From the NCBI GenBank assembly GCA_963971225.1, contig OZ020268.1, positions 59,519,900 through 59,583,899 of the forward strand: 64,000 nt of DNA, read 5' to 3'. The notes beneath the pieces are model-generated. The model saw nothing but the letters and a program-made list of their open reading frames with translations, ran no database searches and was not told the DNA's origin. How positions within the stretch are numbered: position 1 is the first letter of the stretch; every line of letters starts with the position of its first letter. This DNA is from Melieria omissa (taxonomy: Eukaryota; Arthropoda; Insecta; Diptera; Ulidiidae). The position numbers were made by a program, and so were the translations under genes. Shown here in pieces: positions 1 through 64,000 of this stretch.

Positions 1-165
1 AAAATCACCAACTCGAAATATAGCAAACCATTTCTTCGCTGTGCGAAGCGCTGGTGCACGGTCCAAATAAACTGCTTGAATAGCTTTCGTTGCGGCGCCA
101 ACAGTTTTTCCCTTCCGAAACTCGTACAGCATAATATGACGCTAATGTTCGTTTTCGTTATCCAT
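1..165 (-). pseudogene. mariner-type transposase, N-terminal fragment cut by window edge
   Basis: Reading the minus strand from an ATG at 165 gives a protein start containing RHIMLYEFRKGKTVGAA and RTAKKWFAIF. This is the pattern of the first helix-turn-helix domain of mariner transposases, which binds the terminal inverted repeats. Codon 8 is an in-frame stop (TAG), so the copy is dead. The frame is otherwise open to base 1 and continues outside the window. No terminal repeat is visible on the 5' side. The family assignment rests on this domain only, because the catalytic D residues would lie outside the window. Confidence 0.6.
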
Positions 166-280
166 TTTCAATGCGCTTTTCCAACAAGCAAACTCAAAGA
201 AATCAAAATGATTTGACGCTTAATTCAAAGTTTAATTTGTCACCTTTACAAAGAATTAAAAACAAGTATACATTTCAGTC

Positions 281-619
281 GACAGCCGCCGTGGCTCAGT
301 TGGTTAGTGCGCGGTCCAGCGAGTCGCATGCAGAGCGACGCAAGTTCGAATTCTGCATGTAGTAACACCTAAAAAAAATAACGGTAAACTCGTTTTCTCT
401 TTCGGTGGCTGTCCTCTCAGCTGGAAATGGCAAACCTCTGAGAGTAAAAACTGCCTATGAAAAAGCTCCCAACCTGCCGTTCGGAACCGGCATAAAACTG
501 TAGGTCCCTTCCACCCGCGTACAAAATTCACACGCACAATACGGGTGATTGCGGGAAGCTAGGCCTTAGTCTAGCGTAAGCGGGCTGTCGTGCCAATCAA
601 TTATTAAAATTAAAATTAT
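281..619 (+). repeat. tRNA-derived SINE, copy A
   Basis: The repeat begins with a tRNA-like head and ends in an AT-rich tail (TTATTAAAATTAAAATTA). It is flanked by a perfect 14-bp target duplication, TATACATTTCAGTC, at 267-280 and 620-633. A second copy of the same sequence lies on the minus strand at 60,290-60,631 with its own duplication. The body includes the blocks ACTGTAGGTCCCTTCCA and GCCGTTCGGAACCGGCAT, which resemble repeats common in tephritid flies (from memory, not checked). It encodes no protein and would depend on a LINE for movement. Confidence 0.88.
292..353 (+). promoter_or_regulatory. internal pol III promoter (A and B boxes) of SINE copy A
   Basis: The A box TGGCTCAGTTGG is at 292-303 and a B-box-like AGTTCGAATTC at 343-353, about 40 bp apart as in tRNA genes. 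Copy A keeps both boxes, whereas the B box of copy B is eroded. Confidence 0.75.
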
Positions 620-633
620 TATACATTTCAGTC

Positions 634-1017
634 ATGAGTACCAACCGTGAACGATTGAGACCCTAGACAATACATCTAGAGTAAAGGGAGCTTAATTTGT
701 GATAAAATGGTCTAACTTGCCTATAAAACGACATCCGAAACATTTAAGACAAGGTTTGCATACCTACCGATTCGGCTTTGCGCAGTTGTCAATAAAATAC
801 AAAAATTATTTTAATATTTCGTAAGGCTTCATTAAAGAGCCATTATTAATTAGTGCTGAAAATTAATAGGTAATATCGTGATAAGACAGGTAACTTCGTG
901 ATAGGGGTTCGGTAATATCGTGATAGAATTCAATAAATGACATACTTGAAATAAAAGTATTTATTCGATATTTTTATAGAGATATATGTAGTTATTTACA
1001 TAAAATTAAAATGTCGA
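634..1017. other. non-coding gap with a short triple direct repeat
   Basis: I see no gene here. Three copies of GGTAAYWTCGTGATA lie about 20 bp apart between 868 and 926, next to the pogo-type transposase fragment. They may be remnants of the subterminal region of that element, which is an inference. Confidence 0.5.
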
Positions 1018-1434
1018 ACAGCTTTGAAAATCACTAGCAGAGGTAACCACGTGCCATTTGCGCATATGCAACCCATCATGGTATGATTTTCACGGCGCTC
1101 GGCGTAGTTCGGCTATAAATACATATATTCATACATATCTTTTTCGCACTGCCGCTATCACTTTTCCCTTCCCCGTAACAAAATTGAGCCCAGTTTCGTC
1201 ACAATTCCAAATACGGTCAGGGCAATCCTTAACGCGCAATTTCAACATTAGAGCTTCTAATTTCGTATAAAAATCGCTTGTTATTGTGGGGTTAGCCATA
1301 GATGCTCTGTATACAGAGAGATTTTCTGCCACCCGTAAAGTTAGCCCATACCGCTCCTTGAATGATTTCCACCACCATTTCGACGCAACCTCTTGTTTTG
1401 AATGAAATGTTTCTCTATTTTCAGCTTTGGCCAT
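1018..1434 (-). pseudogene. pogo/CENPB (jerky)-type transposase fragment
   Basis: From 1434 downward the minus strand encodes about 101 residues with a CENPB-type DNA-binding segment (WWWKSFKERYGLTLRVAENL). This is followed by WNCDETGL, which carries the first catalytic aspartate of the DDE domain. After a stop at 1129 the homology resumes in another frame as MMGCICANGTWLPLLVIF (about 1075-1021), so at least one frameshift is present. The other two catalytic residues are missing. The family acts as a cut-and-paste transposase and has often been recruited as host DNA-binding proteins. With frame damage and no neighbouring gene, this copy is a dead fragment. Confidence 0.72.
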
Positions 1435-1498
1435 TTTATAAGCAATTTCTCTTCATTGGAGCACCGTCAGCCCAACTCTCATTTCTTGCATATATATA

Positions 1499-2112
1499 GG
1501 GTGTTTTTTTTAGAGGTATAGAAATTCGAATTGAAATAAAACACAAGAAAATCGTTTTAATGTCCATCAATTTAGCTTTATTGGAAGGATAATTTTATGC
1601 CATTAATGTTTAAATATGATTTCGGGCATGTGGCCGCCGGGGCTGGCTCGAATAAAGCCAATTCTACAGGTCCAATTTTTAAAGTTGATGGACAAAGCTC
1701 CAATTGCTGTGCACGGTGGCGAATCGATTCATTCGGGTCCTCTTCAACATTTTGCTCTACAGCGGCAATTGTTTCTTCGGTGCGCACTGTTCGACGTCTC
1801 TGCGGATGCGTATTATCACATAGAGTAAACGTAGTGCGAAAACGACCCATAGTTAACCGATGGATGGACCGATTTTGCTCTGATGGACGATTATGTCGAC
1901 CATAAAATGGACGGAGCTTGCGGTAAACTTCGCGAACTGAACCATTATTTTCGAAATAAATTTGCACGATTTGCAAGCGTTGTTCTTTTGTCAACCTGTT
2001 CATGATGAAATGGCAAACCAAACTGAACATAAATGACATTAGAGTTGCCAGATTTGACCACAAAATGCCAGTTTTATCTCTATTCGAAAAACAAACCTCT
2101 AAAAAAACACCC
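1499..2112 (-). mobile_element. DUF4817-type mariner-like element, internally deleted, copy 1
   Basis: Inverted ends GGGTGTTTTTTTTAGAGGT (1499) and its complement (ending at 2112) are flanked by TA on both sides, the target duplication of Tc1/mariner elements. The minus strand encodes an N-terminal domain from an ATG at 2003 (LTKEQRLQIVQIYFENNGSV, then RRTVRTEETIAAVEQNVEED), typical of the helix-turn-helix half of this transposase group. The catalytic core is deleted. The normal C-terminal tail motif GGHMPEIIFKH survives just downstream but in a different frame. A near-identical copy begins at 63,696 on the plus strand. Confidence 0.85.
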
Positions 2113-2126
2113 TATATATATATATC

Positions 2127-2354
2127 TGTGGTCAAAAGCAATAACCGCCTAAGTCGAAAATTGGTGTTTTGAGAAATCTCGTTTTAAAGTTTTAGCGCGT
2201 AGTGTGTTCGTTATGGGAATGCGAATAGGTTTTTATTAATAACTTTTTTTATTTTAAAGTTATAAACTTCCCGATTTTACACAAACGTAGAGCACAGTCA
2301 AGGGAACGTGGTGGCATCTCAAGTCGACTTAAGCGGTTATTGCTTTTGACCACA
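2127..2354. mobile_element. 228-bp MITE with ~30-bp terminal inverted repeats
   Basis: TGTGGTCAAAAGCAATAACC at 2127 is matched by its reverse complement ending at 2354. The inverted match extends about 30 bp through CGCYTAAGTCGA. There is no ORF. It sits inside a TA-rich tract, so the target duplication cannot be defined. Family unknown. Confidence 0.75.
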
Positions 2355-2383
2355 TACATATATATATATTAATATATATATAC

Positions 2384-2452
<69 letters not shown>

Positions 2453-2490
2453 CACATACTTATATATATATATGTATATATATATCTTGT
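2355..2490. repeat. (TA)n/(ATACAT)n microsatellite
   Basis: Nearly pure alternating TA with interspersed CA runs for about 130 bp. It abuts the right end of the 228-bp MITE, which may have inserted into it. Confidence 0.95.
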
Positions 2491-2822
2491 TTTACAAGCT
2501 TAATCGCCACTTGTATGTCAGCATTGGTGTATTGCAGTCTTTTTTTACAATTGATTGACTCATACTTTCGATTATCTGGAATCAAAATGTGATAGTTTTG
2601 TTTTTGTAATTTCAGATTTTAGAAAATTTTAAAATATTGTTCTGATCTTTGGCATAACTTCAATTTAATTTTTAAGTTCAATAGAGGAATGTAAGCTACA
2701 TAAAAATATATTTAAAGTTTCACATCTGCAAAGTGCTAATAAGAGCTATGAAAAATTCGAATATTTTACGCTTAGAACTTAAAGCCTTGTAGTTCACGCA
2801 TAACAAAAATTGAAAATATATA

Positions 2823-3731
2823 GGGTTTTCCAACAAGAGGTGTTATTTTGGTTTTCAAAGAAAATGCCATTTTTTGAGATAAATGATCGGATTTTTATTT
2901 CATAATAAAGAGGAAGGTATGCCGTTAATAATGAAAAACAACATCAGCCAAATGGCCACCACGACCACGCTTACAGGACCATATCCTTTTCATGAAGTTT
3001 TCCATAACCAAATCGCAAAGTGGCTGCCCTATGTCCTCGATACCCTCACGAATTCTATCTTTGAGGTTTTGAATCGACGCTGGGCTGTTGGCGTACACCT
3101 TATCTTTCACGTGGCCCCAAAGGAAGAAGTCGCAAGGTGTTAAATCACAAGATCTCGGTGGCCAATTGTGATCACCTCTTCCAGAGATAACACCCAGAGG
3201 ACCCAATCAGCCAAGGCACGACGTTGTTGATGATCGGTCGGCTTGAATTCTTGTGTTAACTGAACTTTATAAGCCTTAAGATCCAAGTCTTTATGCAAAA
3301 TACGGTGTAATGACGTTTTTGGAATGCCCAATTCCAAAGAACGACGAGGAATCGACAAACCTGGGTTTTCTTCAACACTTTGGGCTACAGCAGCAATATT
3401 CTCAGTTGTTCTTGAGCGACGTGCACGGGTTTTATTCTTCACATCACTAACTTGTCCCAACAGCTCGAATTTTTCCACCAATTTCTGTATTGCCGTCCGA
3501 CAAGTTGCTTCACGACGACCCAAAAATGCTTTAGTTTTGCAAACTGTGACTGCAAGATTTTCACCATTTTTGTAGTGAATTTTAATAATTTCAATGCGTT
3601 GTTGAAGCGTGCATCGTTCCATTCTTAGTAATGGCGTAGTTTCTACTTGTCAAATGTCAAAGAATAAAAGCTTCAAAACTGACAGCTACCGAAATACCGG
3701 GTGATTCAAAACACCTCTTGTTGGAAAACCC
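2823..3731 (-). mobile_element. DUF4817-type mariner-like element, second subfamily
   Basis: Perfect ends GGGTTTTCCAACAAGAGGTG at 2823 and the complement ending at 3731 are both flanked by TA. The 909-bp element carries N- and C-terminal parts of a transposase but lacks the middle. Ends and protein differ from the element at 1499-2112, so it is a separate subfamily. Confidence 0.88.
2925..3622 (-). pseudogene. mariner-like (DUF4817) transposase, catalytic core deleted
   Basis: From an ATG at 3622 the minus strand encodes about 155 residues of DNA-binding region (QQRIEIIKIHYKNGENLAVT, RTTENIAAVAQSVEENPG, DLDLKAYKVQLTQEFKP). A frame change at about 3170-3200 leads into the C-terminal half with WPPRSCDLTPCDFFLWGHVK and the tail GRGGHLADVVFHY. 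CDLTPCDFFLWG normally carries the last catalytic acidic residue. Roughly the middle 130 residues, with the first two aspartates, are absent. The protein would bind ends but not cut them. Confidence 0.82.
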
Positions 3732-3797
3732 TATATTATAGCGATGGCGAAAATCATTAATTAAACCTGTTAAAATACTAAAAATTTTTTTTAATTA

Positions 3798-4874
3798 GGG
3801 GAGAGTGGGGCGAATCGTTACGCTTTTTTGTAAGCCCAATATTTTTTATCTGCGAAAAAATTGTCGACCATGTTATATATCGTTTTGAAGCCTGTTATTT
3901 TGCGCAACTTTTGATTATAAACACTTAGGTGTAGGACAAATACGAAATAAGTTATGTCGATATTCCCAAAGTGTCCAAAAAATGGCATATTAAAAAGTGT
4001 GAGGCGAATCGTTACGCAGTATGGGGCGAATCGTTACACTCGCTTTTTTCAAATGTTGAGGCGCTGAAATCAAAATATGTATACACAAATAATATTTCAA
4101 TTATTTACTTCATTTTTATTAAGAAAACGAATACATGTTTGATGGTTAAATTGACCAACATGCCAAAAGAAAATGGTGGAAAAATATATGAAAAAATGAA
4201 AAAGGAAAAATTTGATTTTTAATCAGAATCTGACTCAACATCAGCATAATCAATCGCAATGATGGCGCTTCGACGCTGGCTTATGCGTTTCGGTGCTGCC
4301 TCAGATGATTTTTGAAAAGTTGCAATAAAGTAATGAAAAATAAAAAAAAATCACGAAAATTATAAAAAACATATCATGACGAACAACACAGATGATTTTT
4401 CTACAAACACAAGCAATAACGCAGTCTTCAAAATTGCGTCAGACGCTTAAATGCATAAAAAATGACCGTCACGATTCGCCCCATACTAAATGTAACGATT
4501 CGCCCCACTGTGACATGTTTGCTATGGAATGGCTTAGCAAAGACACGGTAACAATATTTGCGAATTTTCTTTTTTTACGCAAAAGGCAACACAATAAAGA
4601 TAAAAAAAACATACACTTTCGATTGATCACAAAATTATTTAGCACTCGAAATTGAAAGATTGTAGACATCCAAATATGAATTTTACAAGTCACAAAACAC
4701 ATTTTACCCTGTCAAGCGTCAGTTTTCTACTGAGAATTGGAATGTCACCGAACCAAATGAGCGGCTGAAGGTGACGAACATTTAGCTATGCGACATTTGA
4801 TATATGGTGGCGTAATTTTTAAGATATCGCTCTGTAACGATTCGCCCCATGTAACGATTCGCCCCACTCTCCCC
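3798..4874. mobile_element. 1.08-kb TIR element with seven subterminal GGCGAATCGTTAC motifs
   Basis: The ends GGGGAGAGTGGGGCGAATCG (3798) and its complement (ending at 4874) are flanked by TA. The core GGCGAATCGTTAC is repeated at 3809, 4003 and 4025 in plus orientation, and as GTAACGATTCGCC or a near match at 4468, 4492, 4834 and 4851 in minus orientation. All forward copies are in the left part and all reversed copies in the right part. There is no transposase-like ORF, so it is probably non-autonomous. Superfamily not recognised; the TA duplication is compatible with Tc1/mariner. Confidence 0.85.
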
Positions 4875-5047
4875 TACTTACGGATTATATTGCAAAAATG
4901 TATTTAAACACTACTGATGAAATATTCACCGCACTATTGATCGGTATAAACTTCACATAACATGGTTGCATTTTTCAGTACTTTTACTACTTTTGTGCCG
5001 ACTGTGAAGATGTTCGCGCAATTCGATTTGAGGAGAACCTGAATTAT

Positions 5048-6229
5048 CAGCCCTGTTCCAGAATCCGAATCGGATCGGAAATGGATTTGATTCCGACTGT
5101 CGGTGTTCTACATTCCGATTATCGGAAATATTTTCCGATGCAACCCTGTTCTCAAATCCGATTAAGTCCGAACGAATTTGGATCGGAAATTTGGTGTTCT
5201 GCATTCCGATTATCGGAATTTTTTGTCGAAAATATTCCGTTAAACAAAATGCTGGTGGAATTGAAATCGGAAAGCTGCAAAACGAAAACAAATAACGAAA
5301 ATTTAAACAAATAAATTAAACATCATGTTAAATAAAACTAATAAATAAATTTTTAATCAAGGGAAAGCATAAGACTGTTGACCAGAGCGAAATGCTCTTG
5401 GATTTTATGGAGGAGAATGCGGATATCGCGAAAAGTTTCAGCAAACGCGACAAAGTCGAATTTGAAAATAATTGCATTTAACGCAGTCGCTGAACGGGCA
5501 AGGACCACCAACAAAAAATATATCGGAATGGAAAAAGGTGTAATTTAAATTAAATTAAATCAATTAATTGTTTGAAATTTTCTCTTATCATAGATCTGGG
5601 TTGATTGGAAAAGTGAGGTGAGAAGGAAGCGACCGGCGGTAGACCTTTTAAGAAGCACACACTTTTCCGAAATGGAAGAGGCGGTTGCCTTTTCTACCGA
5701 TCGTTGATTTCTTGCCGAAAGAGGCTACTTCGGCAAGAAATCGCAATGCCGTCGCCAATTTCAAATCTGGCGGAATGGAGCATTGCCGAAGAAAAGTTTT
5801 CAATTCGGTCAAGATCATGCTTTGTTAAGGCGGTACTGAGCAATAAACCTCAAATAGGAAATTTTGAACATAACTGAAATAACTTGTACTAGCTACGAAA
5901 AATCTAGCAATTCCATCGGATTGCTGTGGTCTCGAAAAATTCTGCGTTTTACTATTTCAACAGCGGACTGCTCGTTCCCAAGCAATACTGAAAATAAAAT
6001 AACTAAACTTATTAAAATAAGAAAACTCACAAAATTTTACAATTGCCTTTTTCATTTGAACATTTCAAGCAAACAGCTGATTTATGGTTTGTTTAATTTT
6101 CTAACAATCGGATTCGAAATAAACTTCGAATGTGACAATTCGTTTCGCATTGCGAACACCTCTTCAAATCGGAATCGGATTTCATTTCGATTCAAATCCG
6201 ATTCCGATTCGGATTCTGGAACAGGGCTG
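5048..6229 (+). mobile_element. PIF/Harbinger derivative
   Basis: CAGCCCTGTTCCAGAATCCG at 5048 pairs with its complement ending at 6229, about 27 bp of perfect inverted repeat. TAT lies on both sides as a possible 3-bp duplication. Inside the left end the segment GTGTTCTRCATTCCGATTAT is directly repeated at about 5102 and 5188. The element carries a remnant of the Myb/SANT-like accessory gene but no nuclease gene. Confidence 0.8.
5392..5640 (+). pseudogene. Harbinger Myb/SANT-like accessory protein remnant with intron
   Basis: The plus strand encodes MLLDFMEENADIAKSFSKRD from the ATG at 5392. After a frame change it continues as GPPTKNISEWKK, and after a 56-bp GT...AG intron (5538-5593) as WVDWKSEVRRKR. 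This order matches the Myb/SANT-like DNA-binding protein that PIF/Harbinger elements carry beside their nuclease, which helps it reach the nucleus and bind the element. Stops and a frameshift show it is inactive. Confidence 0.65.
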
Positions 6230-8131
6230 TATATATCACGACTTAACCTCCTTTTACCTCACACAAATTTTATGTTCAGGACCAGGTATAGATACAATAT
6301 AGATTGAAATGACGACACTTAATACCAAAAAACATTGAAATTGGTACAGAAAAGGGTTACTCTGCGCATTTTAAGTCCATTTACAAGTATATTTAAATAC
6401 AATTAAAAAAATCCAATATATTGAAAGTCAGTTAACGAATCGAATCTTCATAACAACTCCAGACTGGGCTGAAATCTTTGAAACAAATGTTTGAAGATGT
6501 CACTCCAAGGCTTTTGTTTTTAAAGAAATTCCTTCATTAACTTTTAACATGTCGCCGACGTTGATCTCTCAACAAATGTTACTTTTCATTTTCAATCTTT
6601 CCCATTTCCCATTAAAGTTTGTCTAAACAACTCTGTCCTGCTGTCCGTCTGGCTCTTCGTCTATCCTTTTACCTATACATCACTAACTTTGTCTATATTT
6701 CTTTTTTTTCTTCTTGTTATTTATGGGAAAGAATTTCACTTGCAGCCAGTCTGCCAGTGAAGGACTCTTTGGAATGCTCATGCCGAGGTTGTTGTGACTG
6801 TTGGAGGAGGAGAATTGTGCAGGACATGCGAGACACACACACACACACATAGTTAGCATGCCAGTCAGTATGTGTAAATGAAGTTAAAATCGATTTATAG
6901 CGATTTCTCGACTTTTTGCTCGATAGGCGCACATTCGCACTGCAATTGTCAGTGACACGCATGCAAACATGCGAACGACACTACTGCTAGCCACTGTGAA
7001 AGAAAATTTTATATCAATCTGGCAACTGGCCTACACGCTTCCTCACGGCCAGCGTCAACGTAGCGTTGCGTTGTCTGGTATTTGCAGCCAACCGCAGCTG
7101 ACGTATGGTGAATCTGTCAGGAACACTGCTGCCGGTCGGCCTTCCTCTCGTCCCACTGCCTGACTAGCTCATTTAGCACGTACACACATTCCTGTTCCGT
7201 GTTTCGTTTTTTGTATGATTGGAAGTGTCGGTTGCTCGTTTCCGCACTTGGCAGCACTTCCTTGCTGAGCTGTCTTCACTTCATCCCCGACCCACAGCCT
7301 TGTCACCATCTATGGAAGTCATTGCTGCCATCATCGCCAAGTCAACTTGCACCTTATCTGCCTGTCCCTTTATCACAGCAGGCAATGTCAACTCGTCCTC
7401 CATCTGCTGGCCAGCGACATGCAGGTGAAACGCAGTGCTAGTGTGTGCGTGTAGTCAGGAAAGGAAAGTGCGCTGTGTTTATGTGTGTGTGTGTGTATGG
7501 ACGCGCTGAAGTTAGCAGTCAGTTGCATGACTTTTTCTAGTTTCTTGGTGCCATCAAGCGTTTTTAGCTGGCAATAAAAAGAAAGAAGTAAAGTGTGTGA
7601 TGATTTCAATATTTAATGCTGGCCATTTTTAGCGGAGGATCTGCAATCTGCAAATGACTGCAAATAAAGTTGGAGTAAGAACTGTGAGCATGGCTCAATG
7701 GGTGCTGGTTCAGATGCCAACTAAGCCAACTGCAAATCAACATCATTTGCTCAAGCTGGAGGCTCTCAGTAAGCAAGAGAGTAGGAGAATTGTCTCTATA
7801 AAGCTCCGAAGTGACTGTTCTAAGACTTATTGAGACCTTCTACATACTTTTACAGTTGAACAAATTTATCCGTTATCAGATTTCAGCTTGGTTCACCCTC
7901 ATTCCTAGGTGCTTTGAAGCGCTTCTTACAACTGATTACAATTAGCGTTGACAGGGCATCTCGAACTTGATTCTTCCATCCGAGACTTTCATTAGTCCTA
8001 GTCATCATAAATTCTTCATAAAAATTATTTCCAGAACTCGCAGCCAATTTTTACTTGTAACAACTTAAAGTTATTAAGTCTTTCATTTCAAACCAGTGTT
8101 CTTTCTCAAAAAGTCTCTCATTACTCCAGTC
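6230..8131. other. non-coding DNA, no gene seen
   Basis: AT-rich with short simple repeats, (AC)n near 6834-6850 and (GT)n near 7478-7497. The open frames here are short, overlap in several phases and show no domain. Confidence 0.6.
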
Positions 8132-9066
8132 TAGGGATCGCAATTTTTTGCCATTTTGCGATCCCGGGATTTTCGGGATTGAAAAGTCAAATCCCGGGAT
8201 CCCGGGATTTAATCCCGGGATTCAAATAACAAATTTTTTAAATAAAACAATTTTACCAAATTACATAAATACTGGTTTATAATATATTTACCATAAAAAT
8301 GGACGCAGTTTAATCACATTTGGGGTAGTTTTAAGATTTTGTATCTTGAATTTAATCACATTGTAAGGCGGAAAGGGAGGCAGTCGGTGTTGAGTCGTCG
8401 AAGTGGTTGGTTGTGCGCGGCACATTACCAAAATCCAGTTGTCATTTACAATCAGTTGTCAATTACATTCAAAATTGTCAGTTTAAATTTAAATCAAATA
8501 AATAAACATAGTCATCCTTGACAACATTTTGTTTAACTTAAAAGTTTTTCATTTGACATTTAACTTCAGTTTGATAACATTTTGTTTTATCCAAAAATGA
8601 CACTTAAACATAACTTATTGCTTTGCATCAAATGTATCATAAAGTACATATATACGCATATTTGATTAAAAAAAATAAAATAGTTAATTTGTTAGTACTT
8701 TTAGTTTTACTTCGATTATTTCGATAAAAAAGTTAAGCGTTGTGATTAACTAAAAACTGAGATCTTAAAAATACTAAGGCATTAAATGTTTTGCCCTCTA
8801 ATCTAGAGCGAAATTTATTGCAAATAAACCCTGCTGAGAGAAAACATTTTTCAGATTCAACACTTGCTGGTTGAATGCTTAGTAAATAATTATAAGCCTT
8901 TTGCAAAAGACGCCCTCTATCCCCTCCCTCCTCCTTCAGATAAGGAATTGGGTTTTTGTGCTTTTAAATTTATTTCATTTGAACTTTGAAGCATCTTTTG
9001 CAATCCCGAAAATCCCGGGATTTTCGGGACTGGAAAAAGTCCGGGATCCCGGGATTGCGATGCCTA
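8132..9066 (-). mobile_element. hAT derivative
   Basis: Perfect 8-bp duplications CTCCAGTC lie at 8124-8131 and 9067-9074, the length expected for hAT. The ends TAGGGATCGCAAT and TAGGCATCGCAAT (complement of the right end) are followed on both sides by arrays of the palindrome CCCGGG, as in AATCCCGGGATCCCGGGATT. The interior keeps the last part of a transposase on the minus strand. Confidence 0.9.
8750..8900 (-). pseudogene. hAT transposase C-terminal dimerisation domain remnant
   Basis: The minus strand from about 8900 encodes AYNYLLSIQPASVESEKCFL followed by SAGFICNKFRSRLEGKTFNA and LVFLRS. The family hallmark is a proline-containing LSI motif, SE, an SAG-like stretch, R-x-R-L and L-x-F-L. 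It lies within the element bounded by hAT-type duplications. The rest of the transposase is gone. Confidence 0.7.
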
Positions 9067-12000
9067 CTCCAGTCCAACCTTCCAGCCTGAAGTCTTATAG
9101 CTCTATTTTTTTGCATTGCTCACCATTTTTTTTTTAATCAAAGCCTAAATTCGCTGATTGATTTCATATGGCGTTTACGTGCACTGGCAGAAGCTAGAAG
9201 CTGCAGCTTCAAGTCGCATTGACTGAATGAATGTTCATCTGAATGCTAGAACAACAATTGCTACACCAATAGGCACTTCTTCACTCACTTCAGTGCGTAG
9301 GAAAAGGCCGGAGTTGCTGTTGAGCTGCCGCTGCTGCCATAGCAGCACAAGTGTTTATGATGAGTGTTTCCCATTTGTGTTACCACATGTCCCCCCCACT
9401 CCCACGCGCCTCCTAGCGCCGCTGCCACTTCAATTGCGCCCACTGCTGTTGCTGACATTAATGTGCGGCATTTTCGCATTTCCTGTGCGCCGTTGAAACA
9501 TGACGAAATACTATTTCAAACGTAGCACAACAACAACAACGAAAGGAATAAGCATTGTTACAGCAACAATCTTGAGGTAAGCACCATTTCACGTACACGG
9601 CCGCACCGAGGCCGGCTCCGTGTCAACGCGCGTGCACAGGTGTTTGGCTTGTAATGAGTTTCACTCCCCCCCCCCCGCCACTGCACGCGGCGTATGCGTA
9701 CACATAACCGCTCGAACAGTTATTCTTCTATTGTTGCAATATGTCATACACCCGGCACACTGCGTGTTTTTATCCAACGATTTTCTCATTGTTTTCTGGT
9801 TTTTCCTCTGTTTTTATTCGGCTCTCATTTTTATGCTTTGCTCGCTCGACTCGTTCAAAGTTGTTTATGCCTTTTGCGTGATCACATTTCAGCGCTGCAG
9901 CTGTGTGCGTGGGCACCGTTTTGCGGTGAAATTAATTTTGTCATGCACGGCAAAAGGTGCGCAAATCCGGCGCCATTGTTGCCTTGTGTGGAATTTTAAA
10001 TATGTGCAAGAAGCTGAGCATACTTTCGGGCGCACTGACAGATGTAAGAAACTTGTGGCAAGAACATGCTGCATTATCTCAAAGGATTCAATTTTAATTG
10101 TAATTATTTTCAAGAATTACTTGAACTGAAAGACATTTTTTAACATCTCGAGAACGCAAATTGTTCGCGTCTCCTGGCAACAGCGCAGTGCTATTTGCGA
10201 TTTACAATCGACTCAGAAAATTACAACCGGTAGTCATGCAACAACAACAACAACAGTACTAACAGCCAGTACATCGTTCAAGCTTTATTTGCCTCGTAAC
10301 ATTACACGAGACAAATAAAAGGATTGGCCACACTTGCAGCACTCTGCAAGCCAAGGCTGCAAGCTTTGGGCAATAAGGGCACTCACTCTACTGCCAAATG
10401 CAAGCATTCATACAATCAATAGTATAAATTTTACTGCGCTGAGTTTTTACTATCTCAGCGACATTTTCAGAACCATGAAAGAATGAACAGATGAAATAAA
10501 TTGCTTTCATCAGTTTGGCATTGGTAGGTAAAGTGTTGACAAGTTTTTTACGACAATAACAACACAGTTTCTTCCAAATAGTGAACTCCCCAATTGTTTA
10601 TGTGACAAAGTGACATACAGCGCAGCAGCCACTGCTGGTCAGACACGGCAGCTCTGGCAGCCAGGTGAACTGCGACCGCCGAGGCGTGGAGCGCGCAACG
10701 TAGAGTGAAAAATTTGTGCAGGCACAGCGGCTGGACGGCAACGTTAGTGATTACACTCGGCAATGAACTAGAAGCGCCGCAAGCTCTGCAGGGGCGGATG
10801 ATCTGAAGATGCTGTGTCAGAGTGCCAGCAACGATGCAGTGCCTGAATGATGTGCAGTAGCTGTTGCAGCCATCGCGTTGGCTGGTGTAATGCCAAAGTG
10901 CTAAACGTATTAGCCCTATGCACTATGACTATCATTAGGCCATAAGGAGCCGAAAGAAGCAGGCGGAGATATGTTGATAATGATTATGGAGCAGTAAATC
11001 GTGGAAAATACACTACACACACACACACTCGCTCACACACATTCTCACGTTGAGATGAACACAGGAATTACGAGTGTGTTGGCACATTTTTAAACTGCTT
11101 CTTCTTTGGCTCCAAATATCCAACAAAACTGCAATAAATTTTGTGAGACACTGTCACAATATGCTGTGACAACAAAGTACAATAAACTGTAGTCTGAATG
11201 TAAAATGTGACACCAACAAATGCTCATTCAGTGTGAATTTTCGATGTGCTAATTAAATCACTGCACTTCTCAGTTTCATAAAACCATTTCATGAAAAGAA
11301 GATGAAATTGTGAGTTTGTGAAATTCAACGCTGTCTTTTTAATTAATAGAAAACGTCCAAAGAAAACACTCGCACTTGCTGCTCTCTTCGAGCGCATTCA
11401 ATTGGGGCGAACATGTGAACAAAGCAATAAGTTTTTCACAATGCACAATCCGAGCCCTTCGCAAGCAGCGCGCGGAGGGCTGTGATTGTTTTAATCCTTT
11501 TAATTTTCTTAGGGTTAGGTTAGGTAAGACAGGCGGCTTGCTGGTTCTCAGCAATTTTCTTAAGTCAGCTGTTTCTGCAACGAATGATGAGGAAATCCTT
11601 GGCTGCTCCCCCTTTTCAAGTCGCCTTTCAGGCGCTGTAGCTGGCAGGTGTGTCCATCAGGCTGTCAAGCAGCAACAAGCGGATATTAACAACGCATGTT
11701 TTGACTGCTTGCCAACTTACTTGCACACGCCCACAGCGAGCGGCAGCAAATAAAATGCGGGATTTTTTTTAATTAAAAGTGTGCGCTGGCCCTTTTCAAG
11801 CAGCGACGCGCGAAAACCCTCTGCAACGGTGAGCGGTGAGAGGCACGAAACAGGAATTTTACTCGTTGACAACTTAAGTAAGCGACAAGCAATAGAAATG
11901 TCAACACTACTTGCAAGCGACGCCAGCAATAGCAACGAACAAAACGAGAAGAAAGCAGAAAAGTTTAAGGATTGAGGGAAAAGAGACAAATTTGGGAAAC

Positions 12001-13675
12001 TTTGAACGAAATATCAAGAAGTTCAAATGTTGAAGGCGTAAAATTAAATTATTTTTCGCTTATCATTTCTCTCGTGAACGGTATAGCAACATTTGAAATT
12101 TTGTTACATATCTTGCATGCAATTTTCCCACCGTTTTATTGAACCAGCTGCACTTTAAATCTCAATTAAACTCTTTAAATTCTTCATGTTTCCTCAGATT
12201 TGAATTGCAAAAATTAATATATACACCCAGGCATCTGTTAGCCATTAGCAGTCAGTTACAACAACAAAAATAAAAGAAGAAACTGTTGCGTAAATTTAAT
12301 CACAACCAAGCAAGATTTAGTCGTCCATTGAGCTTCTTCGGACACGCTCGCTCTCCATTCGACAAGGCAATCTAATTTCATTAAAGTCAAAACTGTCCGG
12401 AATGTCCGAACCATGTCAGTCAGCGAGTCAGTTTGCTGTGTAATTCAATTTTTTGCTTATATTGCGAGAATGCGTTGTGCGCGCCCCTAAAAGTCGACTA
12501 TAAAACAAAAGCTTAAACAAATAACAATAATAACGGCAGCGCGCAACCTTCCGCTCTCCTGTCTCTGCCGCTGATATGATTTTTTTATGTTCATTGGTAA
12601 TTTTTTCAGTTAGCAGCAGCACTACGCCTCCTGTAGCTGTTGCGCCCTCTTGCTTTCGTATTTATTCTGCTCATGATAAAATTGAAAAATCAAATTTATT
12701 AATGCAACACAACGCGCGCTCGTTCCTTTCGCTCACTTTGTCGGTGCGCTATTGTTGTAATTTGTTGTTGTTGCATTTTTTCATAACTGCGCTTGACGTT
12801 CTAAGTGGTGTTGTTGTTGGTTTTATGATTGGCCAGATTTTGCGTTGGTCTGGCGGGCATTTGTGTGAATTACATTTTTCTGCTGTTTTTCACTTTGCAT
12901 ATTGCGGAGGGTCGATTTTTTAATATTGTTGCTATTGGAATTAGCCACCGGCTGTTTGGGTTAATCTGCGCAACGGACATGACCGAAGGTGTTTTGCTGC
13001 CTTGTTTTTGGTTTCGCTGTTATTGCTTTTGCCGTAGTATCACAAATTAAAATGTTGAAGCTGCTTGAAGCGCCCATGGCTAGAACTTTGATTGACTGGA
13101 CTTTGTGAATCTTTTGAAATTGGAAACAGAGTGTAATCAAAAAAGAGAAATGGTTTTCATGTTTGAAAAGTTCTTGGATGATCACAAACTTAAAGAATGT
13201 GAAGTTAAGCACAGAAAATATAAAGCAAAAAAGTAGTTGTGTCTACGAAATGAATGCTTTTAAAATGGATGGTCGAAGTAAGAGGATTTTGATGTTCTTT
13301 AACAGATGTTTAGAGATGAGTGACATAGGTGAATCGTAGGTGGGTAAGTTGAGAGGCCTCAAGGACTTCACTTAAGCCACTGGCACATAACAACGTGTAA
13401 AAATAGTTTATTGATGTGTTGTGTTAACTTCTATTTTAACATTTATGCTGAATTTGGCATTTTTAAATAATGTATTACATGCAATATTTTTGTTGCATGC
13501 AATATTTTGTATTAACAACACATATTTTTGTTTAATGGAACTTAAAAAAAAAGTTATTTCTTGGCAAATAAAACACAATAATTCTCATGCGATATTTTTT
13601 GCATGCGATATATATTCGGCCCATACTAAAGAAAATTGAAAAACATTGGACAGAGACAAATTAAGAAAGAAAGAA

Positions 13676-13780
13676 TGATTTTCTTTTCGTTTTCTTTTAT
13701 GTTCTTTTTTATATCCTTTCTCTTCTTTTTCTTTTCTTTTCTCTCCTTTCTCTCCATTTTCTTTCCTTTCCCTATGCTTA
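13676..13780. repeat. polypyrimidine (TTTTC/CCTTT) tract
   Basis: About 100 bp of almost pure C/T on the plus strand, mostly TTTTC and TCTCC blocks. It is a purine/pyrimidine mirror-type tract with no coding content. Confidence 0.9.
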
Positions 13781-16700
13781 ATTCAACATTAAATAACAAC
13801 AAAATGGCTAAACACTGCATCTTCTGGCAATCGTAAAATTTCCATACCTCAAAATTGATAACCACATAAATTGAAAAACTTTTATTTACGAGCACCTGGA
13901 ATTATTCCATAAAAAATACTCAATTTCGAAAGACCATCAACTAGTCTAGAACATTTGGGAAATGCACAGAATGCAATCAAAAATCGTGAATTTCCGCACT
14001 TGCTGTGCGCTCATAAAAAATTTATCGCCAACCATAACAAGCGTTGCCCCTAAAACTATGCAACTAATTGCATATTTACCAACAACTGCCAAGTGGGGAG
14101 CAAGTCAAGTGTTGCCACTGGAATTTGCCAACTTCATCGATGCCATTGTAATAAATTTGCCCTCGAAGGAAATTGCAGCACTCCCTCACCAGCCAGGCGG
14201 CTGACTGTGGTGGTTGGCAGCAGCCGAGCCTGCGTAGAGCACATGTCGCAAATTTCCCCTGAGCGCCGGTAAATTATGGTTTGTGCGGCAAGAGGACACA
14301 TTCGGCTGCTTTTTTCGGTACATGAGTGTGTGTGTTTGTGAGTGAGTTTACTTGTTTGCAGACAGTCGTGTGCGAGTGCAAGTTGAAATTTTCGCCATAA
14401 ATTTGCACATTACACGATAAGTTAACGCGCATTACCTTCTAAGTGTGCGAAATTACAATTGTTTGCCTCGGTACAACAACGTGCGCGGGTGTGAGTGTGG
14501 GTGTGGCTGTGTTGCTCACTATCAAAAAATCCATGACGCTGCAAGTGGCTCAGTGTGAGTGCGTATGCGTGTGCGTGTGTCCCTATTGAATGGCAATAAA
14601 TTTTGCAATTTGAAACGGGAATTATGTGCAGCGACCGCACCCGCAACTCGAACTCGCAGTCGGGCCGCATCCGGTGTGCGGGACACGCACGCCAAGTGTG
14701 ACAAATTTCTATTGTTGTTTTTGCTGTTATCTGCAATTTGGCTGTACTCTGCGCTTTGCTTGCTGCAAAATTGCGTATGTTTTGATTTTTTGCAATTTTG
14801 TTGTGTTTTGTTAAAGCTATTGTGGAGTCGCAGTGAATTTACCGTGGCGCTGTTGTGAAAGTCGAAACGACTGACGAGTGTTTTGTTTGTGAATTTGGCG
14901 CTTTATTTTATGTTCTCGCGAATGTATAGAAATTTTCAAGTGCCATTTCTGCCAGTGACAAAGATAAAATTCAAAACCTCTGCTACGTGAGAGGACTTTT
15001 TAAGTGCGAATTAAGTGGGAGGAAATGCGCGCAAGGAGCGATTGTGTTAGTGTGGGAGGGTTTCAAAAAACACACGTGGAGTTATTAGCTAAGGATGTTT
15101 TTTTTCTTATATATCGAATGTATAAATATTTGATTATATTAAAAAAACATCATTATTTCCCTTTTAACTTGTGTTGTGCATTTCTTCAAAATCTTTGCAA
15201 TATTCTTCAACATCTAACTGCAGTCAATGCTCTCAGTTCTCCAACAAATCTCAGCCAATAATTCAAATATGCTGCTAAAGCATCAGTAGCGATTTTCCAG
15301 TATTCCGCCCACTTTGAACTGATGGATTGCGACACTGCAGGCAGCACTAGCCTGAATTATTTAAAAATGTTCCTCAACTTCTGCACCATTTCTCAAAGTA
15401 GTAGAAAAGGCGAAAATGAACGCCTCGTATGCACTTAACAAATAGCCTGCAAGCAGCTTGTACGCGCCCTTAAAGAATTAAGAGCTGACTGCTTTTTAAG
15501 CTGACTGCTTTTGACTGCATTAACCAGGCACATAAGTAAGAGTGTTGTGTGTGTGTGTGTGTGTGTGGGTGTGTAGACATGTGCAGCATGCGAAATTTAT
15601 TGCCTTCACTACACACACCGACACCAGCCATAATTCAAAAAATCATAGTATATTTACGGGCGTTCGAGCAGTCGCCACCCCCTTATATGCCACACAACGG
15701 CACCAAATCAAATACACTTAAGGTTTGTTGCTCTTATTTTTCGCATTTTGTCGTTTCGATTTGGCAGAATGGGCTGAAGGCTGATGGATACGCAGGGTTG
15801 CTGAACCGAAGCAAACGGGGATTTATAGTTTGGCAATAAAACAGCAGAAACAGTGCTTATCAATTAGAAGCAGCAGTGGGCATTCGCGAGAAGCGCAAAT
15901 ATTTAATAAGCAAATGGAAAGTAACTCGGCATTGAAAAAAATGTGCGCAAGGAAAATATGAAAATAAACAAAATCAAGAGTAAGACACTGCTCTGGCAGC
16001 TGGAAAATTCTCAATCACAAAGTAGTTAATCAAACTTCACTCTTAAAAGCTCACACACAAACGCGTCTCCACATACGCGAGTTCGTGCAGTAGACACATT
16101 GAAATTAGCGCGAACACATTCATCAGCCCTAAACTACTCGCAAGAAGTTATGATGTAGTCAAGTGGCAAAAACAACAACAAAAATAACTTGAACCGCAGC
16201 ACGCACCACTAGTGGCAACGGCGGCCAAAACACACAAAGCAGCAACGCCAGCATTTTGCGGCCAAGACGAGCGATGCGGTGGCATGCAAACATACAAGTG
16301 GCATGCCACTTCTGAGCAGTTGCTGCTGTTCAACTACTTTTGTTGCTGCTCCCACCATAGCAACAACAACAATTGAAACGGTGGCGCGCTGCCACTTGTC
16401 CACCCACGCAGCCTTTTCGAGCAAATGAAAACAGTATGAGTTGTTGTTGTTGTTGCTTGCGTGTGTGTGTGTGTGTGTGTAATCCACTTGGCCGCAAAAT
16501 GCGAATATGACGAAAGTTTTTGTGCAGCTAAGGCAGCACTTCACCAAGCCAATTTCCATTACATTAAATCAAAAAATAACCCTAACCCTCCCTCCCCGAA
16601 CTCGCACCGTTGCCTACAAACAATCCAGCAGCTGCTTCCTGCCCAGTCGCCTGCGCTGCCAGTGAATTTGTGTTGTGGGTGTGTTTGTGCTGCCGGCACA

Positions 16701-17934
16701 CACAGTGACACGCTCCATAAAACTTCGCCTTGCTGCTGACGCCGCGAAACGTCGAACGGCCTTTCGTTCTCAGCTTTCCTCGCTCGACCATTTTTCATTC
16801 GTGCTCGCAGCTTTTTTCGAGTATTTCAATGCGCTATAAAAGTTGTGCACTTGTGCAGCGTTTTGATGAAATGGCATTTAAAGGCGGCTGCAAGTATCTT
16901 CAGTTTAGAGCGCCAATTATTCGTGCTTATCAGATTTTGCAGAATCCAACGCTTATCCGGTTGTTTCAGTCGCAAAGTAGCAAGAACAAGAACAGTGCTG
17001 CTCACCTCCTCCCTTCACTATTGGTGATTGCCAATGAAAGGCAAACTTCCCTGACGCACAGTGGCAAATCCTAGATGCTTCTTCTTCTCCCTCATATTCT
17101 TGTTCTTGTTCTTCAGTTGATTTTTGCAGTAACTGCTGGCGCCAATCTGCTTGAGCCAATCCCACAGCGGCAACTTGCAACAATTTGTGTGCATTTTGCA
17201 ACAACTTCCGCAGCATGCGCCAAAGTGCCTCAGGCGCGGCCGTTCCACGTCGGACGCGTGCAGTCAAAAATCTGTCTGCCAATGAGCAAAAAACGCTAAG
17301 AATTCCATAGCATTTGCGGCCACTTATTGTCAATAGGCAACGCTCTCTCCGTCAAGCAGCGCCAATTCAGTGCAACGAGCGGCACGCGGCATGTGGCAGC
17401 GAATTGCAACAATAAAACGACGCGCTGAAGATGATTTTCTGCGAATGCGAAGCGTAGCTCTGACATTCAATGGGGCGCAGTGTTGCCACTGTCGCTTGGG
17501 GAGCGGCCAAGTGGCGCTGCCTGCTGTGCATCGCCACGTAGGCTGAGATCGCGGTCACCGGTGCAACGCTTGCTTCTGTTTTCGTTTTTTTCTGTTTTCA
17601 TGATTGTGTTATTTTTATTAGTTTTTGTGCGCCATGCGGCATTGTCTGCATTGGGCGGAACACTTCAGCAGCCTCTACATTGTTGCAATTCTTGTCCCAG
17701 ATGTCAGTGGCGACGACATGAATAAGGCGCGACAGGTAGGAAAAAGTTAAATACATAGCTACAATGGACGAATGAACAGTTGGACTATAAAAGGAAAATA
17801 TAGAAGCAGAATGAATGCTGAGAGGAAGCGAGTGGTGACTGAATGTTGAAGGAGTCCCAAAGGTAGAGGCACAGATCGTTCAATAGTGATTAGGAGTATC
17901 CTGCTGCAAGGTCCACGCCCCTTTTAAATTAAAT

Positions 17935-18075
17935 GCTTAATCACTGAGAAATAAATTGACGGACGTGTGAATAGGCGAACCAGTGAAAGGATAGGTAAAT
18001 GGACGGACAAATGAATGAGTTGATCGTTGAATGGGTGAACGACTGAGTGAATGGACAAGTGAATTGGTGAACATT
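17935..18075. repeat. degenerate short tandem repeat
   Basis: Imperfect iterations of GAATGGGTGAACGACTGAGT-like blocks (GACGGACGTGTGAATAGG, GGACGGACAAATGAATGAG and so on), roughly 10-20 bp each. Confidence 0.6.
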
Positions 18076-19930
18076 TAATTTAATTTAATAATAACTCGTT
18101 AATTTTTAATAATTTCTCAATCGACATATATACTTTCAGTTTTTACCTGAATTGATGACAATTTATTTAATTTGCTTTATTCATTTTCGACCTCAAACAA
18201 ATCGCTTCATATATTTGTGTCAAATACTGAAAGCATTTAGAATGCTTTTGAATTTGAAAATAAATTAAATTTCGCATGCAATTTCAGCTTCAACAGTCTG
18301 TCTCACTTCACTTCATTTTACTTCTTCTCTCTTGCTGTTAGTTTTTTGCAGCCAACACTTGTTTACTTGCAACCAATGTTGCATGCATTCAACGACCAAA
18401 TGTGACTCGTCCAAATGATTTTTTTCGCTTTTACTGCACAATTCAACTTTGGCCTTTTGTATTTCTTGCGGGTTTTATGTTGTTTTTCCCGTTATTGTTG
18501 CAGCGAAGCGCTTCTTAAGCTATAAGTTTGTGTTGTTGTTGTTGCTGTTGTTAGTTTCATTCGTTGTAGTATTGTTCTTGCTGCTTGCCATCAGCTAAAC
18601 AATTTCACAAATAAATCTAAAGTGATTTGTATTTGTCACAGATTTTCCACGCAGACTTCGCCATACACTTACACACGCATACACACTTACAAGCAACATA
18701 ACAGGCTGAAGCCATACAAATAATAGCTATGGATGTGTGTACATATGTATGTATAGAAGTGTGTAGCCCCAACCCAAAACTTGCAACTTTTACGAACGAT
18801 TTATTTGCCGCACTTTTATTGTTGGCACTGTCACTGCCACCAACACACAAACACACACTCACACAACTCACGCTCCCTACCAATTATCGTAAAGTGTTTG
18901 CTGTTGTTACAAATGCATATTGTTGTTGTTGATTCAGTACATGTTGTTGCTTGTATTGTTATTGTTGACCACGTTGTTGTTGTTGTTACTATTTTCACTG
19001 CTTGTGTTTGTTGTTGTTTGTGTCTAGCCAACAACTGAGCGATACTGCCACATGTGCACAACAGGGCCTTTGCCGCCCTCGCTGCTCTCCGACACATTCG
19101 AGAAATATTTATTGTTGTTGTTGTTTATTTGAGCAGCTTCAATGCTCCTTTTTTCTCAATTTTAATTTAGCTGGGATGAAGCGGAAATGACTGCTAATTC
19201 ATTACTCAAAAAGCAGCCAGAGCCAGCGACCACGCGCTGCTCGTTGGAGCTAGGCAAAGGACCATAAGTCCTTGCAAATGACATGTGCCACAGGATTATA
19301 AAGCACAACAATAACAAAGCTAGCGTGCAGCTCATATGCATGGCATAAAATGCAGTGAAACGAAAAGAAATCAAAAATCCGCTGGCCGAGACGTTAAGTG
19401 AAAAAGGACGAAGAGCGGTAAATAACAGTACCCGACACAAAAAATACACTTAAAAATTAAAGTGTTTTCTGTACTAACTTTTCGCTGAACACGAAACTGA
19501 AAATTCAAAAATTCTTTTAAGAAGTGTTTTCGAAATTCTTCGATAAACCAGTTTATTCCCTGTTGGTTCAGTTATGAGCCCATATCTCGTAAACAATCAT
19601 CCGACTAACTCGAGCTACAGCTATGAATTTCGACGCGTTGGGCAGTAAAAGTTTTCAGCTTTCCAAAATAGGTTCGATCTCTTTGCTACTCCAACGAAAA
19701 GGTGCGCAAATCATACGTAAACTTTAAATGCCTGTATCTCCTAAACTAGAAGAGATAGAGGCCTAAAACTTTGCACATCAGGTTGCACCTTCAGCCTGCT
19801 GTATTTTTTGGAGCTATCCATTGTTCTGAAGATAATACCTTAGCCAGTCAGTTGAGATTTGGGGAAGTTACTGATGGTGAAAGTTGTAAAAATGTGAATT
19901 TTTCGACCATTTTAAAAATCTTAAATTTTC

Positions 19931-19968
19931 GAAGGATTGTTTTATTTATTTATTTATTTATTTATAGA
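19931..19968. repeat. (TTTA)n microsatellite
   Basis: About nine TTTA/TTAT units in a row, followed by AT-rich DNA without a gene up to the errantivirus. Confidence 0.9.
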
Positions 19969-20481
19969 TAAAATAAATTATCTCCTCTGGTATTAAGATC
20001 TAAGATGAAAGATATATTATCTGAGAAAATACTAAGCCTAACATCTATAAAATTGAAATAAAAATGACAAAGTTATGAAGCACTTAGCTAAAACACCAAC
20101 TTTACCTTTATTGCACCGTGCGAAAACAAATTTTTGTTTTTTTGCCGATACCCATCCAAATGTTGATATAGACGTGAAACCAGAGGTCATATATATAGTA
20201 ACCTGGCATAATCAGTTTTTCATTTTCTGACCCAAAGTCCTTTTTAAAGGGCTTTACATTTTTAAGGATACACAAATTTCAAATATTTTTTAAATATTTG
20301 CGGTTGTGCCATGATGAAGATATGGATATAAAATGAAAGAGAAAAATTTTCTCCTTTGAACTAAATTTTCTAATTTGAACTTTGAGGACCAAAATATGTC
20401 AGGTAAGGAAAACATATATGTTTTGGATCTCAGTCTGTAGATTCATACATCTAAATTTTATTCTATTTCAAAGTTCATATA

Positions 20482-20995
20482 AGTTGACGGACGGCACCAA
20501 TATTTCCGGATGTTGACATTAACACTACAGTTAATGTCAACAACCATACAATGTTGCTGAGGAGCGCGGTTTTTCGGCTGTTGACACTAACTCTTCGGTT
20601 AATGTCAACAACCATACAATGTTGCTGAGGAGCGCGTTTTTTCGGCTGTTGACACTAACTCTTCGGTTAATGTCAACAACCATACAATGTTGCTGAGGAA
20701 CGCACTTTTTCCGGCTGTTGGCATTGGCACTTCGGTTAATGTCAACAGCCTTATAATTTCGGCAAAAGAACGCTGGCAATGCGTCTGCGACTAATTTCGC
20801 AACGCATTGCGGCGTCCGCTCTTTTCGGACAGAAACGCTGACAGGGCTGCAAGCATCGATTTCGCAATATCGATTACGCAGCGCTGTTCAGCGACGGGCT
20901 TGGGCTAGTTTGTAAGAAGATTTTAGCTGGTAGAGTCAGTTTTAAGTTGAGCTTTGAACAATAAAGAACGCGTTCCGATCGAGTCGGAACTAACT
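20482..20995 (+). repeat. 5' LTR of errantivirus
   Basis: The LTR begins AGTTGACGG and ends GGAACTAACT, with inverted termini AGTT...AACT. It holds a 68-bp tandem array near its 5' end and a polyadenylation signal AATAAA at 20,960. It is identical to the 3' LTR at 27,943-28,456. Confidence 0.95.
20512..20760 (+). repeat. 68-bp tandem repeats with palindromes inside the LTR
   Basis: Copies start at about 20,541, 20,609, 20,677 and 20,746, so the period is 68-69 bp. Each junction carries an inverted repeat. The first is a perfect 12-bp stem, GTTGACATTAAC (20,512) with GTTAATGTCAAC (20,530), and the next ones enclose a CTCTTCG loop with one mismatch. The same array is in the 3' LTR (27,973-28,221). 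It could bind a host factor or form an RNA hairpin; the role is unknown. Confidence 0.9.
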
Positions 20996-21012
20996 GGCGC
21001 CCGAGCGAATTT
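20995..21012 (+). other. primer-binding site
   Basis: TGGCGCCCGAGCGAATTT starts with the last base of the 5' LTR. TGGCGCC... is the form expected for pairing with the 3' end of a tRNA. The first ten bases resemble lysine-tRNA-type sites, but I cannot confirm the tRNA. Confidence 0.75.
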
Positions 21013-21269
21013 GAACGTGTGTCCGGCTACTATAAGTCCTTAAGTAGTACAAGTAGCCAGGACAGTCGTGTCGTGCGTAACCAAAAATACTCAAGTAGTG
21101 TCGGTGACTCGCGCGATCTGAAAGTGTGGAGAAGGAGGCTCCTTAGTAGCCGTAAGCGAAAAGGGTGCGTCGAACGCAAGCCGCTCCACCGCGGAAATTA
21201 ACAGATAAACTGAGAAAGTGCAGTGTACGAAGCAATAAAACCAAAAGAGTAATCTAAAATAAAACGAAA

Positions 21270-21706
21270 GCAGCAGCGAAGCAGTAGTGACAGCAAAAAG
21301 ACAGCGGCGGTAGCAGCAGCGAAGCAGTAGTGGCAGCAAAAAGGCAGCAGCAGCAGCAACAGCAACAGCGAAGCAGTAGGCAGCAGCGAAGCAGTAGTGA
21401 TAGCAAAAAGACAGCGGCGGTAGCAGCAGCGAAGCAGTAGTGGCAGCAAAAAGGCAGCAGCAGCAGCAACAGCAACAGCGAAGCAGTAGTGACAGCAAAA
21501 AGACAGCGGCGGTAGCAGCAGTGAAGCAGTAGTGGCAGCAAAAGCAGCAGCAGCAACAGCAGCAGCGAAGAAGCAGCAGCAGCGAAGCAGTAGTGGCAAC
21601 AAGAAGACAGCAGCGGTAGCAGCAGTGAAGCAGTAGTGGCAGCAAAAAGACAGCAGCAGCAGCAAAAAAGCAGCAACAGCGAAGCAGTAATAGCAGTCAA
21701 AGGCAG
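21270..21706 (+). repeat. CAG-rich tandem repeats in the errantivirus leader
   Basis: The 5' untranslated leader has repeated blocks such as GCAGCAGCGAAGCAGTAGTG, GCAGCAAAAAGGCAGCAGCA and GACAGCGGCGGTAGCAGCAG over about 430 bp. The minus strand gives long cysteine/leucine-rich frames, which are an artefact of the CAG composition. In gypsy the matching leader region holds an insulator. Whether this array does anything similar is unknown, and it lacks the gypsy insulator sequence as far as I can see. Confidence 0.85.
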
Positions 21707-21707
21707 C

Positions 21708-21736
21708 ATGAAGCTGGACGCCGTTATTTTGTAAGT
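21708..21736 (+). promoter_or_regulatory. candidate env leader exon end and splice donor
   Basis: An ATG at 21,708 opens a short frame that runs into a strong donor, TTTT/GTAAGT, with the intron starting at 21,731. Exon phase is 2. In errantiviruses env is made from a spliced RNA. This donor is in phase with the acceptor at 26,408-26,409 and would supply the start codon that env lacks. The pairing is an inference. Confidence 0.6.
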
Positions 21737-21930
21737 TTGAATCTAAAGAAAAGAAATTAATTGAAGAATTCCAATCCATAAGAAGTGCTTGGAGCAAATT
21801 ATTCAAACAGGGAAAAGATCAAAATAAAGTAAAAATCAAAACGAAAAAATAAAATACAAGAATTAAGAGTTAAGTTAAGGAAATTGGATAAAATTCGGTC
21901 GCGAACTTTATTTACGAAAAACCAATAATA

Positions 21931-23271
21931 ATGGCAAACCCCAACAATCTGATCCGTCCTCCAATCCTTCATCCACCTATAAATCCTAATGCCAATCCTG
22001 GTGGCCCACCACCACAACAAATGAACGAAATAGAGCTTAGAGCGCTCATTTCGCGAATAGCTCTTGAAACTTTTAATAGTCAGGGACCGCCAATCATTCA
22101 GGCTACGCTTAATCCGAATGCAAGCTTCTCGAATGCAACAGACCAAGCAATAGACGAAAGACACCTCGCTGACTTGTCTGATTTAGATAAGGTACCGGAT
22201 GTAGTCAAATGCCTCAGGGAATTCTCGGGGAAACAGGGAGAATTTAACTCATGGAGGAAAAGTGTCGACAGAATCCTTAGGATCTATGAGCCATTTAAAG
22301 GGACACCGAAATATTTCGGAATCCTAAACATTATTAGAAATAAGATCGTGGGTCATGCGGACACAGCTTTGGAGTCTTATAACACTCCACTTGACTGGCA
22401 GGCAATTTCTAGATGCCTCACACTTCACTACGCCGATAAGCGTGATGTGTCAACTCTCGAATACCAGATGACTTGCCTCGTTCAGGGTAGATCCACAATC
22501 CAGGAATTTTACCAGGCGGTGTATTCCCATCTTTTACTTATATTGAACAAGCTTGGAAGCTTAGATGTCGGTATGGAAGCCCTGAGTCTCCTTACACAAA
22601 CTTATAGGGAGAAAGCCTTGGACACTTTTGTCCGAGGGTTGAACGGCGACCTGTCTAGGTTGTTGGGTATGAGAGAGCCGGCGGATTTACCACAGGCTCT
22701 TCATTTGTGCCTGAAACTCGAAAATCAGAGGTTCCGCACCAACCACGCGCAGGGTCAAAACAACCATCAACGGCAGTACCGAATGCCGCCGCCAATACCA
22801 CAAATGATTAATAGCCCGCAGAGGGATAGACAATTATACCCATTTTATCCACAACTAGCGCACATACCAAACCCGCAGAATCGCGTGTTTGCAAGGCAAC
22901 CTTATCAACACCCAAGGCAGCCACCTCCGCGTCCTACTACTTCCAAACCCCCACCACCCCCTGAACCGATGGAAGTTGACGAGAGCATTCGCTCTAGGCA
23001 AATCAACTACGCAAACAGACCGCAGGGTAATCGGTATTTAGGAAAGCGGCCACCTCTCCCATTATCACAACAAAATGTTCGACCAGGCAAGGAGCAACGC
23101 ACTTTCCATATAGACACGGAGTCAGAGGAGCCTTACGACTGCAACGCATTAACGGCAGAAGAGGGCCAGGCTTACGACCAGACATTAAACGAATACTTGT
23201 CTTCTATCGAAACTTGTGCCGAAGATTACGAAGAAACTATCGAATTTAGTGACATCCATTTTTTAGGATGA
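21931..23271 (+). CDS. gag: errantivirus Gag
   Basis: 446 residues from the ATG at 21,931. The central part (FSGKQGEFNSWRKSVDRIL, STLEYQMTCLVQGRSTIQEF, REKALDTFVRGLNGDLSRLL) is the capsid-like region of the 17.6/gypsy branch. It is followed by a proline-rich segment (residues about 280-360) and an acidic C-terminus. There is no CCHC zinc knuckle, which is normal for errantivirus Gag, and a basic or proline-rich tail may bind RNA instead. The gene is intact. It ends in TGA at 23,269, overlapping the pol ATG at 23,268 by four bases (ATGA), with pol in the -1 frame. Gag would form the particle that packages the genomic RNA in the cytoplasm. Confidence 0.93.
   Translation: MANPNNLIRPPILHPPINPNANPGGPPPQQMNEIELRALISRIALETFNSQGPPIIQATLNPNASFSNATDQAIDERHLADLSDLDKVPDVVKCLREFSGKQGEFNSWRKSVDRILRIYEPFKGTPKYFGILNIIRNKIVGHADTALESYNTPLDWQAISRCLTLHYADKRDVSTLEYQMTCLVQGRSTIQEFYQAVYSHLLLILNKLGSLDVGMEALSLLTQTYREKALDTFVRGLNGDLSRLLGMREPADLPQALHLCLKLENQRFRTNHAQGQNNHQRQYRMPPPIPQMINSPQRDRQLYPFYPQLAHIPNPQNRVFARQPYQHPRQPPPRPTTSKPPPPPEPMEVDESIRSRQINYANRPQGNRYLGKRPPLPLSQQNVRPGKEQRTFHIDTESEEPYDCNALTAEEGQAYDQTLNEYLSSIETCAEDYEETIEFSDIHFLG
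23259..23265 (+). promoter_or_regulatory. -1 frameshift slip site at gag/pol junction
   Basis: The bases T TTT TTA sit in the gag frame as (CA)T-TTT-TTA, the X XXY YYZ form needed for -1 slippage. They lie three bases before the gag stop codon, and the -1 frame is pol. U UUU UUA is a known efficient slip heptamer in retroviruses. The ATGA overlap three bases further on offers termination-reinitiation as an alternative. Confidence 0.7.
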
Positions 23272-26200
23272 GCGACTCTTCGCTCCCTTACTTTGAATGT
23301 AAAACCGAGAGCGGAGAGACACTAAAATTCCTGGTAGATACTGGGTCAAGCAAGAACTACATCCAGCCAAATCTTGCGAGGAAAACCTATCACAACGCCA
23401 TTCCCTTTTTCGCCAAATCTGTAGCAGGCGACATTAAAATACAGGAACATACCTTCATCAACTTATTCAACCTAGAAAATAAACTTAAATTTTTTGTTAT
23501 GCCATCCCTCAGGTCATTTCACGGCATCCTAGGAAATGACAGTCTCAAAGAATTAGGCGCAGTAATCCACGCAGGCAAAAACTACATGATTTTAAAGAAT
23601 GGTTCTAGAATAAAAATCAAACAGTTATCCACCCAGTCCGTGAATCTACTGAAGGACGACAAACTTACGAATGAGCAAACAGACGTAATGGGGACACTGA
23701 TAAACAAGTTCCCAACACTTTTCTCTGAGCCCGATGAAAAGCTCACCTATACCACAAAGGTGGTCGGGGAGATTAGGACTACTACGGATTCCCCAGTTTA
23801 CAGTAAATTCTACCCATACCCCACAGCACTAAAGCAAGAAGTCGAAAGGCAAGTTCAGCAACTGCTTAATGATGGTATAATCAGACCTTCTAGGTCCCCC
23901 TACAACTCTCCGGTCTGGATTGTCGACAAGAAGCCAGACTCGCAGGGCAACAAGCAATATAGAATGGTAATTGACTACCGTAAGCTGAATTCTCTCACAA
24001 TTCCGGATAGGTATCCTATTCCAGAAATATCTGAAGTAGTATCGCAATTAGGGGACTGTAAATATTTTTCGGTCCTCGACCTCAAGAGTGGGTTCCATCA
24101 AATACCACTGAAACCCTCTGATATCGAAAAGACGGCCTTTTCGATAAATAATGGTAAATACGAGTTTACTCGATTGCCATTTGGGTTGAAAAATGCCCCT
24201 TCGATTTTCCAACGGGCCCTGGACGATATCCTCCACGACTACATTGGCAAATCATGTTACGTGTATATTGATGACATTGTCATCTTCAGCAAATCAGAGG
24301 AAGAGCATAAATGCCACATCGAAAACATTTTTAGAACACTCCAGGAAGCTAATATGAAGGTCCAATTGGACAAGTGCCATTTTTTTAAAGAGGAGGTCGA
24401 GTTCTTAGGTTTTGTCATTTCAAAGGCAGGAATCAAAACCAATCCGAAAAAAGTGGATACTATCATCAATTTTCCGTTGCCCAAAACAATCAAAGAATTA
24501 CGTTCATTTCTCGGCTTGTCAGGATACTATCGTCGTTTTATAAAAGACTATGCGAAGCTGGCCAAGCCTTTAACAACACTCCTAAGAGGGGAAGAAGGTC
24601 GTATGTCAAAAAGAATGTCATCAAAAATTTTCATAGACTTGAATACGGAGGCTGCAAATGCCTTTAATAAGATAAAAAATTCGCTAGTCTCAGAAGACGT
24701 CTTACTCTCGTATCCGAACTACAACGATCATTTCGAGTTGACGACGGACGCATCGGAATTTGCTTTAGGTGCGGTCCTTTCACAAAATAATAAGCCTATC
24801 ACGTTTATCTCGAGAACTCTTAGCAGGACTGAGGAACACTATGCTGTAAACGAGAAAGAGATGCTCGCGATCATCTGGGCCCTGAACTCTTTGCGCAATT
24901 ACCTTTACGGTTCTGCTAAGGTCAACATTTTTACCGACCATCAGCCTCTTACATACGCCTTAAGTAACAAAAACAATAACAGCAAAATGAAGCGCTGGAA
25001 GGCGGTGTTAGAGGAATACAACTATGAACTCTTTTACAAGCCAGGTACTAGCAATGTAGTAGCAGACGCTCTTTCCAGAATACCACCCCACTCCCCAATA
25101 AACACAATGTCGGGAATGACTCACAGCGACGAAAGCTCAGGCCAGAAGCTCATTGACATTGTCAAAGCACCTATAAACGTATTCAAGAATCAAATCATTT
25201 TATGCACCGATTCGGAATCAACTTATAAATTCGAGATCGTTTTTCCCACATTACACCGCCACACTATTACAGAGCCCGAGTACACTACGGGAAAGCTTGT
25301 CTCGCTTCTACAGAAATTTTTAAACCCTTCCGTTATAAATGGTATTAAAGCTCCGGAATCCCTGATGGGAAAAATTCAAGAAATTTTCCCAGATAACTTT
25401 GCTAAATACAAAATTAGATTTGCACGCCTCCAGGTAAAAGACATCAAGGATGAACGACAACAGGAGCAGATAATTATAGAAACGCACAAAAGAGCACATC
25501 GAAACGGAAAGGAAAATAAAACCCAGATATTGGAGGAATACTACTTCCCTGGTATGAACAGTAAAATCAATAGAATTGTCAAGCAGTGTGCGGTTTGCAA
25601 ACTTAATAAGTACGATCGGCACCCAATGAAACCGGAGTTAAAGGAGACCCCCATTCCCACGTATCCTTGTCAAATCCTTCACATAGATATCTATAGAACT
25701 GAGAACAAACTCGTTCTTACGGCAATAGACAAATTTTCGAAATACGCTCAGGCTAGAATCATCAAATCAAAAGCCGTTGAAGACATAAGAGAACCCCTTC
25801 GAGAAATTCTTTTCTTATTCGGAGTCCCGAAGATGGTCGTATTCGACAACGAAAAATCGTTTAACTCTGCTACAATTACGTTTCTTTTAAAGGATCAATT
25901 AGGAATCGAAATTTACACATCCCCACCATATACGAGTACAGTGAATGGACAAGTAGAGCGGTTCCATTCCACGCTTACGGAGATCATGCGTTGCATTAAA
26001 GCGGAAGATATCAACAGAACATTCCAGGAACTATTAGAGAGATCGGTGTACGAGTATAACTTTTCAATCCATAGCACAATAGGGAAAAAACCACTAGACG
26101 TATTCTTTGGACGAACAGCTAACATAGATCCCGAAACGTACGAGAAAACGAGACAAGACAACATTCAGCGATTAAAGAATAAACAACAAACTGACTTAGA

Positions 26201-26390
26201 GAACCATAACAAAAATCGTCAACCGATTAAGGAATACAAACCAGGGGAGACTATCTACGTTAGAATAAACAAACGATTAGGAACCAAGCTCTCGCCAAAA
26301 TTTAGGAAGGAAATTGTTAAGGAAGATAAGTCCACCACTGTTCTTACTGAGTCAGGAAAGGTTGTTCATAAGAGCAACATCAAGAGCTAA
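23268..26390 (+). CDS. pol: errantivirus Pol (protease, RT, RNase H, integrase)
   Basis: 1,040 residues counted from the ATG at 23,268; the true product may start as a Gag-Pol fusion. Domains in order are: aspartic protease with DTGSS (D24); reverse transcriptase with YIDD at 333-336; RNase H with TTDASEFALGAVL (D494); integrase zinc-binding HKRAH (H740/H744) and CAVC (C774/C777); and a catalytic triad D807, D860, E897, the last two 36 residues apart. No stops or missing catalytic residues are seen. It copies the RNA into DNA primed by a tRNA and integrates it. Length and order match the 17.6/297/gypsy group. The 3' end precedes env by only a few bases. Confidence 0.95.
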   Translation: MSDSSLPYFECKTESGETLKFLVDTGSSKNYIQPNLARKTYHNAIPFFAKSVAGDIKIQEHTFINLFNLENKLKFFVMPSLRSFHGILGNDSLKELGAVIHAGKNYMILKNGSRIKIKQLSTQSVNLLKDDKLTNEQTDVMGTLINKFPTLFSEPDEKLTYTTKVVGEIRTTTDSPVYSKFYPYPTALKQEVERQVQQLLNDGIIRPSRSPYNSPVWIVDKKPDSQGNKQYRMVIDYRKLNSLTIPDRYPIPEISEVVSQLGDCKYFSVLDLKSGFHQIPLKPSDIEKTAFSINNGKYEFTRLPFGLKNAPSIFQRALDDILHDYIGKSCYVYIDDIVIFSKSEEEHKCHIENIFRTLQEANMKVQLDKCHFFKEEVEFLGFVISKAGIKTNPKKVDTIINFPLPKTIKELRSFLGLSGYYRRFIKDYAKLAKPLTTLLRGEEGRMSKRMSSKIFIDLNTEAANAFNKIKNSLVSEDVLLSYPNYNDHFELTTDASEFALGAVLSQNNKPITFISRTLSRTEEHYAVNEKEMLAIIWALNSLRNYLYGSAKVNIFTDHQPLTYALSNKNNNSKMKRWKAVLEEYNYELFYKPGTSNVVADALSRIPPHSPINTMSGMTHSDESSGQKLIDIVKAPINVFKNQIILCTDSESTYKFEIVFPTLHRHTITEPEYTTGKLVSLLQKFLNPSVINGIKAPESLMGKIQEIFPDNFAKYKIRFARLQVKDIKDERQQEQIIIETHKRAHRNGKENKTQILEEYYFPGMNSKINRIVKQCAVCKLNKYDRHPMKPELKETPIPTYPCQILHIDIYRTENKLVLTAIDKFSKYAQARIIKSKAVEDIREPLREILFLFGVPKMVVFDNEKSFNSATITFLLKDQLGIEIYTSPPYTSTVNGQVERFHSTLTEIMRCIKAEDINRTFQELLERSVYEYNFSIHSTIGKKPLDVFFGRTANIDPETYEKTRQDNIQRLKNKQQTDLENHNKNRQPIKEYKPGETIYVRINKRLGTKLSPKFRKEIVKEDKSTTVLTESGKVVHKSNIKS

Positions 26391-26393
26391 TCT

Positions 26394-26409
26394 TACCCCT
26401 ATCTTACAG
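26394..26409 (+). promoter_or_regulatory. env splice acceptor
   Basis: A pyrimidine-containing tract TACCCCTATCTTACAG just after the pol stop ends in AG at 26,408-26,409 and opens directly into the env frame. Confidence 0.65.
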
Positions 26410-27910
26410 AATCATATCACCCCTTCTCATCATCTTGGCGAGCGAGGTGAAGATTTTCAACTACACCCTTTCCCACCTTATTACGCTAAACAATGGAGTT
26501 GGAAAAGTGCAGGACGGTATCTTCAAGATCGTTCATGTCATTAAGTTGAACCAGTACGAATCCTTCATCGATAAGGTGCGGAACTACACCCAGCAGAGCA
26601 TCCCCAAGAACAACATCCTATTCCCACTCCTCATCCAGGAAATCGACCAAACATCCCAGATCTTTACCGCCATACAACCGAATGAGCCATCGAGAAAGAA
26701 ACGAGCCTTGAATATTCTGGGGACAGCCTGGAAATATATCGCGGGGTCACCGGACCACGACGATTTCCAGCTAGTTTTAGATGTACTAAATGAAACAATA
26801 AGTAATACTAATAGGCAGGTTATTATAAACGAAGCTCTAATGGCAAGAATTAATAAATTGACTACGATGACTAATGATATAAGTAACGCCATACGCAAAG
26901 ATAGCAACATTATGAGCGAGGCGACATTAGATATCCAAACTAGGTTAAGATTGGTAAAAGAAGAATTGGTAAACATTAAATACGCCATACAATGGGCGAA
27001 GAATAACATACTCAATTCAATGTTACTAAACAAAAGAGAAATGGAATTAGCATTAAGAAAGTTAAAAGAGGAAAACATGTTATTCACTTCCGATGAGGAA
27101 GCCCTCGAATATGCTGATATCAAAATCTTGTACGGAGATAAGACCCTATTGTACGTCATCCAAATCCCGCTCACAAGCAAAGAAAATTATATTAGTATTA
27201 CTGTCAAACCGGTAATAAGAAATAACAGAATTGTAAACGTAAAGTATAAGCAGTTATTAAGAAATAATGGAACAACTTTAGGTGTATTAAGTAATTGTGT
27301 AACCATTAATAGTATAAGAATATGTAAGAAAGCCCAAGTAGTCGACATATCTAGTGACCCATGCGTACCAAGACTGTTGGACGGACTTAATTCGTCGTGT
27401 CTGCTAACTCACGGATACCACTTACCAAGGTTAGAGGAAATTTCTTCCGGTGTAATCCTGTTGAACGACTTCCATGGTACAGTCAATAACCAAACAATGG
27501 GGGGAACATTGCTAATTAAATTTTATAATTCCACTCTTAAAATTGATAACACGACTTACCGAAACCTAGAGGCACCCCTCATGGAAGCCAACCCTCCAAT
27601 GGTGCAAATGACTCCCCAAGAGGAAGGCTTCCTTAACTTACTTTCTCTGGAGCAGCTGAACCAGCTCCACCTCAATAACACTAAAAAAATCAGCTCCCTA
27701 AGGTCGGCATCGACAATAAACACGTATCTCACTATTTCATCCTCAATGTTGTTCATCGTCTGTCTGATCATAATTAAAATCTGCTCTAGAAGTAGCACAA
27801 AAGTGGTTCTCCAACCACTAAACCCGAATCCCATGCCGGTCGCGCACGTGCAAACGTCGGTAACAGCTAGACCATTGCATCAAAAAATCAGCGACCTACC
27901 CTACTTTTAA
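26410..27910 (+). CDS. env: errantivirus Env glycoprotein (second exon)
   Basis: The env frame has no ATG at its start; the first conventional option is a TTG at 26,435. Directly upstream is an acceptor, CTATCTTACAG, with the exon starting at 26,410, so the start codon probably comes from a spliced leader exon. The frame is open for about 500 codons. It begins with a hydrophobic stretch compatible with a signal peptide. It has a furin-type RKKR (residues 87-90 counted from the TTG) followed by a glycine-containing segment, several N-x-S/T sites, and one strong membrane segment near the C-terminus (SSSMLFIVCLIIIKI) before a short basic tail. This is the layout of errantivirus Env. The gene is intact; infectivity is not shown by sequence. 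Confidence 0.88.
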
Positions 27911-27931
27911 CGATTGGGGACAATCGTTTTT

Positions 27932-27942
27932 AAGGGGGGAGG
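27932..27942 (+). other. polypurine tract
   Basis: AAGGGGGGAGG lies immediately before the 3' LTR, where plus-strand DNA synthesis is primed. Confidence 0.92.
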
Positions 27943-28456
27943 AGTTGACGGACGGCACCAATATTTCCGGATGTTGACATTAACACTACAGTTAATGTCA
28001 ACAACCATACAATGTTGCTGAGGAGCGCGGTTTTTCGGCTGTTGACACTAACTCTTCGGTTAATGTCAACAACCATACAATGTTGCTGAGGAGCGCGTTT
28101 TTTCGGCTGTTGACACTAACTCTTCGGTTAATGTCAACAACCATACAATGTTGCTGAGGAACGCACTTTTTCCGGCTGTTGGCATTGGCACTTCGGTTAA
28201 TGTCAACAGCCTTATAATTTCGGCAAAAGAACGCTGGCAATGCGTCTGCGACTAATTTCGCAACGCATTGCGGCGTCCGCTCTTTTCGGACAGAAACGCT
28301 GACAGGGCTGCAAGCATCGATTTCGCAATATCGATTACGCAGCGCTGTTCAGCGACGGGCTTGGGCTAGTTTGTAAGAAGATTTTAGCTGGTAGAGTCAG
28401 TTTTAAGTTGAGCTTTGAACAATAAAGAACGCGTTCCGATCGAGTCGGAACTAACT
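27943..28456 (+). repeat. 3' LTR of errantivirus
   Basis: 514 bp, identical to the 5' LTR, including the 68-bp array and AATAAA at 28,421. It is followed by the TATA duplication. Confidence 0.95.
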
Positions 28457-28460
28457 TATA

Positions 28461-31400
28461 TGTGAAATTTCTTGGATAAAATTGGCCCTGAGAAACACTT
28501 TGTTCAAAATTTGATCTTTGAAGTGATCGGAAGCGTCCATTTTTCCTAAAGAAGTTTCCATAGTTTTTTCAGTGCTCTGATTTTCCTTCAGAACTACTTT
28601 AAACTATCTCTTAACTACTATCAACTACTACCACTACCACCACATGCGCAGTGTATGTCTCGTAGACCCTGTTTTCACATCGCCCACTACTCACACGCCA
28701 TGCTGTCATACGCCACTCAAACACATTATTTCAACTTTTGTGCGGTTATCTGTCAGCAACATCTCAACAAAACCTCAAAACTCCTTTTCCGTTTCGACAA
28801 CAAATTGCAAATGCAAAATACTCGAAATCCTGACAGCGAAATGTGAGCGAAATTTATGAATATTTGCAGCATTACGCGCACATAAACGCATCCGTCCGCT
28901 CGCAAATCCGCACACGTCTGGAGCCACTCTACGCACGGGGCCGTCGTTGCTCTGCTGATGCCTGTATTGTTGTAGTTATTGTTGGACACGCCACGCCAAA
29001 TGCAAGACGGCGCACACAGAGCAATGCGAAAATGCCGAAAAGTAAACTTTGGCGCTGCTAAAGCAAACAGCAAACAACAGTTGCAGCCACATATAAAAAC
29101 CAGCACAGTGCGCGGAGCGAAGCGCCCGCGGCACTAATGCGCGGCGGGCGTTCAGAAGAATCGCTTTTCGCAAGCGACGTAAAATAACAAGAGGCAGCCA
29201 CATGCGTTCGTTCACATACGCGCGCAAACAAAGACGCGCGGCAAAAATAGCAAACTGCACAATTGTTACAATATTTGTTTAACTCACGAGTACACACACA
29301 CACGCACACAGGCGCGCACAAACAGCGTACAAACAACAAAGCCCAGCGCAATGCAATGCAATGTTGCTCATACGCCCCGCTTGCCGTCGCACTAAGCTAA
29401 ACGCAAAAAAACAAAAACCAAATGTGGATTTGCCAAAAATATGTGTTTACTTTCTTTTTATCTTGAAAGACTATGACTACAGTTTTTTAGTTTCTTCAGT
29501 TTTTAGTTTAGCAAAGAAGTTTTAACATCTTTCTCTGTTTAGGAATTTTTCTTTTTTTTAACTTTTATTTTAAATATTTATATTCAAAAATCAAATGTAC
29601 TGAGCCGCACTGTGCTGTTGTTTGGTTTTTGTATTTTTTGCTGAAATGCCAAACGCGCTCGCCATACTAAGCGTTTTATTGCTGTGCACAAAGCATAGGT
29701 TAAGCGTTTTAGGCGAAAATCCATCTCTGTTGTTCGCTCGTTTACAGCCAAACTGCACTTCGCTGGGGTTTTTGTTTTGGCCAACGCTGCAGCAATTCGG
29801 AAATCAATGGCTCATGTGGCGTTTACAGGATGCAATTTTCGATTTATTCACTGTGCTGCTGGCGTTTTCTCCGTTGCATCGTGTTTTGTTTGCCGGACTT
29901 ACAGCGTGACAAAGAAAATCGGAATTGTGATTCTTTTCTTTACGTATGTCGCTAGATTTGTTTTTATGAGTGTCTGTAGTTGTTCTAAACATTTACATAT
30001 TTCCTATAGGTTACATACATGTACTTACATATATCTATGACTATATCTTTATCTCTATAACTGTTGATTTGTGATGTTTTGTTCAACTATTAAGCGACCA
30101 TTTCAAAATTTATCGCATGCAATATATTTTATAGCATGCGAAAATTCCATATACCTATATCTAACAAAATAATAATTTAATAAATTAATACAGATTCTGT
30201 GTTTTTTAAGCTAAATAATAATTTAATAATAATTCCAAAAATTCCGCTTTTTTGCTTAACCCTGTACGTCAAACATAAAATTGCATTCATGTGTGTATTA
30301 TCCGTAAATTCCAGCAACTTCTAAACAACAAACAACACTAACAATAGCAATAGTAACACAAACAACCACAAACAACAGTAACAATGCAACAAACAAATCG
30401 TAAAAGGCATATTTTGCTGCTGCCTAGATCAAGCAGACCAGGCCATATCAACCCCCGCCCATCTCTCGTTCGCAGTCCAAATTTCCCAAAAACAATAAGC
30501 AAACTGTTCATTTTTGCTCTGCGCGCATTGTTGCCTTACTGCCACAACCACCTGAAAATATAAACAAACAGCGAACAATTGCCATCAAACAGTGGCAGTG
30601 AATGGCAACAAATGAGTCAGAAGTGACGAGACGCGCCGTAGACAAAGTAGCTGGAGTGGAGTGTGAATGGAAATGATGGAAAGTGTAGGAAAATTCAAAG
30701 AAAATTACAGTACTATATAGCTTTTGCTTAGCTTTTACTTTGTTAATGATCTACATACTTATTTGGTAAAGTTATACGCTGACACCCATACCGCAAGCAT
30801 TTCTGTATGGCCAACAGCCTCAGACATTGAAGCCTCCTTCACTGAAACCCATAAGTGTTCATTTAGACAGTGACAGCATTTGATTGCATTACCGCAACTT
30901 TAATTCATATTAATACATCACATTCCAAAACACACTCGAAACACGGCAGCCGTAATCCCTCTAAAGCAGCCAACGTCATTGGAATACAGCTGCATTCGTC
31001 AATGTAGCTTGCGCCTAATTCTATGCTATGCCAAATGTAGGTATGCCAACAATAGGCACTGGCAAATGCCGCAGCGGGCGCATCACGCCCCCCTGAATCC
31101 AAGGCGTTATTAAGGCTAATTGTGGTTGACATAACTTACTGCCGCTGGCTGACATCGCATGCAAGTACACTCGCACACCGAGACGTGCGCATTCAGGCAC
31201 TTCCGCTGCACCTAATTGCATGCTATAAATAATTACACGCAACTAAGACCCGGCCGACTGAGGCTGCTGCCGCCATTATTCCGAACGCCAAGCCGGAGCT
31301 TTTGCTAATTCTGTGCCAATTATTATACACGCTGTAAGATGGTGTTGTTGTTTTTGTTGTTGCGTGGCGCAGCGACAGCTTAAATCTTGCGGCTGTGGCG

Positions 31401-34179
31401 CAAACGTGCACACCGCATACGTCACGTCGTTTTGTCATAAAAGTTTATGCGCTGTTGACAGCTGCGAAGAGATTTGCGGATTTATGTTTATTTTCATTTT
31501 TATTTTTAATAAGCAACAACCGAATTGAAATTCTGCCAGCGACATTAATTGCCCGGGCGGCGCACACATGGCGAGCGTTTAATTCCTTAATTTTTTGCCA
31601 ATCTTGAAGAATTGTGCATAAAGTGCGCAACATTCGCATAAAAAACGCATAAATGTCGCGGCATGTTTATTGGCACCAACCAAAAGTCTCCGTTCTCAAG
31701 TGGTGAAAGTTGTTGACAGGGCACAACAGCTGCGCTCTTTAAAGCTAATGAATTTCGCCAGCAAAGTCAGCCGAGTGCGCTGTTGTCTGCTTTTCGGCGC
31801 TGCGGCCAATTAAAAAGTTGTGTTGTGCGTCAAGTGCAGTAAAAATGAAAAATTTTTACCAACAGCGCGTAATCGACAGCAGAAATTGAAAAATGCATCG
31901 CATATCTTTGTTGGCTTTTATGGCGCAGCACAAATTATATGGTTGTGCGCCGCAATGTATGCTTTATTGTTGTGTAGCTGTTGCTCGAGTCGAGTTTTGG
32001 ATATGTTTTCTTTTTAATAGTTTTTGTTCCACTGACAGACGCTTGTGTGCCATGCGTTATTGTTGCTTTTGTAGCACACTTTTGGGCGCACTCACTCTTT
32101 AAAGCGATAAATCAATACTCTTGCCTGGTTGCATTTTTTGCATGGTCAGTAGCAAATGGAAAATGTCAAATGCAGTCAACGTTCGCCGAGGGACGCAACG
32201 ACCTCGAGTGCCATTGTTGTTGAATTTAATTGGCAGTGGCCAACAGAAGCGCCATACTTGTGTGTGCAGAGAGTCGTCCTCTGAAAAGGATTTTCCAAAA
32301 ATGTTATTGCTGCAATTGGAGCATATTTCTGATTAATCTTATATAAGTTGACTGAGCCATTTTGAAGGGGGTTTTCGAATTCAATGAAAATAGTTTTTAG
32401 TGTAATTTAAAGCTCAATGTTGCTCATTTTCATTGAAAGAAATTAAACTAAAAATAGTTTAAAGAAAACCCAAGTAAATACTTGAACCTTAAAGTATGGT
32501 TTCATATTTTTGGTACCCAATTTTAAGTAATAGAGTCAAACATATGAAATTTCAACTGCCACCATTCGCAGTTAATGCTTCGCTTCATTGAGTATGGAAC
32601 GCACGATACGTCACCCGTGGCAGCACCACACGACAGGCTCGCTGCACATGTGCCGCCGTCGAGCTCGGCAACCACCAGAGCTTATTTGTGCTGACTTAGC
32701 AGCGCCAGCAAAACGCGGTTTAGCTTTCGCACGCGCCACTTTGTTTGCTGCTTTGCGGTGCGGAACAGCTGCTGATAGCTGCAAATGGGAATAGTTGCGG
32801 ACGACTGCAGCGAGTGCAAGACACAGCAAAGCCACACCACAATACACATTTCGTACGCCACGGAACTTTATGAACTTTGTCAAATGTTAATTTGGAGTTT
32901 AATTTTGCATATGGCAGGCATTTTTGTAATTTTGCGAACACAATAAATGTGTGAATGAAATATTTTTTGCCGCAAAAATACTTAAATATAGAAACATCTA
33001 AGTTTTACAAATGTAATGTTTACGGCGATCTACACGTTTAATGCGTTTCTGGTTGAGAATCAAAGACCAAAAATACGTCTTGGAGTTTATGGATTCAATT
33101 TTACCATATGAGCACTTGGCTTAGGTCGGCATTAAGCTGATAACATACACTTTGTGATAGAGATGAGTAGAAATTCGTGAAAAGAAAGAGATGAGTATAA
33201 ATTCTTCTTCAAACATTGTACACTTTAATTGTCAAGAATTTTCAGTATAATTTTGTCATCTTTGAAGTCTACAACTAGGAAGTATTCATACATAAAATGA
33301 AAATAATAGAAAACTTTATTAATTCCTACTAACAACTACATTCATTTGTTGTCAAGAATCGCCTTCCTAATAAATTTCCAATTCATTTGATTCACCTAAT
33401 ATTCAAAAATTTCCCAAAACGCAATCTGATTACCTCAAGTATTTCACTTCAATGCAATTCTGTTTAAGCCGACTTAAGCATAGTCAGCCAAGTTGTTCAC
33501 CTTCCAAACTATAAATTTCAATATTTTGCCTACAACTCTAGACTGAAGCAGTTTAGTGAACGAACTTCAAGTGCAGCTACTACAATAAATTTAAATTTTG
33601 TAGTAACATTTCTCTTGCAGCCATAACTCTTACACACGCGTCATAAACTACATCTTTGTACTTGTCCAAGTGTGCGGAAAAATCTTACTTAATCATTTTT
33701 TCGCCGACTTAATGCCATTGTAAGCAAATCGTGTAGAAGTGTAGATAATATTTGCATTCTTAGCCATTACGGCGACGTGTTTGCGGGTGTTTGCTGCACA
33801 GCAGCACGCCAGCACATGTGAAGATGAGTGCATAAGTCAACATGCAGCACACACTTTAGTTCTTGCCGCATAAATCATGCAGCTCACTTAACCTGCGGCA
33901 CAACTGTTCCTGCCGCAGATCCGCAAAAGGCCGCTGACAGAACAGAACATTTTTGATTTTTAAGTTATACGATTGTTGAATTATTTAAAGAACTGTAATT
34001 TGCATAACACATTTGCATAAAAGTCATTGAAGCTTATGAACTTGCTTTGATATTGAAAGTACACAAATTTTTATTCTAAGTGCTCGAAGTGTTGAGGCTG
34101 GTTACTGCTGGAATGAACAATGATTGAAAAGCACTGCCAGCTTTCTTACTTTAAAAATCTCGAATAGACTATCTCAAGT
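28461..34179. other. non-coding stretch, no gene seen
   Basis: Single-copy-looking DNA with (CA)n near 29,292-29,310 and numerous CAACAA/TTGTTG runs. ORFs are all under 100 codons and show no domains. Two GCATGC-containing motifs near 30,112-30,140 resemble those at 13.5 kb. Possibly intergenic or intronic. Confidence 0.55.
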
Positions 34180-34784
34180 TTAACCCTTTCGCTACAGATT
34201 TTTACTGGGGAAAGTTAAAATTTTCAATTTTACGTTTTAGGCTTCAATGTGGTTATATTAGCAACGTTCCATAAAACATTTTTTAATTTTTATACTCGGA
34301 CCCTGTATTTTAGAGTGTTTTTCTATGAGAGCAACCACATCGTTGTGGCTGTAATAATTACTTAAACATACAACTTTTTACGCATAACGAAAATTTGAAT
34401 ATTTCTTCATTTACTTAAGCTAAAATTAAAAAAAAGAGATACCTTTCTTTTTTGAAAATTTAAATTGAAAGAAAACGTCAAATAAAAAAGTTATCTAATT
34501 TTTCTGCTTCTTCTTCCTTCTTCTTGTATTTCGGTTGGATCTGAAGAAGTTTTTCAAACAGCCCTATTCTGGCACTACCGTAACAATTGTTACGGAAGAA
34601 AGTTCAAACAATTCACCACTCGAGGTGAAAGCTTTTTTACTGTCAAAACAGCTGTTTTTTGTATTTTTTCTATCAAAGTTTAAAAAAATAAACAAACGAA
34701 AAATGGAAAACGCACAAAATCTGGCGAAGTAAGTATTTTTTTGGAGTTTCTTCCAAATGTATGTATATATTCTTTTGTTTTTTA

Positions 34785-35357
34785 CAGCCTGATTCTGTGT
34801 ATTCTTGAGAAATTTTTTATCAAGAAATTTTGTCAAGATTTGCTGGTATTCTGATGCAACATTAATAAAGTAAAAAGGTCATTTAATTCAACATAAGGTG
34901 AATATGCGACAGTTGTCAAATTGTCAAAAAATAAGACAAAAAGTTTAAGTAAAGTAAGTTTTGCAAAAAAACACCGGCCTTGATAGCCCAACGGGTACGC
35001 GCTGGCTTCTCATACCGAGCGCCCCAGGTTTGAATCCTGGCTGGGCTGGAAATAAGTTCGTGCGTTTTTTTTCAATAGTTTCACAATAGGCGCTTTTTGC
35101 ATACAAAAAATAATTCGTGGGATGTAACGGAATTTTTTTTTATTTTCTCTGATGTAAAAGTGTAAGAATGCACAATTCTTCCATTTTCAATAGGCAAAAT
35201 TTCAATTTGTATGCTGTTGTCAATAGCATTCACACTTTTGACAATTTATCAAGAAAAGAGCTTTTATTTTTGGGATAGAATACCGATTCTTGACAAATAA
35301 TAAAAACTTGACAAATAGTCAATATGGTAAATTTATCAAGTGTACAGAATTGGGCTG
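34785..35357. mobile_element. nested PIF/Harbinger MITE with TTA duplication
   Basis: The left end CAGCCTGATTCTGTGTATTC and right end (complement CAGCCCAATTCTGTACACTT) are diverged inverted repeats. They are flanked by TTA at 34,782-34,784 and 35,358-35,360, the 3-bp TWA duplication of PIF/Harbinger. It lies wholly inside the outer element and contains a tRNA-like sequence. Confidence 0.75.
34976..35050 (+). repeat. tRNA-like sequence (SINE head or degenerate tRNA)
   Basis: It has an A-box-like TAGCCCAACGGG, a perfect five-pair T-arm CCAGG/CCTGG around TTTGAAT, and B box GGTTTGAATCC. A T8 run near 35,064 could end pol III transcription. The acceptor stem ends do not pair well and the anticodon arm is poor, so I do not call a functional tRNA. 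It sits within a MITE. Confidence 0.65.
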
Positions 35358-35982
35358 TTAGAGTTCCTAAGTTTAAGCGCACGACGCGTCGCGACGCAGG
35401 AGCAGCTGAAGCATTTTTTGCAGTTTTTCAAGGCGCATTTGAACGCGAAATTTTAATTTTATAATTTTTGTATGCTTGTCACCTGCTCCTACGGAGGTAA
35501 CCAATTTCGAAACAATTGTCACCTTTTGAGCTTTTGAATTTGCTCCAGAATACCAAAAAGTGACAATTGTTACCAAGTATGCAATTTTTACCGAGGTGAC
35601 TATTGTTACAGTTGCCAGAATAGGGCTGTTATTGTATTTCATTGTATTTGTACATTAATTGTATTTTACGTTCTTCTACGCACTTAAACCTGTGCCGGGT
35701 TTCTTGCCATTGCTTTTAATATTGTTGACTATTTTTTTTTTTCTTTTTTGGGAGCTCGGACTCGCAAATTTCAGCAGCAGGCATAACTTCGCGTGGTCAA
35801 ACTTCGACCCGTCCAAGCGCATTGCCATCGCCATGCGATATTTTAAAATACTAAACATTACTCAAAATAAAGGCAAAAATTAACTTCAACTTCAACTTTT
35901 TTTAGAAATTTTTCCATTTGAATTGCACTTCCCGCTAAAACAATTGTCAAACTGTCAACTATTTGTAGTGCACTGGTTTCGA

Positions 35983-36232
35983 AGTGATGTAAGTGCTACC
36001 ACATACGTTTTTTTTTGGCACATTTTCACTTATAATGTACAATGCAGCCCTAATATAAATTTTACAACATAAAGCTCTAATTTATTTGGAGTAATAGGTT
36101 GGTTAATAGAAAAATGTATGTTCCACAAAAATGTGGTAGATTTTAAGCCCTCCGTGGTAGATGTGGTAGAAACTTTGATTTTAAAAATAATTGTGGTAGA
36201 TCTACCACATATGTGGTAGAAGTAAGCACACT
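35983..36232. mobile_element. candidate hAT MITE rich in GTGGTAGA
   Basis: The left end AAGTGATGTAAGTGCTACCA and right end (complement CAGTGTGCTTACTTCTACCA) are related inverted repeats. Flanking octamers GGTTTCGA and GGTTCAGA match at six of eight positions. The interior repeats GTGGTAGA five times near the right end. Confidence 0.4.
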
Positions 36233-36585
36233 GGTTCAGACGTCCACAAAGTAGCATGTTGCCATATGGCAACAAACTAGCGAAAGGATTAACGCGTCTC
36301 ACTGTCTGGTTGGTCATTGCCGACGGCATCTTACAAACAGACAATTGGAGTATCTCATATTTTGCATCAGCTTTGCTGTCACTTTTAACCCTTGTGTCTG
36401 GCCAGACCATATTGAACTTTGGGTCCAGTTTTAGTAATGTTGTAGTTAAGCTATCGAATTCATATTTCATGATATCCTCAACTGATCCTTTCCAAACATA
36501 AAAACCAATACATAAACAAATTTTTTACAAAAACAAGGCGGGAATCGTGCAAAACGTATTTATACCCCTTAGTTGAACCCCCCAT

Positions 36586-36599
36586 GGTCTGGCCAGACC
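36586..36599. repeat. 14-bp palindrome GGTCTGGCCAGACC
   Basis: A perfect palindrome; its 12-bp core GTCTGGCCAGAC also occurs at 36,396-36,407, 191 bp away. No element could be defined around them. Confidence 0.6.
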
Positions 36600-36943
36600 T
36601 GGTGTATTTTCATACAAATTTGCCAGTTATTTTCATTTTTTTGGTTATTTTCGACGTAATTATTGTAAGAATTGTTTATAAATATTTTTTCGTTTGTTCC
36701 TTATTCAGTCCCCTACGGAGTATAGGGCTTTAACTAGGCTTTTCCATCTGACCCGATTTAAAACACTTTTTTCGTGCCATCCCGGTAACCCTTTCGGTAC
36801 TTCTTTTTTGGTTTAGACTTTAAAAATCATTCTTTTCCATTTTATTACTGTGTAAGCATACATAATGAATAACACAGTGCAACAAATTCAAAAAAATTTC
36901 GAGGGACAAGGTTAAACCCATCTCATTCGATAGAGGACCTCAG

Positions 36944-37511
36944 CAGTGTTGGGACTTATTACTTTTGACAGTAACATATTACTTATTACACATTACTGGC
37001 AATTGAAAGTGATATCGTTACATCACTTATTACTGGAAATGTCAAGTAATGTATCACAAAAAGTAATATATTATTTTCCGTCAACAAATCGAAATATTTG
37101 CGGAATTTCCAGCTATTAAAAGTAGTCATTCTGCAAAAAAACAATCAGATTAAATGGTTATTTCATTTTAAATTACAATTTGAATTTCGTTACCTTTTTT
37201 GTTAAAACCGCTTGAATTTGCTTGCAAATGTTAATTGTTTCTCCACTACCAAAACACGCGAGCTATGCTTAGTATGTACAAGTGCAGCGTTATATAATTG
37301 TAATAGATCTTAATGATGTTATCAGTGCTGCTGTTTTTAATGAAAATTAGAACTTTGTTGACTAAAAAGTAATATAATAAGTAACTTGAAAAAAAGTAGT
37401 AATATTACTGAAGGTGATTACTTATGGGAAAAGTAGCTAGTTTCACTACATTTTTAACGCAATATACTACGTAATTAGTTACACTACTTTAATATATAAG
37501 TCACAACACTG
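36944..37511. mobile_element. hAT MITE, 568 bp
   Basis: Perfect 8-bp duplications GACCTCAG at 36,936-36,943 and 37,512-37,519 flank inverted ends CAGTGTTGGGACTTATTACT and CAGTGTTGTGACTTATATAT (complement of the right end). The interior repeats AAGTAATATTAC-like motifs. No ORF. Confidence 0.9.
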
Positions 37512-38370
37512 GACCTCAGTACATGAAAAAGTGTCAAGGGATTTTTCCCGGGATGTTCGAGTTTTTTTTTAATGCAGTTTAAAGATGGCGGCTTAATGCC
37601 CCTTCCCGAAACTTTTATAACATCATATCTCTTGACCCAAATGTCAGAAAGAAAAGCTAATGATATGAAATCGAAAAAACAATATCCTTTTTTGAATAAT
37701 TTTATGAAAAAGGACATTAAGGACATCAACTAAATTTTTATCCTTGAATATTCTGGAACCCGTGAGAACTAAATTCATATGCGTGACTTCGGGTAAAAAA
37801 CCATTCAAGGATCTATACTGCATATTAATTTCATTTCAATCACTTTAACTGTTAACCCACTACAGCATTTCAAAAATTATACACTGATAAATTCATGTTT
37901 TTATGTACAGAATGACGCATAATCATAGTCCCGCATAAAAGCCGACTTTAGTTAGCAAAAGACTAAAGAGATGAAGTCGACTTTAATTTTTCAGTTACCA
38001 TAGTCAGTTTAGAACATGCTTCTACGTAGCAGCGACTTTTTGAAACAGCAAACGAAAGCAACGGCAACTCTGCAAAAACTACTACTGCGATTCGGAGTTA
38101 CAAATGAGAATTTATTTTCGGAATTATGCCCATACCGATTTATTTTGTAATCAATTATTTTGCAATATTTGTTTTCTTGAACACTAATTAGCAGTTAAAA
38201 ATAGACAGCTACGGTCGGATACTTGTGAAAAGCAGACGGCAGCCTAAAAAAATCGACTGCAAATTTTTCGAGGATTAATCTGCCCATCTCTGACATAAAC
38301 CAAACAAACAAACAGCTGATCGATATGAAAATTGTTGCCTACTTTACGGGGTAAAGAAAACAATTGTATT

Positions 38371-38577
38371 CTATTGCCGCTTGGTTCTTGAATGTTGAGT
38401 TTTGAAAAACATCAATTGCAAACTGAGCAGCAACTTTATCGACCGGTAACGGCTATAGAGGTCTTCGTCATCGAACTCGAAGGGATCCATCCGGCTTTTA
38501 TATACTTTTCGCCGTCTCAGCACAATGTCGTCGTTCATAATATTGAAACCTCTTTCAATTTTCTCGAAATGAAACAT
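38371..38577 (-). pseudogene. possible PIF/Harbinger nuclease N-terminal fragment
   Basis: The minus strand encodes MNDDIVLRRRKVYKSRMDPF followed by EFDDEDLYSRYR. This resembles the start of Harbinger-type nucleases (a basic stretch, then a D-x-F-RYR region before the catalytic domain). The match ends after about 50 residues. No terminal repeats were found, and the assignment is weak. Confidence 0.4.
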
Positions 38578-38656
38578 TTTACATTTTTTTAGATTTATTT
38601 TGTTTTTTTAATTTAAAGTATTTTAAAAAAGTTACATTTCTGCTCATTTTGACTCA

Positions 38657-39370
38657 TTGCTAACTGGTTTAGCAACAGACAGCCAAGCGGTAATCAAGGC
38701 ATTAAGATCCTACAGGTATCCTCGAAACTGGTGTCGGAATGCTTTGAGAAGCTGGACGAACATGGCCGTTACAATCAGGTATGGGTCCTCTGGGTTCCGG
38801 GTCACGCCGGTATTGATGGGAATGAGCAGGCCGACAAACTTGCAAGAAGGGGGCGTCCACCCCATTCGTCGGCCCAGAACCCTTCTGTGGTCTAGGCAAA
38901 GGAGCACTATCCATCCGACGAGATAACCATCCGGAATCAATACTGGGAAAATCAACCAGGCCTTTAACATTCCAAGATGGTTATTGGGTCTTACAACAAG
39001 CAAAGGTTTGAGGAATGTATGAGTCTCTCAAAGAATAATCTAAGGATTATCACAGGTATATTAACAGGGCATTGTAGACTGAACTATCATCTAACCAAAC
39101 TAGGTATCAGGGTGAACGAACTCTGTAGGTTCGGTTTGCAGGACACTGAAACTGCAATACACATACTAGGCATATGCCCTGCACTAATATACAAACGATA
39201 AAAGCATCTGGGTGATTTTATTATACCAGGTTCGGACTAAGTTTCCAGGGGCTTAAGAAATGTACTAAGATTCCTCTTGTATACTGGACTCCGCACGAAC
39301 TGTGAAAGCCAAGAAGGGGGCACAATAGATCTTTTAGGTCGCAGTGCACATTCCCCGCCAATAATAACTT
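38657..39370 (+). pseudogene. LINE 3' end with RNase H domain, frameshifted
   Basis: TDSQAVIKALRSYRY is followed after a frameshift by a classic LINE RNase H block, WVPGHAGIDGNEQADKLAR (about 38,791-38,847). Further frames give IITGILTGHCRLNYHLTKLG and ELCRFGLQDTETAIHILGIC, the cysteine/histidine motif found at the end of ORF2 in RNase H-bearing insect LINEs. The 3' untranslated part follows to about 39,370 near AATAATAACTTAATAG. It is 5'-truncated and dead. The clade (I/LOA/R1-like) is uncertain. Confidence 0.8.
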
Positions 39371-40206
39371 AATAGTTCACAAAATACAATTATGGTATTC
39401 ACAGTTTGCCGGAAAATTTATTTCGGGCAACTTTCCCTAAAAATTAACAATCTAACTGTGAGCACCCCATTGTATATTTTTCAAACAATTGTGCAACATT
39501 TTTCAAAATAAAAATGCCTCGCTCGAATGGCAAACAAACGTTGAACATCAAATAAAGTATTCGTCCCGATAGTGGCATAAAGTACTCAAAAAAATTCGCT
39601 CCGTCGATTGTGTCAACAAATTAATTTGACTTTGTTTTTTGCCTATTTCAATAAACATGCTCGGCAGTGCGGCAAATTTTGAAACTACCGGTATCTATGT
39701 TTTTCATACAAAACAAACACAATTGAGATACCATATGGGAAAATTGCCAAGTGGGAAATTTAACATGCTAGATACCGCTGAACTGTGAACACCATAAATA
39801 AAAAAACATAAAAAGGGAAAATGTTATTAGTATAGTAAGAAATAACAAAAATCGTACAGCCTTGGTGAACTATATTTGGGATCTAACTTTTTTTACACTT
39901 ACTAAAGCAATAAATACCTACTAGATTACTTACATAAGTCTATGAAATAAATTGATAGTAATAGAATAAATAAAAGTACGAAGTGATCTTTTTTTGTAAA
40001 ATACGCAGCTCGATAGGAACGCGCACTTTCTGAACCCTTACAATTTACTGGGTACACTAATCAAAATATTTTTTTCATTATTTGGTATAAAAAACTTTAG
40101 GGAAAAATAAAAAATATATAAAAAAAAGTATTCATAAGTTTTTTGATCTAAAACAGGCACTGAAAAGAGACTTTGCCATATGGCATAGAATAACCGAAAG
40201 GGTTAA

Positions 40207-41211
40207 TAGTGACATAAGTTAGCTGGCGCAAAATGTACCTGGTCCAAGTGTTTTTCACTCTACTGGGCTTTTATTTTCTTTTAGGTGAGTAAATTATATT
40301 TTTTGTTAGAAAGGAATGTCTAAAAATATTCAAAATTAATATTTATCCATTGTATTGGTGGTTATATTCGTGTTTTTGGTGTCAATTCAATTACATTTCT
40401 GAAGCGAAGGAAGTATTTGTGCTCTTGTCGTGTCTGATTTTTATCAACTGGATTGTATGTTTTCCGTGACAGAGATTGAAGGATGCAAATGCTATTTTGA
40501 GGATAAGGTGTACATTATTTTTGAACTTCAACGCTGAAGTAACATCAGAGAGGACGATCTCTCTAAAATAATAGTTTAAGCAATAGCAGAAACCAATACT
40601 TTATAGCAACACAGTTAAGATATTTATTTATTTATTCAGTCTAAGGCAAGAACTCATTAATAAAATAGTTTGAATAAGCTTAACTTAAATGTTAAATACT
40701 TATGCATAAAGTTTTACTCGGAAGCATACAAATTGCACAGGCGAATAATTCTGGCAATTGGCTCATTGAATGAATGCGTAATTCTGTGGGATGAATCAAT
40801 GAACCATCTGCACTTTCTAAAGTATATGGGGGATTTGTTTGCTGCTGGAGGTTATAATAACGGTGCTGCAAGTTATCTTTTGGACCCTGAACAAACCGAA
40901 GCTTCGATGCTGATGGAAAATATGATATTTCAACATTGTTCACGTCGTTGCCCGCTGTCACCGAGCATCATCTAAAATATAAAATAAATAATAAATAATA
41001 TTTTGTACACATCCTCTCCCAACTCGTGTACCTACCTTATTACTTACCATTCCTATATACTTACCATTTGTCACTTACCGCTATTCCTCATTCGCTATCC
41101 TCTCTTGTATATTTACCCTATGTACTCACCTATGTACTTACCGACGGCATCCCTTGCTGTCCTAAACGGTGCTTGCGCGGCTGACGGCAGAACTCTTCAT
41201 CTTCTGAACAC
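40207..41211. other. unassigned DNA
   Basis: No gene recognised. A 101-codon frame at 40,670-40,975 has no domain I know. 41,000-41,150 repeats TACTTACC-like blocks. Confidence 0.4.
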
Positions 41212-41216
41212 CGGCG

Positions 41217-41244
41217 CACAGTGTTGCGAGTAGTGACAAAAATG
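41217..41244 (+). other. 12-RSS-like left terminus
   Basis: Heptamer CACAGTG (41,217-41,223), spacer of exactly 12 bp TTGCGAGTAGTG (41,224-41,235), nonamer ACAAAAATG (41,236-41,244). The heptamer equals the vertebrate recombination-signal consensus and the nonamer matches ACAAAAACC at seven of nine positions. Confidence 0.8.
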
Positions 41245-42719
41245 CCAAAATGCAACTGTAAAAGCGCAAAAATCTGAATACGAGGTTTTGTTGGAAATAC
41301 TTCAGTTAAGAGAAATCCGAAGTTTTATGAAAAAATATTGGATAACATAGAAGTTATGAGCTCTTAAAGTACGCTCTTCCAGCGTTGAAAAAAAATTGTG
41401 TACAAACAGCAAATTTTTGCTTTGACTTTGAGGTTGAATATTTTAAAATAAATTATGAGCAGGTTTCTAAAAGTTACTATTGTCGTAAGTTTTATATAGT
41501 CTAGGTCTGACAAGACCAACATTTTGCAGATTACTCTCACCTATGAGCAGTACCGTTATGATGAAAATTAAGTAAAGAAAGCGACGGAATAAAAAGTGAG
41601 TTCAAATTTTAAAAGTGATTTAAAAAAAAACGTTAAATATCACTTTTGAAATTTTTTGATATTTTTATTTGGCAAGTATGTGGATTATGCTTTACAATTT
41701 TTAGCTGCGCATATTTGCGCGAATGGAAGTTATTGGCATTTTACGGTGAAGACTTGAGTGCAAATTTGCGATATTTTCACAGTTTGGTTGAAAGCCAATA
41801 GCAATCGGTCAATTAATGCTCTGCTGATGATGGAAAAATTTGTTGAAGATAGCTTCGGAAAATCAATTACGATTACCATTATATTCGAAATAGAGGGGTT
41901 AATAAAGTTTCGACAGTACTTTGATTTTTTTTTCGTACAGAACCAAAAGTTGACAACCGTACTACTTCAATTGTTTGGGAGGCGCCCTCTGGGGGTGAAT
42001 TTTTGAACTTTAATTAATTTTGTATTTGTGGCATTCACGAATGTTGACGATTTTTTAATAAATCATTCAAATCGGTTAAGTACTTTGCCAGATACGATGT
42101 TTCTTCGCTTACTTTACTACATTTACAAGTGTGGAGCCAGTTCCATTGAAAATTACTAGTTTTGTATGGCAGCCACCTTAAGAGTTGGATGTAGCGGTTA
42201 GGTGTGTATAGAAAAAATATTCGAAAGGGAAAATAAATTGGGGTCAGTCTTACATATGGTACGTCTGGGACCAACCTGAGAGCAGCGGGAGCCCACTTTA
42301 TAAAAACGATGGTTTTGTATGGGAGCCTCATTAAGGGTTGGAGATAGGGGGTAGGTATGTTCGAAAGAAATATTCAGGAGGAAAAATTAGTGGGGGTCAG
42401 CCTAACATTTTAACCCTCTAAGAGCAATTTCTGAGCAGCGGTGGAGCACTTCATCGCGATTTTATTTTCAATCACTTTTGAAAAAGCGCATTTTATCTAT
42501 ATACACATTTATAAATAAATTTATATTAAAAAACCAATATTTTGAATGTATCTTTTATGAACTGAGATAATTTTCATTGTTAATACAAAGTTTTTTCAAA
42601 TCCGTTTGTATGGGAGGTAGTCGAAGTTTCCGTCCGATTTCATTGAAATTTTGCACAGTAAGTTCTTTACTCATACAATAACTGTATACCAAATTCCATT
42701 TATATACGACCACTCCTTC

Positions 42720-42758
42720 TATTTTTGTCACTCCGCTATATGAACTCGCAACACTGTG
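42720..42758 (-). other. 23-RSS-like right terminus
   Basis: Read on the minus strand: heptamer CACAGTG (42,758-42,752), a spacer of exactly 23 bp (42,751-42,729) that begins TTGCGAGT like the left spacer and ends AGTG, then nonamer ACAAAAATA (42,728-42,720). Relative to the left end, 11 bases are added in the spacer while heptamer and nonamer are kept. Confidence 0.8.
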
Positions 42759-42948
42759 CGGCGTGAACACGAGACGATCAGCGAGCGTAATACATAACAA
42801 TCAACCACTGACACCTTACACCGAGCAATTATACACTCATCACACAAATAAACATTTATCACAACATTTTTGAACTTAACCCTCAAAACCACACACTTTT
42901 ATATACTGTACATACATCCATGTTCACATTTACATAACAGTTGGGCTG

Positions 42949-43593
42949 AAAAGTTCGTATCGTTTCTATGAGATGGCGCCACTGAATAAAATCCGTATCA
43001 TTTTTAGGTAGTACCAACCTTTAAAAGAAACGTGTATAAATTTGACAGCTGTCTGATTATTAGTTTGTGAGATACAGCATTTTGAGTGAAGCAACTTTTG
43101 TTATTTTGAAAAAAATGGATAAAAGGGAATTTCGTGTTTTAATGAAACACTATTTTTTGATGAAAAAAAGTGCTGCTGATACCAAAACAGGGCTTGATGA
43201 GTGTTATCCGGACTCTACGCCGGGCGAAGCAGCCATTCATAAGTGGTTTGCTAAATTCCGTACAGGCCATATGAGCCCCATGACGATGAACGCAGTGGAC
43301 GTCCAAAAGAGGCTGTTACGGACGAAAAAATCAAAAAAATCCACAAAATGATTTTTGAAGATCGTAAATTGAGGTTGATTTGTATAGCTGACACTCTAAA
43401 GATATCAAAGGAACGTGTTGGACATATCGTTCATGAATATTTGGGTATGCGAAAGCTATGTGCAAAGTGGGTGCAGTGAGAGCTCACAATCGACCAAAAA
43501 CACTAACGTGTCGATGCTTCAGAGTACTGTTCAAAAATGGTATTGAAAAGTTGGAAGATCGCTATAATCGGTTTATCGCCCTCGATGGCAACT
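42949..43593 (+). pseudogene. mariner element, core deleted and 3' end missing
   Basis: A mariner-like end (TTGGGCTGAAAAGTTCGTAT) is followed by a transposase start at 43,115: MDKREFRVLMKHYFLMKKSA, HKWFAKFRTGHM. A frameshift near 43,300 leads to TDEKIKKIHKMIFEDRKLRL and KISKERVGHIVHEYLG. It then jumps near 43,530 to the C-terminal FKNGIEKLEDRYNRFIALDG. The catalytic D-D-D core is deleted and the right inverted repeat is gone, cut at the boundary with the next element. Confidence 0.85.
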
Positions 43594-43742
43594 AACATAT
43601 GTCCACAAAGTATTGAGACTAACTTCAGCCGTTTATTTGACTGCATAAGCAAGCATGGAGATGTCACTCAATACACTTATCATATTTAAGTGGGCTTTTA
43701 CTCACCTGTCAAACTCAAATTACACAATACATTCCATTCAAA

Positions 43743-44711
43743 ATGTCGTACAAGCTGAATTTAAGAAAATCTGTCGCCAATCTGTTTGGACGACTCACAA
43801 CAAGGGAAATTCTGGATGTGTTTAAAGAGAAGCCAATCTCCCGGGCGACTATTTTTCGTATTTTGAGGGATTGCCGTAATGGGCAAGGACCGGAAAACAA
43901 AGTCAAACCTGGTCGTCCACCAAAATTAAGTGCCAAAACAACGAAAAAACTGCTGACAAGTGCAAAAAAAAAGGTTGGCCAATCAACAGGCAAATTAGCA
44001 CGAAAATTTGGCATTTCAAAGTCTGCTGCTCACAATGTTATTTATCGCAAACGTAAGCGAGCACCAAAGTATTCCGCGAAACAACTCGAAAATACACCAA
44101 AATGCTGCCGTGCACTTCGTCGTGAACACTTCGTGAACATTTTCGCACCATGAATTAAGCGGCAACGACGGTTTTTACACTGACGACATCGAAGCAACAC
44201 CTAACGAAGTTAAATACGGCAGCAAATCAAAATTTGAGCCAAAGGTGCTAGTGCGGGTAGCCATTTCTTCGAAAGGTGTTTCAGCGCCATTGATTCGCAC
44301 AAGCAAAGTCAAAGCGGTCAATGCTGACGTTTATATCGGTCAATGCTTGCCAAAATTGAAGCAATTCATTGGCAAATACCACACTGACGACGAAATCATG
44401 TTTTGGCCGGATCTTGCAAGCCGTCACTATGCGAAAAAAACGTTGGATTGGAGAACGAGCAAAAAATAAAATTTGTGCCAAAGAAGGACAATCCTCCAAA
44501 CGTGCCACAGGCAGGTCCAATCGAAAATGTCTGGGTAGTTCTCAATCGTATGGTGTACGAAAAGGGTTGGGAGGCACGGAACGAGCAAGAGTTAGTTAAT
44601 CGAATTAAGCGAAAGTTAAAACAAATCGAGATTAACACCGTCCAAAACCTAAATCGGGACATTCGCTCTACACTGAGAAAAATCGAAGACAATGGTCCAC
44701 TGGTACTCTAA
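43743..44711 (+). pseudogene. Tc1/mariner-superfamily DD37E-type transposase, broken
   Basis: The first 137 residues (MSYKLNLRKSVANLFGRLTT, RATIFRILRDCRNGQG, GRPPKLSAKTTKKLL, LARKFGISKSAAHNVIYRK) are paired helix-turn-helix domains. A frameshift near 44,150 enters the catalytic part, with about 80 residues and the first D missing. The following motifs are FYTDDIEATPNEVKYG, FWPDLASRHYAK (second D) and, after another frameshift near 44,462, NPPNVPQAGPIENVW (E). About 37 residues separate that D and E. The frame ends at TAA 44,709-44,711, exactly where a PIF MITE has inserted. Inactive. Confidence 0.85.
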
Positions 44712-45464
44712 GGGCCGTTTTCTCATCTTCCCGTTAAAGTGACCTTTAGCTAAAGTGAACTATAGCTAAAGGTCACTTTAAAGTGCCCGGTAAATATTTT
44801 CGTTTTCTCATCTTCCTGATAAATATAAATTTAACAAGTCTGATTTTTTGGCAACACTGGTCTACGATTGGCAGCACTTGGCGGCGCAATCAGCTGTTTG
44901 TGAAAAATTATAATTATTTTTGAAGGAAAAAAATAAAAATTTTGCCTGGCAAAATCTTGTTGATGCTTTTACTGCCAAATGGGGCGTGTCCCGATGTTGG
45001 AAATCGTTGAGGGACAAGTTTGACAGCTTGAAGCATAAGTCCAAGCTGGAACTTGCAGCGCAGAAGAGCGAGACGTATCGCACAGGTGGCGGCCCAGCAG
45101 CGATTGGACATGTCAGCAGTGCAAAGCAGTGAAATACTCCAATTGGCTGTTAAATGTTCTATTTGCCTCATTTTGCGACTCCGTACCTTCAATGGCGCTT
45201 TCCAGTGCATGAATATAAAAAACACGCCTATTTTCTATACCGAAAGATTTCAAGTTCAAATTTCATTCCAAATTACAATTTCATAACCAGCTGTTTTTTG
45301 TTTGTAAACAAACATATGCATGTACTTGGCACCATTTCCACTTAAAGTTCACTTTAAAGTTTAAAAGTCACTTAATCCTCCCGGTAAATTTTATCGGGAG
45401 GATAGCTTAACGGGCAGTTGAGAAAACGAAAATTAAAGTTAAAGGTCAGTTGAGAAAACGGCCC
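44712..45464 (+). mobile_element. PIF/Harbinger element carrying a Myb/SANT-like ORF
   Basis: Inverted ends GGGCCGTTTTCTCATCTTCC and GGGCCGTTTTCTCAACTGAC (complement of the right end) are flanked by TAA on both sides (44,709-44,711 and 45,465-45,467), the TWA duplication. Subterminal TTTTCGTTTTCTCA is repeated in inverted form. The inserted target is the stop codon of the DD37E transposase. Confidence 0.88.
44920..45132 (+). pseudogene. Harbinger Myb/SANT-like protein remnant
   Basis: The frame NFAWQNLVDAFTAKWGVSRC, WKSLRDKFDSLKHKSKLELA, AQKSETYRTGGGP is the C-terminal half of the Myb/SANT-like DNA-binding domain, with its TGGGP tail, found in PIF/Harbinger accessory genes. It is only about 60 residues long and N-terminally truncated. 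The nuclease gene is absent. Confidence 0.75.
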
Positions 45465-45524
45465 TAAGTGTATTTTTTGACAGATGACCAATAGACTGAA
45501 GTACCAAATAAAATAAATTTTGAA

Positions 45525-46245
45525 TTTAAGTGCATAACCCTAAAAATTTTGGGGCTAGGGAGGGGCTAAATGGCATCTCATCGAGGTCAAAGTTCACAAA
45601 ATAGCTGGGAAATTCGACAAATTGCTCCACAGCTTGTCAGAAGCTGCTCTTAGAGGGTTAAAATTGATGACCGACCCCTCTAGCTTGCCTTACTGAACAT
45701 TTCATTTAAACATACTCCCCCCCCATCCCCAACCCTTAACGGGGCTCCCATACAAACTGGTCGTTTTTATAAAATAGGCTCCCATTGCTCCCAGATTGCC
45801 CCCAGATGTATCAAATGTATGGCCGACACCCATTTGTTTTCTCTTCCGAATGTTTCTTCCAAACATACCTACCCGCTAACTCCAAGTCTTAAGGGGGCTG
45901 TTATACAAAACTGGCCATTTTCTATGCCATTGGCTCCCCACTTGCAAATGTAGTAGTTAAGTAAGCGAGAAAGCATCGTATCTCGGAAATTACTGAACCG
46001 ATTTCAATGATTTATTCAGCGATCGCCAACATTCTTGAGTACAAAAAATACAAAATTAATTAAGGTTCAGAAATTCACCACCAGAGGGCGTCCCCCATAC
46101 GATCGGATTTGTGGCGTTGTCAACTTTTGGGTTTCTACAAAGCAAAAATCAAAATGTATTGTCAAAACTCCATTAACCTCCCCATTTTGAATATAATTGT
46201 AACTTTAGATTAGTGTTTCATTCAGGTTCAGAGGGCGTGTATAGA
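45525..46245 (-). repeat. inverted copy of the 41.2-42.8 kb element interior (copy B)
   Basis: Segments such as CTCTTAGAGGGTTAAAAT, TTAACGGGGCTCCCATACA, TTCCAAACATACCTACCCGC and GGGGGCTGTTATACAAAACT are the reverse complement of sequence at 41,980-42,470. CACAGTG ends and a duplication are not found here. The copy is old and diverged. Confidence 0.75.
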
Positions 46246-46559
46246 AAACCCGTAATTTTATTCTGAGGCATCAGTGCATATTGTGAGTGCTCTCTATGGC
46301 TTCCAGGAAGAGGCACATCGCTCTAACTGGGGTTCCTGTAAGGAGGTGCTGTCTTTGTTAAGTCATCTACTTTCTCAGATCAAATTGAGAGGTCCGATAA
46401 TCTATATATATTGAAATGAATCGTGGTCCGTTCGGCTGCTTAAAACTTGAAAACGACTGGACCAACTTGGATACTTCCTTTGGTGGCATTGTTTGAAATT
46501 GTTACGTGAAGGTTTAGGAAAAAAGAAAAGTCGGGAAAACGGGGCGTGGCACCACAAGA
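46246..46559. other. unassigned DNA
   Basis: No gene or repeat boundary seen; leads into the tandem array. Confidence 0.4.
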
Positions 46560-47740
46560 ATACATTTTTAGACAATTACTTTGGAACTATAAGTCACACA
46601 TCAATTAAATTTGGTACAAGCTTACTATTTAATCATGTCCTTCGACCGAGGGAATGGGGTAGGTATTGAACAAGGGGGTGTGGCACCGCCCATACAACTC
46701 AAACCTTTTAAATGGAATAGCTTCTGAATTGTTAGTCGCACAGCATTGAAATTTGGTATGACATCGTCCCATAGAAGTGTCATTCTACTGTTCAAATTTT
46801 ATGAGCGTTAAACAAGGGGCGTGCCACATTTTTAATGCAGCAGAACTGTAAGTCGTACATCAATTAAACTTGGTATGAACCTACCAGTTAATCATATCTT
46901 TCGGCAGAGGGAATGGGGCGGGTATTTAACAAGGGGGCGTGGCACCGCCAATACAATTAATTTCTGTTATATAGAATATCTGCGGCATTGTAAGTCGCAC
47001 AGCATTGAAATTCAGTGTACCGTCGCCTCATAGATATGTTATTCTCCTGTTATAATTTTATGGGCGTTGGACAAGGGGCGTGACACATCTGTTTCACCCA
47101 AACTATCCGCATAATTTTGTAACTGTTACTTACACATCAATGAAACTTAGTACGAATTTACCATTTAGTCATATCTTTCCACAGAGAGAATGGGGCGGGT
47201 ATTTACCAAGGGGGCCTGGCACCACAACTTAAATCTTTTATATGGAATAGCTTCGGAATCGTAAGCCGCACAGTATTGAAATTGAATATGCCATTGTCCC
47301 ATAGAAGTGTGATGCTACTGTTAAAATTTGATGGGCGTTGAACAAGGTCCGTGGCAAATTTTTCATGGCGCAGAACTGTAAGTCGTACATTAATGAAACT
47401 TGGTATGAACCTACCATTTAATCGTATCTTTCGATAGAGGCAATGGGGTTGGTATTGAACAAGGGGGTGTGGAATCGCCCATACAATTCATATCTTTTAA
47501 ATGGAATAGCTTCGGAGTTGTAACCCGCACAGCATTGAAATTTGGTGCACTGTCGTTTCATAGATGTGTCATTCTACTGATGAGATATGATCGGGGTTGG
47601 TCAAGCGGCGTGCCACATTTTTTATGATCCAACAGTTATGCAATACACACACACACATCAGTGAAACTTGGTACGAACTTTCCACTTAGTAGCACAATTC
47701 GACTAAAAGAAAGTTGTGAGGATTGGACAAGAGGGCGTGG
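46560..47740. repeat. ~263-bp tandem array made of two related half-units
   Basis: The block GTAAGTCGCACAGCATTGAA recurs at about 46,735, 46,994, 47,265 and 47,524, so the period is 259-271 bp. A related half-unit, GTAAGTCGTACATCAATTAA, lies midway in each. Other shared words are GAATGGGGCGGGTATT and AACAAGGGGGCGTGGCACC. Units are diverged by roughly 15-20 percent. Non-coding. Confidence 0.88.
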
Positions 47741-48324
47741 TACCGTCTCCATTTTTATATACATAGATTGTTTGCCCTAACTTGTAATGGATCCTTGGTT
47801 GGGGCGCCATTTATGTAATGTGCCCTTCCAAAAGGACCTGCTGGTATTTAATGTAGTGCAATGCCGAGCGGGTGTGCATGCTAGCTGGGTACCAGGTCTA
47901 AGCTCTTCGGGTGTGGGGGGGGGGGGTTCTTGCTCGAGCACCTGCCGCTACCTACCAACAATACACAAAGTTATTCATGCACGTGGGTTTTTCTTACTAG
48001 AAAACACCCGTAAAAGAAGAAGATGATATTCTCACACCGCGGACAATTCTACCTATCAACCGGCCATGCAACTTGACGTACGGACAATCGGACGGACAAT
48101 ACTACTTACGAACCTACTCGTCCACCCCGCCGGTGTAGAGTATAAGTTCACGCAAGCAGCAGTGAAGCGACAACACCGAGGTGACAACAACCAGAGGGGG
48201 ACCTAAGGCGGTCAATGGCCCCCGGCTCTCCCCTTCCCAACCTTAGCGAGAGCGTTTCCGTCTCTCCCGACCCATCCATATGGCAACGACGCTGATCACA
48301 TTGAATATCTATTTACATTTTATT
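47741..48324. other. unassigned DNA
   Basis: No gene recognised; contains a G9 run near 47,920. Possibly part of a degraded LTR element. Confidence 0.4.
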
Positions 48325-48545
48325 CATTGGATGCTTAAGCTAAAATATTGATTAGGAAGCGGAAGTCGCAAAAGACATTTTACAGTTCCGACTTAAATAT
48401 TAATGAGGAGGCGGAAGCCGCCAAAGAGAAATTTAACAACCCGGACTTAAAATATTGATTCGGGAGCGGAAGCCGCAAAAAATATATACATTTGGTATTC
48501 GGACTAATATTTAGAAGGCGAAAGCAGCAAAAGAGAGATACGAAT
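48325..48545. repeat. ~53-bp tandem repeat, four units
   Basis: Units centre on GCGGAAGCCGCAAAAG-like words at about 48,359, 48,411, 48,466 and 48,517. Each is followed by an AT-rich stretch and CCGGACTTAAATATT. Periods are 52-55 bp. Confidence 0.85.
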
Positions 48546-48867
48546 AAGTTCACTTACTTAGGATTCTGTCACACTCACGTGTCCTGATCGGCGATCCCTC
48601 GTTGTTTGCGCAAACAATTCGGCGATACGGCGAAGCTCGGGTGAATTCGTGGAGTGCTGGACCTGCTTCCGTTTCTCTGTTGCTGCTGCACAGAGGCGCC
48701 AATAACAAAAGGGAAATTAAAGTTACTAATATAATAATTCAAACATCGCAAATGGTATGGGATACCGCACAAGGGGGGGGTTCTCGTCCGGCCCCCTTTT
48801 CAAAAAAAAACGTGATTCGCCGCGGCGGTGCGTCGGCAATCGAGCCGCTGTGGTGGAAGTAGCCCGA
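48546..48867. other. unassigned DNA between two tandem arrays
   Basis: No gene seen; it has a G8 run at about 48,773 and an A9 run near 48,802. Confidence 0.4.
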
Positions 48868-49812
48868 ACGCTGCTGCTGCTGGCACCGCGCGTGGTGGCT
48901 AGGATGAGACTGCCGCGAGCGCGTGCTGGTGTGGTCAAGCTGGTGCTCACGTGGCTGGCTGCTGCTGGCACCGCGCGTGGTGGTTCTCCGGCAACTTCTC
49001 GAGCGCGTGCTGGTGCGGCCAAGCTGGTGCTCACGTGGCTGGCTGCTGCTGGCACCGCGCGTGGTGGTTATCAGGCAACTTGTCGAGCGCGTGCTGGTGC
49101 GGCCAAGCTGGTGCTCACGTGGCTGGCTGCTGCTGCTGGCCCCGTGCGTGGTGGGTGGCTGCTGCTGCTGCTGGCCCCGTGCGTGGTGGCTAGGAGGAAA
49201 CTTCTCGAGCGCGTGCTGGTGCGGCCAAGCTGGTGCTCACGTGGCTGGCTGCTGCTGCTGGCACCGCGCGTGGTGGTTCTCCGGCAACTTCTCGAGCGCG
49301 TGCTGGTGCGGCCAAGCTGGTGCTCACGTGGCTGGCTGCTGCTGCTGGCCCCGTGCGTGGTGGCTAGGAGGAAACCTCTCGAGCGCGTGCTGGTGCGGCC
49401 AAGCTGGTGCTCACGTGGCTGGCTGCTGCTGCTGGCACCGCGCGTGGTGGTTCTCAGGCAACTTGTTGAGCGGGTGCTGGTGCGGCCAAGCTGGTGCTCA
49501 CGTGGCTGCTGCTGCTTGCACCGTGCGTGGTGGCTATCAGGCAACCTGTTGAGCGGGTGCTGGTGCGGCCAAGCTAGTGCTCACGTGGCTGCTGCTGCTT
49601 GCACCGTGCGTGGTGGCTATCAGGCAACTCCCGAGCGCGTGCTGGTGCGGCCAAGCTGGTGCTCACGTGGCTGGCTGCTGCTGCTTGCACCGTGCGTGGT
49701 GGCTATCAGGCAACCCCCGAGCGCGTGCTGGTGCGGCCAAACTGGTGCTCACGTGGCTGGCTGCTGCTGGCACCGCGCGTGGTGGTTCTCAGGCAACTTC
49801 CCGACCGCCTCG
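48868..49812. repeat. GC-rich minisatellite, ~84-87 bp units, about ten copies
   Basis: The word CTGGTGCTCACGTGG recurs about ten times between 48,940 and 49,750. Each unit also has GGCACCGCGCGTGGTGG and CGAGCGCGTGCTGGTGCGGC. Because most units are multiples of three, long frames open on both strands, the longest about 385 codons at 48,757-49,914. They read as tandem low-complexity peptides with no domain. I treat the array as non-coding. G+C is far above the surroundings. Confidence 0.9.
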
Positions 49813-50547
49813 TTCTCTAGCTCGTCACCGTCTCCCCCGCAGTTCGTTTGTTACAGTTCAGTGGTTGCCACGTCAGCCGTCCGCCAGTTTTGTGTTCGTC
49901 TATTACTAGCCTAGAGTGCTCGCAGGGTTGCATTTTATAATCTTTTACATTACACCACAGGGCAACCATCACAAACTGACTGACTGATTGATTGATTGAT
50001 TCATCCACGCTCAGCCCAAACCGCTGGAGCTACAAACATGAAATTTGAACTGTATATACATCTTGAAAAATGAACCTCCGAATGAATGAATGAATGAATG
50101 AATTTTACTAGACCAATAATGGGTTAAGATATTGAAACGATAAGGCACTCTGTGCTGATATCCTTGCCATATCATCCGATATGGCAAGGATGGTTCGCGA
50201 AGGAATAAGCTGTGCGTGAATGGTCGAGCGTTGTCCAATTGGAAGTTGCAAGAAAATTCGATGCGATAAGAAAACTAGTATCAAAGCAGCAGTGTGCAGC
50301 GCAAGGGGAAAGTCTTAGTTGAATAAGCAAAGTGATAACAAGTGTAGATACAAGCGAAGTGTAAATCTGTAAATAAAGTGATTGTTAGTTTCTGACTGCG
50401 TTTTGCGCTGGTTAATTGAAGTTGTTTTATTTTCAAACACAATCCAAACGAACCTTGGAAAACGACCTTGGATTTTCGTAACATTTAGTGTCGAAGTGGG
50501 ATTGTACTACTGAAAGTAAACAACAACAAAATTTTTAAAACGCAGAC
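49813..50547 (+). other. probable LTR/leader region of the SAP-type Gypsy element
   Basis: AATAAA near 50,374 and a TAACA end near 50,481, followed by TTTAGTGTCGAAGTGGG (a candidate primer-binding site), suggest the end of a 5' LTR about 65 bp upstream of gag. No matching 3' LTR is in the window, so the LTR start is unknown. (GATT)n at 49,985 and (GAAT)n at 50,083 are simple repeats. Confidence 0.4.
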
Positions 50548-51739
50548 ATGGTTAAACTCGAGCAGCTGAAGGTGGACCAGCTGAAGAAGGAGCTGGCTGC
50601 CTGAAATTTTCCGACTGCTGGCGGTAAGGTGGAGTTGCAGTTGCGCTTGTGAGAGACGTGTGAGGCACGAGGCGTCGATTGGGCTGCGCACGAGTTCGGA
50701 ACGCAGAAGCTAGAGGCGTCGGCCAAAGTTGAAGAATCGCCTGCGGGTGCTGCGTCGATGCAAAGTACGGCTGCAGCGGCTGCGCCACCACAAGCAATGG
50801 ACATGAGCCAGCTTATGGTTGCAATGAGAGGCATGTTTCAGGAAACTTCTGCGAAAATTGAGAATTTCAGTCGTGAAAATCGCGAAATGTCGGCGCAACT
50901 GGCAGCGAAACTGGAAACTACGAATCAGGAAATTTCGGCAAAAGTTGAAACTACGAATCAGGAAATTTACGCAAAAGTAGAAACTGCGAACCGAGAAATG
51001 GCGGGAAATTCTGCGGGCATAGAGCAGAAGGTGGAGGAAATTTCCGATAGGCTGAACGTGAAAGTTGAGCATCTCGAGACGCGAATGGAAAATTGGGACA
51101 AGCGAGTTGACGACCTGGATGATTCCCTGCACAAACGAGTTGACAGTCTGGAGGATTCGGTGAACAGAAAAATCGACGAGCGGCTTAGAGATGTACAGCC
51201 ACGAGAATGTTTGCCGCCGGTGCCACCAGAACAGAAGTGCCTACTATGATGGTGCTACGCCGCACAGTGGCTCAATTTGTCATTTTAGGTTGCAAAATTA
51301 ATAACTTCTGAACGAATAGAGATAATTGGAAATTTTTGCTGTTGATTAGAAATTCATCAGGCTATTGTATTCCAAAAAATAATCTCAATCGAGGTACAGG
51401 GTGCTACGTAATACTTTGTCAAAGTTCGGCTTACTGTAAATAAGAATAATGCGAGCAACAATGATAAGGTTTAGGTGCAAAGTTAATGAAAATTCATTAA
51501 AAAGATGCAAAGTAATAAGAAATTTAAGAAGTAAGTTGAAAGAGCCAAATTTTGAAGATAACAATTAATAAATTTCGCTTTCAAAATTAGAACCAGAACT
51601 CGAAAAATTTACATAAAAAGTCAATTTTTCTTTCGTTTTTTTATGACTATATTTGATGGTAGCACTTTTAATACGACCCGGGCTTGCTGGTAAAACTGCT
51701 TCCATTATAACGCCTTTCATTTTCTCCTGATCCTTATTT

Positions 51740-51865
51740 TATTTTATGATCAAAGCTTCTGACAGCTGGGTGGTAGTTATTGTTGCCGTTGCCTCCATAA
51801 GCTTCTTTTTTTAGTAATTGACGCACAGTCCTGAATTGACTTTTTCGGCCTTCCTTTTGCCGCCT
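51740..51865 (-). pseudogene. possible Transib transposase N-terminal remnant
   Basis: The minus strand reads KGRPKKSIQDCASITKKEAY near 51,855-51,790. A GRP-K-S basic motif of this sort occurs near the N-terminus of Transib transposases. Only about 40 residues are readable and no catalytic residue is present, so this is tentative and leans on position inside an element with Transib ends. Confidence 0.35.
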
Positions 51866-51962
51866 TTTATGTCGATGGCTGATCATCGCTTATGTTACAT
51901 GCATCTCCTGCATCGAAGTAAATTGTTTTTTTTCAACCACTCCTCATTATTCTGGACAACCT

Positions 51963-52412
51963 AGGTTAGGTTAGGTTAAAGTGGCTGTCTTGGCCTGGGA
52001 CTTGCCGACACACGTAGGCCACGGAATGGGCCCGTTATGATACCACAAGTTGAAAGGTCTGTTGTACTGCAAGTCGAGAAGCCTATACAAGCCATTTCGA
52101 AGAGTGGATGAACTCAAGCAAGTCTTTGATTCTAGCTGAACTGAGGTCGTTTAAGTTGTCGAAGAAAGGAGATCCTAGGGTTCTCCATCTTCGTCTAGAT
52201 AGAGCCGGACAGTTGCAGAGAAGATGGCTGATAGATTCCTCCTCCTATCATTCTGGCAACTGCGGCAGAAGTCCCATACATTGACGCCCAGTCTGAAAGC
52301 ATGGCGTCCGAAAAGACAGTGGCCAGTCAGGATTGCGACGACCGTGCCAACGTGTTGCCTGCTAAGCGATACAAGTGCTTTTGTTCGCCTAAGATTAAAA
52401 ACAACCTAACCT
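51963..52412 (-). pseudogene. LINE 3' end with (TAACC)n tail
   Basis: The minus strand encodes VAILTGHCLFGRHAFRLGV and FCRSCQN, then after a frameshift HLLCNCPALSRRRW, PFFDNLNDLSSARIKDLLEF and IHSSKWLV with a stop at about 52,083. This is the C-terminal ORF2 tail with its C/H motif seen in insect LINEs. Directly behind the short 3' untranslated region the element ends in TTAACCTAACCTAACC (51,963-51,980). The 5' junction also has AACCTAACCTAACC (about 52,404-52,417), so insertion may have been into, or templated by, that motif. Confidence 0.8.
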
Positions 52413-53035
52413 AACCTAAGTCCTGGATATCGTGTTGTTAGTCGTAGATATGTTGGCTGCAGGCCAACTTCCTTCGACGTAACCAATTTCTTTAGTGACA
52501 GCCAGAACGAACTTCTCCTTTGTCTTCGAAATAGTACCTAAACATTTCAAACAGCTTCGAATTTTTCAAACACATCTTTGTGCTTCTTCTTCGGTTTAGT
52601 TGCAGTGGCGGAGTTGATGTGATGTTTAGTTCAAATTAAATTCGAAACTAACTTTACTTAATCCAAACTCTTTTATTTATAAGTAGGATTTGCATATGCA
52701 TTCAAATAGCAGGTACTAAGCTTCTAGTACTAGCAGGTACCTAAACAGTTGTTAGGTTTTCCCGCGTTGTGGGATTTTTGAACAGCCCCGACACATAAGT
52801 GGGTTTTAGACAGTATACATAGATATAAGTCTGCTTTTTGTTTTTCAATAACTTATTGTTTCATTGGCGCGGTTCAACTCAAAGACTCATTAAAATTAAG
52901 AAAAGAAGGAAAGAAATTAAGAAAAAAAATTTATGCTAGGCACAGTATTAGTATTTTGTTAAAAACAAAAACATTACATCAAAGGATACACGATAGCTGA
53001 TTGCCAGAAATGAAAGCAAAAAAAAGTCGACTTAA

Positions 53036-53727
53036 GGCAGGTTCTCACCTTGTGGGAAAAAAAAAACTAATTTTTTTCCCCTTATCGTGTAGATATATGT
53101 TCCAAAAATGTGCTCCAGAAATTTCAGATCAAAATTTGAAAAATTACAAAAGTTACAGGCCGTTACATTGAGCAGTGTCGAGCACCGGCCGAGCGCGCTT
53201 TAAACTTTAAACGCGTTTTTCTGAGAACCACATTTTCGGACCTAACGGAAGTGATTGAAGGCGGTGGAATGAACCAATCGTCACAAAATTTTTTAAAATG
53301 TTCCTCAGGGTTTTTTTTAATAAACGAACCACGATCAGCCAAAAATATTGAAAATTATTTATTTAAAAAAATAATAAGTGAACAAAAAAATGAGAAAATC
53401 TTAATTTTTTTTAAAACCTCATAACTTTTGTAATTTTGATTTTTTGTTCATGATCTTGGTTCATTCAATAGATAATACGGTACACATTAAGAATGTGTTC
53501 GATTTTTGTGTTTCAGATCACGGGTTTTGACGGAATGCCGCCACTGATGGACGCCCCCTCCCCCCTTTTTTGATTCATTCAATTTGAAAAATTGTACTCT
53601 CTAAATAAATGTGTGTTCATATCCAGAAAAATTTCCAAAATTTTCAGCTTTGTATCTTTAACCGTTTTCTCAAAAAAATTCCTAAAAAAAAGTGCACTTT
53701 TTCGGATCCACAAGGTGAGAACCTGCC
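53036..53727. mobile_element. 692-bp MITE with TTAA duplication
   Basis: GGCAGGTTCTCACCTTGTGG at 53,036 pairs with its complement ending at 53,727. TTAA flanks both sides (53,032-53,035 and 53,728-53,731). TTAA targets are used by piggyBac and Kolobok. No transposase is present. Confidence 0.9.
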
Positions 53728-55152
53728 TTAATATGGAGTTGCAAGCTTGTATCACATCTTAAATTAAGCCAAAATCCAAATTGTCATGCCCTGGTAACGA
53801 TTATAATCGCGTGTAATTGATTCACTATCAAAATCTTGACAAACTTGTTCGAACGCACTCACCCGAAAGCACAAAATTGCGCGAGGTGTCCACAGAAAAA
53901 TTGCTGTAAAATCCAGTCGGGCAAAATCGGGCACCTGATCTCTTCAGGGCAGTACTCACAGAAGACTAGTGAACAATTTTCCCAAAGACGGAACTGTGGA
54001 AAGTATGGCTTTTTTTAAGTCTATCGAAAGTTCAAAAAGTGTGATAAAAACAGTGCTTCAAGTGAGCGCCTATGAAAAGACAACAACAACAACCAACTTT
54101 TTTTTCTATATTTAATTATTTCCTACAAATGCCTTCTTTTACGATGCTGGTGCAAAAAGTTTCAATTAACTTGCTCCTTTCCGTATTTTAAAACTTCAGC
54201 TTTACCGGAAAAGTGCAAATTGCTGATATTATTTCACACTCTAAAAATTGCTCAACTTTGACGGGCTCTACAAGCAAAACTATTTGTCCCATTTAGTTAA
54301 GGTTTTCGGATTTCTTAGGTCCAAGCATTTATCTATCGGACAAGTATAACAGTTTCCCCCAAATCGAACATGACAAAATTGACTTTTGCAACCTGCGTCG
54401 GCAGAATCAGCCACTGTGCGCCGTTCGATACATTTAAACTGCAATTCGACTCAGCTGCTTTGGAAAATCAGTGGACCGATATCAGTAAGGGTCGGAGATT
54501 GGCACTGGCGCTGAAAGGTCCTGCGGCTGTGGTAATGAAATCAGTTCCGGAATGTTCGAGAAGTGATTACGAGGCCATCATGAGAGCGTTGGCAGCGAAG
54601 TACAGCAACGAGCACAACCATACGCTGTACTACTGTGAGCTGAAGAACCGCAGGCAAAGAGCAAACAAGGCGCTGCAGACATATGCAGCAGACATTGAGC
54701 GGCTCGTACCGTTGTGCTACCCGAAATTCGGCGCTGATGATCTCGAGAGGAAGAAAATTTAGTAGTTTATTGTAGGTCTTCATGATCCAGAGACACGTCG
54801 CAGTGCGTTGATGATGGGCAAGCCGACATTTAAGGAGACGGTGACCAGCGCGATGACATATGAGGCGACATGGATTGGGAGCACTCGATATGCATCTGCA
54901 AGGATACGCCAAATTCAGACGGACAACGACGTTGCGATCCAGGCCATAAGCTCTGAGACACCGGGCAGGCCACGGGTGGTCTCCTCTAAAGTTGTTTGCT
55001 GGACATGTGGCAAGCAGGGTCACATATCACGAGACTGCCGTCAACGAAAAACGCGTTCCCGTTCTCGATCGCAATCGCCTGAAGCGAGGAATACTGACAA
55101 TCGAGGCTCAGCCTACAAGCGCAGGGCTGAGAACGAGGAGTCGTTAAACTAA

Positions 55153-55689
55153 AACGGGTCAGCCCAAAGGGGCGTGAGCTGATCCCCACAACCTGCTGCC
55201 CCACCGTCCTTGTCGCACAGCTGAAACAACAACCCAGCAGCTCAACATACGATCAACATACTAAAACAATATCAAAATGTTTTCCATGTTTCAACAATGA
55301 CTCAACATAAGACATCAAATATTAGAAATAAGTTAAAATGAATAAAATATAAATAATTCAACTAAGAAACAATTACATTTCATATTTTACACATCAATAA
55401 ACATTATGAAACAAAATAAAAATAAAACAAACGATTTTTCTTTGAAATATAAGGTAATTTGCACTAAGGTACCCGGGTACCCTGGTCATGGACCCCTGTA
55501 TGCAAAAACATTAAACTCATTTTTTGGTTAATATATTTAACCAAATTTGATAAACTTTTTTCTAGTCTCTAAGTTTAGCCGAAATGTCTGATGATCTGGA
55601 GTTTCATGTTGATATCTTCAATATTATAGGAACAGCAGCACTTTAAAGTTCAAATTGTTACCCAGGTACCCGGTTATGGACCGTAGGGT
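55153..55689. other. AT-rich gap with a direct repeat of TACCCRGGTACCC
   Basis: No gene. GTACCCGGGTACCCTGGTCA near 55,470 and TTACCCAGGTACCCGGTTAT near 55,660 are diverged direct repeats bounding about 190 bp of AT-rich DNA. The first 60 bp after gag may be a last trace of pol. Confidence 0.45.
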
Positions 55690-55880
55690 TAAATGAAATA
55701 TTCAGTAAGGAAAACTAGAGGGGTCGGTCATCGATTTTAACCCTCTAAGAGCAACTTCTGACCAGCTGTGGAGCAATTTGCCGAATTTCCCAGCTTTTTT
55801 GTGAACTTTGACCTCGATGAGACGCCATTTAGCCCACCCTAGCCCCAAAATTTTTTGGCTCATGCACTTTTTTACCAAAC
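55690..55880 (+). repeat. third copy (C) of the 41.2-42.8 kb element family
   Basis: TTTTAACCCTCTAAGAGCAA and flanking words match 42,410-42,450, and are the close complement (about 88 percent) of 45,530-45,720. Only part of the interior is present. Confidence 0.75.
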
Positions 55881-56202
55881 CGCATAAAATGAGAGGTTGC
55901 GGAGCATCGAAATCGAAAAATCGTGCACTAAATCCAGTCTTTTGTACATAGCACTTATGTACATAGGCAACCGGTGCTAGTGCCCTACCAGTCCAGCAAT
56001 ACAGACTCACAGTGGTAACATATAACTCCTTTATACACGGTACACTGTGGAGAAAAATAAAGGCTGCTGGTATATTTAAAATCCATAAGTATATTACATA
56101 AATTAATTCCAAACTCGTTGGAAAGTTTTTATTTATAAATAACAACAAATAAAAAATTCGTAAATTTCGATTGCGGCTTTTATTTATTGTACTGTATTGT
56201 AC
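55881..56202. other. unassigned DNA before the BEL gag
   Basis: AT-rich with no gene. The BEL 5' LTR should lie here or further left, but I cannot find a matching repeat. Confidence 0.4.
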
Positions 56203-57694
56203 TATTGTCAAACGGAAGTGGCTCATGATCCCTCCATGAGTGCCTTCATTTTCGAAGCAGAGAACCTTGTCCACGTTTGCACCCAATTCTCCTCGCGTGC
56301 AATCGAAGATTTTACTGTGCCCAGGCTCAAGGCATCTTTAGCCGATTTGAACGGCTATTATGAAGATGTGAAGGCAGCATATAGAAAAATCGGCGTCACC
56401 CCTGATGACGAGCTGCCAAGCAACTTCAAGATTCTTGCTCGAAGCAAGTTGGAGCTATGCCGAGAACGAGCATACCAGACAATCGCCCCAATCTCAGATC
56501 TGATGGACGTTCAGCAACCTCCCCCCGTTGAAACAGCACGTCCAGCTGAAATTTCTGCAAATTCAGCGTCTGAGCAGGCAAATAGAATTATTGTGCCACC
56601 ATGCGACACAGAAATTTTCTCCGGTGGGTACGAAGAGTGGCCGTCCTTCCGTGACATGTTTACGGTGGTCTACATACCACCCTAAACTCACTTCTGCCCA
56701 GAAACTGTATCACCGCAGATACAAGACAACCGGAAAAGCTGGTGCGGTTGTGAAGCACTACGCATTAAGCGATGCTAACTTTGAACTCGCATGGAATGCG
56801 CTGAGATCACGATTCGAAAATCGGCGTATTCTAGTTGACAAACAAGTCAAGACGCTCTTGAGCCTCCCTCAAGTAGCAACTGAAAATAGTGAAGCGCTCC
56901 AAAGGCTTCAATCGACCATCAAAAATTCTCTGTCCGTCTTAGCATCTCAAAGCATCTCGATAAAGAGTTGGGATCCAATACTGGTATACATACTCTCTTA
57001 GGATTGGGCAGCGCGCCATGTTTGGAAAATCGGTACTAGAAGAATCAAAATTGATTACTGTTTTAAATGGTGAAAATGAGTGCTGGGATAAACCCGTGCT
57101 TTTCATTAAATATGCCTACAAGTATAGAGAATCACTTATTTTAGAATTCAATTATTAAAGGTTACCAATAATGCACGGAATTGAACTGCGGTATAGTGGC
57201 AGACGGCATAAGCCAATGCCGAAGATATTGTATAGTCTACATCATCGACTACTATATATATTTATATTTATAGCTTATATCTTATGTTGAAATTGTTACA
57301 TTGTTATATTATCCGCTATATAATAAAAAAAAAATACTACTACTACTGGTATACATTTGCTCCACAAAACTTCCAGAGGAGAGTTTATCTCTATGGGAAC
57401 AATCCCTCAGTTCCCGTAAAGATCTCCCCACTTGGGAGCAAATGGATGGCTTGATTACCAGAAGATATGAGGTCGTGGAACGGCTCAACACCGTTAAACC
57501 AATCAAGTCCGGGTTGTTTCCGAACCGGGGTTTCAACAGAACAAAGAATTTGTTGGTGAAAAGTGAGCGGAATTTTTCATGTCCGATTTGCGGCGCTCCT
57601 CACGTGCTCAAATTCTGCGCCACCTTCAAAAAAATGTCTGTTCGAGACCGATTGAAGGCAGTGCGAACACACAACTTGTGCGAAAACTGCCTGT
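56203..57694 (+). pseudogene. BEL/Pao Gag, frameshifted and interrupted
   Basis: Residues before about 56,560 form a helical N-terminal region. IIVPPCDTEIFSGGYEEWPS with FRDMFTVVY is the conserved start of the DUF1759 gag domain of BEL/Pao elements. After a frameshift near 56,680 the homology continues as LTSAQKLYHRRYKTTGKAGA, DANFELAWNALRSRFENRRI and LVDKQVKTLLSLPQ. A 353-bp retroposon interrupts it at 56,992. It resumes at 57,357 with SSRKDLPTWEQMDGLITRR and the knuckle region CPICGAPHVLKFCATFKKM, up to the next insertion at 57,703. Confidence 0.85.
56992..57344 (+). mobile_element. retroposon with A-rich tail in BEL gag
   Basis: A perfect 12-bp duplication ACTGGTATACAT at 56,980-56,991 and 57,345-57,356 flanks 353 bp ending in AATAAAAAAAAAATACTACT. 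Length of duplication and tail indicate LINE-mediated insertion. No ORF or tRNA head was recognised, so it could be a 5'-truncated LINE 3' end. Confidence 0.85.
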
Positions 57695-57702
57695 CATACA
57701 TT

Positions 57703-58972
57703 ACTACACTTGCTACTCGCCTAAAGTTTTTTCTACCAAAATCTTTTATAAAAAGTTACCAAAAGTTACCAATTTTTTCATTGACAAAAAAAAAACAAAT
57801 ATACAAAACAATGCATTTCATAACAAAGGTACAAAAAATAGTTCATTTTACTAGTAAAATCATCAAATGTACACCTACGGTCAAAATTATAGCAGTGCAT
57901 GCATGTATAAACCGCTAGATTAAAGAAACACCAAACTTGAAGGGATTGCCGCAAAAATTTGGTTTATCTTAATCTACTATTATTTTCATCGTTACATTTC
58001 AAACATAAAAAATATACAAAACAATACATTTCATTACATAGATACATACAAAACAAAAAATTTTTTACTTTAAAAGCATAGTGAAATAAATAAAGTGAAC
58101 CAGATACTGACAACTCTCTTGATTCGGCAGGCTTATTTTATGTCACTATCAAGGCGAATTCATACCAGGTGATAGCGTTAAATGAGGCGAATTGATTTGT
58201 TTTTGTGGTGGAAAAGGTCTAGATTGTCAAAGTGCCTGTGTAAAACTTTGACAGTTTAAAATGAAAAAGCAAGCTTTGTTCTGATTGGCTGATTTTGACA
58301 ATCTAAACCCAGAAAACAAAAACAAAATACATTGAAATTTTGTTGCTGTCCTTACGCTATCACCTGGTATGAATTCGCCTTGTGTCACTATGAACAAATT
58401 TGTGAAATACTTAACGCTTTTTGTTCAAAAAATATTTTCTTTTTTTCCAAGAGGCATAACATCTGTAGCATAGTAAAATAAAAATCACTGAAATGCCGAA
58501 GGAATCATGCACGCTATGTAGAACTGCTCATGGGGGCACGATCCAATGTATTCAGTACCTTAAATGTGCAGCAAAAAAGAAAGTGGGAAAGTATTTGTAA
58601 TACTGAGTTCGGCACACATGCGTTCGAGAACAGCAAAATCAAACGGGTTAATTCAAAACGAATTGACGTGAAACAAATTTTCAAAGCAATTGACATTTTT
58701 TAAACATGCCTCTCCCTAGCTGGTTCACTTTATTTATGCGAACAATGCTGCCATTGAACCGGGCTGAAGGCACTGTTGCCAGTGCTGCGTATTTAATGTA
58801 TATAACAAGATGTGATATAAATTTATAAATAAAAAAAACAAATTTTCTTGTCTATTACTTCAAATCAATTTTTGATTGCAAAAGTTACCAAAATGAAAAT
58901 AAAGTTACCAAGTTACCAAACAGTTTAAAAGTTACCAATTTTGGTAGAAAGTTACCAATTGTGGCAACCGTG
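57703..58972. mobile_element. hAT-like element inserted in BEL zinc-knuckle region
   Basis: Octamers CATACATT (57,695) and CATACACT (58,973) flank it with one mismatch. The outer sequences CACTTGCTACTCGCC and CACGGTTGCCACAATTGG (complement of the right end), both followed by TTTCTACCAAAA, are diverged inverted ends. BEL coding resumes immediately after. AGTTACCAA-like words are abundant at both ends. No transposase seen. Confidence 0.65.
58150..58382. mobile_element. 233-bp MITE with 9-bp duplication (Mutator-like)
   Basis: CAAGGCGAATTCATACCAGG at 58,150 pairs perfectly with the complement of the right end for about 28 bp. It is flanked by TGTCACTAT at 58,141-58,149 and 58,383-58,391. A 9-bp duplication is typical of Mutator-like elements. 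It is nested in the hAT-like element. Confidence 0.88.
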
Positions 58973-58980
58973 CATACACT

Positions 58981-59345
58981 CACTTGAAGCGGGATTATAC
59001 GAGTCAATTCACTTGCTCACACTGTCAGAGAAAGCACCATTCGCTGCTTCACATTTCGGCTGACAACAACCCGCCTCGGCAACGAAACGTAGTTGCTCAA
59101 GTCTCCACGACCCAGCCTCCCCCGTAAGAACGGCCCGGAGTTCTAGGGATGAGTCAAGTTCTGATGAACAGGCAATTGTACTCCCACAATTAACCAAGCT
59201 TCTTTCCATTTTCAATATGGGCTTAAAGGAGTGGAAACTCGTTGCCATGCTGGACCTAGCAGATCCCAACTGCTTCAAACAGGCCCAAATCGACATGGTC
59301 ATCGGAAGCGACTTACATACTTCCTCAAATCTTTCTTGATGGAAT
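58981..59345 (+). pseudogene. BEL zinc knuckle and protease remnant
   Basis: LKRDYTSQFTCSHCQRKHHS and LLHISADNN are the second half of the BEL knuckle region. Further on, in another frame, KEWKLVAMLDLADPNCFKQA and IDMVIGSDL correspond to the end of the aspartic protease domain. The DSG active-site segment is not readable. Several stops and frame changes. Confidence 0.7.
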
Positions 59346-59639
59346 CCACCGGAATATGTGTGGCAGCCTCCTTGCCTAAAAAACCATATTCGGTTGGATC
59401 ATAAGTGGACCACTCCCCCAGAAAGTGTCAAGTGGAAGAAGTTTCCAATGAACACCTAAGTTCCCAGCTCAAACGCTTTTGGGAACAAGAGGAATTTCCA
59501 CAGTTTTCTCCAATTTCCGAAGAGGATCGGTTTTGCGAAGACCTCTAACAAAAGCCCCCATCCCGGCGGTCAGATGGTAGATACGTCGTCCGACTCCCCT
59601 TCACGTCATGTTTTCCCAGTCAGCTGACTTTAGGTCGTT

Positions 59640-60800
59640 CCCGTACCACAGCCTTCGCTCAATATCTCAGCATGGAAAGGACTCTGGCAAAGAAAGGCGA
59701 TCTCCAAGCCACATATGATGAGGTCCTCAAAGAGTATCTCACTCTCAATCATATGGAGCCAGCTCAGTCCAACGAGATCATCTCTGATGGCAAATACTTT
59801 TCATTTTACCTGCCTCACCATGCTATGATAAAACCGGAAAAGACCACTTCCAAGGTCCGCGTTGTCTTCAACGCATCTAGAACAACCGGCTCTGGATATT
59901 CACTTAATGAAACCCTGCATATTGGTCCCACATTACAGCCCGACCTGATGACCCTCATTTTAAGATGGCGGCTGTACCGATTTGTATTCATGGAGATGTG
60001 GAAAAAATGTATAGACAAATTCTTGTCCACCAAGACGATCAAGAGTTTCAGCGAATCCTCTTTCGTGAGTCTCAAAATTCCCCATTCGAGACTTTAGGCT
60101 CAAGACAGTGATGTTTGGTGTGATCTGTGCTCCTTTTTTAGTCATTCGAACACTTCGACAACTGACTAAAGATTCAAAGGACAAATTCCCGTTAGCGGAA
60201 ACAGTCCTTCTCAAGGAGACTTATGTTGATGACATTTTGTCCGGTGCTCATTCCATTTCTGAGGCTCTGACTCACTGAGACAAGTGATTAATAATTTTAA
60301 TAATAGTAATAATTGACTGGCACGACAGCCCGCTTACGCGAGACTAAGGCCTAGCTTCCCGCAACCAGCCGTGTTGTGCGTGTGAATTTGTACGCGGGTG
60401 GAAGAGACCTACAGTTTTATGCCGGTTCCGAACGGCAGGTTGGGAGCTTTTTTCATAAGCAATTTTTACTCTCAGAGGTTTGCCATTTCCAGCTGAGAGG
60501 ACAGCCACCGAAAGAGAAAACGAGATTTCCCGTTATTTTTTTTAGGTGTTATTACAGGCAGCATTTTAACCTGGGTCGCTGCCTTCGACTCGCGGTCCAA
60601 CGCACTAACCAACTGAGCCACGGCGGCTGACACAAGTGATTGATGCCCATAAATCCGCAGGATTCCCTCTCAGGAAGATTACTTCTAATCTAATCCGAGG
60701 ATCCTGGAAAACATTCCCACTTCGGCATTTCCCGACTCGGACTTCCTCAAGTTCGAAAGTGCCAGCTCTACAAAAACACTTGGCATGAGATGGAACGCTT
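59640..60800 (+). pseudogene. BEL reverse transcriptase remnant, split by SINE B
   Basis: SKVRVVFNASRTTGSGYSLN and ETLHIGPTLQPDLMTLIL are the RT palm region typical of BEL/Pao. After a frameshift near 59,990 MYRQILVHQDDQEFQRIL continues it, and ETYVDDILSGAH (about 60,215-60,250) carries the YVDD active site. The SINE at 60,290 interrupts it and RQVIDAHKSAGFPLRKITSN continues after it. Multiple stops; inactive. Confidence 0.85.
60290..60631 (-). repeat. tRNA-derived SINE, copy B
   Basis: Minus-strand copy of the repeat at 281-619. Its tRNA-like head ends at 60,631 (A box complement CCAACTGAGCCA at 60,609-60,620) and its AT-rich tail is at 60,290. A 10-bp duplication ACAAGTGATT lies at 60,280-60,289 and 60,632-60,641. 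It is inserted in the BEL RT. Confidence 0.88.
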
Positions 60801-60899
60801 TGTCGGATATTTTCTCGTATTCGATCGTTCCCATCTCCGAAACGAGTTCTACCACGAAGCGACAGATTCTCTCTGCGGTCGCAAAACTTTTTGACCCGG

Positions 60900-61363
60900 C
60901 AGGATGGCTCTCGCCCATTATAACTCAAGCCAAGTTACTCCTTTAAGAGCTTTGGTTGGAGGGCACGGACTGGGACGAATGCGTAAAACCCGGTTCCTTC
61001 ATAAAGTGGAATCAATTCATCAAGAATCAGCGAGATCGGGATCCCCCGATGGGTACAGTTTTCACCTCTGAAGTGAATCCAACTTCACGGATTTTGCGAT
61101 GCTTCAGAAAAGGCATATTGCGCAGCTCTATATTTGCACGCCACTGACAGCGATGCCAATATCTCGTGTCACCTGCTCGTGGCCAAGAGTAAAGTTGCAC
61201 CTCTGCAGACGGTTAGCCTGCCGCGATTAGAATTGTGCGGCGCCGTTTTACTTTCCCAATTATCTAAATGCCTTACAGAAAATCTCAATGTGAACCCCGA
61301 AGACACCTTCTTCTGGTCGGATTCACAAATAGTTCTCGCCTGGCTAGAAAAACCTCCAAGCAC
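60900..61363 (+). pseudogene. BEL RNase H remnant
   Basis: [20 protein letters not shown] (from about 61,078), [20 protein letters not shown] and [18 protein letters not shown] are the BEL RNase H signature with its catalytic acidic residues still present. The frame is open for about 95 codons and then broken at 61,368 by a solo LTR. Upstream sequence from 60,900 is the frameshifted linker. Confidence 0.82.
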
Positions 61364-61367
61364 TTGT

Positions 61368-62028
61368 GTAGTGGTACTACCTAACCATCTATGCCGACCA
61401 TAACATTGCATGTAGTGATACTACGCAATCACTCATGCCGACCAGAACAAATTACCGTACACTTGCGCACACAAATTCGCTGGTGTCAAATGGCTGCACT
61501 TGAAGTCGCCACGGTGCGCTATGCGCAACCACTTGAGCGAGCGGAGTGACATACGATGCCACCTACCGCAGTGCATTGCAACAATACTGCAACGCGCATT
61601 ATGCCGACCCTTTGGCGGCGTGGGAAACGATCGGAAAATATCCGAGGCCGTTTAGCGCCGGCCACTGACCCAATTGCAAATGTGCTGACGCAGAAGAAGT
61701 GACCAGGTCGATGATTGGTCAAACGAAAAATATCGTGGAAAGGGAGGCGGAGCCCTGGAAATGCATGACAGTATAACAGTTATAAATTTAGTATATAAGA
61801 CCAAAATTTTCCAAATAAAGTTAACTTCTTGTTCGATAATCAAAGTGCCTGGTGGCATTGTTTTATTTGATCAGAGGTTCAAACAGATCGGCTTTTCGGA
61901 GCGAGAAAACATTGGCGCGGCCCGCCGAATAAACATAGGCCAAAACTACACTTACACACTTAGAGAAACTTACACTTCAACCACCGCACGAACAGTTAGA
62001 CTACCACACAATACATTTGACCACCACA
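61368..62028 (+). repeat. solo LTR, 661 bp
   Basis: It starts TGTAGTGGT and ends ACCACCACA, with a 4-bp duplication CTTG at 61,364-61,367 and 62,029-62,032. AATAAA lies near 61,815. BEL coding is continuous across the site, so this is an insertion reduced to a solo LTR. Its parent family is not otherwise in the window; the 4-bp duplication suggests Gypsy. Confidence 0.82.
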
Positions 62029-62032
62029 CTTG

Positions 62033-63693
62033 GAAAACGTACGTAGCCAACCGCACAGCCTAGATTCTGAAAAATGTCGGCAATGCCACTTGGCGTCACG
62101 TTATCAGCCGTAACAATCCCGCCGGCCCGGGGCACTCGCGGGTGCAAGCCCCAAGAACTTGCAGCAAACCCGCTGTGGTGGAATGGTCCCAACTAGCTTC
62201 AGTCACCTGAAGAAGCCTGGCCCAAATCAACTCCCTCCAATGTTGCTCCACCTGAGCACCGGAAGGTCGAAGTTAATCTCTCAGACATCCTCCTTGTCCT
62301 TGCGTACGCGTTCCGTTTTGTCCATAACGGACTCGCTAAGAGCAGCAACTCTCCCCTCAACTTGAATCCATTCGTTTCCCAGAATGAGATTCAGTTTGTC
62401 AAGACGAGACTCCTCTCGTCCCAGACACGTTTCCACCACCCAGAACTTACCTCGTTATCCAACAAGACCCCTCTTCCCCGAAAAAGCACAATTTTGATCA
62501 ATTTTCTCAATCCGTTCCTCGATAAGGACGGCCTGATGAGAGTTGATGGTAGATTAACCCAAGCGGCGCTATATTACAATGAGCGCCATCCTATAATCCT
62601 ACCAGAGGCATCTCGGTTCTGCACGTTGTATCTTGAGTTCCGCCATACTCTTCTCCTACACGCAGAACTTCGGCTTATGTTCAGAATGGCTCGTCAGGAA
62701 TTTTAAATTCCCCGTCTAAAGCCTCAGATCAAGAAATGCATTCGCCTATGCAAGGTCTGCACGCTTCAGAAACAAACGGTCCGATCACAAATAATGGCAG
62801 CCCTTCCGCCAGAGCGCTGCACACTGTCAATCCCATTTTCGACGACAGGTATTGATTTTGCAGGCCCATTTCAGATTAAAGCATCTCAGCTCCGAACGGC
62901 AACCTTCATCAAAGGTTATGTCGCGGTGTTCGTCTGCTTTTCAACCAAGGCCATTCACTTGGAACTGTGTTCTGCCCTCACCACAGAGGCATTCCGCGCG
63001 GCATTTGCAAGATTCGTTGGCAGACGAGGCCTCTCCCGCAAAATCATGTCGGACAATGGCACCACATTCGTTGGCGCTCACAGAGCTGTGAGCCGAGAGT
63101 TCCTTAAGTTCTCCAAAGAGGTATCCCACGACATCCTGTAGAAATATTCCACTCAAGGTCTCGATTGGGTTTTCATTCGCCCAGTGCACCTCACATGGGC
63201 GGGTTGTGGGAATCCGCTGTCAAGAGTTTCAAATCTCATTTCAAGAAGACTGCCGGCCATCACAAATCCAACTTCTAAGAGTTCACAACTCTTCTTGCTA
63301 GAATTGAGGCCGTCCTGAATTCCCGACCATTGTCACCTCTCTCGCAAGATCCATCTGATCTCTTAGCGCTTACTCCAGGTCACTTTCTGCGAGGCGTCCC
63401 TCTCCTGTCACCTCCCGAACCCAATTCGGAAGATCTATCCTTGATCAACCGATGGGAGGAACTGAAGGCTCTTCATCATGAGTTCAGCCGGAGATGGAAA
63501 GCTGAATATCTCCACGATCTCCAAAAGAGGCACGAGTGGCGCCATCCCCAACCGGAGATAGAACTGGACCAGTTATTCGTCGTCAAGAATGAGCTGCTGC
63601 TCCCCACCGAATGGAGGTTAGGTCGGATCATCGCCTTACATCGAAGACCCGACGCACAGTGCTTTGACTCCATACAAAATTGCGGCAAAAATA
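62033..63693 (+). pseudogene. BEL integrase and C-terminal region
   Basis: WKTYVANRTA and NPAGPGTRG open the linker to integrase. FRHTLLLHAELRLMF with CIRLCKVCTLQK is the zinc-binding HHCC domain. GIDFAGPFQIK (first D), MSDNGTTFVGAHRA (second D) and frame-shifted downstream sequence form the catalytic core. TPGHFLRGVPLL and NRWEELKALHHEFSRRWKAE are the BEL-specific C-terminal domain. There are stops at about 62,060, 62,704, 63,140 and 63,200. The mariner-like element at 63,696 cuts the end; the 3' LTR would lie outside the window. Confidence 0.85.
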
Positions 63694-63695
63694 TA

Positions 63696-64000
63696 GGGTG
63701 TTCTTTTTAGAGGTTTGTTTTTCGAATAGAGATAAAACTGGCATTTTGTGGTCAAATCTGGCAACTCTAATGTCATTTATGTTCAGTTTGGTTTGCCATT
63801 TCATCATGAACAGGTTGACAAAAGAACAACGCTTGCAAATCGTGCAAATTTATTTCGAAAATAATGGTTCAGTTCGCGAAGTTTACCGCAAGCTCCGTCC
63901 ATTTTATGGTCGACATAATCGTCCATCAGAGCAAAATCGGTCCATCCATCGGTTAACCATGGGTCGTTTTCGCACTACGTTTACTCTATGTGATAATACG
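63696..64000 (+). mobile_element. DUF4817-type mariner-like element, copy 2 (runs off window)
   Basis: The left end GGGTGTTCTTTTTAGAGG is preceded by TA (63,694-63,695). Over 300 bp it is almost identical to the element at 1499-2112 read on the minus strand. It is inserted in the BEL 3' region. Whether its catalytic core is intact cannot be seen here. Confidence 0.9.
63806..64000 (+). CDS. mariner-like (DUF4817) transposase, N-terminal part
   Basis: Open from the ATG at 63,806 to the window end (65 codons): NRLTKEQRLQIVQIYFENNG, REVYRKLRPFYGRHNRPSEQ. It is the same N-terminal helix-turn-helix domain as at 2003-1690 on the minus strand. Binding to the element ends is the expected role. Completeness unknown. 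Confidence 0.7.
   Translation, partial: MNRLTKEQRLQIVQIYFENNGSVREVYRKLRPFYGRHNRPSEQNRSIHRLTMGRFRTTFTLCDNT

What the first reader, a model, noticed from the sequence alone, without database searches (positions are those of the whole stretch)
41217..42758. Transib element with a natural 12/23 pair of RSS-like ends
Seen directly: CACAGTG, 12-bp spacer, ACAAAAATG at the left; CACAGTG, 23-bp spacer, ACAAAAATA at the right; a perfect CGGCG duplication outside both. Known: V(D)J recombination signals are heptamer CACAGTG, a 12- or 23-bp spacer and nonamer ACAAAAACC, and RAG1 is related to Transib transposases, whose ends usually show 23-type spacing. Inference: this insect family may be mobilised by a Transib transposase that tolerates or requires asymmetric 12/23 ends, which bears on where the 12/23 rule came from.
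Basis: partly seen in the sequence, partly recalled or inferred. Interest (0 to 1): 0.95.

Follow-up and report, generated by a model that had tools for sequence, protein, structure and literature searches.

The report
Transib-type element with 12/23 ends
A short fly transposon in this window carries end signals spaced like the 12- and 23-base signals of our antibody genes, and nearly all of the other copies examined in the same genome keep that spacing, which gives a clean test case for a spacing pattern already known from a few insect relatives.

Summary
Of the 40 best-scoring copies (capped search), 35 keep both ends: 34 are 12/23, one 12/25; 5-bp TSDs (consensus CGNCG) are identical in 31 of 35. 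Genome-wide, the two exact end blocks occur 123 times directly joined (12-type), 0 times 1-10 bp apart and 140 times 11-16 bp apart; of 55 of these listed, 54 are exactly 11 (23-type). All 21 convergent pairs among the first 100 listed ends are 12+23. So this is a non-autonomous Transib-type family with 12/23 ends, not one damaged copy. The genome also holds Transib transposases with open frames (best PDB match HzTransib, 3e-98). The two transposase families whose ends were read have 22-bp spacers at both ends; no transposase with the 12/23 ends was found in the part that could be checked. 12/23-asymmetric Transib ends are already in print (D. melanogaster Transib5; A. gambiae Transib2, N1-N3): a new, clean member of a known kind. 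Whether 12/23 is required or only tolerated is untested.

The parts
41212..41216 (+). left target-site duplication CGGCG
41217..41223 (+). left heptamer CACAGTG
   Evidence: no substitution in the 33 complete copies
41224..41235 (+). left 12-bp spacer TTGCGAGTAGTG
   Evidence: no substitution in the 33 complete copies
41236..41244 (+). left nonamer-like ACAAAAATG
41245..42719 (.). interior of the non-autonomous element, no coding sequence recognised; holds a tandem pair of about 143 nt (42159-42301 and 42312-42454, 71% alike)
   Evidence: five frames, no Pfam match; no tblastn match of a Transib transposase here
42720..42728 (-). right nonamer-like ACAAAAATA
42729..42751 (-). right 23-bp spacer TTGCGAGTTCATATAGCGGAGTG, equal to the left spacer plus the 11-bp block TCATATAGCGG
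42752..42758 (-). right heptamer CACAGTG
42759..42763 (+). right target-site duplication CGGCG

Best explanation
The element is one young copy of a multi-copy, non-autonomous Transib-type DNA transposon family in a fly genome, mobilised in trans by a Transib transposase. SHOWN: the ends consist of two conserved blocks, CACAGTGTTGCGAGT and AGTGACAAAAAT, that abut at the left end (12-bp spacer in RSS terms) and lie 11 bp apart at the right end (23-bp spacer); this asymmetry is a family trait; insertions carry 5-bp GC-rich duplications (CGNCG); the genome encodes Transib transposases with open frames. INFERRED: the transposase synapses one short and one long end, cuts next to CAC leaving hairpins on the flanks as HzTransib and RAG do (recalled knowledge), and pastes with a 5-bp stagger. 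INFERRED: the left end arose once from a 23-type end by loss of the 11 bp (about one helical turn) between the blocks, because the two related families whose ends were read have 22-bp spacers at both ends. Whether the asymmetric pair is preferred or only tolerated is open.
For: 34 of 35 two-ended copies are 12/23, one 12/25; 31 of 35 TSDs identical, the other 4 differing at one base. Two pairs of these copies share both flanks, hence 33 insertions; a further pair, L014 and L047, has related flanks. Genome-wide 263 end matches with block gaps of 0-16, reversed control 0: 123 with gap 0, 0 with gaps 1-10; of the first 100 listed, 45 are gap 0, 54 gap 11, 1 gap 16, and 21 of 21 convergent pairs are 12+23. 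The 11-bp block varies in sequence (21 of 54 differ from the commonest form) while its length holds. In 33 complete copies the 65 end sites carry 16 substitutions; random interior windows do as well in 5 of 20000 draws. Diverged two-ended copies still show 12/23 (L087 84%, L089 72-91% in pieces; picked because the blocks matched exactly, the gap being free). Transib transposases with open frames are present (PDB match 6pqn 3e-98).
Against: No transposase was found between 12/23 ends. The two families read have 22/22 ends and other inner blocks. L092 has a 28-bp and L023 a 25-bp right spacer, so the long spacer is not absolutely fixed. A first count of end conservation that still held the five copies lacking an end showed none (54 substitutions, 2341 of 10000 random draws as low); the right end alone is only mildly conserved (38 of 1385 windows as low). 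TSDs are less regular in the 19 two-ended elements fetched by their ends: 11 of 19 identical.
Confidence: 0.85

Rival explanations
1. Founder accident: one ancestral copy lost 11 bp between the two blocks, a spacing-tolerant Transib transposase still moved it, and all copies inherited the 12/23 form without any preference for it. (A sub-reading of the best explanation.)
For: The copies share descent, so constancy alone proves no constraint. The left end equals the right end minus 11 bp. Families A and B are 22/22. In the 11-bp block 36 substitutions against 1 off-length end among 55 listed is not far from the about 10:1 ratio of the whole element (1222 substitutions to 123 indel events).
Against: The short form persists in copies from 1% to about 16% off the majority sequence, and the left end in particular evolves more slowly than the interior.
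Confidence: 0.5
2. An obligate 12/23 rule: the cognate transposase needs one short and one long end, as RAG does but without RAG2. (The other sub-reading of the best explanation.)
For: No 12/12 or 23/23 element among the 21 convergent pairs of the first 100 listed ends or the 35 two-ended copies; gaps of 1-10 bp are absent genome-wide; asymmetric-end Transib families exist elsewhere (PMC8355894, PMC9435367, passages).
Against: Shared descent explains the same facts; two other Transib families in this genome use 22/22 ends; no transposase is tied to these ends.
Confidence: 0.3
3. Cross-mobilisation by the symmetric family A transposase (689 aa, 22/22 ends, same heptamer CACAGTG).
For: Family A has near-identical copies and open frames and shares the heptamer and 5-bp GC-rich TSDs.
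Against: The inner blocks differ (GGTTGCAAAATT against AGTGACAAAAAT) and so do the spacers (22/22 against 12/23). Families C to K were not read and may hold the true partner.
Confidence: 0.15

Closest known systems
Transib families with 12/23-asymmetric TIRs: Transib5 (Drosophila melanogaster), Transib2, N1, N2, N3 (Anopheles gambiae), as listed in the Figure 2 legend of PMC8355894 after its reference 8 (taken to be Kapitonov and Jurka 2005)
   Same: 12- and 23-type spacers on opposite ends, heptamer and nonamer-like blocks, insect host; three are N-named, which usually marks non-autonomous elements (recalled convention)
   Different: Their sequences could not be read here (the 2005 paper is not held; no repeat library was searched), so identity of this family with one of them was not tested. 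Here the two ends are one sequence with a clean 11-bp difference.
HzTransib (Helicoverpa zea; PDB 6pqn and others)
   Same: Same transposase superfamily as the one read in this genome (E 3e-98)
   Different: PMC8289069 describes Hztransib TIRs as symmetric, with little or no nonamer similarity (passages)
Families A and B of this genome (named here)
   Same: Heptamer-like ends, A-rich inner block, 5-bp GC-rich TSD, Transib transposase
   Different: 22-bp spacers at both ends, other inner blocks, code for a transposase
[quoted passage not shown] vertebrate 12/23 RSS
   Same: Two blocks with unequal spacing at the two ends, CAC start, 5-bp GC-rich target
   Different: ProtoRAG uses 27/31 (PMC8289069, passages); RAG works with RAG2, which Transibs lack; no RAG2-like gene was sought here

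Membership tests
Transib superfamily (non-autonomous member) | Terminal CACAGTG-type heptamer, spacer near 12 or 23, A-rich nonamer | tested here: met
Transib superfamily (non-autonomous member) | 5-bp GC-rich target-site duplication | tested here: met
   31 of 35 identical 5-bp TSDs, consensus CGNCG; 11 of 19 in the elements
Transib superfamily (non-autonomous member) | A Transib transposase exists in the same genome | tested here: met
Transib superfamily (non-autonomous member) | An autonomous element sharing these very ends | tested here: inconclusive
   none seen at 65 of 90 typed transposase places; 25 not covered, families C to K not read
12/23-asymmetric Transib families | 12 and 23 (+/-1) spacers on opposite ends, a family trait | tested here: met
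   34 of 35; 21 of 21 listed convergent pairs
System obeying a functional 12/23 rule | 12/12 and 23/23 substrates cut or joined much less than 12/23 | not testable with these tools
   needs an enzyme assay
RAG-like (RAG1L-RAG2L) transposon | RAG2-like gene next to RAG1-like gene | not tested
   no RAG2 search was made; five frames of the element have no Pfam match

The most novel reading that the evidence does not exclude
This family is moved by a RAG2-independent Transib transposase that enforces, not just tolerates, pairing of a 12-type with a 23-type end, so a functional 12/23 rule exists in an insect transposon, next to symmetric 22/22 relatives in the same genome.
Probability: 0.3. Interest if true: 0.8.

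Novelty: new member of a known kind. Interest (0 to 1): 0.5.

Why it matters
Whether the 12/23 rule of V(D)J recombination was inherited from the transposon or added with RAG2 is open. This family offers clean material: two ends identical apart from an 11-bp difference, kept over some 33 checked insertions, in a genome that also holds open-frame symmetric relatives for comparison. The pattern itself is already known from a few insect Transibs, so the gain is in testability and in showing that 12/23 holds across many copies and much divergence, not in the discovery of 12/23 Transib ends.

Tried and rejected
Rejected: (1) a private deletion in one copy: all 36 recognisable left ends have 12 bp. 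(2) L078 (3939 bp) as the autonomous partner: it is the 1.5-kb element with an insert whose 769-aa frame I read as a LINE-type reverse transcriptase (read by eye, no family search). (3) C1:60080623 as the partner, because a 23-type end lies 2.6 kb away: L105 shows two separate neighbouring insertions, each with its own TSD pair. (4) A transposase remnant inside L073 (tblastn E 0.002): not supported by a profile built from 74 Transib proteins; the profile matched L105 and L072, in L072 at the edge of the locus outside the element, besides its control loci (number of proteins). (5) Translating the right end to find copies through the protein database: no candidates. (6) Scans of viral and prokaryote contigs for the ends: 0 and 0. 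(7) Strong length constraint on the 11-bp block: suggestive only.

Full report
What is there. Window 41217-42758 begins CACAGTG TTGCGAGTAGTG ACAAAAATG and ends, read on the other strand, CACAGTG TTGCGAGTTCATATAGCGGAGTG ACAAAAATA; CGGCG stands on both sides. The shuffle control expects no such site. Aligned to each other the two ends match in all 27 shared bases, and the only difference is an 11-bp block. Five frames of the interior have no Pfam match, and a Transib transposase from this genome has no tblastn match in the element (whole window).

Is 12/23 a family trait? The own genome (490 Mb, 164 contigs) was searched with the whole element: 42 rows, which are 40 copies including the window's; only 40 of 2959 first-look candidates were scored, so these are the best-scoring copies and the number is a lower bound. 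All 39 others were fetched with flanks. Left ends: 36 recognisable, all with 12-bp spacers; right ends: 39 recognisable, 38 with 23 and one with 25 (L023). Two-ended copies: 35, of which 34 are 12/23. TSDs: 31 of 35 identical, the remaining four differ at one of five bases; consensus CGNCG. The five copies lacking an end show unrelated sequence there. Two pairs (L012/L013, L018/L022) share both flanks and count once each; L014 and L047 have related flanks. So 32 or 33 insertions carry this architecture.

Genome-wide the pattern of the two exact blocks with 0-16 free bases between them matches 263 times, the reversed control 0. Exactly 123 have no gap and none has a gap of 1-10, which leaves 140 with gaps of 11-16. 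Of the first 100 listed rows 45 have gap 0, 54 gap 11, and one gap 16; among them 21 convergent neighbours within 6 kb all pair a 12-type with a 23-type end, 1091 to 3939 bp apart. These copies are not independent tests of a rule, because they share descent. The 11-bp block has 16 sequence forms in 54 ends, with 36 substitutions; at the element's own ratio of 1222 substitutions to 123 indel events some 3 to 4 length changes would be expected there and one was listed, which is only suggestive. Gaps of 17 and more were not counted.

Age and constraint. Copies differ from the majority sequence by 0.8 to 10.2% (38 copies). Twenty further regions were fetched by their ends, 14 of them because both ends already matched the pattern. 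Nineteen have two ends: 17 are 12/23 (including L087 at 84% and L089 at 72-91% identity to the majority sequence), L092 has a 28-bp right spacer and a 12-bp left one with an altered heptamer, and L096 has a 23-type end and a left end whose nonamer lost one A, which the script left unscored; in L097 only a 23-type end was seen. Their TSDs are identical in 11 of 19. In 33 complete copies the 65 end sites carry 16 substitutions, as few as 5 of 20000 random interior draws; the first 19 bases of the left end carry none; the right end alone has 12, as few as 38 of 1385 interior windows. A first version of this count, which still held the five copies lacking an end, showed no conservation (54 substitutions; 2341 of 10000 draws as low), because foreign sequence was aligned to the ends.

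Who moves it? The RAG1 profile PF12940 matches 40 times in this genome over its cut-off and in none of 14 control genomes (68 of 166 candidates scored). L098 holds a 689-aa open frame whose best PDB match is HzTransib at 3e-98, with RAG1 chains from 4.4e-7 upwards in E-value; Pfam gives RAG1 at 4e-8. Searches with this protein and with a more distant relative list 70 and 68 matches, many with unbroken frames (65 of 3254 and 67 of 2562 candidates scored). Ends could be read for two families. Family A: CACAGTG, 22 bp, GCAAAATT or GCAAAAGT; both ends were read in two decayed copies, L105 (TSD CAGCG on both sides) and the window (51263-54418), and only the right end in the open-frame copy L098. 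Family B: CACTATG, 22 bp, GCAAAAAT, TSD CGTCG on both sides in L104, which has an open frame. Neither shares the inner blocks of the 12/23 family. Of 90 transposase places typed (not every row), 65 lie where the list of exact 12-type ends is complete; two come within 8 kb of a listed end, one being the L105 neighbourhood of two separate insertions and one (C4:3022757) 6.1 kb from an element whose interior faces the other way, judged from coordinates. 23-type ends were compared on C1 alone. The partner is unidentified; further families seen could not be read.

The host.

What is known. PMC8355894 (passages, section 6) lists Transib5 of D. melanogaster and Transib2, N1, N2, N3 of A. gambiae as having 12/23 asymmetries and builds an origin hypothesis on them. 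PMC9435367 (passages) states that one Transib subgroup always has asymmetric TIRs and the other has both kinds. PMC8289069 (passages) says most Transib families have symmetric TIRs and that ProtoRAG prefers its asymmetric 27/31 pair. PMC7204232 (passages) proposes that invertebrate RAG-like elements are relatively insensitive to asymmetry. The 2005 paper is not held. A search for Transib with Tephritidae listed one paper, on hAT elements in a drosophilid (listing only); I make no claim that this family is absent from print or from repeat libraries. The 12/23 Transib end is thus not new; this family is a further member with an unusually clean architecture and many checked copies.

Verdict. Observation confirmed, and its main refuter failed. 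Interpretation partly supported: 12/23 ends that evidently support transposition, partner unknown, requirement untested.

Noticed in passing
51263-54418 (TSDs 51258-51262 and 54419-54423, CGCCG): A second, decayed Transib copy in the same window: both ends have 22-bp spacers (CACAGTGGCTCAATTTG.. and CACAGTGGCTGATTCTG..), 91-95% alike to the family A element of L105 at its ends, with transposase fragments in between.
   Followed up: partly
20482-28456: A Gypsy-type element with gag, pol and a Gypsy-envelope-like frame (PF07253, 1.1e-88) and 514-bp LTR stretches identical to each other, so probably inserted recently; TATA on both sides.
   Followed up: partly
41873-42451 and 45620-46202; 55683-55869: The interior of the 12/23 element shares about 580 bp at 78% with a nearby stretch in which I saw no Transib ends, and about 88 bp with a third place; the element may have captured another repeat, or the others are end-less relatives.
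   Followed up: no
48870-49808: A minisatellite-like array with units near 85 bp and long overlapping open frames on both strands.
   Followed up: no
L105:72-4766: A 12/23 element and a family A 22/22 Transib inserted about 170 bp apart, each with its own TSD; the transposase part has a twin with the same number and kind of stops at C4:28567859.
   Followed up: partly
G000 C1:75711096, C2:52209349, C3:54556342, C4:45917051 and others: Further Transib transposase matches at about 38-48% identity to the query with unbroken frames of 560-839 aa, which look like several more groups in one fly genome; the grouping is by eye.
   Followed up: no
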